This document shows, in pieces, positions 1-64,000 of a stretch of DNA of 64,000 nt. Position 1 is the first letter of the stretch; each line of letters starts with the position of its first letter. Source of the stretch: Lysobacteraceae bacterium (GTDB lineage: Bacteria > Pseudomonadota > Gammaproteobacteria > Xanthomonadales > Xanthomonadaceae). Position numbers and translations under genes: made by a program. The DNA lies in NCBI GenBank assembly GCA_003241895.1, contig QBLY01000009.1, positions 1-64,000 on the forward strand, in the 5' to 3' direction. The notes below the pieces were generated by a model. That model had not been told where the DNA came from. It worked only from the letters and a program-made list of their open reading frames with translations, and ran no database searches.

Positions 1-25
1 ATCGCCCACCCCGCCCCTCGACGCA

Positions 26-55
26 CAAGAACGGGGTCACCTGACCCCGTTCTTG
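26..55. repeat. Intergenic palindrome, copy 1
   Basis: A perfect 14-bp inverted repeat (CAAGAACGGGGTCA and its complement) separated by two bases. The same core, TGACCCCGTTCTTG, recurs at 4933-4946 and 6736-6749, and imperfectly at 1469-1483, so it belongs to a dispersed family rather than being a local terminator. It could fold in the transcript, but no T-run follows. Confidence 0.7.
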
Positions 56-96
56 CCCGGGAATTGCCAGATGGCGCCCGGGAATTGGCCGTTGGC
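55..96. repeat. Two-copy 21-bp tandem repeat
   Basis: The 12-mer GCCCGGGAATTG occurs at 55-66 and again at 76-87. The following nine bases of each unit are partly conserved, giving two imperfect 21-bp units directly abutting the palindrome at 26-55. No function is recognised. Confidence 0.55.
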
Positions 97-145
97 GCTG
101 TTTGCATGGGCTGGCCGCGCTTGGCGGTGTTCTGGAGCACGCGCC

Positions 146-1471
146 ATGCGCATTGGCTGGAAGTTGGCCCTGGTGGGCCTGATGTTGCTGCTGCTGTTGA
201 TCCCCTTGGGCTTGCTGGACAGCCTGGTGGCCGAGCGCCAGGCCCGCGGGCAGGAGGTGGCGGACGAGATCGCCCGGTCGTCGTCCGGGCCGCAGCAGGT
301 GGTGGGGCCGCTGCTGCTGGTGGAGGCGCTGCGGCTCAGCGAGCGCCGTCGCGTGGTGACCGAAGGCGGCCTGAGGCGCCAGGAAACCGAACAGGCCAGC
401 GAAACCGTGCACTACCTGGTCAGCCCGAGCCGCCTGGCGATCGACAGCCGGCTGAGGATCGAACAGCGCGGCCGCAGCCTGTTCACGGTGCCGCTGTTCC
501 ATGGCGCGTTGAATATGGCCGGCGAATTCCGGCATGTGCCTCCCGCCGCGGATGGCGAAGGCCGGCTCAAGCCAGTGCGCGCCTGGCTGGTGCTGGGGCT
601 GGGCGACAACCGCGGCGTGCAGGCGATGGCGCTCAAGGTGGACGGCCGCCCGGTCACCGCCGAGCCCGGCACCCGCGTGGGCTGGCTGCCCGAGGGCCTG
701 CATGCGCCGGTGCCGCTGTCGGCGCTGGAGGGGCCGATGGCTTTCGATGTCGCGCTGGATTTGACCGGAACCCAGTCGCTGGCCTGGCTGCCCGTGGGCT
801 CTGAAACCACCGTCACGGCCTCGGCCGACTGGCCGCACCCGGGGTTCGAGGGCCGGCACCTGCCGCAGGCGTCCAGCATCCGCGACGACGGGTTCAGCGC
901 CAACTGGGCGGTGTCCAAGCTTTCGAGCCGCGTGCAGCAGGTGATCGCCGCCTGCTCGCCGCTGGCGACCAGCTGCGATGGTTTGGCCGAAAGCGGCTTC
1001 GGCATGCGCCTGGTCGAGCCCGTGGACCGCTACCTGATGACCGACCGGGCCATGAAGTACGCGCTGCTGTTCCTGGCCCTGGTGTTCGGCGCCGTGTTCC
1101 TGGTGGAAGCCTTGTCGTCACGTCCGGTGCACGCCGTCCAATACGGCCTGACCGGGCTGGCGCTGGCGATGTTCTACCTGCTGCTGCTGTCACTGTCCGA
1201 GCACATCGGCTTCGGGCTGGCCTATGCCCTGGCGGCGGCCGCCTGCAGTGGGCTGCTGGGCTACTACCTGGCCGGGGTGCTGGGCGGGGCGAAGCAGGGG
1301 CTGAGCTTCGGAGCGGGCCTGGCGGGCCTCTACGGCCTGCTCTACTCGCTGCTGAGGTCCGAGGACTACGCCCTGCTGGTAGGCGCCGGCGTGCTGTTCG
1401 CGGCCCTGGCCACCGCGATGACCCTGACCCGTCGTGTGGACTGGCACCACCTCGGCAGCCCCAAGACCTGA
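146..1471 (+). CDS. creD: Inner membrane protein CreD
   Basis: Predicted 441-residue member of the CreD family, an inner-membrane protein whose biochemical activity is unknown. In enterobacteria and Stenotrophomonas its expression is controlled by the CreBC two-component system. One N-terminal membrane segment (about residues 7-26) is followed by a long periplasmic beta-rich region and a cluster of about four to five hydrophobic helices from about residue 300 to the end. The start at 146 is preferred because GGAG lies 8 nt upstream and the first membrane helix follows at once; an upstream ATG at 53 would add 31 residues of repeat-derived sequence. The length matches the E. coli protein (450). 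No creABC genes are nearby. The stop codon lies inside a copy of the intergenic repeat. Confidence 0.88.
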   Translation: MRIGWKLALVGLMLLLLLIPLGLLDSLVAERQARGQEVADEIARSSSGPQQVVGPLLLVEALRLSERRRVVTEGGLRRQETEQASETVHYLVSPSRLAIDSRLRIEQRGRSLFTVPLFHGALNMAGEFRHVPPAADGEGRLKPVRAWLVLGLGDNRGVQAMALKVDGRPVTAEPGTRVGWLPEGLHAPVPLSALEGPMAFDVALDLTGTQSLAWLPVGSETTVTASADWPHPGFEGRHLPQASSIRDDGFSANWAVSKLSSRVQQVIAACSPLATSCDGLAESGFGMRLVEPVDRYLMTDRAMKYALLFLALVFGAVFLVEALSSRPVHAVQYGLTGLALAMFYLLLLSLSEHIGFGLAYALAAAACSGLLGYYLAGVLGGAKQGLSFGAGLAGLYGLLYSLLRSEDYALLVGAGVLFAALATAMTLTRRVDWHHLGSPKT

Positions 1472-1483
1472 CCCCGCTCTTTG
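1467..1483. repeat. Half copy of the intergenic repeat at the creD stop
   Basis: CCTGACCCCG followed by CTCTTTG is an imperfect half of the palindrome at 26-55. The TGA stop of creD (1469-1471) is formed by this repeat. Confidence 0.5.
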
Positions 1484-1522
1484 CTGGCGGGGCGGCGGCT
1501 GGCCGCAAGTGCGCGTGGGGGC

Positions 1523-1528
1523 TACAAT
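1523..1528 (+). promoter_or_regulatory. Probable -10 element upstream of glyA
   Basis: TACAAT lies 35 bp before the glyA start. No good -35 hexamer is visible at the expected distance. The same TACAAT or GACAAT word is found upstream of ribE, rnpB and sucC. Confidence 0.4.
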
Positions 1529-1562
1529 TTAGGGCTCCCGCCGCCTCAGGATTGCCGCGCCG

Positions 1563-2813
1563 ATGTTCTCCAAGGATATGCAAATCGCCGGATATGACGA
1601 CGCCCTGGCCAAGGCCATGGCCCAGGAGCTCCAGCGCCAGGAAGACCACGTCGAACTGATCGCCTCCGAGAACTACGCCAGCCCCCGCGTGCTCGAGGCC
1701 CAGGGCAGCGTGCTGACCAACAAATACGCCGAGGGTTACCCGGGCAAGCGCTACTACGGCGGCTGCGAATACGTGGACATCGCCGAGCAGCTGGCCATCG
1801 ACCGCGTGAAGCAGCTGTTCGGCGCCGACTACGCCAACGTCCAGCCGCACTCGGGCTCGTCGGCCAACATCGCCGTTTACATGGCGCTGCTCAAGCCGGG
1901 CGACACCGTGCTGGGCATGAGCCTGGCCGACGGCGGCCACCTGACCCACGGCGCCAAGGTGAATTTCTCCGGCAAGATCTACAAGGCCGTGCAGTACGGC
2001 GTGGATGAGAACGGCCTGATCGATTACGACGAAGTGCAGCGCCTGGCCACCGAGCACCAGCCCAAAATGGTGATCGGCGGCTTCAGCGCCTACTCGCAGG
2101 TGGTGGACTGGGCGCGACTGGCGGCCATCGCCAAGTCAGTCGGCGCGTATTTCTTCGTGGACATGGCGCACGTGGCCGGCCTGGTGGCCGCGGGCATCTA
2201 TCCCAACCCGGTGCCGCACGCCGACGTCGTCACCTCCACCACCCACAAAACCCTGCGCGGCCCGCGCGGCGGCATCATTTTGGCCAAGGCCAACGAAGCG
2301 CTGGAGAAGAAGTTCCAATCGCTGGTGTTCCCCGGCACCCAGGGCGGCCCGCTGATGCATGTGATCGCGGCCAAGGCCGTCGCCTTCAAGGAAGCGCTGG
2401 AGCCTGGCTTCATCGACTACCAGAAGCAGGTAGTGCTCAACGCCCAGGTCATGGCCAAGACCCTGATGGCGCGCGGCTACAAGATCGTCAGCGGCGGCAC
2501 CGAAAACCACCTGATGCTGATCGACCTGATCGGCCGCGACGTGACCGGCAAGGACGCGGAGGCCGCGCTGGGTGCCGCCCACATCACGGTCAACAAGAAC
2601 GCCGTGCCCAATGACCCGCGCTCGCCCTTCGTCACTTCGGGCCTGCGCATCGGCACGCCGGCCGTCACCACCCGCGGCTACAAAGAGGCCGAGTGCGTGG
2701 CGCTGGCGGGCTGGATCTGCGACGTGCTGGACGCGCCTGCCGACGAAGCCGTGATCGCCCGCGTGCGCGACGCAGTCACCGCGCAGTGCCGAACCTTCCC
2801 GGTTTACGGCTGA
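1563..2813 (+). CDS. glyA: Serine hydroxymethyltransferase
   Basis: Cytosolic PLP enzyme that converts serine and tetrahydrofolate to glycine and 5,10-methylene-THF, the main one-carbon source. It is 416 residues, the standard length. The PLP-binding lysine lies in the motif [12 protein letters not shown] (K229), and the N-terminal [11 protein letters not shown] stretch is typical of the family. AGGA lies about 11 nt before the ATG. It opens a compact + strand operon and is followed 3 nt later by nrdR, the usual gammaproteobacterial order. Confidence 0.98.
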
Positions 2814-2816
2814 CGG

Positions 2817-3332
2817 ATGCATTGCCCGTTCTGCCAGCACGAAGACACCCGCGTGATCGACTCGCGCGTGTCCGAGGACGGGTCCACCATCCGCCGCCGG
2901 CGTGAGTGCGAGCAGTGCAACGAGCGCTTCAATACGTTTGAAGTGGCGGAACTCAAGCTGCCGGCGATCGTGAAAAGCGATGGCCGCCGCGAAGCGTTCG
3001 ACGAGCGCAAGCTGCGCACCAGCTTCGACCGAGCGCTGCAAAAGCGCCCGGTGTCGTCCGAAAAGATCGACGGCGCCGTGCGCAGCGTGGTGCATGCGCT
3101 GCGCCTGAGCGGCGAGCGCGAGCTGCCCTCGCTGCGCGTGGGTGAATTCGTGATGGCCGAGCTCAAGAAGCTCGACCAGGTGGCCTACGTGCGCTTCGCC
3201 TCGGTGTACCGCAAGTTCGAGGATGTGCAGGCCTTCCGCGAGGAAATCGAGCGCCTGGAGCGCGACCTGCCGGGCCTGGAAAGCCTGCAGTTGCCCCTGC
3301 TGGAAAGCGTGCCGGAAAAGGCCAAGCGTTGA
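2817..3332 (+). CDS. nrdR: Transcriptional repressor NrdR
   Basis: Zinc-ribbon and ATP-cone repressor that represses ribonucleotide reductase operons by binding NrdR boxes in response to dATP/ATP. The zinc ribbon uses C3, C6, C31 and C34 (CPFC and CEQC), followed by an ATP-cone domain over roughly residues 49-139. Its 171 residues are slightly longer than E. coli NrdR (149) because of a tail. It starts 3 nt after glyA and overlaps the next gene by 4 nt. No nrd gene or NrdR box is evident in the window. Confidence 0.97.
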
Positions 3333-3802
3333 ACCCGGTGGCGGTTCGTTTCCTGGCCGAGGTTCCCGGCCACGCCGACACGCTGGCGCGCTGGCACCAT
3401 GCGCAGTGGGGCGAGCTTTACACCGACTGGACGCTGGACGTGGCCACCAATGAACTGATCGACCACGCGACCCGCCGAAGCCTCCCCACCACGCTGGTGG
3501 CGCTGCAGGGCGACGCGCTGCTGGGCTCGGTGAGCCTGGTGCTGGAAGACGCGCCCGAACTGCGCGACCAGGGCGACGCGTGGATGGCGAGCCTGTACGT
3601 GGTGCCCGAGGCGCGTGGCCAGGGCCTGGGTGCGCGATTGGCAAAGCAATTGGTGGCCTTCGCGGCGCAACAGAAGGTCGAGCGCCTGTGGCTGTTCACG
3701 CCGGAGCACGCGTCGTTCTACGCGCGCCTGGGCTGGCGGCCGCAGGGATCGGTGAAGCTGCGCGGCGTTCCCGTGCAGTTGATGGACATCGTGCCGGTAT
3801 GA
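3329..3802 (+). CDS. GNAT-family N-acetyltransferase
   Basis: A 157-residue acetyl-CoA-dependent acyltransferase of the GNAT fold. The acetyl-CoA loop is readable as [13 protein letters not shown] (about residues 91-103), preceded by the conserved beta-4 strand ASLYVV. The substrate cannot be deduced. The start is TTG at 3329, overlapping the nrdR stop; an in-frame GTG at 3338 is an alternative. It overlaps ribD by ATGA, so it is translationally coupled into the glyA-nrdR-rib operon. Confidence 0.85.
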
Positions 3803-4899
3803 AGCTTTTCTCGGCCCACGACCACGCCCACATGGCCCGCGCCCTGCAATTGGCCGAGCGCGCTGCGTTCACCACCCAGCCCAACCCCATGGTGGGCTGC
3901 GTGATCGCCAGCCGCGAGCGCGTGCTGGGCGAAGGCTGGCACGTGCGCGCCGGCGAGCCGCACGCCGAAGTGATTGCGCTGCGCGCCGCCGGTTCGCGCG
4001 CCCAGGGCGCCACTGCCTACGTCACGCTGGAGCCCTGCGCCCACCACGGCCGCACGCCGCCGTGCGCCGACGCGCTGGTGGCTGCCGGGGTGACGCGCGT
4101 GGTCGCGGCCAGCCGCGACCCTTACTACCAGGTGGCGGGGCAGGGCTTCGCCAAGCTCGAGGCCGCCGGCATCACGGTCGAACACGGCCTGATGGAAACG
4201 CAGGCCCGCTATCTGAATCGCGGCTTTTTCTCCCGCATCGAACGCGGCCGCCCCTGGGTGCGGGTGAAGTTGGGCATGAGCCTGGACGGCCGCACCGCGC
4301 TGGCCAACGGCGAATCCAAATGGATCACCTCCGACGCCTCGCGCGCCGACGTGATGCGCTGGCGCGCCCGCTCGGGCGCCATCCTCACCGGCATCGGCAC
4401 CGTGATGGCCGACGACCCGCGCCTCACCGTGCGCCTGCCCGAGGGCGAGGACTTCGTGGCGCCGCTGCGCGTGGTGGTGGACGAACACGGCCGCCTGCCG
4501 GCCACCTCGCACCTGCTCACCGACGGCGCCGCGCCCACCCTGGCCGTGCACGGCGACGACGTGGTGCCCGCCTATGGCGACGACGTCACCGCCTTCGCCA
4601 TCCGCCGCTTCGTGCACGGCGGCCTCGACCTGGGCGCCCTGCTGTCGCAGCTGGCGCAGCGCGGCGTCAACGAACTGCAGGTCGAAGCCGGCGCCACCCT
4701 CAGCGGCGCCCTGCTGCGCAACGGACTGGTGGACGAAGTGCTGCTGTACGTCGCCCCCGTGCTGCTGGGCGCCCACGCCAAGCCGTTGTTCGCCGGCATC
4801 GATCCGGCCTCCATGTCCGAACGCCTGGGCCTGCGATTGCTGGATACGCGCACGATCGGGCCGGACCTGCGGCTTTTGCTCTCCACGTCCGCAGGCTAA
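3799..4899 (+). CDS. ribD: Bifunctional riboflavin deaminase/reductase RibD
   Basis: Catalyses the second and third steps of riboflavin synthesis: deamination of the diaminopyrimidine, then reduction of its ribosyl chain with NADPH. The N-terminal zinc deaminase has H55-A-E57 and the C80...C89 pair (LEPCAHHGRTPPC). The reductase domain follows from about residue 148. 366 residues, normal length. The start at 3799 overlaps the preceding stop by 4 nt and gives the standard N-terminus. The TAA stop shares its last two bases with the palindrome at 4898-4946. Confidence 0.97.
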   Translation: MKLFSAHDHAHMARALQLAERAAFTTQPNPMVGCVIASRERVLGEGWHVRAGEPHAEVIALRAAGSRAQGATAYVTLEPCAHHGRTPPCADALVAAGVTRVVAASRDPYYQVAGQGFAKLEAAGITVEHGLMETQARYLNRGFFSRIERGRPWVRVKLGMSLDGRTALANGESKWITSDASRADVMRWRARSGAILTGIGTVMADDPRLTVRLPEGEDFVAPLRVVVDEHGRLPATSHLLTDGAAPTLAVHGDDVVPAYGDDVTAFAIRRFVHGGLDLGALLSQLAQRGVNELQVEAGATLSGALLRNGLVDEVLLYVAPVLLGAHAKPLFAGIDPASMSERLGLRLLDTRTIGPDLRLLLSTSAG

Positions 4900-4946
4900 G
4901 AACGGCGTCAGGTTAACTTCCGGAAGTTAACCTGACCCCGTTCTTG
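4898..4946. repeat. Full-length intergenic palindrome between ribD and ribE
   Basis: Two 24-bp arms meet at 4921/4922 with a single mismatch at 4906. The outer part is the AAGAACGGGGTCA family core and the inner part is GGTTAACTTCC and its complement. This is the longest copy in the window and would form a strong hairpin in the rib transcript. It resembles REP-type repeats mobilised by REP-associated tyrosine transposases; that link is inferred, as no such transposase is in the window. Confidence 0.8.
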
Positions 4947-5009
4947 TCTCAGATAGCTGCGTTCTGCGAGTGGCTGGGTGGCTTGGGCGCTGCCGACGGG
5001 GCAAAGCCT

Positions 5010-5015
5010 TACAAT
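5010..5015 (+). promoter_or_regulatory. Probable -10 element upstream of ribE
   Basis: TACAAT lies 33 bp before the ribE start, after the large palindrome. TTGGGC at 4983-4988 is the nearest -35-like word, but the 21-bp spacer is too long for confidence. No FMN riboswitch fold was recognised in 4947-5047. Confidence 0.4.
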
Positions 5016-5047
5016 GGCGACTTCGTCCCATTGCCCGCCCACACACC

Positions 5048-5653
5048 ATGTTCACAGGCTTGATCCAGGCCGTAGGCCGACTTACCCAGCGCGATGTCCG
5101 CGGTGGCGACCAGCGGCTGCGGTTTGGCTGGGGCGCGCTGCCGGCGCACGACATCGAACTGGGCGAGTCCATCGCCGTCAGCGGCTGCTGCCTCACGGTG
5201 GTGGCCTTCGACGCGCAGGGGTTCGACGCCGATGTGTCCAACGAAAGCCTCGCGCTCACCACGCTCGGCGGCCTGCCGATCGGCGCCGCGGTGAACCTGG
5301 AGCGCTCCCTGCTGCCCACCACGCGCCTGGGCGGGCACCTGGTGTCGGGCCACGTGGACGGCCTGGGCGCCGTGGACAAGGTCTGGGACGACGGCCGCAG
5401 CCAGCGCTGGCGCTTCACGGCGCCGCGAGGCGTGCTCCGCTATCTTGCCGCCAAGGGCTCGGTGGCCGTGGATGGCGTCAGCCTCACGGTCAACGCCGTG
5501 GACGCCGCCGGGTTCGAAGTGAACCTGGTGCCGCACACCGTCGCCCACACCGCCTTCGGCGAAACCGCCGTCGGCGCCGCCGTCAACCTGGAAGTGGACA
5601 CCATCGCCCGCTACGTCGAGCGGCTGCTGGCCACCCGCGAGGAATCCGCATGA
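5048..5653 (+). CDS. ribE: Riboflavin synthase alpha subunit
   Basis: Dismutates two 6,7-dimethyl-8-ribityllumazine molecules to riboflavin. It is 201 residues with two lumazine-binding repeats of about 97 residues. The N-terminus MFTGLIQAVG is diagnostic, and the repeat signatures SVAVSG-like (GESIAVSGCCLTV) and VAVDGVSLTVN are visible. The start at 5048 gives the family N-terminus; longer upstream reading has no support. It overlaps the following ribB gene by 4 nt. Confidence 0.97.
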   Translation: MFTGLIQAVGRLTQRDVRGGDQRLRFGWGALPAHDIELGESIAVSGCCLTVVAFDAQGFDADVSNESLALTTLGGLPIGAAVNLERSLLPTTRLGGHLVSGHVDGLGAVDKVWDDGRSQRWRFTAPRGVLRYLAAKGSVAVDGVSLTVNAVDAAGFEVNLVPHTVAHTAFGETAVGAAVNLEVDTIARYVERLLATREESA

Positions 5654-6738
5654 GCTTCGCCACCGTCCCCGAGCTGCTGGAAGAACTGCGGCAGGGCCGC
5701 ATGGTCGTGATCGTGGACGACGAGGACCGCGAGAACGAAGGCGACCTGATCATGGCCGCCGAACTGGTCAAGCCGTCCGACATCAACTTCATGGTCACCC
5801 ACGCCCGCGGCCTGGTGTGCCTGTCGCTCACGCGCGAGCGCTGCCGCCAGCTGGGCCTGGGCCCGATGGTGCGCGACAACAACTCGCCCTACCACACCAA
5901 CTTCACCGTCTCGATCGAAGCGGCCGAAGGCGTCACCACCGGCATCAGCGCCTACGACCGCGCCCACACCATCCGTACCGCGGTGCGCCCCGACGCCGCC
6001 GCCGAACACCTCACCCAGCCAGGCCACATCTTCCCGCTGATGGCCCAGCCCGGCGGCGTGCTCACGCGCAGCGGCCACACCGAAGCGGCCAGCGACCTGG
6101 CCCTGCTGGCGGGCCTGGAGCCGGCCGGCGTGCTGGTGGAAATCCTCAGCGCCGACGGTTCGATGGCGCGCCGTCCGGAGCTGGAGTCGTTCGCGAAGGA
6201 ACACGGCCTGAAGGTCGGCTCGATCGAGGAGCTCATCCGCTACCGCCTGGAAAGCGAGCACACGGTGGAGCGCGTGGACGCGCGCGACATCACCACCGCC
6301 CATGGCCCGTTCAAGCTGGTGACCTACCGCGACCGCGTCAGCCGCAACCTGCACTTCGCGCTGGTGCACGGCCAGCCGCAGGCCGAGACGCCCACGCTGG
6401 TGCGCGTGCACGTCAAGAACCCGCTGTCGGACGTGCTGCAGTGGCAGCGCGCCGATTTCGGCGTCAGCGCCGGTGAGGCGCTGGCGGCCGTGGCGGCGGC
6501 GGGCGAGGGCGTGGTGGTGGTGTTGGCCGAGCCGGTGACGCCCGACGACCTGCTGGCGCGCATCACCGAAAGCGCGCAGGCCGAGGCACCCAAATCCAGC
6601 GAATGGCGCCGCAACGGCGCCGGCGCGCAGATCCTGGCCGACCTGGGCCTGGGCAAACTGCGGGTGCTCGGCACGCCCCGCCGCCAGATCGGCCTGGCCG
6701 GCTACGGCCTCGAGGTCGTCGAATACGTCGCCCCCTGA
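5650..6738 (+). CDS. ribB: DHBP synthase RibB with degenerate GTP cyclohydrolase II-like tail
   Basis: A 362-residue RibB-RibA fusion. The N-terminal domain (about 1-205) converts ribulose 5-phosphate to 3,4-dihydroxy-2-butanone 4-phosphate and carries the acidic [10 protein letters not shown] loop and the [10 protein letters not shown] motif. The C-terminal domain (about 210-362) is homologous to GTP cyclohydrolase II but lacks the three zinc cysteines: the region matching the usual CLTGD...RCDC reads VKNPLSD...RADF. It is therefore unlikely to hydrolyse GTP, and a separate RibA should exist elsewhere. RibB proteins with such tails are known in other proteobacteria. The start overlaps ribE by ATGA; the stop is supplied by the repeat at 6734-6749. 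Confidence 0.93.
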
Positions 6739-6749
6739 CCCCGTTCTTG
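6734..6749. repeat. Half copy of the intergenic repeat at the ribB stop
   Basis: CCTGACCCCGTTCTTG is identical to the right arm of the palindrome at 26-55. Its TGA is the ribB stop codon (6736-6738). Confidence 0.75.
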
Positions 6750-6799
6750 CCTGCTGCGCGGTAAACTGGGGGTCCTTTCAGCGGCGAGCCACAGAACCG

Positions 6800-7267
6800 A
6801 TGAGCCATCTCGAAGGCGACGTCCAGAGCCCCGGCTCCGCCCGCTACGCCATTCTCGCCAGCCGCTGGAACCCGCGCATCACCGACACCCTGGTGGACGG
6901 GGCGCGCAAGGCGTTCATCGAAAATGGCGTGCCGGCCGGGAACGTCGACGTCATTCGCGTGCCCGGCGCCTGGGAGCTGCCGCTGGCGGCCGCCCAGGCC
7001 GCCGGCCGCGGCGGCTACGTGGCCATCGTGGCGCTGGGCTGCGTGGTTCGCGGCGACACCCGCCACTTCGAACAGGTGGCCGACGAATGCGCCCGCGGCC
7101 TGATGCGCGTGGCGCTCGACAGCGGCGTGCCGGTGGCCAACGGCGTGCTGGCGGTGGACGACTACGCCCACGCCGAGGCCCGCGCCGGCGGCAACCACGG
7201 CAACAAGGGTGAGGAAGCCGCGCTGGTGGCCATCGAGATGGCGAATCTTTTCGGGAAATTCCAATGA
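6800..7267 (+). CDS. ribH: 6,7-dimethyl-8-ribityllumazine synthase
   Basis: Condenses the RibD product with DHBP to form the lumazine substrate of RibE, typically as a 60-subunit shell. It is 155 residues, normal length. The [14 protein letters not shown] strand-helix, the VPGAWELP loop and [11 protein letters not shown] (catalytic histidine region) are all present. It lies 61 nt after ribB, and TAAACT at 6762-6767 could be a weak -10. The stop overlaps the nusB start. Confidence 0.97.
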
Positions 7268-7725
7268 AGCAGCCCCGCGCCGACGGCATCGATCCGCACG
7301 CCCGCTCCCGCGCCCGCCGCCGTGCGCTGCAGGCCATCTATGCCTGGCAGCTGTCGCACACCGCCATCGCGAAAGTGATCGAGCAGTTCCAGGCCGAGCA
7401 GGACATGGAAGTGGCCGACCAGGCGTATTTCGAAGACCTGGTGCGCGGCGTCGAAGCCAACCTGGGCACGCTGGACGAAGCGCTCAGCCATTTCCTGGAC
7501 CGCGACATCGCCCAAGTGGACCCGATCGAGCGCGCGGTGCTTCGCATCGCCGCCTACGAGCTTCGCCACCGCATCGACGTGCCGTACCGCGTGGTGATCA
7601 ACGAAGCCATCGAGACCACCAAGCGCTTCGGCTCCGAGCACGGCCACACCTTCGTCAACGGCGTGCTCGACCATGCCGCGGCGCAGTGGCGTGCCGCCGA
7701 GGCACAGGCCCCGCGCCGCAGCTGA
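7264..7725 (+). CDS. nusB: Transcription antitermination factor NusB
   Basis: Small all-helical RNA-binding protein that binds boxA of rRNA leaders with NusE (S10) and allows ribosomal RNA antitermination. 153 residues. The [16 protein letters not shown]-terminal helix and the C-terminal [20 protein letters not shown] stretch are typical of the family. It overlaps ribH and thiL by start-stop coupling, the usual order in gammaproteobacteria. Confidence 0.96.
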
Positions 7726-8690
7726 TGCCGGGCGAATTCGCCCTGATCGATCGTATCCGCGCCCGCGCGCGCAGCCGCGTCGACGTGCTGCTGGGCATCG
7801 GCGACGACGCCGCCATCCTTCGCGTGCCCGCGGGCCACGACCTGGTGGTCACCAGCGACACGCTGGTGTCGGGCGTGCATTTCCCCGCTCAAACCGCGCC
7901 CACCGACATCGGCTGGAAGGCGCTGGCGGTGAACCTCTCCGACCTCGCTGCGATGGCCGCCACGCCGGCCTGGTGCACGCTTGCGCTGACCCTGCCCGAC
8001 GCCGACGCCGACGCCGACTGGGTGGACGCCTTCCTCGACGGCTTCCTCGAATTGGCCGAACGGCACGACGTAGCCCTGGTGGGTGGCGACACCACCCGCG
8101 GCCCGCTTTCCATCACCGTCACCGCGCACGGCTTCGTGCCCGAAGGCCAAGCCCTGCGCCGCGACGGCGCGCACGCGGGCGACGAAGTGTGGGTCACCGG
8201 CTCGATCGGCGACGCCGCGGGGGCGCTGGCGCAGTGGCGCGCCCGCGGGCCGTCGTCGGCCAAGCTGCGGCATCGCCTTGACCGGCCGACGCCGCGGATC
8301 GCCGTCGGCCTCGCGCTGCGCGGCATCGCCACGGCGGGCATCGACCTCAGCGACGGCCTGGCCGCCGACCTGGGCCACGTGCTGGCTGCCAGCAGCGTCG
8401 GCGCCCGCATCGACCTGGGCCGCCTGCCGACCTCGCGCACCCTGGCCGACCATTTCGAACAAGCGCAGCGCTGGCCGCTGCAGCTCTCCGGCGGCGACGA
8501 CTACGAACTGTGCTTCACGGCGCCCGCCAGCGCCGCCTTCGCGATCGAACAAGCGCTGGCTGCCTGCGACGTCACGGGCACCGTGGTGGGCCAACTGGTC
8601 GCGGAACCCGGACTGCGCTTCACCACGCCCGAGGGCGAGGACTACGTGCCGGCCGCCGCCGGCTTCCAGCATTTCCAGGGAGTGCATTGA
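7725..8690 (+). CDS. thiL: Thiamine-monophosphate kinase
   Basis: Phosphorylates thiamine monophosphate to thiamine diphosphate with ATP. 321 residues, AIRS/PurM fold. The N-terminal GIGDDAAIL metal-binding motif, the VVTSDTLVSGVHF strand and the C-terminal SGGDDYELCF loop are clear. The start at 7725 sits on the nusB stop and gives the family N-terminus (FALIDRI). A GACGCC repeat at 7998-8018 encodes a DADADAD run. It overlaps pgpA by one base. Confidence 0.95.
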   Translation: MPGEFALIDRIRARARSRVDVLLGIGDDAAILRVPAGHDLVVTSDTLVSGVHFPAQTAPTDIGWKALAVNLSDLAAMAATPAWCTLALTLPDADADADWVDAFLDGFLELAERHDVALVGGDTTRGPLSITVTAHGFVPEGQALRRDGAHAGDEVWVTGSIGDAAGALAQWRARGPSSAKLRHRLDRPTPRIAVGLALRGIATAGIDLSDGLAADLGHVLAASSVGARIDLGRLPTSRTLADHFEQAQRWPLQLSGGDDYELCFTAPASAAFAIEQALAACDVTGTVVGQLVAEPGLRFTTPEGEDYVPAAAGFQHFQGVH

Positions 8691-9181
8691 TGCCCGTGCT
8701 GCCGGTCGGCACCCGCCGCCGCCTGATGAAGCACCCGCTGGGCTGGGTGGCTGCCGGGTTCGGCGCCGGGTTTTCGCCGCGCGCGCCGGGCACGGTGGGC
8801 AGCCTGGTGGCGCTGCTGCCGTGGTGGTTCTTCCTGCGCGACCTGCCGCTGCCGATGTACCTGGCGGTGCTGGCGGTGGGCTTTGGCGTTGGCGTGTGGG
8901 CCTCGCACTGGGCCATCCGTGAAACGAAGATCGAAGACCCGTCGCTGGTGGTCTGGGACGAGTACATCGGCATGTGGATCGCGCTGCTGATGGCCCCGGC
9001 AGGCTGGGCCTGGGTGCTGGCGGCATTTGCGCTGTTCCGCCTTTTCGATATCTGGAAACCCTGGCCGGTGAGCTGGGCCGACCAGAAGCTGCACGGCGGT
9101 TTCGGCGCCATGCTCGACGACGTCATCGCCGGGCTTTATGCGCTGGGCGTGCTGCAGCTGGCCGCGTGGTGGCTGCGCTGA
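8690..9181 (+). CDS. pgpA: Phosphatidylglycerophosphatase A
   Basis: Membrane phosphatase that dephosphorylates phosphatidylglycerol phosphate in phospholipid synthesis. 163 residues with about three to four hydrophobic segments. The family motifs GFSPRAPGTVGS near the N-terminus, VWDEYIGMW in the middle and the C-terminal DDVIAGLYA are present. The start at 8690 reuses the A of the thiL TGA. It is the last gene of the rib operon; a short hairpin lies downstream at 9204-9226. Confidence 0.95.
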   Translation: MPVLPVGTRRRLMKHPLGWVAAGFGAGFSPRAPGTVGSLVALLPWWFFLRDLPLPMYLAVLAVGFGVGVWASHWAIRETKIEDPSLVVWDEYIGMWIALLMAPAGWAWVLAAFALFRLFDIWKPWPVSWADQKLHGGFGAMLDDVIAGLYALGVLQLAAWWLR

Positions 9182-9359
9182 TCGTTCCGTAGGAAGATTC
9201 GGACGCCGCGCCGACTTCGCGCGGCGCCGGCGTTCGGGTCTGACGGTGTTGCATGCCCTTGTCTCAGGCGTTTTCGCCGCGCCTGCCGACGGCCCCGGCG
9301 TCACGCCGATGCTCCCATGGCCTTGCCTGCACTCCGCAGGCCAACAAGGGAGAAACACC
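9182..9359 (+). promoter_or_regulatory. Leader region of the small-peptide locus
   Basis: 178 bp between pgpA and the first small peptide gene. CGCCGCGC at 9204-9211 pairs with GCGCGGCG at 9219-9226, a possible 3' end of the rib operon but without a T-run. Near the peptide gene, CCTTG+CCTGC (9321-9330) can pair with GCAGG (9336-9340) and CAAGG (9345-9349) around a small bulge. This folds over part of the AAGGGAG ribosome-binding site (9346-9352). No convincing promoter hexamers were found. Confidence 0.4.
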
Positions 9360-9539
9360 ATGAGGGCATTGACCCTGCACGAGCACGCCGCGGTGAGCGG
9401 CGGCGAAGGAATCATCGGCACCATCGCGCTGATCGCGGTGGCCGGCTGGATCTGGCAGAACCGCGAAGCGCTCAACCAGATCGCCCAGACCGCCTCGATG
9501 AAGCTGTCCGACCTCGACGCCGAATGCGGCCGTCCGTAA
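9360..9539 (+). CDS. Double-glycine-leader peptide 1 (bacteriocin-like precursor)
   Basis: A 59-residue peptide. Residues 1-15 form a canonical double-glycine leader: L4 (-12), E8 (-8), V12 (-4) and G14-G15 (-2/-1), the signal cut by the C39 peptidase domain of peptide ABC exporters. The putative mature peptide (16-59) starts with a glycine-containing hydrophobic segment (about 17-32) followed by an amphipathic stretch ending in CGRP. AAGGGAG lies 7 nt before the ATG. Residues 32-59 are paralogous to the third peptide. Class II bacteriocin-like or signalling peptide is an inference; no exporter gene is in the window. Confidence 0.72.
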   Translation: MRALTLHEHAAVSGGEGIIGTIALIAVAGWIWQNREALNQIAQTASMKLSDLDAECGRP

Positions 9540-9556
9540 CCCACCTGGAGAACGAT

Positions 9557-9742
9557 ATGCGAAACCTCGATTCCGCTGAACTCAAGTGCGTCGCCGGTGG
9601 CGACAGCGTCGATACCAACCTCGGCAACGGCGCCGGCTACGTCCTGCACGGCGTCACGTCGCAGGAAGCCCAGGCCCTTGGAATGCTTTCGCCCGCAGGC
9701 TGGTTCATTGGCGCGGTGCTGCATTACGCCACCACGCATTGA
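9557..9742 (+). CDS. Double-glycine-leader peptide 2 (bacteriocin-like precursor)
   Basis: A 61-residue peptide whose first 15 residues match peptide 1 at M1, R2, L4, E8, V12, G14 and G15, and also have the canonical leucine at -7. The putative mature part (16-61) is glycine-rich at its start (NLGNGAGYVLHG) and has a hydrophobic C-terminal segment with a GWFIG (GxxxG) motif, a feature of two-peptide bacteriocins. It is unrelated in sequence to the core of peptide 1. TGGAG lies 6 nt before the ATG, and only 17 nt separate it from peptide 1, so the two are co-transcribed. Confidence 0.72.
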   Translation: MRNLDSAELKCVAGGDSVDTNLGNGAGYVLHGVTSQEAQALGMLSPAGWFIGAVLHYATTH

Positions 9743-9746
9743 TCTG

Positions 9747-9784
9747 TCCGTTCCCGCCGGCGAGACGTCGCTGGTGGGAACGGA
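9747..9784 (+). promoter_or_regulatory. 17-bp hairpin between peptide genes 2 and 3
   Basis: TCCGTTCCC (9747-9755) is perfectly complementary to GGGAACGGA (9776-9784), and the pairing continues inward through eight more positions (two G-U) to a GACG loop. No T-run follows, so it is more likely an RNA-stabilising or partial-termination element that sets the ratio of the upstream pair to the downstream gene. Confidence 0.55.
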
Positions 9785-9814
9785 TCCAACCCGATCCATC
9801 ACAAGGAGTCGACC

Positions 9815-9982
9815 ATGCCCACGCCCCTTCAAATGCCGTCGTGGCAGTCCCTGCGGCCGCTGCTGATGCTGCTGCTGCTGTTCGCCGTCTGGAGCGAGCG
9901 CGACGCCCTGCAGGCGATTGCCGACGCCACCTCCGATTCGCTGTTGCGCCTGGCCGCGGCCTGCGGCGATCCGAACCGCTGA
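9815..9982 (+). CDS. Leaderless small membrane peptide, paralogue of peptide 1
   Basis: A 55-residue peptide with a strong AAGGAG site 6 nt upstream. A leucine-rich hydrophobic stretch (about 13-26) is followed by residues 26-53 that align without gaps to residues 32-59 of peptide 1 at a constant offset of six, with 13 of 28 identical (W, R, A, L, I, A, S, L, L, A, C, G, P). It has no double-glycine leader. A membrane-resident immunity or decoy protein is one possible role; a degenerate third precursor is another. Its stop codon directly abuts the stop of the convergent gene at 9983. Confidence 0.6.
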   Translation: MPTPLQMPSWQSLRPLLMLLLLFAVWSERDALQAIADATSDSLLRLAAACGDPNR

Positions 9983-10597
9983 CTAGCGCGCCGGCCCGGC
10001 CAGCGCCAGCCCGGCCACCGCCTCGCGCAGCGCCGGCACCACCTCGGCGTCAAACCACGGGTTGTGCGCGAACCAGCCCACGTTGCGCGGGCTGGGGTGG
10101 GGCAGGGGGAACACGGCGGGCGCGTAATCGCGCCAGGCCTGCACCGTCTCGGTCAAGGTCTTCTTGCGGCGCTCGCCCAGGAAGTGCGCCTGCGCATACT
10201 GGCCAATGGCCAGCACCAGCTGCACGTCGGGCAGCAGCGGCAGCAGGCGCGGGTGCCAGGTCTGCCGGCATTCCGGGCGCGGCGGCAAATCGCCGCTGGT
10301 GCCGCGGCCGGGGTAGCAAAAACCCATCGGCACGATAGCGATGTTGACCGGGTCGTAGAAGTCGACCTTGTCCAGGCCCAGCCAGCCGCGCAGGCGTACG
10401 CCGCTGGCGTCGTCCCAGGGGATGCCGCTGCCGTGCACCAGCGTGCCCGGCGCCTGGCCGACCACCAGCAGCCTGGCGCTGGTGCTGGCGCGCAGCACCG
10501 GGCGCGGGCCCAGCGGCAGCTGCGCTTCGCACAGGCGGCAGGCGCGGATTTCCACCAGCAGTTTGTCCAGTTCGGTCGGCGCGCGGTTCATGGCCAT
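9983..10597 (-). CDS. Uracil-DNA glycosylase superfamily protein
   Basis: A 204-residue protein of the UDG superfamily, the family that removes deaminated bases from DNA. The first motif appears as VVGQAPG and the second as LPHPSPRN, and cysteines in CRLC, FCYPG and PECRQ suit a [4Fe-4S] cluster as in family 4/5 enzymes. The start is ATG at 10597 (MAMNRAPTELDKLL) or 10591; both fall right after the stop of the upstream oxidase gene, so the pair is translationally linked. The exact UDG subfamily is not certain. Confidence 0.82.
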   Translation of the reverse strand: MAMNRAPTELDKLLVEIRACRLCEAQLPLGPRPVLRASTSARLLVVGQAPGTLVHGSGIPWDDASGVRLRGWLGLDKVDFYDPVNIAIVPMGFCYPGRGTSGDLPPRPECRQTWHPRLLPLLPDVQLVLAIGQYAQAHFLGERRKKTLTETVQAWRDYAPAVFPLPHPSPRNVGWFAHNPWFDAEVVPALREAVAGLALAGPAR

Positions 10598-10598
10598 G

Positions 10599-12056
10599 TC
10601 AGCGCGTGCCGCCTGGCAATGGCGGCAGGCTCGGCACTTCGCGGATGATGCGCGAGGCCTGCCCATTGGCCTCCGGGGGCAGAACTTTCCCGGGGTTGAG
10701 GATGCCGTCGGGGTCGAACTGCGCCTTGATGGCGCGCATCAGCGCCAGCGCCTGCGGGCTCAGCGCGCGCGCCAGCAGTTCGCGCTTCACCAGGCCGATG
10801 CCGTGTTCACCCGACACCTGGCCGTCGAGCGCGATCACGGTGTCGAACACCGCTTCCAGTGCCGCGTCGGCGCGTGCCGCCTGCGCGGCGTCGGCGGGGT
10901 CGTAGAGGATGTTCACGTGCAGGTTGCCGTTGCCCGCATGGCCGAAGCAGACGATGGGAAGCGACTGCGCCGCTGCGATGCCGCGCACTGCCGCCACCAG
11001 CTCCGGGATGCGCGACACCGGCACCACCACGTCTTCATTGATCTTGCCCGGCGCCAGCGTGCGCAGCGCCGGCGACAGCGCCTTGCGTGCGGCCCAGAGT
11101 TTTTCGCGCGTGGCTTCGTCCGGGGCGACGCTCACCTGCAGGCAACCCTCGCCCTGCGCGGCGGCGGACAGCGCGTCCACCGCGTGGGCCAGCATCGCCT
11201 CGTCGCCGTCGGCCTCGATCATCAGCAGCGCGCCGGCGTCGGGCAGGTCGGCGCCGCCCACCTCGCGCGCCAGGCGCACGCAGTGGTCGTCCATGAACTC
11301 AAGCATGGAAGGCGTGACCGGCTGGGCCATGAGGCGCGCGACGGCGGCGGCGGCGCTGTCCACGTCGGCGTACAGCGCGCGCAGGGCGCGGCGATGCGTC
11401 GCCACCGGCGTCAGCCTCAGCGTGGCTTCGACGATCAGCGCCAGCGTGCCTTCCGAGCCGATGAGGAGGCGCGAGAGGTCATAGCCGCTGGCACCCTTGG
11501 TGGTGGGTGCGCCCAAGCGCACCAGTTCGCCGGTGCCAGTGACGGCGGTGAGCGCCAGCACGTTGTCGCGGGTGGCGCCGTACTTCACCGCGCGAGGTCC
11601 GCCGGCGTTGCAGGCCAGGTTGCCGCCGATGCTGCAATAGGCGGCGCTGGTGGGGTCGGGCGGCCAGAACAGGCCGTGCGGCGCCAACGCCGCCTGCAGG
11701 TCGCCGTTGAGCAGGCCCGGCTGCACCACCGCCACGCGGTCGCCGGGACGGATCGCCAGCACGCGGTTCATGCGCTCGAACGACACCACCAGTGCGTCTT
11801 CGCCCGGCACGCTGGCGCCGGTGGTGTTGGTGCCGCGCCCGCGCGCCACCATCGGCAGCTTCGCGGCGCGGCACAGCTTCACGAGGGCCTGCACCTGTTC
11901 GGCCGTGGTCGGCAGCGCCACCGCCAGCGGCAGTCCCTGCAGGCGCGAATTGTCATAGCCGTAAGCCAGCCGTTCCGACGGGTCGGTCAGCAGCCCGCCA
12001 GGGCCCAACAGCGCTCCAAGCGCGTGCAGCATCGACAAGGGCAAGGAGTCCGGCAT
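10599..12056 (-). CDS. FAD-linked oxidase (GlcD/D-lactate dehydrogenase family)
   Basis: A 485-residue flavoprotein of the VAO fold. The N-terminal FAD-binding domain has the RGRGTNTTGASVPG pyrophosphate loop and GGNLACNAGGPR. The C-terminal FAD-oxidase domain has GHAGNGNLHVN and GEHGIGLVKR, the signatures of glycolate oxidase GlcD, D-lactate dehydrogenase and D-2-hydroxyglutarate dehydrogenase. Which 2-hydroxyacid is used cannot be read from the sequence. The start MPDSLPLSM at 12056 is preferred over a 26-residue upstream extension of low-complexity arginine-rich sequence. Confidence 0.88.
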   Translation of the reverse strand: MPDSLPLSMLHALGALLGPGGLLTDPSERLAYGYDNSRLQGLPLAVALPTTAEQVQALVKLCRAAKLPMVARGRGTNTTGASVPGEDALVVSFERMNRVLAIRPGDRVAVVQPGLLNGDLQAALAPHGLFWPPDPTSAAYCSIGGNLACNAGGPRAVKYGATRDNVLALTAVTGTGELVRLGAPTTKGASGYDLSRLLIGSEGTLALIVEATLRLTPVATHRRALRALYADVDSAAAAVARLMAQPVTPSMLEFMDDHCVRLAREVGGADLPDAGALLMIEADGDEAMLAHAVDALSAAAQGEGCLQVSVAPDEATREKLWAARKALSPALRTLAPGKINEDVVVPVSRIPELVAAVRGIAAAQSLPIVCFGHAGNGNLHVNILYDPADAAQAARADAALEAVFDTVIALDGQVSGEHGIGLVKRELLARALSPQALALMRAIKAQFDPDGILNPGKVLPPEANGQASRIIREVPSLPPLPGGTR

Positions 12057-12091
12057 GCGCCGATTGTAGGCTTTGCCGGCCGGTTGGCTCT

Positions 12092-12466
12092 TCACACGTC
12101 CTCGAGCGTGAATGCCCCGCGGATCCACTCGCATTCGGGCGGCTCGCCCTGCGCCGTCACCACGTCGAAGCGGCAGGGCGCGTCGGCCAGCCCGCGCTGG
12201 CCGGCCAGCCAGGCGCGGGCCGCCAGCACGATCCGGCGGCGTTTCCTGTGGTCCACCGAACCGGCGCCGCCGCCGAAGCGGTCGTTGCGGCGGTAGCGCA
12301 CTTCGACGAACACCACCGTGTCGCCGTCGCGCATCACCAGGTCGAGTTCGCCGAAACGGAAGTTGACGTTGCTGGCCAGCGTGCGCAGCCCCTGCGCTTC
12401 GAGCGTAGCGCGGGCGGCCGCTTCGGCCGCCGCGCCGGTTTGCTGTCGGTCAGGGTGTGCCGGCAT
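12092..12466 (-). CDS. yraN: UPF0102 family protein YraN
   Basis: A 124-residue member of the YraN/UPF0102 family, which has an endonuclease-like fold and no settled function. The conserved [12 protein letters not shown] and [10 protein letters not shown] segments carry the acidic and lysine-position residues of the nuclease-like core. It overlaps the end of lpoA by 17 nt and lies immediately downstream of it, the same pairing (yraM-yraN) seen in E. coli and Pseudomonas. Confidence 0.92.
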
Positions 12467-14186
12467 CGGGCGTCAGCGCACCGTCCAGCGCCGGCCGCGA
12501 ACGGCCGCCGCTGAACACCGCCCACGCCGGGCGGCGCTGCACGCCACCGAAGCCGTCCAGCTGCAGCTCGCCGGTGGCGCCGCGCAGCTCCGCGCCCGGG
12601 TCGCTGGCCAGGCGGTCCAGGTTGGCCACCAGCATCCACGCGTCCATGCCGAAGGCGAACAGACGGGCGCCGCCGCCCTGCGCCGAAGGCAGGGTCTGGC
12701 CGATGGTGTCGGGGTCGGGCAGGCTGCCGCGCAGTCCCAGCAGCCAGGGCAGCTCGGGGTATTGGATGCCGTCGAGTTCGGTGTCCATGCGAAGGTTGGC
12801 GCCCGACAGGATGAGCGACGTGGCCACGCGCGGCACGCCGATCAGGCCCGCGGTGTCCATCTGGCTGGACAGCAGGCGCGCCTGCGCGGCCTTGAGGCTC
12901 AGGAACAGCGCGTCGGGACGCGCACCCGACAGCGCGGCCTGCAGCGCCGGCACGTAGTCGGGATTGCCCTCGCTGACCGTCACCTCCTTGAGTACCCGGC
13001 CGCCGCGGGCACCGAGCCGCTCGCGGAAGGCGCCCAGGGCGCGCTGGGCGTTGTCGTCGGCCTGGGTCACCACCAGCACGTTGCGCAGGCCGCGGTCGAG
13101 CAGGCGGTCGGCCGCCGCGGCGCCTTCGTCCTCGGGGGACAGCGCGAACGCCGCGCTGCCGGCCGGCGGCGGCACCGTGCCGCGGTTGAGCGCCACCACC
13201 GGCAGGTCGAGATCGGGAAGCGCAAACAGCGCGTTCACTTCATCGCGGGTGAGCGGGCCCACGAGCATCTGGGCGCCTTCCTCGCGCGCCTTGAGCAAGG
13301 CGCGGCGCACGCCGTCCACGCCAGCGGTGTCGTAAAAGCGGATCTGCGGGCGGCGGCGGTACTCGGCGTAGTAGGCGGCCAGCAGGCCGTCGCGCACGCT
13401 GTGGCCTGCCGCCGCCATCGGGCCGCTCAGCGGCAGCAGGGCCGCCAGCCGCAGCGGCGGGCGGTAGCCGTCACCTTCGGCGGCCGGCCACGCGTCCAGG
13501 CCGGGCGCGGAGGCGCTGCGGTCGTACGGGCGCGGCAGCGGCAGCCCGCGCTGGGTCAGCGCGCGGCCGGCGTACAGGTAAACCGGGTATCCCACCGGCA
13601 CCGTGCTGCTGGCGGAGGCCAGCGTGGCGTCGGGCAACTTCGACAGCAGCGCGTCGATGCGGCGCACGCTGGCGGCGCGCGCATCGCGGTTGAGCGAATC
13701 AAGCCGCCAGGCCAGTTCGCCGGCGGCTTCGAAGGGACGGTTCTGGGCTTCGAAGGCGTCGGCGCGAAGGCCGTGCCAGCGCGCGCGCTGTTCGGCCGGT
13801 ACCGAGCCCCGCGGCTGCCCCAGCAGCGCCAACACTTCGGCGCTGCGGCCGGCGGCGGCCTGGCCGTCGGCGCTTAGCAGGTCGTGCAGCAGCAGGTCGG
13901 CGCCCGCCAGCCGGCGGCGGTTGGATTCGTCCAGGGCCTGGCTGGCCGCGCCCAGGTCGCCGGCGAGGCGGTACTGCTCGGCGGCGTTGATCCAGGCGCG
14001 GTCGCGCGCGGCGCCGCGGCTGGCGTTGGCGGTGGCGGCCCAGGCGCGGGCGGCTTCGCGATGGTTGCCGTCGGCGGCCAGCTGCGCGGCGCTGTCCTGC
14101 TGCACCGTGGCACCGGGCGAAACGGAGACGCTGGCGCAGCCGGTGGCGACGGCAAGGGCCAGCAGCAGGGGAAGGAGTCGCAGCAT
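12450..14186 (-). CDS. lpoA: Penicillin-binding protein activator LpoA (LppC family)
   Basis: Predicted outer-membrane lipoprotein of 578 residues that activates the class A penicillin-binding protein PBP1a. Signal peptide and lipobox VATGC with the lipidated cysteine at 17. A helical TPR-like N-terminal half (about 30-240) is followed by a periplasmic-binding-protein-like C-terminal half (from about 270; [17 protein letters not shown]). The start at 14186 is fixed by the signal peptide; the open frame extends far upstream but antisense to rsmI. Divergent from rsmI, as in E. coli and Pseudomonas. Confidence 0.9.
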
Positions 14187-14249
14187 GGAGAAGGGTCCGG
14201 GTATCGATGCGGTTACGATGATACCCCGGTGCACACGGAGGGCGCGGAC

Positions 14250-15086
14250 ATGGCGGCAACCCAGGCAGGAACGCTTTACGTGGTGGCGACGCCGATCGGC
14301 AACCTGGGCGACCTCACCACCCGGGCCCGCGAAGTGCTGGCCGCCGTGGACGCCATTTGCGCCGAAGACACCCGCCACACCCGCCAGCTGTTGGGCGCCG
14401 TGGGCATCGACCGGCCGCTGCTGGCCGTGCATGACCACAACGAGGGCGAAATCGCCTGGAAACTGGTGGAGCGCCTGAAGGCCGGCGAATGCCTGGCGCT
14501 GGTGTCCGACGCCGGCACGCCGCTGGTCAGCGACCCCGGCTACCGCCTCGTGCGCGAAGTGCGCGCCGCCGGCTTGGCCGTCAGCCCCATCCCGGGCGCC
14601 TGCGCCGCGATTGCCGCGCTTTCGGTGGCGGGCATCCCCAGCGACCGCTTCTGTTTCGAGGGCTTCCTGCCGGCGAAAGCCTCGGGGCGCCGCGAGCGCC
14701 TGGCCGAGCTGGCCAAGGAAACCCGGACGCTGGTTTTCTACGAAAGTTCGCACCGCATCGAGGAAGCCCTCGCAGACTTCGTCGCGGCGTTCGGCGGCGA
14801 ACGCGAAGCGGTACTCGCACGCGAACTGACGAAACTGTTCGAGACGGTGCTCGGCGACACGCTCGAATCCATCGCCGCCAAGGTCGCCGCCGATGCCAAC
14901 CAGCGAAAGGGCGAATTCGTGATCGTGGTGCGCGGCTGCGAAGACGACACCGCTGCGCGCCTGATCGAAGGCCAGCGCCTGTACGCCAAGCTGGCCGAGC
15001 ACCTCAAGCCCTCGGTGGCCGCGCGGCTGGCGGCGGACATCAGCGGGGCGCCGCGCAAGGCGCTTTACGGCGGGGAAGCGGTTTAA
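14250..15086 (+). CDS. rsmI: 16S rRNA 2'-O-ribose C1402 methyltransferase RsmI
   Basis: SAM-dependent methyltransferase (tetrapyrrole-methylase fold) that modifies C1402 in the decoding centre. 278 residues. The N-terminus LYVVATPIGNLGDLT, EDTRHTRQLL and the SDAGTPLVSDPGYRLV loop are diagnostic. ACGGAGG lies about 9 nt before the ATG at 14250. It is followed by rnpB, the conserved order. Confidence 0.96.
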   Translation: MAATQAGTLYVVATPIGNLGDLTTRAREVLAAVDAICAEDTRHTRQLLGAVGIDRPLLAVHDHNEGEIAWKLVERLKAGECLALVSDAGTPLVSDPGYRLVREVRAAGLAVSPIPGACAAIAALSVAGIPSDRFCFEGFLPAKASGRRERLAELAKETRTLVFYESSHRIEEALADFVAAFGGEREAVLARELTKLFETVLGDTLESIAAKVAADANQRKGEFVIVVRGCEDDTAARLIEGQRLYAKLAEHLKPSVAARLAADISGAPRKALYGGEAV

Positions 15087-15113
15087 CCAACAAAGCCTTT
15101 GGCCCCGATGTGC

Positions 15114-15119
15114 GACAAT
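15114..15119 (+). promoter_or_regulatory. Probable -10 element of rnpB
   Basis: GACAAT lies 7 bp before the predicted 5' end of RNase P RNA, the right distance for a transcription start at about 15127. The -35 region (about 15091-15096, CAAAGC) is weak. Confidence 0.45.
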
Positions 15120-15126
15120 CCCGCCC

Positions 15127-15488
15127 GGCGGAGTCGGTCAAGGCAGTCGCGTCGCAGCAATGCGCCGAGGAAAGTCCGGGCTCCATAGAGCAGGGTGCCA
15201 GGTAACCCCTGGGCGGCGTGAGCCGACGGAAAGTGCAACAGAAAACAAACCGCCGAACGGCCCGCAAGGGTGCGTGGTAAGGGTGAAACGGTGGGGTAAG
15301 AGCCCACCGCCCGAGGGGACAACGCCTCGGGGCACGGCAAACCCCACCCGGAGCAAGTCCAAATAGGGGTGCTATGGCATGGCTCGTGCCGCACCCGGGT
15401 TGGATGCTTGATCCCAGCGGTGACGCTGGGGCTAGAGGAATGACTGTCCCAGACAGAACCCGGCTTAATGACCGGCTCCGCCACTTCC
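15127..15488 (+). ncRNA. rnpB: RNase P RNA (type A)
   Basis: Catalytic RNA that matures the 5' ends of tRNAs. The 5' GGCGGAGTCGGTC (15127-15139) pairs with GACCGGCTCCGCC (15470-15482) to form P1. Universal segments are present: GAGGAAAGTCCGGGCTCC near the 5' end, GGTAAGGGTGAAA, CCCACCCGGAGCAAG, and GACAGAACCCGGCTTA near the 3' end. About 360 nt, bacterial type A. The 3' end is approximate. It lies between rsmI and the dcw cluster, as in other gammaproteobacteria. Confidence 0.95.
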
Positions 15489-15706
15489 CTCTGGAACACC
15501 CCTCCGATCTGCGCACTCGCCGGTGATCCGCCCCGGCCGGGCGGTCGTGGCCCGTGGCCAGCCGTGCGCCCGCCGGTTCTGCCAACCGGGTCACGCCTTC
15601 ACATCAAAGCCATGTGAAACAACACTTGCCAAACGCTTCTTAAACAAGACTCTCAAGTATCGCGCAAAGTGTTGATCTGCCTGATGAAATCACCCTGTTT
15701 TTATCC
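15489..15706. other. Non-coding spacer between rnpB and the mraZ promoter
   Basis: No gene is visible. It contains a hairpin CCGCCC/GGGCGG at 15528-15544 without a T-run and an AT-richer stretch from about 15600, unusual for this genome, leading into the mraZ promoter. Confidence 0.5.
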
Positions 15707-15735
15707 TTGACAGCCCCCGGGGGCAGGTCTAACGT
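15707..15735 (+). promoter_or_regulatory. Promoter of the dcw (division and cell wall) cluster
   Basis: A perfect TTGACA -35 (15707-15712), 17-bp spacer and TAACGT -10 (15730-15735) lie about 60 bp before the mraZ ATG. This is the best sigma-70 match in the window. The MraZ repeats begin within the -10 and continue downstream. Confidence 0.75.
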
Positions 15736-15778
15736 GGGCTTCCGAGGGAATTTCGGGTTTTTTGTGGCTTTTAGTGGA
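15734..15778 (+). promoter_or_regulatory. MraZ operator: five repeats at 10-bp spacing
   Basis: GTGGG (15734), GAGGG (15744), a weaker CGGGT (15754), GTGGC (15764) and GTGGA (15774) recur with an exact 10-bp period. MraZ binds tandem GTGGG-type repeats with this spacing in E. coli, where there are three. The array starts in the -10 hexamer, so MraZ binding should repress its own cluster. Confidence 0.75.
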
Positions 15779-15796
15779 TAAGGATTGATCCAGCGC

Positions 15797-16243
15797 ATGT
15801 TCCAGGGCGAAACCGCGATCACGATTGACGACAAGGGCCGTTTGGCGATTCCGACCGCCTACCGCGACCTGGTCGCGCGCGCCTGCGGCAATCGTCTGGT
15901 CGTCACCTACAACCCCTATGAAGCCGGCTGCCTGTGGCTGTATCCGGAAGCGGCTTGGGAAAAGGTCCGCGACCAGGTCAATGCCCTGCCCAACGCAAAG
16001 CGCGTGCATCGCAACCTCCAGCTCAAGCTCGTCGGCGCCGCCACCCACGTGGAGCCCGACGGCAACGGCCGCCTGCTGCTGCCCGCCAGCCACCGCAACG
16101 CGGCGGCGATAGAAAAGAAAGCGGTGCTGCTCGGCATGGGCGGCAAATTCGAATTGTGGAGCGAGCAGGCTCACCTCGCGCAGATCCGTCAAACCATCGG
16201 TGAAGACGAGATCAGCGAGGACATGCTCGACCTCAGGCTGTGA
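15797..16243 (+). CDS. mraZ: Transcriptional regulator MraZ
   Basis: Ring-forming DNA-binding protein, first gene of the division and cell wall cluster and its autoregulator. 148 residues with two SpoVT/AbrB-like repeats; the [13 protein letters not shown] and [13 protein letters not shown] segments are the paired DXXGR motifs. ATG at 15797 gives the standard MFQGETAIT start with AAGGA about 12 nt upstream; TTG at 15785 is a less likely start. It overlaps rsmH by 4 nt. Confidence 0.96.
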
Positions 16244-17202
16244 CGGGGCTGGCCGGGATGCGCACCGACGCGCAGCCCAGCCATCTCCCGGTGATGCTGG
16301 CGCAGGCGCTTGACGGCCTGCGGGTATTGGGGAATGGCAGGTACCTGGACGGCACGTTTGGCCGCGGCGGACACGCCCGCGCCGTGCTCGACCTGCTGGG
16401 CCCGGAGGGACGTTTGCTGGTGATGGACAAGGATCCCGAAGCGATCGCGACCGCCCACGCGCTGTTCAGCGCGGACTCGCGCGTCGCCATCTACCGGGGC
16501 TCGTTCGCCGACCTCGCGCAGTGGGATGAAACCGCCCCGGGCCTGGACGGCGCCTTCTTCGACCTGGGCGTTTCCTCGCCGCAGCTGGACGTGGCCGAGC
16601 GTGGCTTCAGCTTCAGCAAGGACGGCCCGCTGGACATGCGCATGGACCCCGACTCGGGCGAAAGCGCCGCCAACTGGCTTGCCCGCGCCACCGACACCGA
16701 GATCGCCGACGTGCTGTGGACCTACGGCGAGGAAAAGCTCAGCCGCAAGATCGGCCGCACCATCGTCGCGCGGCGCGACGAAACGCCGATCCTGCGCACG
16801 GCGCAGTTGGCCGACCTGATCGCTTCGGTGGTGGGTCGCGGCGACAGCAGGATCCACCCGGCCACCCGCAGCTTCCAGGCCATCCGCATCTTCATCAACC
16901 GCGAGCTGGTGGACCTCGAGCTCGGCCTGGACGCCGCCTTCGCCCGGCTCAAGCCCGGCGGCCGGCTGGTGGTGATCAGCTTCCACTCGCTGGAAGACCG
17001 CATCGTCAAGCGCTTCATCGCCGCGCACGCCAAGGCGCCGCCGGGCAACCGCCGCATGCCGGTGGAACAGGACTTCACGCCGACGCTGGTGGACGTCAGC
17101 GGCGCACTGCGCGCGCAGTACGCCGAGACCTCGGTCAACCCGCGCGCGCGCAGCGCGGTGATGCGGGTGGCCGAGAAGCTGCCGACGGAGGCCGCGGCAT
17201 GA
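16240..17202 (+). CDS. rsmH: 16S rRNA (cytosine-1402-N4) methyltransferase RsmH
   Basis: SAM-dependent enzyme that methylates N4 of C1402, the same nucleotide RsmI modifies on its ribose. 320 residues from the GTG at 16240 that overlaps mraZ; ATG at 16258 ([14 protein letters not shown]) is a reasonable alternative. The SAM site is [13 protein letters not shown] and the catalytic-domain signatures [17 protein letters not shown] and [11 protein letters not shown] are visible. Confidence 0.96.
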
Positions 17203-17468
17203 GCCTGCGCGACTTCCTGTTCGCACTGCTGGTGGCCTGCGTGCTGTCGAGCGCCATCGCCGTGGTGCACGCCCGGCACCTGCATCGCCAAGCCTACATC
17301 GCGCTGTCGAGCCTTGAGCAGGGCCGCGACGACCTCAACATCGAGTTCGGCCGCCTGCAGCTCGAGCAGGCCACATGGGCCGAAGCCAACCGCATCGAAC
17401 AGGTCGCCGGCACCCGCATCGGCATGAAGTACCCGACCGACGCCGACATCGTGGTGCTGCAGCCATGA
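17199..17468 (+). CDS. ftsL: Cell division protein FtsL
   Basis: Small bitopic membrane protein of the divisome; with FtsB and FtsQ it activates FtsWI. 89 residues: a short cytoplasmic N-terminus, one membrane segment (about 4-24) and a periplasmic coiled-coil-prone part (about 35-70) with the [15 protein letters not shown] pattern. Short and divergent like all FtsL proteins; position between rsmH and ftsI, with 4-nt overlaps on both sides, confirms the call. Confidence 0.93.
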
Positions 17469-19243
17469 AGGTACAGCGCAGTACCTACAGCCTGAGGCAC
17501 CGCCTGCTGGCCATCTCCGTGGTGCTGGGCGTGTTCGGCGTGGTGCTGGTGGCGCGCGCCGCGCACCTGCAGTTGATCAGCCCCGACTTCTACCAGCAGC
17601 AGGGCGACGCCCGCTTCCTGCGCGAAGTGCCGATCGCCACCTCGCGCGGCACCATCACCGACCGCAACGGCGAGCCGCTGGCGATCTCGTCGCCGGTGGA
17701 GTCGGTGTGGGCCAATCCCAAGGAGCTGCTGCAGCACGGCGACCGCATGCCGCAGCTGGCCAAGGCGCTGGGCATCCCGCAGGACGTGCTGGAACAGCGC
17801 ATTTCCCAGCGTGCCGACAAGGAGTTCGTGTACCTGCGCCGGCACATGAACCCCGACATCGCCGATGAAGTGGTGGACATGGGCATCCCGGGCGTCTACT
17901 CACAGCGCGAGTTCCGCCGCTTCTACCCGCACGGCGAAGTGATGGCGCACGTGCTGGGCTTCACCAACATCGACGACCGCGGCCAGGAAGGCCTGGAGCT
18001 GGCGTTCGACGAGTGGCTGACCGGCAAGCCCGGCGCCCAGCAGATCATCCGCGACCGCCGCGGCCGCACGGTGGAAAACGTCGACCTGATCCGCGCCGCC
18101 GAGCCGGGCCACGACCTGACGCTGTCGATCGACCGGCGCATCCAGTACCTGGCCTACCGCGAGCTCAAGACCGCGCTGGTGGAGCGCGGCGCCAGCAGCG
18201 GCTCCATCGTGGTGCTGGACGTGCCCACCGGCGAGATCCTGGCGATGGTGAACCAGCCATCGTACAACCCCAATTCGCGCGACGGCTCGGGCCCCGAGAC
18301 GCAGCGCAACCGCGCCGTTACCGACGTGGTCGAACCGGGCTCGGTGATGAAGACGCTCACCCTGGCGGCGGCGCTGGAAAGCGGCAAGTTCACGCCCGAG
18401 TCGCTCATCGCCACCGCGCCCGGCTACATGCCGCTGCCGGGCGGCTACACGGTGAAGGACTTCCGCAACTACGGCACGCTCACCATGACCGGCGTGCTCA
18501 CCAAGAGCTCCAACGTCGGCGCGACCAAGATCGCCAGCGAGCTCACCAACGAACACCAGTACGACATGTACCACCGCTTCGGCCTGGGCCAGGCGTCGGG
18601 CAGCGGCTTCCCGGGCGAATCGTCCGGCGTGCTGCGCGCGCCAAACCTCTGGGGGCCGACCGAGAAAGCCACCGTCAGCTACGGCTACGGCCTGTCGGTG
18701 ACGCCGCTGCAGCTGGCGCGCGCCTACGCCGCCATCGGCAACGGTGGCCGCCTGCACGAGGCGACCTTCGTGAAGGGTTCCGACTCGGCCAGCGTGCAGG
18801 TGATCGATCCCGTGATCGCCGCGCAGCTGATGACGATGCTCGAAACCGTCACCAGCACCGACGGCACCGCCAGCCGCGCCGCGGTGATGGGCTACCGCGT
18901 GGCCGGCAAGACCGGCACCGTGCGCAAGGCCGGTGGCGGCAGCTACATCGCCAAGCGCTACGCGGCCGTGTTCGTCGGCCTGGTGCCGGCGTCGAACCCG
19001 AAGTTCGCCATGGCCGTGGTGATCCACGACCCGCAGGGCCTGGAATACGGCGGTGGCGCCGTGTCCGCGCCGATCTTCCACCACGTGATGGACGGCGCCC
19101 TGCGCCTGATGGACGTGCCGCCGGACAATATCGAGCAGTGGTTCACGGCGCAGGCCAAGAAGAAAGCGGCGACCGTGGCCGCGGCGCCTGCGCCGGCCCC
19201 GCCGGTGTTTGCCGTGCCGGCCGCTGCGGGGACCGTGCAGTGA
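17465..19243 (+). CDS. ftsI: Peptidoglycan D,D-transpeptidase FtsI (PBP3)
   Basis: Septal class B penicillin-binding protein, partner of FtsW. 592 residues: cytoplasmic tail, one membrane anchor (about 12-34), dimerisation domain, then the transpeptidase domain with S293-V-M-K, S348-S-N and K482-T-G motifs. The C-terminal tail is alanine- and proline-rich. ATG at 17465 overlaps ftsL by 4 nt. Confidence 0.97.
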
Positions 19244-20718
19244 GCCGCGCCATGCCGCTCAGCGCGCTGCTGCAGGGCGAGCCGTCGCTGCCGGCGGGCT
19301 TCGACCCGACGGTGGCCGGCCTGAGCGCCGACAGCCGCGGCCTGCGGCCGGGTGACGCCTTCATCGCGCTGGCTGGCGCCAGCACCCACGGCCTGCGCCA
19401 TGCCGCGCAGGTGAGCCAGGCCGGCGCCAGCGTGATCCTGTTCGAGCCGCCGGCGCCAGCGGACGGCGCGATGCCGGCCAACGCCGTCGCCGTGCCCGGC
19501 CTGCGTCGCCGGCAGGGCGAGTTGGCCGACCGTTTCTACGGCGGCCCGTCGCACGTGCTGGCGATGACCGGTGTCACCGGCACCAACGGCAAGACCTCCA
19601 CCGTGCAGCTGATCGCCCAGGCCCTGAGCCTGCACGGCGACGTCGCCGGCAGCATCGGCACCCTGGGCGCGGGCCTGCATGGCCAGCTGGTGGCCGGTGA
19701 GCGCACCACGCCCGACGTGATCGCCGTGCACCGCCTGCTGGCGGCCATGCGCGGCCAGGGCGCCACGCACGTAGCCATGGAAGTGTCCTCGCACGCGCTC
19801 GAGCAGGGTCGCGTCGACGCGGTGGCGTTCCGCATCGCGGTGTTCACCAACCTCACGCGCGACCACCTTGATTTCCACGGCACCATGGACGCCTACGGCG
19901 CCGCCAAGGCCAAGCTGTTCGCGTGGCCGACGCTGCAGGCGGTGGTGGTGAACCTGGATGACCCGTTCGGCCCGCCGCTGCTGGCGGGCGCGCGCGCCGG
20001 CGCGCGCCGCATCGGCCTGAGTTCGCGCGGGCATGCCGGTGCCGCGCTGCGCGCCGACCGCGTGGCGCTGGCGCCCGACGGCCTGCACTTCGACCTGGTG
20101 GAAGCGGGCGCGGCACATGCGATCGTTTCGCCGCTGCTGGGCCGCTTCAACGTCGACAACCTGCTGGCCGTGGCCGGTGCGCTGCGCGCGCTGGGCTGGT
20201 CGCTGGCGGACGTGGCGGCGATGCTGCCGCGGCTGTCGCCGGTGGGTGGCCGCATGGGCCGCGTCGGCGGCCGCAGCGGCCAGCCGCTGGTGGTGGTGGA
20301 CTACGCCCACACGCCCGACGCGCTGCAGCAGGCGCTGTCGAGCCTGCGCGAACACACGCCCGGACGCCTCACCTGCGTGTTCGGCTGCGGCGGCGAACGC
20401 GACGCCGGCAAACGCCCGTTGATGGCGGCCATCGCCCAGGCCGGCGCCGACGCGGTGGTGGTCACCGACGACAACCCCCGCCACGAAGACGGCGATGCCA
20501 TCGTGGCCGACATCGTCGCGGGCTTCACCCGTCGCGACGCCGTGGTGGTGCAGCGCGATCGCGCACGGGCGATCGGCGACGCCATCGCCGCCGCCGCCTC
20601 GGGCGACGTCGTCCTGGTAGCCGGCAAAGGCCACGAGCCCTACCAGGAAATCGCAGGCGTGAAGCACGCTTTCGACGACCTGGCCGTGGCCATGGCCGCG
20701 CTGGAGGCTCGCTCGTGA
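19240..20718 (+). CDS. murE: UDP-MurNAc-Ala-Glu:meso-diaminopimelate ligase
   Basis: Adds the third residue of the peptidoglycan stem peptide in the cytoplasm, using ATP. 492 residues from the GTG at 19240; ATG at 19252 is possible. The ATP loop is [14 protein letters not shown] and the DNPRHE motif in the C-terminal domain is the signature of meso-diaminopimelate specificity, so the wall is of the Gram-negative type. Overlaps ftsI and murF by 4 nt. Confidence 0.97.
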
Positions 20719-22097
20719 GGCCGCTGATGCTGTCGCAGGTGGCGCGCTGGGTCGAGGGCCGGCATCTTGGCGACGACGTCGAGATCACGTCGGTGGCCAC
20801 CGACACCCGCACGCTGGCGCCGGGCGCCCTGTTCGTGGCGCTGCGCGGCGAGCGCCAGGACGGCCACCAGCTGGCCTCGCAGGCGCAGGCGGCCGGCGCA
20901 GTGGCGATGCTGGTGCATCATGAAGTGGACAGCCCGCTGCCGCAGGTACTGTGCGCCGACACCCAGGACGCACTGGGCGAACTGGCCGCGGGCCTGCAGC
21001 AGGGCCGCAGCGCCGTGGTGGTGGCGATCACCGGCAGCAACGGCAAGACCTCGGTGAAGGCGCTGGTGTACAGCATCCTGGCGCATGCCGGCCCCGCCTA
21101 TGCCAACCCGGGGAATTTCAACAACCAGATCGGCCTGCCGCTGGCGGTGATCGCCGCGCCGGAAGACGCGCGTTTCGCGATCTACGAGATGGGCGCCGGC
21201 CAGCCCGGCGACATCGCCTACCTCGCCAGCATCGCGCCGCCGCAGGTGTCGCTGGTGAACAACGTCATGCCCGCGCACATCGAGCGATTGGGTAGCCTGC
21301 TGGGCATTGCCGAAACCAAGGGCGCCATCTACGAAGCGCTGCCCGACGACGGCATCGCCGTGGTCAACGCCGACGATACCTTCGCGCCTTGGTTCACGCA
21401 GCGCATCGGCGCCCGCCGGACGCTGCGCTTTGGCTTGGAAAACAATGCCGATGTCTTCGCAACCGGGCTTCGCCACGCAGTGGACAGCACCCGCTTCCGG
21501 CTGCACACGCCGGCCGGGGCCGCCGACGTGGCGCTGCCGCTGCCCGGCCGCCACAGCGTGATGAATGCCCTGGCGGCCGCGTCGCTGGCCCTGGCAGCGG
21601 GCGCTTCCATGGACGACGTCGTGGCGGGCCTGGAGCATGCGCAGCCGGTGCCCGGGCGACAGATCCCGCATGCGCTGCGCAGCGGCGCGGTGCTGGTGGA
21701 CGACAGCTACAACGCCAACCCCGGGTCGGTGGCCGCGGCGATCGCCGCGCTGGCGCAGGCCGGCGGCGACGCGTGGCTGGTGCTGGGCGACATGATGGAG
21801 TTGGGCGAGGGCGCAGCCGTGCAGCACGCCGACATCGGCAGCCAGGCCAAGCGTGCCGGCATCGCCCGGCTTTGGACCGTGGGCGAGCTGAGCGCGGGTG
21901 CCTCGCGTGCATTCGGCGACGGCGCCCGGCATTTCAACGACCAGCCGGCGCTGGTGTTGGCGCTGCTGGCGGAACTGCAGCAAGCGCCGGCCGGCCTGCG
22001 CTGCCTGGTGAAGGGTTCGCGTTCGAGCGCGATGGACGAAGTGGTGGCTGCGGTACTGGCCGCCGACAGGCAAGGAGACGCCGACCATGCTGCTTGA
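20715..22097 (+). CDS. murF: UDP-MurNAc-tripeptide:D-Ala-D-Ala ligase
   Basis: Adds D-Ala-D-Ala to complete the UDP-MurNAc pentapeptide. 460 residues, Mur-ligase three-domain fold with the ATP loop [11 protein letters not shown] and the mid-domain NNQIGLPL stretch typical of MurF. GTG start at 20715 overlaps the murE stop; an ATG at 20727 is an alternative. It overlaps mraY by 11 nt, the longest overlap in the cluster. Confidence 0.97.
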
Positions 22098-23169
22098 ACT
22101 GGCCCGTTGGCTGAACGAGATGGGCATGATGCCGCCGCTGTTCGGCTACATCACCTTCCGCGCCATCCTGGGCGCACTGACCGCACTGCTGCTGTCGCTG
22201 TGGCTGGGCCCGTACGTGATCGAGCGCCTGGCCCGCCTGAAGGGGGGCCAGCCGATCCGCACCGACGGCCCGCAGTCGCACTTCGCCAAGGCCGGCACGC
22301 CGACCATGGGCGGCACGCTGATCCTGCTGACCATCACGCTGTCCACGCTGCTGTGGGCCGACCTGCGCAATCGCTACGTGTGGGTGCTGCTGGCGGTGAT
22401 GTTGGCGTTCGGCGCGATCGGTTGGCTGGACGACTGGATAAAGATCGTCAGGCGCGACCCGAACGGCCTGAAGTCGCGGCACAAGTACGCGCTGCAGTCG
22501 GTGTTCGGGCTGGCGGCGGCGCTGTTCCTCTACTACACCGCCGACAACGCCAACGCGACCACGCTGTTCCTGCCGCTGCTCAAGGACTTCGCGCTGCCGC
22601 TGGGCGGGATGTTCGTGGTGCTGGCCTACTTCTGGATCGTCGGCTTCTCGAACGCGGTGAACCTCACCGACGGCTTGGACGGCCTGGCGATCATGCCGAC
22701 GGTGCTGGTGGCGGCGGCGCTGGGCATCTTCGCCTACGCCTCGGGCAACGCGGTGTTCTCGCAGTACCTGCAGATACCGGCGATCCCGGGCGCGGGCGAG
22801 ATCACCATCTTCTGCGCCGCCATCGCCGGCGCAGGCCTGGGATTCCTGTGGTTCAACACCTACCCCGCGATGGTGTTCATGGGCGACATCGGCGCGCTGG
22901 CGCTGGGCGCCGTGCTGGGCACCATCGCGGTGATCGTGCGCCAGGAGGCCATCCTGGTGGTGATGGGCGGCATCTTCGTGATCGAAACGCTGTCGGTGAT
23001 GATCCAGGTGGCCAGCTTCAAGCTCACCGGCCGCCGCGTGTTCCGCATGGCGCCCATCCACCACCACTTCGAGCTCAAGGGCTGGCCGGAGCCGCGCGTG
23101 ATCGTGCGCTTCTGGATCATCTCGGTGATGCTCGTGCTGGTCGGCCTCGCCACGCTGAAGGTGCGCTGA
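22087..23169 (+). CDS. mraY: Phospho-MurNAc-pentapeptide transferase MraY
   Basis: Polytopic membrane enzyme (10 predicted helices) that transfers phospho-MurNAc-pentapeptide to undecaprenyl phosphate, producing lipid I. 360 residues, the usual length. Catalytic aspartate motifs are visible: LDDWIK in the first cytoplasmic loop, NLTDGLDGL and [11 protein letters not shown]. The C-terminal MAPIHHHFE histidine motif is intact. Confidence 0.98.
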
Positions 23170-23170
23170 G

Positions 23171-24484
23171 ATGAACCCGACCGACCGCGCCCACCAGGCC
23201 ACCAAGCTCGACGCCATCACCGGCCGGTACGACCCGGTGCTGCTGCTGGTGACACTGGCGCTGGCGGGACTGGGCGTGGTGATGGTGGCGTCGAGCTCGA
23301 TCGCCATCGCCGAAGGCCTGGACGTGGGGCCGTTCTACTTCCTCACCCGCCACCTGGTGTTCCTGGCCATTGGCGGCGCCACGGCCTGGGGCCTGATGCG
23401 CATTGAGCTCAAGCTGGTGGAGAAGTACAGCCACCTGCTGCTGGCGCTGTGTTTCCTGATGCTGCTGGCGGTGTTCCTGCCCGGCATCGGCCGCACCGTA
23501 AACGGCGCGCAGCGCTGGATCAACCTGGGCATCGCCGGCTTCCAGGCTGTCGAGGCGGTGAAGCTGATGTTCATCATCTGGCTGGCCAGCTACCTGGTGC
23601 GATACCGCGACGAGATCGCCCAGCAGTGGATGGCGCTGATCAAGCCGCTGGCCGTCGCCATGGCCATCGTGGTGCTGCTGCTGCTGCAGCCCGACTTCGG
23701 CTCGGCCGCGCTGCTGCTGGCCATCACCGGCGGCATGGTGTGGCTGGGCGGCGCGCGCATCCGCAACCTGCTGATACCGGCCGGCGTGGTGCTGCCGCTG
23801 TTGGCCCTGGTGGCCATCGCCGAGCCCTACCGGGTGCGTCGCCTGACCTCGTTCCGCGACCCCTGGGCAGACCCGTTCAACGACGGCTTCCAGCTGACCC
23901 AGGCGCTGATCGCGATCGGTCGCGGCGAGTGGTTCGGCGTCGGCCTGGGCGCCAGCGTGCAGAAGCTCTTCTACCTGCCCGAGGCGCACACCGACTTCAT
24001 TTTCTCGGTGACGGCCGAGGAGCTGGGCTTTGCCGGTTCGTTCGCCATCATCGCGCTGTTCGGCATCTTCACCTGGCGCGCCTTCAACATCGGCCTGCGG
24101 GCGATCGAGATGCGGCGGCACTTCGCCGGCTTCTGCGCCTTCGGCGTCGGCCTGTGGATCAGCCTGCAGGCCTTCGTCTCGATCGGCGTGAACCTGGGGC
24201 TGCTGCCGACCAAGGGCCTGACGCTGCCGTTGATTTCTTCGGGCGGCTCCAGCGTGATGATGACCTGCGTGGCCATCGGCCTGCTGCTGCGCGTGAGCTA
24301 CGAGCTTGACCGAGCCGAGCGACAGGTGGCGCGCCTGCGCGGCGCTGACCTGCCGACGCCGGACCCGGGCGAGGGCAGGGCGGACACGCCGGCCGCCACC
24401 ACGGCGCCGACCAACACGGCCCACGCCGTGGCGCCGCGAGGCTCGCGCCATCGCATCGAGCCCAAGATCGGAGCGGTGGCATGA
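23171..24484 (+). CDS. ftsW: Septal peptidoglycan glycosyltransferase FtsW
   Basis: SEDS-family membrane protein that polymerises lipid II at the septum together with FtsI. 437 residues with about ten membrane helices. The catalytic-aspartate region is QPDFGSA, and the [11 protein letters not shown] and PLISSGGSS signatures are clear. The last roughly 60 residues form a polar, proline- and alanine-rich cytoplasmic tail. ATG one nucleotide after the mraY stop. Confidence 0.97.
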
Positions 24485-25557
24485 ACGCGCCCGTGCTGAT
24501 CCTGGCCGGCGGTACCGGTGGCCACATCTTCCCGGGCCTGGCGGTGGCACAGGCGCTGCGCGCGCGCGACGTGCCGGTGGTGTGGCTGGGTTCGGCGGGC
24601 GGCATGGAAACAAGGCTGGTGCCCCAGGCCGGCATACGCATCGAAACCATTGCCGTGAGCGGCCTGCGCGGCAAGGGCTTCGCGACCTTGCTCAAGGCAC
24701 CGGTACTGCTGATGCGCTCGCTCTGGCAGGCGCTTTCCATCCTGCGCCGCCTGCGCCCGCGGGCCGTGCTGAGCTTCGGTGGCTATGCTGCTGGCCCGGG
24801 TGGACTGGCGGCGTGGCTGCTGCGCCGGCCGCTGCTGGTGCATGAACAGAACCGCGCGCCGGGACTGACCAACCGCGTGCTGGCGCGCTTTGCGCAGCGC
24901 GTACTGTGCGGATTCCCGGGCAGCTTCACCGATCGCGACGCCGAAGCCGTCGGCAATCCGGTGCGCCCGGAGATCGCGGCGCTGCCGTCGCCCGCCGATC
25001 GCTTCGCCGGCCGCGAGGGTGCGGTGCGCCTGCTGGTGCTGGGCGGCAGCCAGGGCGCCTACAGCTTGAACGTCGTGCTGCCGCAGGTGCTGGCGCGCGT
25101 GCCGCAGGCCCAGCGCCCGCAGGTGCGCCACCAGTGCGGCGAGCGCCACGCCGACAAGGCGCGCGCCGCCTACGCCCAGGCGGGCGTCGAGGCCAACATC
25201 GAACCCTTCATCGCCGACATGGCCGCCGCCTATGCCTGGGCCGACCTGGTGGTGTGCCGCGCCGGTGCGCTTACCCTGGCCGAGCTGTGCGCCGCCGGCG
25301 TGGGTTCGCTGCTGGTGCCGTTTCCCAACGCGGTGGACGACCACCAGACCCGCAACGCCGAATACCTGGTGGAGCGCGGCGCTGCCGCCATCGTCGCCGA
25401 GGGCGAGGGCTTCGCCGAACGCCTGCTGGCTGCGGCCCAGCCGCTGCTGGGCGATGCGCCGCGCCGGCTTGCCATGGCCCAGGCCGCGCGCGCCGCCGCG
25501 CAGCCGCAGGCCGCGCAACGCGTGGCGCAGATCGTCATCGAAGAGGCCCGCGCATGA
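24481..25557 (+). CDS. murG: UDP-GlcNAc:lipid I N-acetylglucosaminyltransferase MurG
   Basis: Peripheral inner-membrane GT28 enzyme that makes lipid II from lipid I. 358 residues with the N-terminal G-loop [14 protein letters not shown], the [11 protein letters not shown] loop, [12 protein letters not shown], and the C-terminal donor site [13 protein letters not shown]. Overlaps ftsW and murC by ATGA. Confidence 0.97.
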
Positions 25558-26990
25558 TCCGCCGCCGACTGCAGGAATCGGGTGACCTGGCGCGCGCCTT
25601 CCCGCGCGTGCACTTTATCGGCATCGGCGGCGTCGGCATGAGCGGCATCGCCGAAGTGCTGGTGACGCTGGGCTACCAGGTGTCGGGCTCGGACCAGAGC
25701 GACTCGGCGGCCACGCGCCGCCTGGCGTCGCTGGGCGCCACCGTGCACCGCGGCCATGCCGTGGGCAACATCGCCGGTGCCGACGTGGTGGTGGTGTCGA
25801 GCGCCATCAGCGCCAGCAACCCCGAACTTGCGGCTGCGCACGCGCAGCGCATCCCGGTGGTGCCGCGCGCCGAGATGCTGGCCGAACTGATGCGCTTCAA
25901 GCGCGGCATCGCCATTGCCGGCACCCACGGCAAGACCACCACCACGTCGCTGGCGGCCAGCGTGCTCAGCGAAGGCGGGCTGGACCCGACCTTCGTGATC
26001 GGCGGCCAGCTGCTGTCGGCCGGTGCCAACGCGCGGCTGGGCGGCGGCCAGTGGCTGGTGGCGGAAGCCGACGAGAGCGACGGCAGCTTCCTGCGCCTGA
26101 ACCCGCTGGTGGCCGTGATCACCAACATCGACGCCGACCATCTTGAGAACTACGGCGGCGACTTCGAGCGCGTGAAGGCCGCCTTCAACGAATTCCTGCA
26201 CCGCCTGCCGTTCTACGGGCTGGCCGTGCTGTGCGTGGACGACGCCGAAGTGGCCGCGCTGGCGGCACAGACGCCGCGCCACCTGGTGACCTACGGCATC
26301 GACCAGCCGGCCGACGTGTCCGCCAGCGACGTGCGCCAGGAAGGCCCGTGCATGCGCTTCACGCTGCACCTGCCCGAGAGCGCGCCGCAGGACGTGACCC
26401 TGAACCTGCCGGGTCGCCACAACGTGCTCAACGCGCTGGCCGCCGCCGCCATCGGCTGGCAGCTGGGCGTGGAGCCAGCGCAGATCGCGTCGGCCCTGCA
26501 CAAGTTCCAGGGCATCGGCCGCCGCTTCAATCTCAAGGGCGAACTGGACTTCGGCCGCGGCAAGGCGCTGCTGGTGGACGACTACGGCCACCACCCCAAG
26601 GAGCTGGAAGCCGTGTTCGAGGCCGCCCGCGGCGGCTGGCCCGAGCGCCGGCTGGTGGTGGCGTTCCAGCCGCATCGCTACACCCGCACGCGCGACCTGT
26701 TCGACGATTTCGCCGCGGTGCTTTCCAGCGCCGACGCCGTCGTGCTGACCGAGGTCTACGCCGCGGGCGAAGCGCCGATCATCGGCGCCGACGCCAAATC
26801 GCTGGCGCGCGCCATCCGCGCCCGCGGCCGCATCGATCCCGTGGTGGCCGGCAGCGCGCGTGAACTGCCCGCCGTGCTGGCCGACCTGCTGGCCGACGGC
26901 GACCTGCTGCTGATGATGGGCGCGGGCGACATCGGTTACGTGGCCGCGGACCTCGCAGCCCACGGCATCCACGGGGAACCGCAGGCATGA
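25554..26990 (+). CDS. murC: UDP-N-acetylmuramate:L-alanine ligase
   Basis: First amino-acid-adding ligase of the stem peptide. 478 residues; Rossmann N-terminus [19 protein letters not shown] loop [12 protein letters not shown], and DDYGHHPKE in the C-terminal domain. The start [10 protein letters not shown] at 25554 sits on the murG stop and is the only one that fits the domain start; the open frame extends upstream inside murG. Confidence 0.97.
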
Positions 26991-27949
26991 CGCCGATCCC
27001 CGCCCTGCGCATCCGCGACGCCAAGGCTTTTGGCCGCGTGGCCGTGCTGATGGGCGGCACCAGCGCCGAGCGCGAGGTGTCGCTCAACTCCGGCGCCAAC
27101 GTGCTCGACGCGCTGCGCGCCCGGGGCGTGGATGCCCACGCCGTGGACGGCATCCCGGCGCTGATCGAGCTGCTGCGCGGCAGGCAGTTCGACCGCGTGT
27201 TCAACATCCTGCATGGCAACAAGGGCGGCGGCGAAGACGGCGTGCTGCAGGGCCTGCTCGAGGCGCTGCAGGTGCCCTATACCGGCTCGGGCGTGCTGGG
27301 TTCGGCGCTGGGCATGGACAAGATCCGCACCAAGCAGGTCTGGCTTTCGCTGGGCCTGCCGACGCCGCGCTACGCGCGCCTGGCGCCGGGCGACGACATC
27401 AAGGCCGCGGCGCTGGAGCTGGGCCTGCCGGTGATCGTGAAGCCGTCGTGCGAAGGCTCCAGCGTGGGCGTGTCGCGCGTGTTCAACCAGGCCGACCTGG
27501 CGGCCGCCATCGACCTCGCCGCACGCTACCCGGGCGAACTGCTGATGGAGCAGATGATCGTTGGCGGTGAATACACCGTCGGCATCCTGGGCGACGTAGC
27601 GCTGCCCAGCATCCGCATCGTGCCGGCAGGTGAGTACTACGACTACCACGCCAAGTACGTGGCCGACGACACCCAGTACCTGTGCCCCGGCCTGGACGGG
27701 GCGGCCGAGGCGCAGATGCAGGCACAGGCACTGGCCGCGTTCCGCGCGGCCGGCTGCAGCGGCTGGGGCCGGGTGGACGTGATGCGTGACCGCGACGGCG
27801 GCAACTTCCTGCTCGAAGTGAACACCGCGCCGGGCATGACCAGCCACTCGCTGGTGCCCAAGGCCGCCGGCCAGCTCGGAGTTTGCTTCGAAGAACTTTG
27901 CTGGCGCGTGCTCGAAACCAGCCTGCCGCAGGAGGACGCCCGCCCGTGA
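26987..27949 (+). CDS. ddlB: D-alanine:D-alanine ligase
   Basis: ATP-grasp ligase making the D-Ala-D-Ala dipeptide used by MurF. 320 residues: [15 protein letters not shown] at the N-terminus, the [11 protein letters not shown] loop, [15 protein letters not shown] and the C-terminal ATP-grasp motif [13 protein letters not shown]. Linked by 4-nt overlaps to murC and ftsQ. Confidence 0.97.
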
Positions 27950-28689
27950 ACACCCTGCTGCGCATCCTGGCCTGGACGCTCGCGATCGTGCTGGTGGCGC
28001 TGCCCGTGGTGGCCGTGCTCAACGGTTGGATCGCAGGCGAACGCTGGCCCATGCGCAGCCTGGCGGTCACCGGCGAGTTCCACCAGGTGGACGAGGCGCA
28101 GGTGCGCGAAGCCGTGCTGCCGATGGTGCAGCAGGGCTTCTTCGCCGTGGACCTGAACCAGGTGCGCGACGCCGTGTCGAAGCTGGCGTGGGTGGAGCGG
28201 GTGGAAGTGCGCAAGCGCTGGCCCGACCGCCTGGAAGTCAGCCTGTCCGAACACACCCCGGTGGCGCGCTGGAGCGACGGCCGCATGCTGTCCGAGGACG
28301 GCAAGCTGTTCGCCGCCCCCGACGGTGCCGGCGCCGAGCTGCCGATGTTCGAAGGGCCCGAGCCGCGCGTCAGCGAACTGATGGCATTCCACAGCCTGGC
28401 CCGCCCGCTGTTCCTGCCGCTGGGCCTGAAGGTCGACACCGTGACCCTAAGCGCGCGCGGCAGCTGGAGCCTGCTGCTGGACGACGGCACCCGCATCGAG
28501 GCCGGCCGCGGCGAGCCGCAGGCGCGCCTGGCGCGCTTCGCCCGCATGTTGCCCGGCATCCGCGCCGCCGACCCGCGCCTGCTGGTGCGCGCCGACCTGC
28601 GCTACACCAACGGTTTCACCCTCGTCTGGCAGGACGCCCCCGCGCCGCCGGTCACTCCCCCCGCTTACGCACCCCAGGCCAACACATGA
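27946..28689 (+). CDS. ftsQ: Cell division protein FtsQ
   Basis: Bitopic divisome protein that recruits FtsL/FtsB. 247 residues: membrane segment about 7-29, then a POTRA domain (about 37-105; the first strand contains [10 protein letters not shown]) and a beta domain with the [18 protein letters not shown] stretch. The start is GTG at 27946, overlapping the ddlB stop; no ATG is close enough to preserve the membrane segment. The stop overlaps ftsA. Confidence 0.95.
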
Positions 28690-29921
28690 ATCGCAAAGGC
28701 GACAAGTCGCTGATCGTCGGACTCGACATCGGCACCTCCAAAGTCACCGCGCTGGTGGGTGAATACTCGCCCGGCCAGGAAATCGAGGTGATCGGCATCG
28801 GCTCGCACGAATCGCGCGGCATGAAGCGCGGCGTGGTGGTGGACATCGAGTCCACCGTGCAGTCCATCCAGCGCGCGGTGGAAGAGGCCGAACTGATGGC
28901 CGGCTGCGAAATCCGGTCGGTGTACGCCTCGATCACCGGCAGCCACACCCAGTGCCGCAACTCGCCCGGCATCGTGCCGGTGGCGGGCGGCGAGGTGACC
29001 TACGCCGACCTCGACCGCGTGCTGGAGGCCGCCAAGGCCGTCGCCGTGCCGGCCGACCAGAAGATCCTGCACGCCATCGCCCAGGAATACATCGTCGACA
29101 ATTCGCAGGAAGGCATCCGCAACCCGGTGGGCATGAGCGGCGTGCGCCTGGAAGTGCGCGCCCACCTGGTCACCGGCGCCCAGTCGGCCGCCAGCAACGT
29201 CATGAAGTGCGTGCAGCGCTGCGGCCTGCAGGTGGACGACCTGATCCTGAGCTCGCTGGCGTCCAGCACCGCCGTGCTCACCACGGACGAGAAAGAGCTG
29301 GGCGTGGTGCTGGTGGACATCGGCGCAGGGACGACCGATATCGCGGTGTTCGTGCAGGGCGCGATCCGGCATTCGGCTTCGCTGCCGATCGCTGGCGACC
29401 AGGTCACCAACGACATCGCCCACCTGCTGCGCACCCCCACGCCCGAGGCCGAGCAGATCAAGGTGCGCTACGCCTGCGCGCTGGCCCAGCTGGCCACCGC
29501 CGAGGAATCGATCCAGGTGCCGAGCGTGGGCGACCGCCCGCCGCGCCGCCTGGCCCGCCAGGCCCTGGCCGAGGCGGTGCAGAACCGCTACGAGGAAATC
29601 TTCGAGATGGTGCAGGCCGAACTGCGCCGATCCGGCTTCGAGGAGCTGGTGCGCGCCGGCCTGGTGCTCACCGGCGGCGCCTCGCGCATGGAGGGCGTGG
29701 TCGAACTCGCGGAAGAAATGCTGCACATGCCCGTGCGGGTGGGGATTCCCCAGCACGTGTCGGGCCTGGGCGAAGTGGTGGGCAACCCGGTGCACGCCAC
29801 CGGCGTGGGCCTGCTGCTTTGGGGCAGCCAGTTGGAACATCCGCGCCGCCCGACGCTCTCGGCGGGCAAGGCGGGAACGGTTTGGACGAAGTTCAAGAAC
29901 TGGTACCGAGGTGAGTTCTGA
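28686..29921 (+). CDS. ftsA: Cell division protein FtsA
   Basis: Actin-like ATPase that tethers FtsZ to the membrane. 411 residues: phosphate-1 loop VGLDIGTSKVTALVG, phosphate-2 loop VVLVDIGAGTTDIAVF, adenosine motif VLTGGASRMEG and an aromatic and basic C-terminal amphipathic helix (FKNWYRGEF) that binds the membrane. The start at 28686 overlaps the ftsQ stop. Confidence 0.97.
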   Translation: MNRKGDKSLIVGLDIGTSKVTALVGEYSPGQEIEVIGIGSHESRGMKRGVVVDIESTVQSIQRAVEEAELMAGCEIRSVYASITGSHTQCRNSPGIVPVAGGEVTYADLDRVLEAAKAVAVPADQKILHAIAQEYIVDNSQEGIRNPVGMSGVRLEVRAHLVTGAQSAASNVMKCVQRCGLQVDDLILSSLASSTAVLTTDEKELGVVLVDIGAGTTDIAVFVQGAIRHSASLPIAGDQVTNDIAHLLRTPTPEAEQIKVRYACALAQLATAEESIQVPSVGDRPPRRLARQALAEAVQNRYEEIFEMVQAELRRSGFEELVRAGLVLTGGASRMEGVVELAEEMLHMPVRVGIPQHVSGLGEVVGNPVHATGVGLLLWGSQLEHPRRPTLSAGKAGTVWTKFKNWYRGEF

Positions 29922-30002
29922 GCGAAGTCGATGCACCAAGCAGGCAAGAAAAAGCAACCAAGAAACTAAAACCCCTGGATTCGAATCACGGAGGACGCGG
30001 AC

Positions 30003-31226
30003 ATGGCACATTTTGAACTGATCGAAAAGTTGGCACCCAATGCGGTAATCAAGGTCATCGGCGTGGGCGGTGGCGGCGGCAACGCCGTCGCGCACATGGT
30101 GAATGCGGGCGTGGAGGGCGTTGAGTTCATCACCGCCAACACCGACGCGCAGGCCATCAAGCAGTGCGGCGCCAAGATGCAGCTCCAGCTTGGCGGCAAC
30201 GTCACCAAGGGCCTGGGCGCGGGCGCCAACCCGGAGGTCGGCCGCCAGGCCGCGCTGGAAGACCGCGAGCGCATCGTCGAGGCGCTGGAAGGCGCCGACA
30301 TGGTGTTCATCACCGCCGGCATGGGCGGCGGCACGGGCACCGGCGCCGCGCCGGTCGTGGCGCAGCTGGCCAAGGAGATGGGCATCCTCACGGTCGCCGT
30401 CATCACCAAGCCGTTCCCGTTCGAAGGCCGCCGGCGCATGCAGGTCGCGCTCAAGGGCATCGAGGAGCTGAGCCACCACTGCGACTCGCTGATCACCATC
30501 CCCAACGAGAAGCTGATCACCGTGCTGGGCCGCCAGGCCACCATGGTGCAGGCCTTCCGCGCCGCCAACGACGTGCTGCTGGGCGCCGTGAAGGGTATCG
30601 CCGACCTGATCGTCAGCCCGGGCCTGATCAACGTGGACTTCGCCGACGTGCGTACCGTCATGTCCGAAATGGGCCTGGCGATGATGGGCACCGGCGTGGC
30701 CCGCGGCGACGACCGCGCCCAGGCCGCCGCCGAGGCCGCGATCAAGAACCCGCTGCTCGACGACGTCAACCTGATGGGCGCCAACGGCGTGCTGGTCAAC
30801 ATCACCGCCGGCCCGGACTTCACGATGGCCGAGTTCGACGAGATCGGCCGCATCATCGAGGAGTTCGCCTCCGAGGACGCCACCGTGGTCATCGGCACCT
30901 CGCTGGACCCGGAAATGCAGGACGAAGTGCGCGTTACCGTGGTGGCCACCGGCCTCAACCGCAGCGTGGTGCGCCAGCCTGCGCCGCGGACCCCGGAAAA
31001 AGAGGTTTACCGGGCCCCGGTGAAGCTGGTGCGCAACGCCACCACCGGCATGATCGACGACAGCGCGATGGCCAATGTCACCGCGGCGCCTTCCAACAGC
31101 CACATGAACCTGCGCGCGGGCCGGGCCCACGAGCCGGCGTCGGGCGCCTCCAGCGCCCTGGCCGACCTGCCGGCCGACCACAGCTACCTCGACATCCCGG
31201 CCTTCCTGCGTCGCCAGGCCGATTGA
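30003..31226 (+). CDS. ftsZ: Cell division protein FtsZ
   Basis: Tubulin-like GTPase that forms the division ring. 407 residues: GTP site GGGGGNAVAHM, the tubulin signature GMGGGTGTGAAP, NVDFADVRTVM, a variable linker (about 325-385) and the conserved C-terminal peptide DIPAFLRRQ that binds FtsA. GGAGG lies about 10 nt before ATG. The 81-bp A-rich gap after ftsA is the first break in the overlapping chain since mraZ and may hold a separate signal, but no clear promoter was seen. Confidence 0.98.
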   Translation: MAHFELIEKLAPNAVIKVIGVGGGGGNAVAHMVNAGVEGVEFITANTDAQAIKQCGAKMQLQLGGNVTKGLGAGANPEVGRQAALEDRERIVEALEGADMVFITAGMGGGTGTGAAPVVAQLAKEMGILTVAVITKPFPFEGRRRMQVALKGIEELSHHCDSLITIPNEKLITVLGRQATMVQAFRAANDVLLGAVKGIADLIVSPGLINVDFADVRTVMSEMGLAMMGTGVARGDDRAQAAAEAAIKNPLLDDVNLMGANGVLVNITAGPDFTMAEFDEIGRIIEEFASEDATVVIGTSLDPEMQDEVRVTVVATGLNRSVVRQPAPRTPEKEVYRAPVKLVRNATTGMIDDSAMANVTAAPSNSHMNLRAGRAHEPASGASSALADLPADHSYLDIPAFLRRQAD

Positions 31227-31563
31227 GCGGGGCGGCCGCCGTCCCGTGGGCGCCCGACCAGGCGTTTGCGGGCCGGGCAGCCGCAGCCGGCGGGCCTGGA
31301 TGGCCGGCCGGGCGTCATGGTCGCGCGCCTCGGCGTGCGGCCGCCAACAGTCCCCAGGGGGAATGGAAATCTTGGCCCGCCGGCGCGTCCGGCGGGTCCT
31401 TTTCCCAGTCCAGACAGGGGTTTACGTGATGCCGGCAGGGGATTCACGCGCCCGTCGTTTCAGACAGGTGACAATGCCTTAGTTGTTATGTTTTCGTTTA
31501 GTGCGCCCTGTGTTATCGTTCGAACGGTTTTGCGCGCTCCTGCCTTGGAGAACGCTACAAAAA
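31227..31563. other. Intergenic region ftsZ-lpxC
   Basis: 337 bp without a gene. A rho-independent terminator for the dcw cluster is at 31376-31403. From about 31470 the sequence becomes AT-richer; GACAAT at 31470-31475, the word seen at other probable promoters here, and TTATCG at 31513-31518 are the only -10 candidates, both without a convincing -35. The lpxC promoter is expected in this half. Confidence 0.5.
31376..31403 (+). terminator. Rho-independent terminator after ftsZ
   Basis: CCCGCCGG (31376-31383) and CCGGCGGG (31389-31396) form a perfect 8-bp stem with a CGCGT loop, followed by TCCTTTT. Confidence 0.75.
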
Positions 31564-32475
31564 ATGATCAGACAACGAACCCTCAAAAACGTCATACGCG
31601 CCACTGGCGTCGGCCTGCACAGCGGCGAGAAGGTCTACATGACCCTCCGCCCCGCAGCCCCCGACACGGGGATCGTGTTCCGGCGCGTTGATTTCGACCA
31701 GCCGGTGGAAATCCACGCCAAGGCCGAGAAGGTCGGCGACACCAGCCTGTGCACCGCCCTGGTCGAGGGCAATGTCCGCGTCATGACGATCGAGCACCTG
31801 CTCTCGGCCATGGCCGGCCTGGGTATCGACAACGCTTATGTAGACCTGTCCACGGCCGAAGTGCCGATCATGGACGGCTCGGCGGGTCCCTTCGTGTTCC
31901 TGCTGCAGTCGGCGGGCATCGAGGAACAGGACGCGGCCAAGCGCTTCATCCGCATCCTCAAGCCGCTCAAGGTCGAAGACGGCGACAAATGGGCCCGGTT
32001 CGAGCCGTTCGAGGGCTTCAAGGTCGGCTTCACCATTGATTTCGCCCATCCCATCTTCAACAAGTCCACGTCCAGCACCGAGATCGACTTCTCCACCACG
32101 TCCTTCGTGAAGGAAGTCAGCCGGGCCCGCACGTTCGGCTTCATGAAGGACATCGAGTACCTGCGCGAGCGCAACCTGGCGCTGGGCGGCTCGATGGACA
32201 ACGCCATCGTCCTGGACGACTACCGCGTGCTCAACGAAGACGGCCTGCGCTACGAGGACGAGTTCGTGAAGCACAAGATCCTGGACGCCATCGGCGACCT
32301 GTACCTGCTGGGCCACAGCCTGATCGGCGCCTTCTACGGCTACAAGTCCGGCCACGCCCTGAACAACCAGCTGCTGCGCAGCCTCCTGGCCGACACCACG
32401 GCCTGGGAAGAGGTCACCTTCGACGACCCGGCCCTGGCGCCCATCTCCTACGCCCATCCCGCGCAAGCGGTTTAG
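31564..32475 (+). CDS. lpxC: UDP-3-O-acyl-N-acetylglucosamine deacetylase LpxC
   Basis: Zinc amidase catalysing the committed step of lipid A synthesis. 303 residues. [10 protein letters not shown] at the N-terminus, the zinc histidine of [14 protein letters not shown], the [17 protein letters not shown] motif with the second histidine and aspartate ligands, and the [10 protein letters not shown] helix are all intact. The start ATG at 31564 gives the standard MIRQRTLKN. Follows ftsZ as in most gammaproteobacteria. Confidence 0.97.
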
Positions 32476-32543
32476 AACGCGCATCGCCGGCCAATCCGGC
32501 CACTTTAACGCTCGATTAACGACTCACAGCGTTCCACGGGGCA

Positions 32544-33032
32544 TTATGCCCCGTCGGCCGATGGCCGGGCGCTGGCGGCCAGCCTCAGAAGCTGGGCCCG
32601 GAGTTCCGGATCTGAAACCGATTGGGCGGTGGCCCGCAGTGAATCGCGGACCGCCTCGGAAAGTGGCCTCGTTGGACCGGTCCCCGTGGGGACGGCAGGA
32701 CTGGGTGTCGCCACTTTCACCACCAGCGTCCCGGCCTTGAGCCCGGCCGCGGCCGCGGCGTCCAGCAGGGCGTCCGCATGCAGCCGCAGCTTGGCCTTCC
32801 AGACGGGGCTGCTGACCAGAAACACCAAGTGCTTGTCATCCACGTTGGCCAGTTTGCATTGGTCGGCCATGGTGGCGGGGAGACTCTGGCGCAACAGCGG
32901 ATCGAGCGCGTCCAACCATCGGGCACGCTCCATCAAGTTGGCCAGTCCGGTGCCAGCCAGCGCTTCAAGCGCTTGCGGGGGCAGGGCGGTCGGCGAAGCG
33001 CCGCGGACATTGGTTTTAGGTGGTCTAGACAT
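32544..33032 (-). CDS. dciA: DUF721/DciA-family replicative helicase operator
   Basis: A 162-residue protein of the DUF721 family, whose member DciA is the ancestral loader or operator of DnaB helicase in bacteria lacking DnaC. The conserved N-terminal domain (about 35-110) contains LDPLLRQSLPATMADQC and LVFLVSSPVWKAKLRLHAD; the tail is low complexity. Location beside lpxC and secA matches its Pseudomonas orthologue. The start at 33032 gives MSRPPKTN; ATGs at 33044 and 33047, which have AAGGA about 11 nt upstream, would extend it inside the divergent gene. Confidence 0.85.
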   Translation of the reverse strand: MSRPPKTNVRGASPTALPPQALEALAGTGLANLMERARWLDALDPLLRQSLPATMADQCKLANVDDKHLVFLVSSPVWKAKLRLHADALLDAAAAAGLKAGTLVVKVATPSPAVPTGTGPTRPLSEAVRDSLRATAQSVSDPELRAQLLRLAASARPSADGA

Positions 33033-33945
33033 GATGAATGTCATCATCGCAGCAAAATTCCTTCGCTCGCCAAAAAAACTGGCGTTCGATGATCCAAAAA
33101 CCGCCGGCATCGCCCTGGGCGCCATCGCGCTGGTGCTGGCCGTCGCTTTCGGTACCGGCTACTTCGCCCGCGGCGCCAACGGTGCCGCCCTCGGGGAAAT
33201 CGCCCGGCTCCAGGTCGAAATGGCCCAGCAGCAAGTGGCCCTGGACGTGGCCCGCGAAGACGCCCAGCGCGAAGTGAACGCCATCGCCGCCCGCGTCGGC
33301 GAACTGCAGGCCCAGGCCAACCGCCTCAATGCCTTGGGCGACCGCCTCACCCGCGTCGGCAAGCTCAAGGACGGCGAGTTCAATTTCAACGAACTGCCCG
33401 GCCAGGGTGGTTCCGAGTCCGCCAGCGACGTGCCGTCCGGCGACCTGCTTTCCAGCCTTGACGCGCTGCAGTCCCAGTTCTCCCATTCCGGTCGCCAGCT
33501 CTCCGTGATCGAGTCGCTGCTGTTCGACCAGGACCTCGACAACAAGCGCACGCCGGCCGGCATGCCGGCCCCGGGCTACATCTCGTCCAATTACGGTACC
33601 CGCACCGACCCGTTCGGCCGCGGCAGCGCCCACCACCTGGGCATCGACATCGACGCCAATAGCGGCGACCCCATCACCGCCGCTGCCGAAGGCGTGGTCA
33701 GTTTCTCGGGCGTGCGCAACGGCTACGGCAACGTGGTCGAGATCGACCACGGCAACGGCTACAAGACCCTTTACGCCCACAATTCCAGCAACCTGGTCCG
33801 CGTCGGCGACGTCGTGCGGGCCGGCCAGCTGATCGGCAAGGTGGGTTCCACGGGCCGTTCCACCGGCTCGCACCTGCACTTCGAGGTCATGCTCAACGGC
33901 CGCCAGGTGAATCCGCGCCAGTACCTGGACAAGGCGCGCGGCTGA
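33031..33945 (+). CDS. M23 family metallopeptidase (LytM/NlpD-like)
   Basis: A 304-residue predicted periplasmic endopeptidase or amidase activator anchored by one membrane segment (about 23-45). A helical coiled-coil region (about 55-110) precedes the LytM domain (about 185-300). HHLGIDIDA supplies the first His/Asp pair and GSHLHFEV the second zinc motif, so the catalytic residues look intact and it may be an active D,D-endopeptidase. AGGTGG lies 8 nt before ATG 33031. Its start codon overlaps that of dciA on the opposite strand. Confidence 0.9.
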   Translation: MMNVIIAAKFLRSPKKLAFDDPKTAGIALGAIALVLAVAFGTGYFARGANGAALGEIARLQVEMAQQQVALDVAREDAQREVNAIAARVGELQAQANRLNALGDRLTRVGKLKDGEFNFNELPGQGGSESASDVPSGDLLSSLDALQSQFSHSGRQLSVIESLLFDQDLDNKRTPAGMPAPGYISSNYGTRTDPFGRGSAHHLGIDIDANSGDPITAAAEGVVSFSGVRNGYGNVVEIDHGNGYKTLYAHNSSNLVRVGDVVRAGQLIGKVGSTGRSTGSHLHFEVMLNGRQVNPRQYLDKARG

Positions 33946-33987
33946 CGCCACCGGACGGGCTTGATAGTCCTGCTCCCGTCCCCAAGT

Positions 33988-33993
33988 TAGAAT
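33988..33993 (+). promoter_or_regulatory. Probable -10 element of secA
   Basis: TAGAAT lies about 89 bp before the secA ATG, with TAGTCC at 33965-33970 as a weak -35 at 17-bp spacing. Transcription would begin near 34000, which is the 5' edge of the hairpin at 33998-34030. Confidence 0.4.
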
Positions 33994-33997
33994 AGCC

Positions 33998-34039
33998 GGC
34001 CGCGACGCCCCTTCCAGGGCTGCCGTGGCCTTTTTATTT
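33998..34039 (+). terminator. Rho-independent terminator or secA leader hairpin
   Basis: Two 14-nt arms (33998-34011 and 34017-34030) pair with two mismatches and G-U pairs around a TTCCA loop, immediately followed by TTTTTATTT. It has full terminator architecture and probably ends the M23 peptidase transcript. Because it lies between the likely secA promoter and the secA start, it could also act on the secA leader. Confidence 0.6.
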
Positions 34040-34076
34040 CGCCTCCGCGCGACCCGCTCCCCAAATGGTTTTCCCA

Positions 34077-36821
<2,745 letters not shown>

Positions 36822-36839
36822 TCCACGGGCTGTGTCCTG

Positions 36840-37796
36840 ATGGCCAGCGCCGGGCCTGACCGCCCGGTCCATGTGGTGGCGGCCGTCCTGCGCGACGCCC
36901 GCGGCCGCATCCTGCTGGCGCGCCGCACCGCCGGCCGCGACCTGGCCGGCGCCTGGGAATTCCCCGGCGGCAAGGTGGAAGCGGGGGAAACCCCGATGCA
37001 GGCCCTGGACCGCGAGCTGCACGAAGAACTCGGCATCCGCGTGCTGGCCGCCCAGCCGCTGATCAGCGTCCCGCAGGCCTATCCCGGCAAGCGCATCGTG
37101 CTGGACGTGCACGTTGTTTCCGCCTTCGAGGGCACGCCCCGGGGCCGCGAGCGCCAGGCCCTGGCCTGGTCGCCGCTGGAAAAACTCGACAGCTACCCCA
37201 TGCCGCCTGCCGACCGCCCGGTGGTGGCGGCGCTGACGGCGCCCGGGCGCTACCTCGTGAGCCCCGAAAACGTCGAACCCAGTGCTTTCCTGGCGCGGCT
37301 GGACCGCGCGCTGGCGGCGGGCATGCGTCGGGTGCAGCTGCGCGTGCGCGGCCTGGCGCCGGCCGACATGGCCGGGCTGGCCCGCGACGCGGCGGCGCGC
37401 TGCGACGCGGTGGGCGCCGAACTGCTGGTCAACGGCGAAGCGGGCCTGGCGGCCGACCTGGGGCTGGGCCTGCACCTGCCGGCGCGCGACCTGATGGCGT
37501 TGGCCGCGCTGCCCGCGCTGGCGCCGGGTCGGCGCGTGGCGGCGTCCTGCCACGATGCCGACGAGCTGGCGCAGGCCCAGCGTCTGGGCGTGCATTTCGC
37601 GGTGCTGGGCCCCGTGCGCGCCACCCAAAGCCATCCCGGGGCGGACGGGATCGGCTGGGACCGGTTTGCGCTGCTGCGCGAAGGCGTGTCGCTGCCGATC
37701 TACGCCATTGGCGGCATGAAGCCCGCCGACCTGGCCACCGCCCGGCGCCACGGCGGGCAGGGCGTGGCGGGCATCCGGGGGCTTTGGCCCAGCTGA
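36840..37796 (+). CDS. Nudix hydrolase fused to a ThiE/TenI-like domain
   Basis: A 318-residue two-domain protein. Residues about 9-130 are a MutT-type Nudix domain with the full box from GGKVEAGET to RELHEELGI, expected to hydrolyse oxidised nucleotides such as 8-oxo-dGTP. Residues about 140-310 resemble thiamine-phosphate synthase/TenI barrels (VQLRVRG, AVLGPVRATQSHPG, YAIGGMKPADL). The same fusion next to secA is found in Pseudomonas. Whether the second domain is catalytic is unknown. Starts 18 nt after secA. Confidence 0.9.
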   Translation: MASAGPDRPVHVVAAVLRDARGRILLARRTAGRDLAGAWEFPGGKVEAGETPMQALDRELHEELGIRVLAAQPLISVPQAYPGKRIVLDVHVVSAFEGTPRGRERQALAWSPLEKLDSYPMPPADRPVVAALTAPGRYLVSPENVEPSAFLARLDRALAAGMRRVQLRVRGLAPADMAGLARDAAARCDAVGAELLVNGEAGLAADLGLGLHLPARDLMALAALPALAPGRRVAASCHDADELAQAQRLGVHFAVLGPVRATQSHPGADGIGWDRFALLREGVSLPIYAIGGMKPADLATARRHGGQGVAGIRGLWPS

Positions 37797-37800
37797 AAGC

Positions 37801-37822
37801 GTAGGAGGGCCTTCAGGCCCGA
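37801..37822. repeat. REP-like element at the coaE 3' end
   Basis: GTAGGAGGGCC-TTCA-GGCCCGA resembles the GTAGGAGC...TTCAGCC...GCGA repeats common in Xanthomonadaceae and pseudomonads. The stem is GGGCC/GGCCC. The TTCA loop contains the coaE stop codon (complement of 37813-37815). It lies between convergent genes and may also act as a weak bidirectional terminator. Confidence 0.5.
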
Positions 37823-38427
37823 TTCGCCAACCGCAGGTAGCGCCCATGAAGCCGTTGCACCGCGGCCTCGAGCTGCGCCAGCGAGCCGTCATTGACGATC
37901 ACGTCGTCGGCAATCGCCAGGCGCTCCGCCCGGCTGGCCTGCGCCGCCACCATCCGCCGCGCGAGTTCGGGCGAGCTGCCGTCGCGCTGCTGCAGCCGCG
38001 CGATCTGAACGTCGGCGGGCACGTCCACCACCAGCACGCGGCCCAGCCACGGATAAGTCGCCTTGGCGCCGCCCTCGGCCAGCAGCGGGATGGCCGCAAC
38101 CACATAGGGCCCCGTTGCCTGGTCGCAGGCGGCGCGCAGCCAAGCCCGGATGCGCGGGTGCAGCAGCCCTTCCAGCGCCGTCTTGGCGGACGGATCGGCG
38201 AACACCCGCTCGCGCATGGCCGTGCGGTCGAGGCGTCCGTCGGGCTGGATGAAGGCCGGGCCGAACAGCGCCGCCACCTCCGCCAGCGCAGGCTGGCCGG
38301 GCTCAACCACGGCGCGCGCCGCCACGTCGGCGTCGGCAACGGTGATGCCCAGGTCTTCGAACGCGCGTGTGGCTGCGGATTTCCCGGAAGCCACGCCGCC
38401 GGTCACGGCGACGATGAAGTCGGCCAT
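37813..38427 (-). CDS. coaE: Dephospho-CoA kinase
   Basis: Last step of coenzyme A synthesis, phosphorylating the 3' hydroxyl of dephospho-CoA. 204 residues; P-loop VTGGVASGKSAAT at the N-terminus, DADVAARAVV substrate loop, and LLAEGGAKATYPWLGRVLVVDVP in the core. It lies 4 nt downstream of pilD, the coaE-pilD linkage typical of gammaproteobacteria. The last codons and stop are inside a REP-like repeat. Confidence 0.96.
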   Translation of the reverse strand: MADFIVAVTGGVASGKSAATRAFEDLGITVADADVAARAVVEPGQPALAEVAALFGPAFIQPDGRLDRTAMRERVFADPSAKTALEGLLHPRIRAWLRAACDQATGPYVVAAIPLLAEGGAKATYPWLGRVLVVDVPADVQIARLQQRDGSSPELARRMVAAQASRAERLAIADDVIVNDGSLAQLEAAVQRLHGRYLRLANRA

Positions 38428-38431
38428 GGCC

Positions 38432-39313
38432 TCAGGCCAGGCCGGCCCAGCTGCGGTAGGCCTGGATGATCTGCGGGCCCCACATCAGCTGCACCCAGCC
38501 GGCCGCGGCCAGGTAGGGGCCGAAGGGGATGGGCGTGGCGCGGTCGGCGCCGCGCATCGCGATCCAGGCCGAGCCGAACACGGCACCGATCAGGGACGAC
38601 ATCAGCACGATCGGCAAAATGCCGCCCACGCCGCACCAGGCGCCCAGGGCGGCCAGTAGCTTGAAGTCGCCGTAGCCCATGCCTTCCTTGCCGGTCAGCA
38701 GCTTGAAGCCCTTGTACACCGTCCACAGGCTGAGATAACCGGCGATGGCGCCGAAGATGGCGTCGGTGGGCGAGGCGAACAGGGTGATGGTGGACAGGCC
38801 CAGCCCGATCCACAGCAGGCTCAGCGTGAGCTGGTCGGGCAGCAGGGTGGTGCGCAGGTCAATGCCCGCCATGGCCACCAGCAGGCCGGTGAAGGTGATG
38901 GCCGCCAGCGTTTCCAGGCTGGCGCCGAAACGCCAGGCGCAGGCCGCGAACAGGATGGCCGTCAGCAGCTCCACCACCGGATACTGCAGCGATATGGACG
39001 TGCCGCAGCCCCGGCAGCGGCCGCGCAGCATCAGGTAGCTCAGCACCGGGATGTTTTCCCAGGCGGCCAGCTTGTGGCCGCACTTGGGGCAGGCCGAGCC
39101 CTGCACCACGATGCCTGGCGGGGCGGGCTCGTAGGGCTCGGGAAGCTCCAGCAGCTCCCGGCTTTCGCGGCGCCACTGCCACTCCATCCAGGGCGGCAGG
39201 CGCAGGATCACGACGTTCAGGAAGCTGCCGACCAGCAGGCCGAACAGGGCCGCCAGCACGATCGTGGTGGCGGCGGGGAGCGTCTCTATCAGCGCCAGCA
39301 CGTACTCAGACAA
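38432..39313 (-). CDS. pilD: Type IV prepilin peptidase/N-methyltransferase PilD
   Basis: Inner-membrane aspartate protease that cleaves prepilin leaders and methylates the new N-terminus; also serves type II secretion. 293 residues, about eight membrane helices. The cytoplasmic zinc loop has two CxxC pairs (CPKC and CRGC). Catalytic aspartates are in DLRTTLLPD and the GYGDFKLLAALGAW (GxGD) motif. It overlaps pilC by 8 nt. Confidence 0.96.
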   Translation of the reverse strand: MSEYVLALIETLPAATTIVLAALFGLLVGSFLNVVILRLPPWMEWQWRRESRELLELPEPYEPAPPGIVVQGSACPKCGHKLAAWENIPVLSYLMLRGRCRGCGTSISLQYPVVELLTAILFAACAWRFGASLETLAAITFTGLLVAMAGIDLRTTLLPDQLTLSLLWIGLGLSTITLFASPTDAIFGAIAGYLSLWTVYKGFKLLTGKEGMGYGDFKLLAALGAWCGVGGILPIVLMSSLIGAVFGSAWIAMRGADRATPIPFGPYLAAAGWVQLMWGPQIIQAYRSWAGLA

Positions 39314-40550
39314 CCGCCGCGAGTTTGAAGATGGGCAGGTACATGCCGATCACCATGCCGCCGACCAGGACACCGATCACGACCATGATTAGTGGCTCGA
39401 GCAGGCTGGTCAGGGAGTCGACGGAGTTGTCGATTTCCTGCTCGTAAAACTCGGCGACCTTGAGCAGCATGGTGTCGAGCGCGCCGGCCTCTTCGCCGAT
39501 GGCGGTCATCTGGACCACCATGTGTGGGAACAGGTTCACTTGCTTCATCGCCACGTTCAGCTGGTAGCCGACCGATACGTCGTCGCGGATACGCATCACG
39601 GCGTCACTGTAAACGATGCTGCCGGTGGCGCCTGCAACCGTTTCAAGCGCCTCGACCAGCGGGACGCCGGCCTTGAAGGTCAGCGCCAGGGTCCGGGCAT
39701 AACGTGCAATGGCCGACTGGTGCATGATTTGCCCGAGGACGGGAATCTTGAGCAGGAGCCTATCCACGCTTCGCTGAAGCGCCGGCGACCTTTTGTAGAT
39801 GAACAGGAAGCCAAAGACCGAACCGGCGACAATGCCCAGCACCAGCCACCAGTAGGACGTCATAAACTTCGACGCGGTGACGATCATCTGTGTAAACGCC
39901 GGCAGTTCTGCGCCGAATCCCGCAAAGACCGCCTCGAACTGCGGCACCACGTAGATGAGCAGGATTGAACTGACGAGGATCGCGACCGCGATGACGGCAG
40001 CGGGGTAATAGAGCGCTTTTTTGATCTTTCCCTTAAGTACCTCGGTCCGTTCCTTGTAGGTGGCGACCGTGTCCAGGATGGTGTCGAGCACGCCGGCGCC
40101 TTCGCCTGCACGCGTCAAATTTCGGAACAGCAGGTCAAATTGCACCGGATGCTTGGCCATGGCCTCGCTGAGCGAGCTGCCGCCAGAGATCTGGTCGCGG
40201 ATGTCATTCAGCATGTCACGCATGCGTGGGTTGCTCTGACCCCCCGCGAGGATTTCGAAGCTTTGCACCATCGGTACGCCGGCCTGCAGCATCGTGGCGA
40301 TCTGGCGGGCGAACACCGCGATGTCCTGCGAACTGATCGCCTTTCCGGAGGCGCCGAACAGTGGCTTGGACTTGGTGCGCACCACCGTCGGGTTGATGCC
40401 CTGCTTGCGCAGCTCGGCGCGCAGCAGGTTGGCGTTCTTGGACGTAGATTCGCCCTTCATCTTGACGCCGCGCTTGTCGGTGCCTTCCCACGTGAACTGT
40501 TCCAGCGGGTTGGTGCGCGCTACGGTGGGTTTGGCAGCAGTCGTCGCCAT
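39306..40550 (-). CDS. pilC: Type IV pilus inner-membrane platform protein PilC
   Basis: Platform protein of the pilus machine, linking the ATPases PilB and PilT to pilin assembly. 414 residues with two T2SSF repeats, each a cytoplasmic helical bundle followed by membrane helices (about 190-215, 240-262, 385-410). FARQIATMLQAGVPMVQ and the repeat ARTLALTFKAGVPLVEA are visible. Starts 3 nt after the pilB stop. Confidence 0.97.
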   Translation of the reverse strand: MATTAAKPTVARTNPLEQFTWEGTDKRGVKMKGESTSKNANLLRAELRKQGINPTVVRTKSKPLFGASGKAISSQDIAVFARQIATMLQAGVPMVQSFEILAGGQSNPRMRDMLNDIRDQISGGSSLSEAMAKHPVQFDLLFRNLTRAGEGAGVLDTILDTVATYKERTEVLKGKIKKALYYPAAVIAVAILVSSILLIYVVPQFEAVFAGFGAELPAFTQMIVTASKFMTSYWWLVLGIVAGSVFGFLFIYKRSPALQRSVDRLLLKIPVLGQIMHQSAIARYARTLALTFKAGVPLVEALETVAGATGSIVYSDAVMRIRDDVSVGYQLNVAMKQVNLFPHMVVQMTAIGEEAGALDTMLLKVAEFYEQEIDNSVDSLTSLLEPLIMVVIGVLVGGMVIGMYLPIFKLAAVV

Positions 40551-40553
40551 GGC

Positions 40554-42281
<1,728 letters not shown>

Positions 42282-42404
42282 TCTGCTCCCCAGAGCCGCG
42301 CGGATGCGGCAACTGTACCCGAAAAATGGCCGCTGGCCAGCCTGTTGCAACACATTCTTATAGTAGGAAGGCGCTTGGGATAAAGTAAGCTTGGGGCTGG
42401 GAGC
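42282..42404. promoter_or_regulatory. Divergent promoter region, pilB and glycosyltransferase
   Basis: 123 bp between divergent starts, holding the likely promoters of the pilBCD-coaE operon (TACAGT on the - strand is a possible -10) and of the + strand glycosyltransferase (TATAGT or TAAAGT). No sigma-54 site was seen, unlike the main pilin gene. Confidence 0.35.
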
Positions 42405-43274
42405 ATGGAGGTGGCCGTGAGAGTAAGTGTGGTCTTGCCTGCGAAAAACGAAGCGGAGGGCCTGCGCAGGACACTGCCGGCCCTGAGGGCCTGCCTGCCC
42501 GACGCCGAGGTGATCGTGGTGGACGACGGCTCCACCGATGACACCGCGTCCGTGGCGGCCGGTTTGGGCGCCCGGGTCCTGAGTTCACCCTACTCCATGG
42601 GGAACGGCGCGGCCATCAAGCGCGGCGCCCGGGCGGCTACCGGGGAGCTGATTGTGTTCATGGACGCCGACGGACAGCATGACCCGGCGCTGATTGCCGA
42701 ACTGCTGGCGAAACTAGACGAAGGCTATGACATGGTCGTTGGCGCCCGAAACGGCAGCGGCCAGGCCAGTGTGGGCCGGGGCCTGGCCAACGGACTCTAC
42801 AACCGGCTGGCCAGCTGGATGACCGGGCACGCCATTCTTGACCTGACCTCGGGCTTCAGGGCGGTCAGGGCCGACAAGTTCCGCGAGTTCATCCACCTGC
42901 TTCCCAACGGTTTCAGTTACCCGACTACCAGCACCATGGCCTTCTTCCGCAGCGCCTACCCGGTGGCATACGTCCAAATCCGGGTCGACAAGCGCGTGGG
43001 AACGGCCAGCCATATCCGGCCACTGAAGGACGGGCTTCGCTTCCTGCTGATCATCTTCAAGATCGCGACGCTTTACTCTCCGCTGAAACTGTTCATCCCG
43101 GCGTCCGCAGTTTTCTTCGTTACCGGCGTCGGGTATTACGCGTATACGTTCACGACCATGGGTCGTTTCACAAACATGAGCACTTTGCTGTTCAGCGCGG
43201 GAGTGATCATTTTTCTGATAGGTTTGGTTTCCGAGCAAATAACATCGCTGACTTACAACCGTACTGGCGAATGA
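42405..43274 (+). CDS. Family 2 glycosyltransferase, polyprenyl-phosphate type
   Basis: A 289-residue GT2 enzyme of the dolichol/undecaprenyl-phosphate sugar transferase type. The GT-A domain contains VVLPAKNEAEGL, VIVVDDGSTDDT and the DxD-bearing MDADGQHDP; two membrane helices follow (about 226-247 and 260-280). Such enzymes load a single sugar onto a lipid carrier for use by periplasmic GT-C enzymes. GGGAG precedes ATG 42405. It overlaps the methyltransferase gene by 4 nt. Confidence 0.88.
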   Translation: MEVAVRVSVVLPAKNEAEGLRRTLPALRACLPDAEVIVVDDGSTDDTASVAAGLGARVLSSPYSMGNGAAIKRGARAATGELIVFMDADGQHDPALIAELLAKLDEGYDMVVGARNGSGQASVGRGLANGLYNRLASWMTGHAILDLTSGFRAVRADKFREFIHLLPNGFSYPTTSTMAFFRSAYPVAYVQIRVDKRVGTASHIRPLKDGLRFLLIIFKIATLYSPLKLFIPASAVFFVTGVGYYAYTFTTMGRFTNMSTLLFSAGVIIFLIGLVSEQITSLTYNRTGE

Positions 43275-43984
43275 AGTCACTCCGATCCTTGGCGAGAGTG
43301 CTGCGGCATACCCCGCTGCACCCGCAGTGGCTTCTTGGGCCAAAACTCCCACCCGGGGGATTGGGAGATCTTTCGGGGCGAGTATTGGATGTGGGCTCCG
43401 GCGACGGCTGGATTTGGCCGCACCTGCCTAAGCATATTGACTATGTCTCGCTCGACTACCCTGCCACGGGAAAGGCCTTGTATGGGGCTAGGCCGGCAGT
43501 ATTTGCGGATGCCGCAGCCCTTCCTTTTCAAGCAGACGCTTTCGAGGCGGTGATCTGTCTCGAGGTCCTCGAGCATGTGAAGGATCCAGGTTTGGTGCTG
43601 TCCGAAGTTGCTCGCGTGCTGAAACCGGGAGGGTGCGCGTGGTTTTCAACGCCATTCCTTTATCCCATACATGACGCGCCGCATGACTTCACGCGTTTTA
43701 CTGAGCACGGCTGGCGCTTCCAGGCCAAAGCACACGGGCTCGATGTGACAGCTGTCCGGAAATCGAACCATGCGATTGCTGCTGCCGCGGTTCTTTGGTG
43801 CTTGGCTATCTCCAGTGCGCCATTGAACCGGGTAGGGCCAAGGGCCTGGTTGGCTGCTGCCCTAGCGATTCTTACCGTTCCCTCCATCAACATTTTTGCC
43901 TGGGTGCTCTGCCACGTTGTTCCAGACTGGAAAGCCATGGCTTCCGGATACGCTGTGCAGTTAAGAAAGCCTCAGCGATGCTGA
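43271..43984 (+). CDS. Class I SAM-dependent methyltransferase
   Basis: A 237-residue methyltransferase with motif I VLDVGSGDGW, the acidic FADAAALPFQ segment and EVLEHVKDPGLVL. Two hydrophobic stretches near the C-terminus (about 158-175 and 192-213) suggest membrane association. Coupled to the preceding GT2 by ATGA, so a role in modifying the same lipid-linked sugar is plausible. Its 3' end overlaps the convergent gene by 13 bp. The substrate is unknown. Confidence 0.82.
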   Translation: MKSLRSLARVLRHTPLHPQWLLGPKLPPGGLGDLSGRVLDVGSGDGWIWPHLPKHIDYVSLDYPATGKALYGARPAVFADAAALPFQADAFEAVICLEVLEHVKDPGLVLSEVARVLKPGGCAWFSTPFLYPIHDAPHDFTRFTEHGWRFQAKAHGLDVTAVRKSNHAIAAAAVLWCLAISSAPLNRVGPRAWLAAALAILTVPSINIFAWVLCHVVPDWKAMASGYAVQLRKPQRC

Positions 43985-44934
43985 TCACGCGCTTCGTCGT
44001 CGCGTGCTCCTGATGCCAGCAACGCTAACCCGCCGAATACAACGTCCGTGGCAACTGTCCAAAGCCTCATGGCGATCGAGAGAATGATTGCATTGCCCAC
44101 GCCAACTTGCGAAGCCAGCAGGCTGACGATAACCGCCTCGCGGACACCAATTCCAGCCGGCGCGAACACCGCTACGAACCCTATGAGCATTCCAGAGGTG
44201 TTCGCGAAGACGAGCAACGCTACTGTTTCCGCGCTAGTCGAAAGTGGCGTCGGACTCAAGGAAAGATAGATGGCTATGAACACCAACCCATGCAAAACCC
44301 AGGCTGCGGAATAGCGAATTGTCAGTGCAGCGTAGGTTTTCCTGTCTATCTGGATTCGCTGTGGCTGCCTATCAACCTCAGAAAAGCGAGAAGTCAGCCG
44401 TGAAACGCCGCTTAGGGCGAAACCGACCAGGCGATGGCCGAATGCCATGCTGCCGATGGCTGCTGCTACAACACAGACGCCTATCCATGCCGGGAACGCT
44501 GCGAAACTGAATATCGCCGATACAATAGCGGCGGAGTGAAGAACGATCACTTGCTCAAGGGCCGCAGTGTCCACTGCTGCGTCAGTTTCGATACCTTGGG
44601 CGGCCATCTTGGCGCCTCTGGCGACAAGGCCCCACACCTTGCCTGGAAGATATTTTCCAAGGGAGAGGAGGGCCAAGTGATGCAACGCCGACATCAGTCT
44701 TGTCTTCCTGCCAAGCCGATGGGCAAGAATCCTTTGCCAGCCACCCGCCAGCAATATCCAAGTGGCTGCCTGGAGCGCCAGCGCAAGCACCAGGAACACG
44801 GGTTGGCGGATCGACGGGAGTTCGCTGGTCGCTAGCAGTTTTTCCGCATAGACAACCAAAAAGACGCCGCAACCGGTCAGAAAGAAAAAGAACCAGAATC
44901 TACGTAATTTCCAAACACCGCCGGCAGTTTTCAT
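43972..44934 (-). CDS. UPF0104/LPG-synthase-TM family membrane protein
   Basis: A 320-residue polytopic protein with about eight hydrophobic helices, of the family that includes the flippase domain of MprF and the AglD-type archaeal proteins. The mid-protein LGKYLPGKVWGLVARG and the PAGIGVREAVIVSLL segments are typical. Members move or modify lipid-linked sugars and phospholipids. It overlaps the upstream methyltransferase by ATGA. Function within this cluster is inferred only. Confidence 0.75.
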   Translation of the reverse strand: MKTAGGVWKLRRFWFFFFLTGCGVFLVVYAEKLLATSELPSIRQPVFLVLALALQAATWILLAGGWQRILAHRLGRKTRLMSALHHLALLSLGKYLPGKVWGLVARGAKMAAQGIETDAAVDTAALEQVIVLHSAAIVSAIFSFAAFPAWIGVCVVAAAIGSMAFGHRLVGFALSGVSRLTSRFSEVDRQPQRIQIDRKTYAALTIRYSAAWVLHGLVFIAIYLSLSPTPLSTSAETVALLVFANTSGMLIGFVAVFAPAGIGVREAVIVSLLASQVGVGNAIILSIAMRLWTVATDVVFGGLALLASGARDDEARDQHR

Positions 44935-45890
44935 TCTGACGCCGTGCCGCTTATGCCGTGGCTCATTGGTGGACGCCGGAACCGGAAGAAAATATGCGAT
45001 GGCTTGCGCAACCTGCCCAGATGGAGAATTCCTGCGGCGATGGGTGCCAAGGCCAACATTAAGCGGTAAAAAAGTGACCGGAAAAGTCTTTTCTCTCCAG
45101 CAATACTTCTCGACAGGATGACCTTCAGCTTGGCAGTAAGCTCAACGTAAGTGACCGATTCGGTCTCGACAATCTCGGCTTCGATGAAGCCTGCCAAGCC
45201 GATCATCCTGCCGAGGGTCGAAGGCGAAAACCACAGAAAATGGTGTGGCGGAAAATCACCATCGCCGAAGCGTCGGTCAAGCGTCGCAAGGAATCGGTTC
45301 CGATTCGGGACACTGCCTGCAACCCAGCCTCCCGGGCGCACCAGACTGCGAATGTCGGAAAGAAACTGCAACGGGTCAGTCTGGTGTTCAAGAACTTCGA
45401 AGAACGTCACCAAGTCAAACGACCTGCCACCAGTACGGGACTCGATCGCAAAAGGCTCGAGTGTGGTAACCGAGCATGTCCCGGCGCCACACCGTTCATT
45501 CGCAACGTGAACGCTCTCGGCATCTAAATCAATGCCGGTAACGGATACTCCCGTCAACTGCAGTCTTTTCAAGACAGCACCGTCGCCACAGCCAATATCC
45601 ACAGCGGATTCCACATCCCGAGGCAACTGATCAAACAGTGGCTCCGCCCAGCGAGGAAAAGAGCGTCTCCCCGAGTGGTAATCTTCGTACGCTTCGAAGC
45701 CGTGATCGGTGTAAATGGTGAGGTCGACCTTTCGCGGGGTCCAGTGCTCAAGCAGGCAGTTACGGCAATGGTGCAGGAGATAGCGAACGCTGTTGTGAGG
45801 TGAAACATGCGACGCGCCTCGCAATGTCTCCCCATGGCAAAAGGGGCAAAGAAACCGATCCGCTGAATCCGGAGACTTGTCACTATTCAT
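44931..45890 (-). CDS. Class I methyltransferase with N-terminal zinc ribbon
   Basis: A 319-residue protein. Residues about 15-50 hold a CPFC...CRNC pair, a zinc-ribbon feature of some sugar C-methyltransferases and methyltransferase-12 relatives. The SAM domain follows with AVDIGCGDGAVLKRL, VTGIDLDAES and FEVLEHQTDPLQFL, then a C-terminal hydrophobic region (about 280-298). It precedes the flippase-like gene in a four-gene - strand unit. The substrate is unknown; glycan or lipid modification is likely from context. Confidence 0.8.
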   Translation of the reverse strand: MNSDKSPDSADRFLCPFCHGETLRGASHVSPHNSVRYLLHHCRNCLLEHWTPRKVDLTIYTDHGFEAYEDYHSGRRSFPRWAEPLFDQLPRDVESAVDIGCGDGAVLKRLQLTGVSVTGIDLDAESVHVANERCGAGTCSVTTLEPFAIESRTGGRSFDLVTFFEVLEHQTDPLQFLSDIRSLVRPGGWVAGSVPNRNRFLATLDRRFGDGDFPPHHFLWFSPSTLGRMIGLAGFIEAEIVETESVTYVELTAKLKVILSRSIAGEKRLFRSLFYRLMLALAPIAAGILHLGRLRKPSHIFFRFRRPPMSHGISGTASE

Positions 45891-46037
45891 TTTTTAGATC
45901 CTGGGCGTTTAAGAAGACTCAGGTTAGTGTGTGCCCAAGCGAGGCGCGTCAGTCTGGGCTAATTACATCCTCGCCTCTGCACAGCAGACTGTTGGATGCG
46001 CAAAATAATGACCGGCCCGAAGGAAGATTGTGCGCGG

Positions 46038-46928
46038 CTAAGGCCGTGCGTTCTCCTTGTGCCAAGCCCAAGCCCGCTCCAGCCCTTCGTGAAGCGGGGT
46101 CGTGGCCCGCCATCCGTACTTCGCTGCGGCATGGAGCGAGTTCGGGACGATGCGTCTGGCGTCCAGCTGACGCGCTGGTTGAAAGCTGACATCGAGTTCT
46201 TTCCTTGTGACATTCCGAATTGCTTCTACAAGCTGCAGCAGCGAATGCCCCGATCCGGATGAGGCATTGACGACGTCGTATTTCTTGGCCGGATCCGCGC
46301 AGATCACTCGCGTTAGAAGGTCCGACAGGTCGTCCACATATAGATAGTCGCGTATGTTGCAACCGTCACCCCAGAGATTTAGCGGTTGCCCGTCGAGGCA
46401 ACGCTCAAAAGCGGTCGGGATGATTCCGAATCCGGGACGCGAACGTTGCCCAGGGCCGTAGACGTTCGAGGGGCGGACCGAAACGACGGGGTTGCCAAAC
46501 TGCAGGCAAAGAGAATGTAGGAAGTGCTCTGCAGCCACTTTGCCCGCGCCGTGGTAGGTTCGCGGCCTCACAGGATCGAGTTCGGTAGCTTCCCGATCCA
46601 GAAGTTCACCGTAAAGCGTTCCGCTTGAGGACAGATAGATCACGCCGCAATGGGGTGCCTGCTGTAGCGCCTGGACCAAGCACAGCGTGGTTCTCAGGTT
46701 GTCATCAAGCTCGTGAAGCGGGTCCGTAGCGCTGCTTGAAGGCGTAGAGGCAGAAGCCGCGTGGACTACCCAGTCGTTGCTGGCCACTATTTCCGCAAAG
46801 TCTTCCGGCTTGTTTGGGGCTAGCGGCCGGATGCCCATAGTGACTCCGTGCCCGCCGGCGCGAAGGCGGGCAACCAAGTTGCTCCCAATGAACCCTTCGC
46901 CTCCCAATACGTGCGCGGACTTGGTCAT
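46038..46928 (-). CDS. NAD-dependent sugar epimerase/dehydratase
   Basis: A 296-residue extended short-chain dehydrogenase acting on nucleotide sugars. NAD loop GGEGFIGSNL, serine of YLSSSGTLYGE and the C-terminal GDGCNIRDYLYVDDLSDL typical of UDP-sugar 4-epimerases. The active-site motif is TYHGAGKVAAEHF: the Y is followed by four, not three, residues before K, so a histidine stands at the usual tyrosine position. The start ATG 46928 overlaps the upstream glycosyltransferase stop by 4 nt. Confidence 0.85.
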   Translation of the reverse strand: MTKSAHVLGGEGFIGSNLVARLRAGGHGVTMGIRPLAPNKPEDFAEIVASNDWVVHAASASTPSSSATDPLHELDDNLRTTLCLVQALQQAPHCGVIYLSSSGTLYGELLDREATELDPVRPRTYHGAGKVAAEHFLHSLCLQFGNPVVSVRPSNVYGPGQRSRPGFGIIPTAFERCLDGQPLNLWGDGCNIRDYLYVDDLSDLLTRVICADPAKKYDVVNASSGSGHSLLQLVEAIRNVTRKELDVSFQPARQLDARRIVPNSLHAAAKYGWRATTPLHEGLERAWAWHKENARP

Positions 46929-48049
46929 ACCGTCAGCAGTCTCCGATAGATTGCAGCATACCGAGCCGCACATGTGTCCCACGTGCCGAAGTTCTGCATC
47001 GCAAAGGCTCTTCCTGCGGCGCTAAAACGGACTCCGGATTCCGGTTGTTCAATCTCTTCAAGCGCCAGCCCGAATTCATCTTGGCTTTTACACACTATGC
47101 CAGCGCCAGATGGCTCAAGAAGGCTGCAGTGCGCAGGGAGCGCCGAGGCAACGATGGGCAGGCCGGCGGCCATCGCCTCCAGCATCACCTGGGGGCGGCC
47201 TTCGGGGTGCCGGCTAAGTGAAACTAGGCCAGTGGCAGAAGGGAACCATTTGGCCAGCAAGTCGGATTGACTTACTGGGCCATGGTACGACAGCCATTCT
47301 GGAAGATGGATCGACTCCTGCATCGGTCCAAAAAGATGCAACCGGCGTTGATTGCGTTTGAAGTAACGCTCCCCCCAAACAAGCAGATCCCCGATCTTGC
47401 CGGTCGTGATGCGCGATATGCAGAGCCATTGCTCGGGCTTCTCTGGCCGCCGGACCAGGCTGTAGTACGCCTCATCGATACCGAATGGTACGCAGTGGAT
47501 TTCCGCAATATCGCCGAAAGCTGCTCGCAGGTCAGGCACCATCCATTCGGCGTTGGGACAAATGACAGTACGGCGCGCTGAGAAGACCCGCCGCAGCAGT
47601 CTCCTCATTCCCGGCAGACGTAAGAGCCGAAAGTCAGTACCTAGGACGGTAACCAGCAAGGGGCGTTGGTCCTTGGGAATAGGGAGAGCAACCTGCAGCC
47701 AGTTGGCGTGGACCACGTCGGCTTCTTTCTCCCTCCGATACAGCGCGTGCAGCCGGATAAGCAGTTGGAGGGGTCGAAGAACTGCATTAAGGCTACCGGT
47801 TCGAACAGCATGCGCGATGCCGCCCGCTTTTAGCATGTCGGATAGCCATGCCTCATCTTCAGGGCTGGCGGCACACTCGATATTTTCCGGATATTGCCCT
47901 GGGGGGCACCAGGTTTTGAGGCGCAAGTCCCGGCGTCTTGCAAGCGCGAATGTCATCTGCCTTATGAAAAGCCCTCGCCAGTCCGCAGCATCCGCCGGAA
48001 AGGATGTGCTTGCCATGAGCACTTTCATCGGAGGGAAGTTGGCGTCCAT
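46925..48049 (-). CDS. Family 4 glycosyltransferase
   Basis: A 374-residue GT-B enzyme. The N-terminal half starts with VLMASTSFPADAADWRG; the C-terminal donor site has HPEGRPQVMLEAMAAGLP, the GT4 glutamate motif. It should transfer a sugar from a nucleotide donor to a lipid-linked glycan or other acceptor. The start is 48049 or, better matching relatives, ATG 48028. First intact gene of the - strand glycan operon; an aminotransferase fragment lies just upstream. Confidence 0.85.
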   Translation of the reverse strand: MDANFPPMKVLMASTSFPADAADWRGLFIRQMTFALARRRDLRLKTWCPPGQYPENIECAASPEDEAWLSDMLKAGGIAHAVRTGSLNAVLRPLQLLIRLHALYRREKEADVVHANWLQVALPIPKDQRPLLVTVLGTDFRLLRLPGMRRLLRRVFSARRTVICPNAEWMVPDLRAAFGDIAEIHCVPFGIDEAYYSLVRRPEKPEQWLCISRITTGKIGDLLVWGERYFKRNQRRLHLFGPMQESIHLPEWLSYHGPVSQSDLLAKWFPSATGLVSLSRHPEGRPQVMLEAMAAGLPIVASALPAHCSLLEPSGAGIVCKSQDEFGLALEEIEQPESGVRFSAAGRAFAMQNFGTWDTCAARYAAIYRRLLTV

Positions 48050-48112
48050 TGGTCTGTCGATTTTCGCTGGCGTGGGCGAGGTATAGATTATCCTTAAACG
48101 CTTCGTACGGAG

Positions 48113-48304
48113 CTAGTGGGATCCAGTGGACATGAACTCGAGTTCGAGCGCGCGAATGGCAGTCTCTAGTGCAATGGCTCCGTAGCACGTTGCTACGCAG
48201 TGACGCACGCCGAGATGGTGTGCAATTCGTTGTTTGAAGGCTTCGACCAATGACCCGCTGTTAGTCATCCAGTTGCGATCCAGGATGCCGTGGATCTGCT
48301 TCAT
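48113..48304 (-). pseudogene. Remnant of a DegT/DnrJ/EryC1-type aminotransferase
   Basis: 63 residues matching only the N-terminus of PLP-dependent nucleotide-sugar aminotransferases: RNWMTNSGSLVEAF, then HHLGVRHCVATCYGAIALE. Full-length family members have about 370 residues; here the frame ends soon after RALEL, and the next gene begins 63 bp later, leaving no room for the PLP lysine region. It is best read as a deletion remnant. It shows that the cluster once made an aminosugar. Confidence 0.7.
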
Positions 48305-48570
48305 TCACTCATCCCTCTTACCGATATTGGGATTGCTGATACGAGTTGGAGCCCATCCAATCGGATACGAAGCCGATGAGTCGACCAAAAGCGACTCTCT
48401 TGGCGTGCTAGATCTCCTTCGCCAGCACGTGCCTTGCGATTTCGCCCGCCCAAAGATTCAGATCAGTTAAAAAAAGAAGCGGTATTGACGTGAAAGGCAG
48501 CGCGCTATCCAGACAGGTATGGATCGGCACGTGGCCGGCACCCAGCGGCTGAGCCGCGCCGCCGCCCGCC
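48305..48570. other. Non-coding gap downstream of the minor pilin
   Basis: 266 bp between the aminotransferase remnant and the pilin gene, with no recognisable gene, repeat or good terminator. A GCGGCT/AGCCGC hairpin just after the pilin stop lacks a T-run. Base composition is less GC-rich than the flanks. Confidence 0.4.
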
Positions 48571-48990
48571 TTAGCGGCAACTGCTAGGCAGGTATCTTGC
48601 GTCGTGACCGCTGCAGACCCAAGATAAACTACCTCCTTGTTCGATCGGTGCAAGCATAAGGGTCTGGCCTGCGATCTTTGCGTTGGCACTGCCGGAAAAG
48701 AGCACATCGATGCCGCCGGTACCTGTGACCGTGACCGAGCGCACGTAACGACCGTTGATCGAAGTCGGCCCTGCCAAGCCTGCGTCAACATTGTCAACTG
48801 GGAACTGGTTGTTTTCGGCGTGGTAGATAGTGATAGCGGTCTTGGCGCCGGTTGCGAGACCCAATCCTTCCGCCACTTGCGCGCGTGCAACCGAATCCTG
48901 ATAGGCGAACAGTGAAATGGCTGCCAAAATGGCGATGATGGCCACCACTATCATTAGTTCAATCAGGGTGAAGCCTCGGGTACGTTTCAT
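48571..48990 (-). CDS. Type IV pilin, divergent second copy
   Basis: A 139-residue type IVa pilin-like protein. Short leader MKRTRG, PilD cleavage before F7 ([18 protein letters not shown]), hydrophobic helix, and a C-terminal disulfide pair (CSGHDARYLPSSC). E of position +5 is kept. Compared with the main pilin at 51012 the helix end is changed (SLFAYQDS for ALPAYQDY) and the globular part is different. Start at 48990 is set by the leader; GGGGG lies upstream. No sigma-54 site precedes it. Confidence 0.9.
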   Translation of the reverse strand: MKRTRGFTLIELMIVVAIIAILAAISLFAYQDSVARAQVAEGLGLATGAKTAITIYHAENNQFPVDNVDAGLAGPTSINGRYVRSVTVTGTGGIDVLFSGSANAKIAGQTLMLAPIEQGGSLSWVCSGHDARYLPSSCR

Positions 48991-49055
48991 GCAAAGCCCC
49001 CGCCTTCCGGCGCAAACGGTGATTATGCGATACCCCAGGGACATGCTTGGGGGCG

Positions 49056-50942
49056 CTACTTGAGTGCCTCAATCTCCGCCAGTTCGGCGTCCAGCTGGCC
49101 ATTGGAATTTGCAGCTCGTAGCCAAGCCAGTTCGCGCTCAACCTCTTGAGAACTATGCAAGTTTGATGCCAACAACTGTTTGACCAGTCCGGCCCGTGAA
49201 ATGGCGTTTTCCGGCTCCAATCGTATCGCGTCCCGCATCAAGGCTACTGCGAGCTCTTGGTCCTGCATTACGTTGTAGGCAAAGTTGGAGTACTGGATCC
49301 GAGACACCACCGAACCTGGGTTATCAGAGACGACCTGCAGCAAGGTTTTTTGAAGCTCAACGTCCTTGTACCGACATTGTGAGCGTACGCGACATTCCAC
49401 CAGTGAGTGAAGCAAGGCTTCCTGTTCCACGGTGACTCCCTTTCCTGCAAGCTTCCGACGCAGCTGCTGCCATAGGGCTGGCGGGACCGGTTTGCCGGCA
49501 CGGGCAAGCATGAATATCTGTCCCTGCTCGCCCAGCCCGGATCCATAGGGCAGCGCCGCCGCATGGCCGAACTCTTCGAATGCGAGGCCCCATAGGGGTT
49601 GGTTGGAATCGCCACCGCTCATCTGCATCCATTGCGTCCCGAGGGCGTAGCTGGCTCTTATGGAATCCGGATTTCGCGAGGCGAGGCTCATGTCCAATCC
49701 CAGTGGTGTGGCCCATGTGAGGCTCTGCAAAAACGTCAGTCCCCCCAGAGTTACTACCGGAAGCAGAATTAGGAGTCGGCGGGTAGCGGGCTCCCATTCG
49801 CGGACGGATCCGGCGAAGAGTCCACTGATCGTCAACAGTACGCCGAATAGGGCCAGGTAATTCCGGTGTTCGAAGGCAAGCTCCAGCGGCACAATATTGC
49901 TCGTAAGAAAATGCGAGGCCAGGAACCAGCCGATACCAAGGGCCAGCAGGGGGCGGCGATTTCGGGCCGCGATAGCGCAAACAGCCAACGCAGCTATCAG
50001 CAGTAATGACCACAGGGTGCTCAATGGGTGCAACAGCCCCGTGGAGGCGCGGACTTGGTCGTAATAGAAAAGAAGGCGGTCAGGTGCCGGCCACAGGATC
50101 TGGCCGAGGTACATGCAGAGAATGCGCGGCTGCGTAATCAGGCGCTCGTAAAGCGTGAAATCCCTGGAGCCGTAAGCACCGGCATGCAGGTAGGGCGGAA
50201 GAACGACAAACAGGTACACGAAAGCGCCGGATAGGAGTAGCAGCAGGTAAGACGTCTTCCAGCCACGGGAAGCGGTTCCGCCGTGCGTCCTGAATCGAAA
50301 CAGGGTCACTTCGATCAAACCGGCGTACAGAGGCACCAGCAGGGCTGACTCTTTGAAGCCGAGACCAAGGAGGGTAGCCGCAGCTGCGCCAGCAAGCCAT
50401 GGCCACGCGCGGGTTCCGGCACACTGCCGTTCGCGAGCCACGAAATAGAACAGCAGGGCCAACAGCGTGAAGCCCTGCGAGCCGATTTCCATGCGCTGCA
50501 CAACGTACAGCACAGTCGAAACTTGCATCGGGTGCAGTAGCCACGCAGCTGCGATTGCCCAAGCGACGAAATCGCCAGGGGCTGGGCCAAAGGATCGCGC
50601 TTTTGCGAAGATCCGGCGACAAAGCAACAGCATCAAGATGCCATTCCCGGCGTGCATCAATACGTTGGTAAGTTTCATCGGCCACGGATCGAGGCCTGTA
50701 AACAGATGGTTGGCAGCGAAACTGAGCAGGGCGAGGCCTCGTCCGCCCTCGCTGGCAATGCCTTGCGATGCTGCGCGGCGCCACTGTGACCATTCGGAGG
50801 ACGTGACCTTCCAGTCAGGATCGAAAACGAGATTAGGGAAGTCATCGAACAGAAAGCCGCCAGCAAGGCCCGGCCAGTAGATAGCTACGGCGAGCAGTAC
50901 AAGCGAGGCATAAGCAGCGACGTGGTGACTAGTGGTCTTCAT
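49056..50942 (-). CDS. GT-C-like membrane glycosyltransferase with C-terminal TPR-like region
   Basis: A 628-residue protein with about ten to twelve membrane helices (to about residue 405) followed by a soluble helical region. The first periplasmic loop has GGFLFDDFPNLV, the acidic pair that binds polyprenyl-phosphate sugars in GT-C enzymes and TMTC-like proteins. The C-terminal third (about 500-620) reads as tetratricopeptide-like helices. Placed between two pilin genes it is a good candidate for a pilin glycosyltransferase analogous to TfpW. ATG 50942 follows directly after the pilin terminator; TTG 50954 is the other option. Confidence 0.75.
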   Translation of the reverse strand: MKTTSHHVAAYASLVLLAVAIYWPGLAGGFLFDDFPNLVFDPDWKVTSSEWSQWRRAASQGIASEGGRGLALLSFAANHLFTGLDPWPMKLTNVLMHAGNGILMLLLCRRIFAKARSFGPAPGDFVAWAIAAAWLLHPMQVSTVLYVVQRMEIGSQGFTLLALLFYFVARERQCAGTRAWPWLAGAAAATLLGLGFKESALLVPLYAGLIEVTLFRFRTHGGTASRGWKTSYLLLLLSGAFVYLFVVLPPYLHAGAYGSRDFTLYERLITQPRILCMYLGQILWPAPDRLLFYYDQVRASTGLLHPLSTLWSLLLIAALAVCAIAARNRRPLLALGIGWFLASHFLTSNIVPLELAFEHRNYLALFGVLLTISGLFAGSVREWEPATRRLLILLPVVTLGGLTFLQSLTWATPLGLDMSLASRNPDSIRASYALGTQWMQMSGGDSNQPLWGLAFEEFGHAAALPYGSGLGEQGQIFMLARAGKPVPPALWQQLRRKLAGKGVTVEQEALLHSLVECRVRSQCRYKDVELQKTLLQVVSDNPGSVVSRIQYSNFAYNVMQDQELAVALMRDAIRLEPENAISRAGLVKQLLASNLHSSQEVERELAWLRAANSNGQLDAELAEIEALK

Positions 50943-50952
50943 GGCCTCGGAC

Positions 50953-50981
50953 AAAAAAACAGGGCCGATAAGCGGCCCTGT
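50953..50981 (-). terminator. Rho-independent terminator of the main pilin gene
   Basis: On the - strand ACAGGGCCG pairs perfectly with CGGCCCTGT (9 bp, 5-nt loop) and is followed by seven Ts counting the last stem position. It lies 31 bp after the pilin stop and 11 bp before the start of the next gene. Confidence 0.88.
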
Positions 50982-51011
50982 TCAATACAACTGCATAAGC
51001 TTTGGAGTCAG

Positions 51012-51443
51012 TTAACGGCAGGAGCTCGGCAGGTACTTGGGCGCCACGGAGCCGCTGCAGGCCCAACGGATCGAGCCACCAGCATCCGACGGAGTCAGCA
51101 CGAGGGTCTGGCCAGCGATCTTGCCGCTGGCCGAGCCCGCCGCACGGAACGTGGCGGTGACGACGCCGGCAGCAAGGTTGACCCGACGCACATACTTGCC
51201 ATTGATGCTGGCCGCCGCAGCAAGGCCCGCGGCAGGGTTATCGATGCCAGTGAAAACGCCGGTATCAGCAAACTTCTCGGAGACCGCAGTCTTGGCACCG
51301 GAAGCCAGGCTCATCGCCTCGGAAACCTGGGCGCGCGCCACATAGTCCTGGTACGCCGGCAGAGCGATGGCGGCCAGGATGGCGATGATCGCGACCACGA
51401 TCATAAGTTCAATCAGGGTGAAGCCTTTCTGGATGGATTTCAT
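51012..51443 (-). CDS. pilA: Major type IV pilin PilA
   Basis: Structural subunit of the type IV pilus. 143 residues: leader MKSIQKG, mature start [32 protein letters not shown], and a C-terminal disulfide ([14 protein letters not shown]). Glutamate at +5 is present for methylation and assembly. A sigma-54 promoter about 95 bp upstream and a strong terminator downstream make it an independent, highly expressed unit controlled by the adjacent PilR/PilS. Confidence 0.95.
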
Positions 51444-51538
51444 AGGTATTGTCCCTAGGGTTGTTGGTAATTGTCACGTGCTCGAACGGTTTTTCCCGTC
51501 CTTGGGTAGCCGTGCCGAGGCACGTGCAGGTAAGTCAA

Positions 51539-51555
51539 TGCATCAACTGTGCCAA
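51539..51555 (-). promoter_or_regulatory. Sigma-54 promoter of pilA
   Basis: The - strand reads TTGGCACAGTTGATGCA: a TGGCAC -24 box and an ATGC -12 box with GG and GC separated by exactly 10 bp, differing from consensus only at the first base of TTGC. Transcription would start near 51528, giving a leader of about 85 nt. PilR, encoded just upstream, is the expected activator. Confidence 0.82.
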
Positions 51556-51646
51556 CTCGGATTCCGCCGTCACAGGCCAAACTATAGGCACATCAAACAA
51601 CGCAAGGCCAGCCAGAAACGGGACAAGAGTCACCCGTACGGGCCGA

Positions 51647-51665
51647 ATTGTCAGAAAGTGACAAT
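51647..51665 (-). promoter_or_regulatory. Candidate PilR-binding palindrome
   Basis: ATTGTCA and TGACAAT form a perfect 7-bp inverted repeat around GAAAG, about 90-110 bp upstream of the sigma-54 promoter, where enhancer-binding proteins act and where PilR binds TGTC-containing sites in Pseudomonas. It also lies just after the pilR stop. Confidence 0.42.
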
Positions 51666-51688
51666 CAGCGTCACATTGAAGCCCGCTT

Positions 51689-53068
51689 TCACTCCATCCC
51701 CAGCTTCTTGAGCTTGTAGCGCAGGGCCCGGAAGGTAATGCCCAGCTGCACCGCGGTCTTGGTCTTGTTGTAGCGGTTGGCTTCCAGCGCTTTCTGGATG
51801 GTGTCGCGCTCCATCTGCTCGATGGCCTCGGGCAGCGCCGTGGCTTCGGTGCCTGCCGCGGCCGGCGACGGCGCCACGGCCTGGCGCAGCGGCACGTCGG
51901 CGTCCTGGCCAATCAGGCTGTCCACCTGGGGCAGGTACAGGTCGGCCACCTCGATGTGCTTACCGTCGCACAGGGCGACGGCGCGCTCGAGGATGTTCTC
52001 CAGCTCACGCACGTTGCCCGGGAAGGGGTGCGCCGCCAGCGCCGCCTCGGCTTCCTCGCTCAGCGAGGGCAGCGCGTCGGTCTGCTCGCCGGCCAGGCGG
52101 GCCAGGATGGCGGCCGAGATCATCGCGATGTCCTCGCTGCGCTGGCGCAGCGGCGGCACGGCCAGCTCGATCACGTTGATGCGGTAATAGAGGTCCTGGC
52201 GGAATTTGCCTTCTTCCACCAGCTTGGCCAGGTTCTTGTGGGTGGCCGACAGGATGCGCACGTCCACCGGCAGCTCTGCCGGTGCGCCCACGGGCCGCAC
52301 GGACTTTTCCTGGATAACGCGCAGCAGCTTCACCTGCATGTGCAGGGGCAGCTCGGCCACTTCGTCCAGGAACAGGGTGCCGCCGTTGGCGGCCTGGAAC
52401 AGGCCTTCCTTGTCGGCGTGTGCGCCGGTGAAGCTGCCCTTCTTGTGGCCGAACAGCTCGCTTTCCATCAGCTCCGAAGGAATGGCGCCGCAGTTCACCG
52501 GCACGAAGGTGCCGGCCACGCGCGACCCCTGTTCGTGGATCAGGCGCGCCACCAGCTCCTTGCCCACGCCCGATTCGCCGCTGATGTACACCGGCGCCTG
52601 GCTGCGGGCGACGCGGCCGATGGTCTGGCGCAGCTGCTGCATGCGCCCCGACTCGCCCAGCAGGCGGCCGCTGGCAGGGGTGGCGCTGCGGCGCTGCTGG
52701 TTGAGGTCCAGCGCGTGCTGCACCAGCCGGCGCAGCACGGTGAGGTCCACGGGCTTGGTGACGAAGTCGAAGGCGCCGGCCTTGAGCGCGTTCACGGCGG
52801 CTTCGACGTTGCCGAAAGCGGTGATCATGGCCACGGGAGTGTCGGGATAGCGCGTGGCGATCAGCGAAATAAGGTCCAGCCCGGAACCGTCGGGCAGCCG
52901 CATGTCGGTCAGGCACAGGTCGTAGCTGCCCTGGGCCAGCTGGGCGCGGGCGCTGGTGAGGTCGGCGGCAGTGTCCACGCGCAGCCCCATCCGGCCCAGG
53001 GTGAGGACCAGCAGCTCCCGGATGTCGCGTTCGTCGTCTACTACCAGGGCGCTGCGGGGGGTGGCCAT
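51689..53068 (-). CDS. pilR: Sigma-54-dependent response regulator PilR
   Basis: NtrC-type activator of pilin transcription. 459 residues: receiver domain with D11-D12 and phosphorylation site D55; AAA+ domain (about 135-370) with Walker A GESGVGKE and the sigma-54 contact loop GSFTGA (serine variant of GAFTGA); Fis-type helix-turn-helix at the C-terminus (NKTKTAVQLGITFRALRYK). Encoded beside pilS and upstream of pilA, as in Pseudomonas and Xanthomonas. Confidence 0.96.
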   Translation of the reverse strand: MATPRSALVVDDERDIRELLVLTLGRMGLRVDTAADLTSARAQLAQGSYDLCLTDMRLPDGSGLDLISLIATRYPDTPVAMITAFGNVEAAVNALKAGAFDFVTKPVDLTVLRRLVQHALDLNQQRRSATPASGRLLGESGRMQQLRQTIGRVARSQAPVYISGESGVGKELVARLIHEQGSRVAGTFVPVNCGAIPSELMESELFGHKKGSFTGAHADKEGLFQAANGGTLFLDEVAELPLHMQVKLLRVIQEKSVRPVGAPAELPVDVRILSATHKNLAKLVEEGKFRQDLYYRINVIELAVPPLRQRSEDIAMISAAILARLAGEQTDALPSLSEEAEAALAAHPFPGNVRELENILERAVALCDGKHIEVADLYLPQVDSLIGQDADVPLRQAVAPSPAAAGTEATALPEAIEQMERDTIQKALEANRYNKTKTAVQLGITFRALRYKLKKLGME

Positions 53069-53124
53069 GTATTACCGGGGGACGGGCGGGAAAGGCCCCC
53101 ATACCTTAGCTGAATCGGGTGGTT

Positions 53125-54759
53125 TCAGGCCAGATTGAGCCGGCCGTTGCCGATATCGTCCTGCATCAGGGTCAGGCCCGGCGGCAGCACGATGCGGAAG
53201 CAGCTGCCGCCGCCCGGCACGGGCTGGTAAGTCAGGGTGCACTGGTTGGCCTCGCAAAGCTGCTGGGCGATGTACAGGCCCAGCCCGGTGCCGTGTTCGC
53301 TGGTGGTATAGAAAGGCGTGAATATCCGGTCGGCCACCGCTGCGGGGATGCCCGGCCCGCGGTCGCTGACGGTGAGCTCGGGCGGCGCGCCTGGCGGGGC
53401 GCTGCGCACGGCTACGGTCACCCTCGCCGGCTCGCCGGGCAGGCGGCCGTAGGTCAGTGCGTTCTGCACCAGGATGGTCAGCACCTGGTGCAGATGCCGC
53501 GGGTCGGCCATGGCCAGCGTGGTGCGCTCGCTCACCGCCTGAACGATGTCGGTTTCCAGCGGATGGCTGGCGCGGTATTCGTCCACGAAGCGGCGGGCGA
53601 ACTGGCCGATGTCCACCGTTTCGGGCTGCGACCGCTCGCGCCGCGCCAGGCCCAGGATGTCCTGCACGATGCCGTTCATGCGCTGGCACTGGGTGTGGAT
53701 GATCTCCAGCAGGCGGCGGTCGGCCTCGGGCAGGTTGGTGGTTTCCTCCAGCAGCTGAACCGAATAGCTGATGGCCGCCAGCGGGTTGCGGATTTCGTGG
53801 GCGATGCTGGCCGAAAGCCGGCCCAGCGTGGCCAGGGTGAGCTCTTCGGCGCGGTCGGAATACAGCCGGCTGTCGTCGAGGAAGATCAGGAACAGGTTGT
53901 CGGTAAGGCTGAGCGACACAAATCGCGGCAGCACCTCCGGCGCGCCCTCGGCCAGGGTCATCGCCTTGGGGGTCTCGCCCCGGCCCTGCCGCCAGACCAG
54001 CAGCGCCCGGTGCAGGCTTACCGCCACGTCGGACAACTGCTGGCGGTCGGGCGAGGGTTTGCCCAGCAGCCCCCAGGCGGCCTCGTTGCAAACCTTCACC
54101 CGGTGGTCGCCGTCCACCACCAGGATGCCGGTGCGCATGCGCCGGATCACCAGCTCGTTGATCTCGGCCTGGTTGGCCAGCTCTTCGCCGCGCCGGTCGG
54201 CCAGGGCCTGCGATTCGATCACCTGCCGGCTCAGCAGCTCGCACAGCACCGCGGTGGCGAGGTAGGTCACGCTGAACATCACCGACTCGGCCATCGGCCG
54301 TTGGTCGATGGCCTCGAACGCGCGGCGGTAAAAGCTTTCGCTCAGCACCACCAAGGCCGCCGCGGTGGCGAAGCCCAGGCCCACGCGCTGGGGCAGGATC
54401 AGCGCGCCGGCGCCGACGTTGAACAGCAGCAGCAGGGCGATGCCGCCCTGGCCGCCGCTGGTGACGGCCAGGGTGCCAATCACCGCCAGAAGGTCCAGGC
54501 TCAGGCCGACCGCCGCCTGGCGAGGCGGCGGGATCTCACTGCGGTAGCTGGCCACCAGCAGTGCGATGGCCGCAACGAAGTACAGCACCACCAAGGTCTT
54601 GAGCACGCCCGGATCGCGGATTTCCAGCATGTATTCGCCCACCGGGCTGAAGGCCACCAGCGCCAGCAGCGCGGCCTCGAGCATCCGGTAGAGCGTAAAG
54701 AAGTAGAGCTCGCGCCGCTGCGGCGAGTTCGCTATGGATTTGCGGTGGGGCCTGGCCAT
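53125..54759 (-). CDS. pilS: Type IV pilus sensor histidine kinase PilS
   Basis: Membrane histidine kinase that phosphorylates PilR. 544 residues: about six membrane helices (25-190), a PAS-like segment (about 215-320), HisKA with phosphoacceptor [15 protein letters not shown], and HATPase with [16 protein letters not shown] and [11 protein letters not shown]. The start at 54759 gives a short cytoplasmic tail; the frame stays open far upstream but runs antisense to sucC. Separated from pilR by 56 bp. Confidence 0.94.
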
Positions 54760-54841
54760 GGTCCAAGTATGCCCCTCGGCGGGGCCCATGGACTCCGGCG
54801 ATCGGGCCATGGCGCCCTTCCACCCCGGAAAACCCGCGTCT

Positions 54842-54870
54842 TTGCCTTTGAAGGGGGGGTCGGCGACAAT
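54842..54870 (+). promoter_or_regulatory. Probable sucC promoter
   Basis: TTGCCT (54842-54847), 17-bp spacer and GACAAT (54865-54870) about 43 bp before the sucC ATG, in the divergent region with pilS. Confidence 0.5.
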
Positions 54871-54912
54871 AACGCCCCTCGCTCGCGACCCCTCCCACTT
54901 CAAGGTAGCCGC

Positions 54913-56073
<1,161 letters not shown>

Positions 56074-56086
56074 GGACACACAAACC

Positions 56087-56959
56087 ATGAGCGTTTTGGT
56101 CAACAAGAACACCAAGGTCATCGTCCAGGGCTTCACCGGCCAGCAGGGCACCTTCCACGCCGAGCAGATGCTCGAGTACGGCACCAAGGTCGTCGGCGGC
56201 GTCACGCCGGGCAAGGGCGGCACCACCCATATCGGCCTGCCGGTGTTCAACACCGTGCGCGAAGCCGTGGAAGAAACTGGCGCCGACGCGTCGGTGATCT
56301 ACGTGCCGCCGCCGTTCGCGGCCGACGCCATCCTGGAAGCGGCCGACGCCGGCATCCGGGTCATCGTCTGCATCACCGAAGGCATCCCGGTGCTGGACAT
56401 GCTGCGCGTCAAGAACACTTTGGACGGCTACGAGGACGTGGTGCTGGTCGGCCCGAACTGCCCCGGCGTGATCACCCCGGGCGAGTGCAAGATTGGCATC
56501 ATGCCGGGCCATATCCACATGCCGGGCAAGATCGGCATCGTGTCGCGCTCGGGCACGCTCACCTACGAAGCCGTGAAGCAGACCACCGACGCCGGCCTGG
56601 GCCAGTCCACCTGCATCGGCATCGGCGGCGACCCGATCAACGGCACCAACTTCATCGACGCCCTGAAGCTGTTCCAGGAAGACCCGCAGACCGAAGGCAT
56701 CATCATGGTCGGCGAAATCGGCGGCAGCGCCGAGGAAGAAGCAGCCGAATACATCGCCCAGTACGTCACCAAGCCGGTGGTGGGCTTCATCGCCGGCGCC
56801 TCGGCTCCGGAAGGCAAGCGCATGGGCCACGCGGGCGCCATCGCCTCGGGCGGGCAGGGCACGGCGGCGGGCAAGTTCGCCGCGCTCGAGAAGGCCGGCG
56901 TCACCACGGTGAAGTCGCCCGGCGACCTGGGCCAGGCCATCGCGGCCCGGCTGAAGTAA
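56087..56959 (+). CDS. sucD: Succinyl-CoA synthetase alpha subunit
   Basis: CoA-binding subunit carrying the phosphohistidine. 290 residues: [42 protein letters not shown] and the active-site [11 protein letters not shown] (H248). The operon ends at a terminator starting 24 bp after the stop. Confidence 0.98.
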
Positions 56960-56982
56960 CCTTTCTAAAATGTTTGGACGAC

Positions 56983-57011
56983 AGGGCCGCTTGATGCGGC
57001 CCTTGTTGTTT
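56983..57011 (+). terminator. Rho-independent terminator after sucCD
   Basis: AGGGCCGC (56983-56990) and GCGGCCCT (56996-57003) form an 8-bp stem with a TTGAT loop, followed by TGTTGTTT. Confidence 0.8.
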
Positions 57012-57028
57012 CCTGGGTGGGGAGAGGG

Positions 57029-58969
57029 ATGAAGTTCAAAACGGATATCGAAGGTTTGCGCGGTGTTGCAGTGCTGTTGGTAGTGCTTGCGCATGCAGGC
57101 GCTCCCGGGCTTGCCGGCGGCTTCATCGGCGTGGACATCTTCTTTGTAATCTCCGGCTTTCTGATTACCGCACTGCTGACTGACGAACTTCGCGAGTCGG
57201 GGCGGATTGACTACTGGGCCTTCTACGCGCGGCGTGCACGCCGGCTGGCGCCCGCCTTGTTGGTCATGATCGCGTTGGTTACGTTGGCGGCACTGTGGCT
57301 GCTTCCGCGCGACGTGCTCACACTTCAGCTTACCAGCGCGTTCTGGGCGGTCCTATGGGCGGCCAACTTCCATTTCACCTTTGCAGGATTCGAATATTTT
57401 GGTACAGGTGCGAACGGCAGCCTGTTCCTTCACACATGGTCTTTGGCGGTAGAGGAGCAGTTCTACCTTGTGTGGCCCGCTCTTATCGCGCTGCTGTGGC
57501 GCCGATTCGGCACGGGAATCTCTACCTTGGCGTGGATAACCATTATCGGGTTCATGCTGAGCTTGGCCATGCTGTCGCACAACGCCGAGGCCGCCTACTA
57601 CCTTATGCCGTCGCGACTTTGGCAGTTGTCACTCGGGGGTTTGGTTTATCGGATGTCTGCGGGACCATGGTTGACGCGGCCTTGGATTCCCGGACTTGCA
57701 GGCGGCATCGGCGTGGTCTTTCTTGCAGCATCGTTGGTCTGGATCGATGGCTCACGTCCATATCCAGGATGGGACGCGCTTTTCCCCACCCTGGCGGCAG
57801 GATGTCTTCTGGTCAGTGGCTTTTCGCGGGCTGGTTGGGTGCCTAGGTTGCTTTCACTACAGGTCCTGCGCCTTCCTGGCCGCATTTCTTACAGCTGGTA
57901 TTTATGGCACTGGCCGTTCCTGATGATCATGCCGGTGATGGGGCTCGGAACGCCCACAATGCCGCTGACATTGGGCTTGGTATTGATCTCGTTCTTGGTC
58001 GCTTGGGCCAGCTATATCTGGGTAGAGGCGCCCGCCCGCCGCTCGAGTAGGAGCTCCCGCGACTCTGTGCTGTTGGCGCTGTTCGCGTCCGTCATAGTTG
58101 CAGCGTTACTTTTGGTGTTGGGTAGTCTGGAAAGGCCGGCGCCTGAAGCCTGGGCTGATTCGCTCGAGGGCCGAGTAGGTGCAGCGATAAGCGTTCCCGA
58201 GATATACAGCCGTCCAGGCTGTGATGATTGGTACAGCTCGTCAGACCTAGTGCCGTGCGCGTCAGGGAAGGTGGCCGAAGGATCTGTGGCACCAGAAGGC
58301 GTTGTCGTATTCATTGGTGACAGCGTCGGAGCTCAATGGCTACCTGCGCTGGAAAAAGTAGCCGACCAATGGCGGTATCGACTGATAGTGTTGACCAAAT
58401 CCTCTTGCCCCATCGCGGACGTTCCGTTCGTATACCCTCGCATCAACCGGCGTTTCACTGAATGCGAGGAATGGAGGCAGAAAGCAATAGAATTTGTTGA
58501 AGCCAACTCACCAGACATAGTGGTGATCGGTTCGACACAGTACGACTTCACTGAAAAGCAATGGCGGGATGGCACTGTCCGTATCGTCAACCTCCTCGCT
58601 GCGCCTGAACGTCCCGTGCTGATCTTGGCGCCCACGCCTATTCTCCCGTTCAATGCTCCGCTCTGCGTAATTACGACGGGCCGGTTGGTTGGCGATAGCT
58701 TGCAAGCACCTGATTGCGCGTCCCCATTGGCTAAAAGCGACAGTACAACAGTGACGGCCTATCTCAGAAGCGCAGTGGTGTCTGGAGGGCAGGGCGAGGT
58801 CGTCTACCTCAACGATTTGGTTTGTCCAGACCAACAGTGCCGTGCGCTGATCAACGGCCGCTTGGTTTATCGGGACGAGCAGCATCTAAACGCCGATTTC
58901 GTCGAAAGTCTCACTCCGGCGGTAGCGTTGCGCCTGCGATCCGCCATAGAGACGATTCGGAACCGCTAG
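57029..58969 (+). CDS. OafA/YrhL-type acyltransferase with SGNH domain
   Basis: A 646-residue membrane O-acyltransferase, typically acetylating O-antigen or other surface glycans. The acyltransferase-3 domain (about 1-345, ten helices) has the FKTDIEGLRGVAVLLVVLAH start and FFVISGFLIT; the periplasmic SGNH domain (about 430-640) has VVFIGDSVGAQW as its catalytic-serine block. Start ATG 57029 with GGAGAGGG just upstream. It sits alone between sucD and nadE, with lower GC and less biased codons than its neighbours, suggesting acquisition. No dedicated promoter is clear. Confidence 0.88.
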   Translation: MKFKTDIEGLRGVAVLLVVLAHAGAPGLAGGFIGVDIFFVISGFLITALLTDELRESGRIDYWAFYARRARRLAPALLVMIALVTLAALWLLPRDVLTLQLTSAFWAVLWAANFHFTFAGFEYFGTGANGSLFLHTWSLAVEEQFYLVWPALIALLWRRFGTGISTLAWITIIGFMLSLAMLSHNAEAAYYLMPSRLWQLSLGGLVYRMSAGPWLTRPWIPGLAGGIGVVFLAASLVWIDGSRPYPGWDALFPTLAAGCLLVSGFSRAGWVPRLLSLQVLRLPGRISYSWYLWHWPFLMIMPVMGLGTPTMPLTLGLVLISFLVAWASYIWVEAPARRSSRSSRDSVLLALFASVIVAALLLVLGSLERPAPEAWADSLEGRVGAAISVPEIYSRPGCDDWYSSSDLVPCASGKVAEGSVAPEGVVVFIGDSVGAQWLPALEKVADQWRYRLIVLTKSSCPIADVPFVYPRINRRFTECEEWRQKAIEFVEANSPDIVVIGSTQYDFTEKQWRDGTVRIVNLLAAPERPVLILAPTPILPFNAPLCVITTGRLVGDSLQAPDCASPLAKSDSTTVTAYLRSAVVSGGQGEVVYLNDLVCPDQQCRALINGRLVYRDEQHLNADFVESLTPAVALRLRSAIETIRNR

Positions 58970-59001
58970 AATCCCTTACAAGACTTGAATCGAGCTCCCA
59001 G

Positions 59002-60636
59002 ATGGCCGCTGACTCTCTCCGAATCGCCCTGGCCCAATTCGACTTCCTGGTGGGCGACGTGCGGGGCAACGCCACGCGCATCGCGGCGCTGATCGCGCAG
59101 GCGCGCGACGTGCACGGCGCCGACCTGGTGCTGTTCCCCGAGACGGCCGTGTCGGGCTACCCGCCCGAGGACCTGCTGCTGCGCCCAGAGTTCCTGGCCG
59201 CCTGCGATCGCGCCGTGCGGGAAATCGCCGCGGCCTGCACCGGCATCACCGCCGTGGTGGGCTGGCCGGAAGCGGTGGGCGCGGTGGTGTACAACGCCGC
59301 CAGCGTGCTGCGCAACGGCGGCATTGAATTGACGTATCGCAAGCGCGAGCTGCCCAACTACGCGGTGTTCGATGAGCGCCGCTACTTCTCGGTCGACCCC
59401 GACGGCGGCGCCTGCACCTTCGAGGTGGCCGGCGTGCAGGTGGGGCTGATGATCTGCGAAGACCTCTGGTTCCCCGAGCCGCTGGCTGAAACCGCGGCGA
59501 TGGGCGCGCAGCTGGTGGTGGTGCCGAACGCGTCGCCGTTCGAGAGCGACAAGACCGCGGTGCGCGATGCCCTGCTGGCCCAACGCGTGCAGGAAACCGG
59601 CGTCGCCGTGGTTTATCTCAACGGCGTGGGCGGGCAGGACGAGCTGGTGTTCGACGGCGCCTCGGTGCTGGCCGATGGCGACGGCGGAGTGCATCCGGCC
59701 GCGCGCGCGTTCGAAGAACACTGGCTGGTGACCGACTTCGACGCCGGCGAGCGCCGATTTACACGCCTGCACTGGCCCCAGGAAGCCGACGAGAGCCGCG
59801 AGTCGCTGGCCTACCGGGCCATCGTGCTCGGCATCCGGGATTACTGCGGCAAGAACGGCTTCAACCGCGTCTGGCTGGGGCTGTCGGGCGGCATCGACTC
59901 GGGGCTGGTGCTGGCGCTGGCGGTGGACGCGCTGGGCGCCCGCAACGTCGCCGCCGTGCGGCTGCCGTCGCGCTACACCAGCGACCTGAGCAACGACCTG
60001 GCCGAGGAACAGGCGCGCCTGCTGGGCGTGCGCCTGGAGACGATCGCCATCGAGGCGCCGTTCGAAGGCTTCCTGGCGGCGCTGGCGCCGATGTTCGGCA
60101 ATCTCGAAACGGGCGTGGCTGAGGAAAACCTGCAGTCGCGCAGCCGCGGCGCGCTGATGATGGCGCTGAGCAACCGCTTCGGCGGCCTGCTGCTCACCAC
60201 CGGCAACAAGAGTGAATATGCGGTCGGTTACGCCACGATTTATGGCGACATGTGCGGCGGCTTCGCCCCCATCAAGGACCTCTACAAGACCGAAGTGGTG
60301 GCCCTGTGCCACTGGCGCAACGCGCAATCACCGGCCATCCCCGAAGTGGTGATCACGCGGCCGCCCTCGGCCGAGCTGCGCGACAACCAGACCGACCAGG
60401 ACTCCCTGCCGCCCTACGACGTGCTGGACGCCATCCTGTTGCGGCACGTGGACCAGGAGCGCTCGTTCGCCGAGATCGTCGCCGACGGCTACGACGCTGC
60501 CACCGTGGAGCGCATCCTCAGGCTGGTGCGCATCAGCGAATGGAAGCGCCGCCAGTCGGCGCCGGGGCCCAAGCTGTCGCGCCGCGCCTTCGGCCGCGAA
60601 CGCCGCTATCCGATCACGTCGGGCTGGCGCGACTGA
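59002..60636 (+). CDS. nadE: Glutamine-dependent NAD+ synthetase
   Basis: Final step of NAD synthesis, amidating deamido-NAD with glutamine nitrogen. 544 residues: N-terminal nitrilase-type glutaminase (about 1-255) with E in LFPETAVSGYP, K in YRKRELPNYAVFDE and C in LMICEDLWFPEP; C-terminal synthetase with the LGLSGGIDSG P-loop and TGNKSEYAVGY. ATG 59002 matches the family start. TAGAAT at 58967-58972, overlapping the preceding stop, may be its -10. Confidence 0.97.
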   Translation: MAADSLRIALAQFDFLVGDVRGNATRIAALIAQARDVHGADLVLFPETAVSGYPPEDLLLRPEFLAACDRAVREIAAACTGITAVVGWPEAVGAVVYNAASVLRNGGIELTYRKRELPNYAVFDERRYFSVDPDGGACTFEVAGVQVGLMICEDLWFPEPLAETAAMGAQLVVVPNASPFESDKTAVRDALLAQRVQETGVAVVYLNGVGGQDELVFDGASVLADGDGGVHPAARAFEEHWLVTDFDAGERRFTRLHWPQEADESRESLAYRAIVLGIRDYCGKNGFNRVWLGLSGGIDSGLVLALAVDALGARNVAAVRLPSRYTSDLSNDLAEEQARLLGVRLETIAIEAPFEGFLAALAPMFGNLETGVAEENLQSRSRGALMMALSNRFGGLLLTTGNKSEYAVGYATIYGDMCGGFAPIKDLYKTEVVALCHWRNAQSPAIPEVVITRPPSAELRDNQTDQDSLPPYDVLDAILLRHVDQERSFAEIVADGYDAATVERILRLVRISEWKRRQSAPGPKLSRRAFGRERRYPITSGWRD

Positions 60637-60665
60637 AACAACAACGCCGCCCGGAGGCGGCGTTG
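60636..60665 (-). terminator. Terminator between nadE and bamD
   Basis: CAACGCCGCC (60642-60651) pairs perfectly with GGCGGCGTTG (60656-60665) around a four-base loop. On the - strand it is followed by TTGTTTC, so it mainly serves bamD, but being between convergent genes it may also stop nadE transcripts. Confidence 0.7.
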
Positions 60666-60685
60666 CGAAGTTGCCCCGGCGTGGA

Positions 60686-61525
60686 CTACTTGCCGTCGAA
60701 GGGGTTGATGCGGCTGAAGAAGCCGTCGCCTTCGGGCCAGCCGCGGCCGTTGAGGTAGGGATGGTCGGCGTAGTTCGCCTCCAGTACCTTGCGGGTGTCG
60801 GCGGCCAGGTCGTCCTGGCCCAGGCCGGTGTAGGCGGTGGCCATCAGGGCCAGCGCATCGCCGTCGAAGGCGCTTTGCGGGTAGGTCTGCAGCAGGTACT
60901 TGCCGCGGTTGGCGGCCGCCACGTAGGCGTCCTTGCGCAGGTAGAACAGGCCGACGTTGAGCTCGTGCTGGGCCAGCAGGTTGCGCAGGTAGATCATGCG
61001 CTGGCGGGCGTCGGGGGCGTAGCGGCTGTTGGGGTAACGGCGCACCACGTCGGCGAAGTCGTTCAGGCTCTGGGTGGGCGCGCCCAGGTCGCGGGCCGAC
61101 ATGTCCTGTCGGGCCAGGCGCAGCAGCAGGCCCGAGCTGCGGTCGAAGTTGATCAGCGCCTTGAGGTAATAGGCGTAGTCGATGTGGCGGTGCGTGGGGT
61201 AAGTGCGGATGAAGCGGTTGATGGTGGACGTGGCTTCTTCGGTCTTGGACTGGCGGTACTGCACGTAGGCCAGCTCAAGCTGCGCCTGTTCGCTGTAGGC
61301 GCCGTACGGGAAGCGCGACACCAGGCGCTGGTAGAAGCGGCCGGCGCGGTCGTAATTCTGGCCGTCCATCGAGGATTTGGCCTCGGAATACATGGCTTCC
61401 ACCGGCAGGGTTTCGGTTTCCGCCTCGCGGTCGCCGAACAGCTTGCCCATGCTCTGGCAGCCTCCCAGGGTCACCACGAGCATCAGGATAAGGAGAAAAC
61501 GCGTCTTGCCGAGCAGTCGGGTCAT
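60686..61525 (-). CDS. bamD: Outer membrane assembly lipoprotein BamD
   Basis: Essential lipoprotein of the BAM complex that inserts beta-barrel proteins. 279 residues: signal peptide with lipobox TLGGC (lipidated C23), then five TPR-like repeats (about 40-245), including [21 protein letters not shown] and [14 protein letters not shown]. Divergent from rluD, as in E. coli. Confidence 0.96.
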
Positions 61526-61637
61526 CGGGATGGCAGGTCAGGGCGCTGGAGGCAGCAAGTTCGGGGATAATACCGGAAAGCCCGCTGTCGCCTCCATGAA
61601 TGGGGGCGGGGGCCGCCCCTGGCCCGACGAGACGCCC

Positions 61638-62657
61638 ATGACCCCGCATTCCCAGCCCGACCCCGACACCGAAACCGAAACCGACGACAGCGAGCGCGAG
61701 TTGCTGGAGGCCACCATCCCGCTGGAGTCGGCCGGACGGCGCTTCGACCAGGTGCTGGCCGAGCTGTTCCCGGACTTCTCGCGCTCCCGCCTCACCGAGT
61801 GGGTGAAGGCCGGCGACGCCCTGCTGGACGGCCGCCTGGTCAAGCCCAAGGAGGCCGTGCGCGGCGGCGAGCCGGTCACGCTGTCGATCCGCATCGAGGT
61901 CGAGACCGGCGAGGCCCTGCCCGAAGACATCCCGATCGAGATCCTCTACCAGGACGAAGACGTGCTGGTGGTGAACAAGCCCGCGGGCCTGGTGGTGCAC
62001 CCCGGCGCCGGCAATCCCAAGGGCACCCTGGTGAACGCGCTGCTTCATTTCGACCCCCGCCTGTCGGGCCTGCCGCGCGCGGGCATCGTGCACCGCCTCG
62101 ACAAGGACACGTCGGGCCTGATGGTGGTGGCGCGCACGCTGCGCGCCCACACCTCGCTGGTGGAACAGCTGTCGGGCCGCGAAGTGCACCGCCAGTACCT
62201 GGCCGTGGTGCAGGGCACGATGGTGGCCGGCACCACCGTGCGGGCGCCGATCGGCCGCCACCCCACCGACCGCATCCGCATGGCGGTGGCCAAGGAAGGC
62301 ACGGGCCGCGACGCCATCACGCACTATCGGGTGCGGGAGAAGTTCCGCTCCCACACGCTGGTGGAGTGCCGCCTGGAAACCGGCCGCACGCACCAGATCC
62401 GCGTGCATATGGCCCACGTGCGCCACCCGATCGTCGGCGACCCGCTTTACGGCGGCTCGTACCGCCAGCCCAAGGCCGCCACGCCCGAGCTGGCGGCGCG
62501 CCTGCAGGGCTTCAAGCGCCAGGCCCTGCACGCCGAGAAGCTCACCTTCCGGCATCCGGTCACCGGCGAAGACGTCACCACCGAGTCGCCGATGCCCGAC
62601 GACATGCAGGGCCTGGTGCTGGACCTGCGCGTCGACACGGCCGCGGCCAAGAAGTAG
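61638..62657 (+). CDS. rluD: 23S rRNA pseudouridine 1911/1915/1917 synthase RluD
   Basis: Makes pseudouridines in helix 69 of 23S rRNA. 339 residues from ATG 61638; ATG 61596 would add 14 residues rich in glycine. An acidic N-terminal tail precedes the S4 domain (about 30-90, [17 protein letters not shown]), then the catalytic domain with [16 protein letters not shown] (catalytic aspartate). GATAAT at 61566-61571 is a likely -10. Followed 7 nt later by pgeF, the conserved pair. Confidence 0.95.
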
Positions 62658-62664
62658 CCCGCCC

Positions 62665-63417
62665 ATGACGGCGCCGGCCTGGATCGACGCCGACTGGCCC
62701 GCGCCGCCCGGCGTGCGCGGGCTGACCACGCTGCGCGGCGGTGCCGGGGTTTCCCGGCCGCCGTTTGATCGCCTGAACCTGGGGCTGCGCTGCGGCGACG
62801 CACCGGCCGACGCCCAGGCCAATCGCGCGCTGCTGTCGCAGTGGCTGGCGCTGCCCTCGCCGCCGCATTGGCTGCAGCAGGTGCACGGCACCGTCGTGCT
62901 GCGCGTGGATGCGCCGCGGCTGGCGGCCGACGAGCCGGCGGCCGACGCAGCCGTAACCGCCACACCGGGCGTGGTGCTGGCCATCCTGACCGCGGACTGC
63001 CTGCCGGTGCTGTTCGCCGCCCGTGACGGCAGCGAAATCGGCGCTGCCCACGCCGGCTGGCGCGGCCTGGCTGCCGGCGTGCTGGAGGCCACGATGCGGG
63101 CGATGCGCACGCCGGCATCGGACCTGGTGGCCTGGCTGGGCCCGGCGGCGGGTCCGCGCGCCTATGAAGTGGGTGCCGAAGTACGCGAGGCTTTCCTGGC
63201 CGGCGATCCCGGGGCGGCGGTTGCCTTCGAGGCCACGCGGCCCGGCCATTGGCGCGTCGATCTGCCTGCGCTTGCAAGGCGCCGGCTGGCGGCGGTGGGC
63301 GTGGCGGACGTGCACGGCGGCGACCGGTGCACCATCGATGAGCCCGCGCAATTTTTTTCCCATCGGCGCGACGGCCGCAGCGGCCGCATGGCGACCCTGG
63401 CGTGGATCGCCCCCTGA
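62665..63417 (+). CDS. pgeF: Peptidoglycan editing factor/purine nucleosidase PgeF (YfiH)
   Basis: A 250-residue laccase-domain (Cu-oxidase_4) protein. Members act on purine nucleosides and, in E. coli, prevent misincorporation of serine into peptidoglycan. The metal site is visible as H in QQVHG, C in LTADCLPVL and H in AAHAGWRGLAAG. Translationally close to rluD. Confidence 0.94.
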   Translation: MTAPAWIDADWPAPPGVRGLTTLRGGAGVSRPPFDRLNLGLRCGDAPADAQANRALLSQWLALPSPPHWLQQVHGTVVLRVDAPRLAADEPAADAAVTATPGVVLAILTADCLPVLFAARDGSEIGAAHAGWRGLAAGVLEATMRAMRTPASDLVAWLGPAAGPRAYEVGAEVREAFLAGDPGAAVAFEATRPGHWRVDLPALARRRLAAVGVADVHGGDRCTIDEPAQFFSHRRDGRSGRMATLAWIAP

Positions 63418-63501
63418 CCGCCCGTTGAATGGATGCCTTCCGGCACCTTCGGCCGAACCTGCCGTCGTGCGAGAGTCGCCGCTACCCAACGGAGACCGTC
63501 C

Positions 63502-64000
63502 ATGCCCGCGCGCCCCTTCCTGTTCTGCCTCCTGCTGATGTTGGTCGCGCCTGCGCAAGCCAGCTCCATCGCGCAGGCCGAGGCCTGGCTCAAGGTGAAG
63601 GACGCGCGCGCGACGCCTGCCATCGCGGCCCTGGTGAAGGCCGAGCCCCGCAGCGCGCAGGTGCGCATCCTGCAGGCCCGGCTGCTGCTGCAGCAGGGCG
63701 AGGTCGGCGACGCCGTGGACGCCGCCAATGAAGCGGTTGATCTGGCACCCACCGACGCCCAGGCCTACTACTGGCTGGGCAACGCCTACGGCATGCAGAT
63801 CGGCCGTGCGAACGCGATGTCCAAGGCCTTCATCGCGCCCAAGCTGCGCGATGCCTTCGAACGCGCGATCGCACTCGACCCCAACCTGCACGACGCCCGC
63901 GGCAACCTGATGGAGTACTACCTGCAGGCGCCCGCCATCGTCGGCGGCAGCGTGGACAAGGCGCGCGCGCAGGCCGCCGAACTGGCCAAGCGCGATCCGC
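63502..64000 (+). CDS. TPR-repeat secreted protein, truncated by the window end
   Basis: The first 166 residues of an exported protein. Signal peptide (about 1-20, MLVAPAQASS cleavage region), then helical repeats of the TPR type: ARLLLQQGEVGDAVDAANEA, TDAQAYYWLGNAYG and AFERAIALDPNLHDA. GGAG lies 7 nt upstream of the ATG. The function is unknown; the C-terminal part lies outside the window. Confidence 0.75.
   Translation, partial: MPARPFLFCLLLMLVAPAQASSIAQAEAWLKVKDARATPAIAALVKAEPRSAQVRILQARLLLQQGEVGDAVDAANEAVDLAPTDAQAYYWLGNAYGMQIGRANAMSKAFIAPKLRDAFERAIALDPNLHDARGNLMEYYLQAPAIVGGSVDKARAQAAELAKRDP

Follow-up and report, generated by a model that had tools for sequence, protein, structure and literature searches.

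A conserved cassette of two double-glycine peptide genes and a candidate immunity gene related to one of the peptides in Lysobacteraceae

Genes and signals at the locus

The window, a 64 kb stretch of DNA whose host genus is most likely Arenimonas, contains three short consecutive genes, here called A, B and C (Table 1). They are preceded on the same strand by ribBA, ribH, nusB, thiL and pgpA and followed on the opposite strand by a gene of the uracil-DNA-glycosylase superfamily (UDG) and an FAD oxidase gene. An earlier note on this DNA had described a three-gene double-glycine locus, with 59- and 61-residue precursors that satisfy every key leader position. For A and B this description was borne out in position, length and leader. 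The 15-residue leaders, MRALTLHEHAAVSGG in A and MRNLDSAELKCVAGG in B, both carry L at -12, E at -8, V at -4 and GG at -2/-1. C is not a double-glycine peptide, and this assignment was rejected because the leader is absent in all eight C proteins compared below. The ribosome-binding sites that had been claimed for all three genes could be read directly in the sequence.

Table 1. Features of the A-B-C locus and of other double-glycine peptide loci (positions without prefix refer to the window; prefixes L036 to L174 denote loci in other genomes)
Feature	Position	Strand	Remark
RBS of A	9346-9352	+	AAGGGAG, read from sequence
Gene A, double-glycine precursor, 59 aa	9360-9539	+	core 44 aa with one hydrophobic helix
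RBS of B	9547-9550	+	GGAG, read from sequence
Gene B, double-glycine precursor, 61 aa	9557-9742	+	46-aa core containing a GxxxG motif and three conserved histidines
Stem-loop between B and C	9746-9785	+	-40.8 kcal/mol versus -22.1 (sd 3.6) in base shuffles
RBS of C	9803-9808	+	AAGGAG, read from sequence
Gene C, leaderless, 55 aa, candidate immunity protein	9815-9982	+	hydrophobic N-terminus, paralogue of A core
pgpA-UDG gap peptides	L036:9820-10023, L037:7157-7360, L038:12499-12690, L039:11363-11584		
Two double-glycine peptides of G149 (67 and 70 aa)	L037:13868-14299		adjoining exporter and HlyD genes
Second C39 exporter of G152	L040:8379-10538		
Double-glycine peptide of G152 (70 aa)	L040:6835-7047		close to the second exporter
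Malic-enzyme/aceE gap peptides	L108:7807-8085, L109:9015-9236, L109:10051-10299, L173:5692-5937, L174:7530-7760		

When both strands of the window were passed through a strict filter for leader and ribosome-binding site, designed with the leaders of A and B already known, A and B were the sole two open reading frames retained, and none was retained in 60 dinucleotide shuffles of the window. No sigma-70-like promoter was found between positions 9100 and 10050. Structure prediction from three-row alignments, and hence weak, gave two helices for A (residues 6-33 and 35-56, mean pLDDT 69) and one helix for C (residues 10-51, mean pLDDT 78).

The stem-loop between B and C was predicted in all eight cassettes found in this study, with a sequence that differs between the two genera concerned; the weakest, that of G275, reached -20.6 kcal/mol versus -15.7 (sd 3.0) in base shuffles. 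It was rejected as an intrinsic terminator, since it has no T-run and none was called on the plus strand, and as a genome repeat, since it has only short matches elsewhere in the genome. One guess is that the hairpin adjusts how much toxin message there is relative to immunity message.

GxxxG occurs in the B cores of all eight cassettes and in none of the A cores; we count its absence from A against the bacteriocin reading set out below. Three histidines of B (H31, H56 and H61 in the window) are kept in 8/8. Near its end A has one place occupied by Cys in five and His in three sequences (C56 in the window), and every C protein has one cysteine near the C-terminal end (C50 in the window). A metal or redox link among the three proteins is a possible reading of this Cys/His pattern and is offered as a lead only.

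Conservation of the cassette

Among 395 genomes of the family, a sample of a larger group, seven convincing genomes were found with an A profile and eight with a B profile, at the same places; the A gene of G243, which the A profile did not catch, was located beside its B. Matches up to E 0.1 came from 53 genomes in all for A and 60 for B, and those beyond the convincing set were partial or weak. When B was sought across the order, in 398 genomes, the only additions were six partial matches (E 0.001-0.007). The order A, B, C is the same in all eight genomes, which represent two genera of the family. By the A and B profiles, the cassette is present in 4 of 27 genomes of the genus considered here; the cassettes outside Arenimonas (G192, G275, G087 and G243) all belong to one further genus, where they adjoin a malic-enzyme gene and in three of four cases lie between it and aceE (the gene names come from family searches for L106 and L107, and elsewhere from similar sequence starts). 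G302, a 57% complete genome, has a diverged A, another double-glycine peptide replacing B, and C.

Loss of the GG motif in relatives and frameshifts between related strains had been named in the earlier note as observations that would speak against the genes. GG was intact in 8/8 A and 8/8 B, V at -4 was likewise invariant, and no frameshift was found among the eight genomes. Position -8 deviates in G152, with Q in A and C in B. Spacing varies from 3 to 20 nt between A and B and from 51 to 73 nt between B and C. Identities to G159 were 90% for A, 84% for B and 89% for C, those to G167 were 77%, 59% and 60%, and G152 holds a diverged set (44%, 41% and 34%).

The dN/dS values against G159 were 0.047/0.190 for A, 0.081/0.401 for B and 0.056/0.216 for C (ratios 0.20-0.26). 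Judged by these substitutions, the cassette is under purifying selection. Against G167 the ratios were higher (0.47, 0.54 and 0.35, respectively), which we count against the bacteriocin reading set out below. The rarity of the cassette within its genus would suit chance reading frames or functionless remnants in decay, but that origin is hardly credible given the ratios against G159, the intact frames in eight genomes and the 0/60 result of the shuffles; chance frames in particular are ruled out by the ratios and the shuffles. The cassette is real and conserved, and A and B, two adjacent and different leader peptides, have been co-inherited in eight genomes.

The exporter and its link to double-glycine peptides

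The earlier note had remarked that no exporter stands next to the genes and had proposed a search of the genome for a C39-peptidase ABC transporter with an HlyD-like partner. Both are present on contig C9, unlinked to the cassette: the one C39 domain of the genome belongs to an ABC exporter of 707 aa, and the gene for an HlyD-type partner comes after it. This rules out the idea that the genome has no exporter, an absence that the note had also named as speaking against the genes. No double-glycine reading frame was found by a loose filter within 18 kb around the C9 exporter. The remark about the missing neighbour holds for this genome, but in some relatives the link is plain. In G192 the exporter and HlyD genes come immediately after the cassette, and in G167 and G152 the exporter ends approximately 2.7 kb before A, within the ribBA-ribH gap; the HlyD-type partner beside the rib-gap exporter was confirmed by family search in G152.

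The exporter likewise occupies the ribBA-ribH gap in G128 and G161. It lies in the rib cluster of G149, where the C39 frame has 140 aa only, between UDG and pgpA in G103, and beyond the UDG and FAD-oxidase genes in G076. In the present genome ribBA adjoins ribH without a gap, and the same is true of G159 as far as the contig end shows. No C39 domain was seen by eye in the 15-18 kb neighbourhoods of G275, G087 and G243.

C39 was present in 10 of the 27 genus genomes. A double-glycine reading frame within 1.5 kb downstream of pgpA was found in 7 of the 25 genomes with pgpA (G165 showed 410 bases only), and all seven have C39; of the remaining 18, C39 is present in two and lacking in 16 (Fisher 7.5e-5, kinship ignored). 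In one of the two exceptions, G103, both an exporter and a double-glycine peptide lie in the gap, farther off, while G156 has neither there. Given the exporter in the genome and this co-occurrence within the genus, there is good support for the proposed export through a C39 ABC transporter, and on sequence grounds A and B are very likely exported.

We infer that the C9 exporter is the one used by A and B. In a tree of ten out of 13 exporters (G149, G156 and the C4 exporter of G103 were not recovered by the reading-frame filter) it groups, with modest support, with the second exporter of G152 and not with the rib-gap exporters; this genome may therefore use a different exporter from its relatives. 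That the exporter is unlinked here and of another lineage than that of G167 and G152 is counted against the bacteriocin reading. The genome shows that such peptides can lie at a distance from its sole C39 exporter, where searches centred on exporters would miss them.

Gene C is a relative of A

The cores of A and B had been described as unrelated, and this holds. The C-terminal half of C, however, is homologous to the A core, with 45% identity over 29 residues. Profile-profile comparison of A with C gave a probability of 98.1 (E 7.6e-14). The A profile placed all eight C proteins in the top nine of 2008 sequences (8 C and 2000 sequences shuffled within halves), one shuffle standing above one real C. 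All eight C proteins have a hydrophobic segment and the same position in the cassette, and the hydrophobic N-terminus stands where A has its leader. The net charge before this segment is positive in seven and zero in the eighth, that of G152. By the positive-inside rule, which was used to orient C, the charge suggests that the N-terminus is inside and the A-like half periplasmic. When solved structures were searched with the profiles of B and C, nothing usable was returned; the lectin matches of C (E 3e-5) span 13 positions. One of the eight C proteins matches a phage-holin model (E 0.0016), which is counted against the bacteriocin reading set out below.

C also resembles the A protein of its own genome. 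The score of the true pairs is attained by only 6 of 40320 pairings, or by 6 of 576 if shuffling is confined to genera. Row by row, just four of the eight A peptides score best with the C of their own genome, and the own pair of G275 is the worst in its genus row. In G192 a second C gene lies behind the exporter, and 14 of 18 residues in the shared helix equal those of its own A. Seven of these 14 residues are encoded by other codons, which ruled out recent copying as the source of the likeness. Contig C21 of G192 holds another C-like match, which did not resolve into a reading frame.

C is the last gene in all eight cassettes, and its profile matched 18 of the 395 family genomes at E <=0.01, 13 of them convincingly. 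No B was detected in four of these genomes (G254, G207, G293 and G109), apart from matches to the leader alone in G254; in both positive controls, G192 and G087, B was recovered. Near the C genes of these four genomes the A profile matched C itself or the leaders of other double-glycine peptides only; the genome-wide A search used a four-row profile, the same that missed the A of G243. Other double-glycine peptides lie in the C region of G254, G207 and G293, and in G293 the C gene lies at the edge of a contig and lacks a good start codon. Because it tends to match its own A, is doubled in G192 and is present without a detected B in four genomes, C behaves like an immunity gene, and we regard it as a candidate immunity protein.

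A possible two-peptide bacteriocin and its self-protection

Our main reading, to which we give a probability of about one half, is that A and B form a secreted two-peptide bacteriocin, of a class IIb- or Cdz-like type, and that C is a protector standing in for A. A and B are likely to have an antibacterial role. Cleavage after GG would remove the leaders of A and B, and the C39-peptidase ABC transporter and HlyD-type partner encoded on contig C9 would export the cores. Together, mature A and B would then act on related bacteria, at the inner membrane. C would remain in the inner membrane of the producer with its A-like helix towards the periplasm, where it would take the place of A and bind incoming B (or A) in an unproductive pairing, so that the pore is blocked. 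Use of the C9 exporter, killing, the topology of C and protection by mimicry are proposed steps.

For the origin of this protection we tentatively suggest that C arose from A by loss of the leader and gain of a membrane anchor, that it occupies the partner peptide, and that A and C co-evolve for specificity; a metal may link all three proteins through the histidines of B and the Cys/His positions of A and C. This suggestion is made less likely by the finding that in only four of eight rows does A pair best with its own C. It is also conceivable, if unlikely, that A and B are the same two-peptide bacteriocin and that C protects in another way, such as masking a receptor or holding a partner protein, its likeness to A reflecting common descent only. 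The immunity-like occurrence of C needs no mimicry, and immunity proteins of the two-peptide class are membrane-associated with a mode of action described as unexplained (PMC8538875); on the other side stand the likeness of C to its cognate A and the second C of G192, which resembles its own A despite the change of codons.

Double-glycine leaders also serve signalling peptides, and B weakly matches the induction-factor model EntF (E 0.17), so A and B could be secreted signals and C a membrane co-receptor or regulator derived from A. We consider this very unlikely: no sensor-kinase gene was seen by eye beside the cassette in the flanks listed, and a co-receptor C would be useless in the genomes where no B was detected. 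More doubtful still is a role for C as a third part of the toxin complex that is kept in the producer, for example by anchoring A and B to the surface or the membrane in contact-dependent killing. Its homology to A would agree with such a role, as would the cell-bound state reported for the Cdz toxins (PMC5380434), but one genome has two copies of C, and four have a C gene and no detected B.

If C, resembling one exported peptide, does guard the producer, this would be an unusual form of self-protection. The eight naturally occurring cassettes, the duplicated C and the four genomes in which C but no B was detected offer material for asking directly whether a toxin can be blocked by a leaderless version of one of its halves.

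Comparison with known systems

The closest organisation compared was that of Cdz of Caulobacter crescentus, described as comprising CdzC, CdzD and CdzI with the type I exporter CdzAB; Cdz-like systems are reported from many bacteria, 14% of them with two adjacent toxins (PMC5380434). The comparison was made by description and not by sequence. As proposed for the cassette, two small toxins in tandem are followed by a small membrane immunity gene, export is of type I, and the Cdz-like leaders end in G[G/A/S], those of A and B in GG. The described toxins are larger, CdzC having 86 and CdzD 84 aa with glycine zippers, whereas the cores here have 39-55 aa and A has no GxxxG. CdzI is described with three predicted spans and no obvious homologs, and likeness to a toxin is unmentioned in the available text of that report, whereas C is a paralogue of A. 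An exporter within about 10 kb, which is a criterion for Cdz-like systems, is near the cassette in G192, G167 and G152 and not in this genome.

Class IIb bacteriocins such as lactococcin G and the plantaricins likewise have two different double-glycine peptides per unit and a membrane-associated immunity protein. Their peptides are described as making membranes leaky as a pair, with GxxxG, a motif also present in B, mediating helix contacts, and the mode of action of the immunity proteins was called unknown in the 2021 review (PMC8538875). Their hosts are Gram-positive and the present one Gram-negative; moreover, A has no GxxxG and the immunity candidate is a paralogue of one peptide. Curated class IIb models stayed below their cut-offs (PF10439 at best 17.9 bits, cut-off 27.1; NF038035 16.4 bits, cut-off 37; TIGR03949 with 2/8 A, E 0.022), as did all matches of curated models to A, B and C; among the weak ones was the MccV model with 1/8 B (E 0.1).

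Class II microcins of the MccV/CvaC type share with the cassette double-glycine peptides, type I export and Gram-negative hosts, some of the same family: cvaC is reported in Xylella (PMC11885251), and single-microcin candidates have been screened from Xanthomonas (PMC13174018). Neither a two-peptide partnership nor an A-like immunity protein is described in the available text of these reports. No case of an immunity protein derived from a toxin, or of an A-B-C cassette, was found in the open-access literature searched. The kind of system is already known, and the A-like immunity candidate is its new part; the cassette adds a compact two-peptide system to Lysobacteraceae.

Other double-glycine peptides in the two gaps

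The pgpA-UDG gap of Arenimonas is pointed to as a site where peptide cassettes are exchanged. Four other Arenimonas genomes carry unrelated double-glycine peptides of 63-73 aa (MREL...GGN...) in this gap. A membrane protein of approximately 170 aa lies beside the gap peptides in G149, G076 and G128; that of G149 is weakly similar to signal peptidase II (PF01252, E 3e-4, below cut-off). A further two double-glycine peptides of G149 adjoin its exporter and HlyD genes, and another lies close to the second C39 exporter of G152 (Table 1). The leader model TIGR01847 matched nothing in the 27 genus genomes, the two leaders described here included, and since it misses even these, its result is uninformative about other double-glycine peptides. 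A second hot spot is the malic-enzyme/aceE gap of the second genus, which holds further double-glycine peptides of 73-92 aa, some with membrane proteins nearby.
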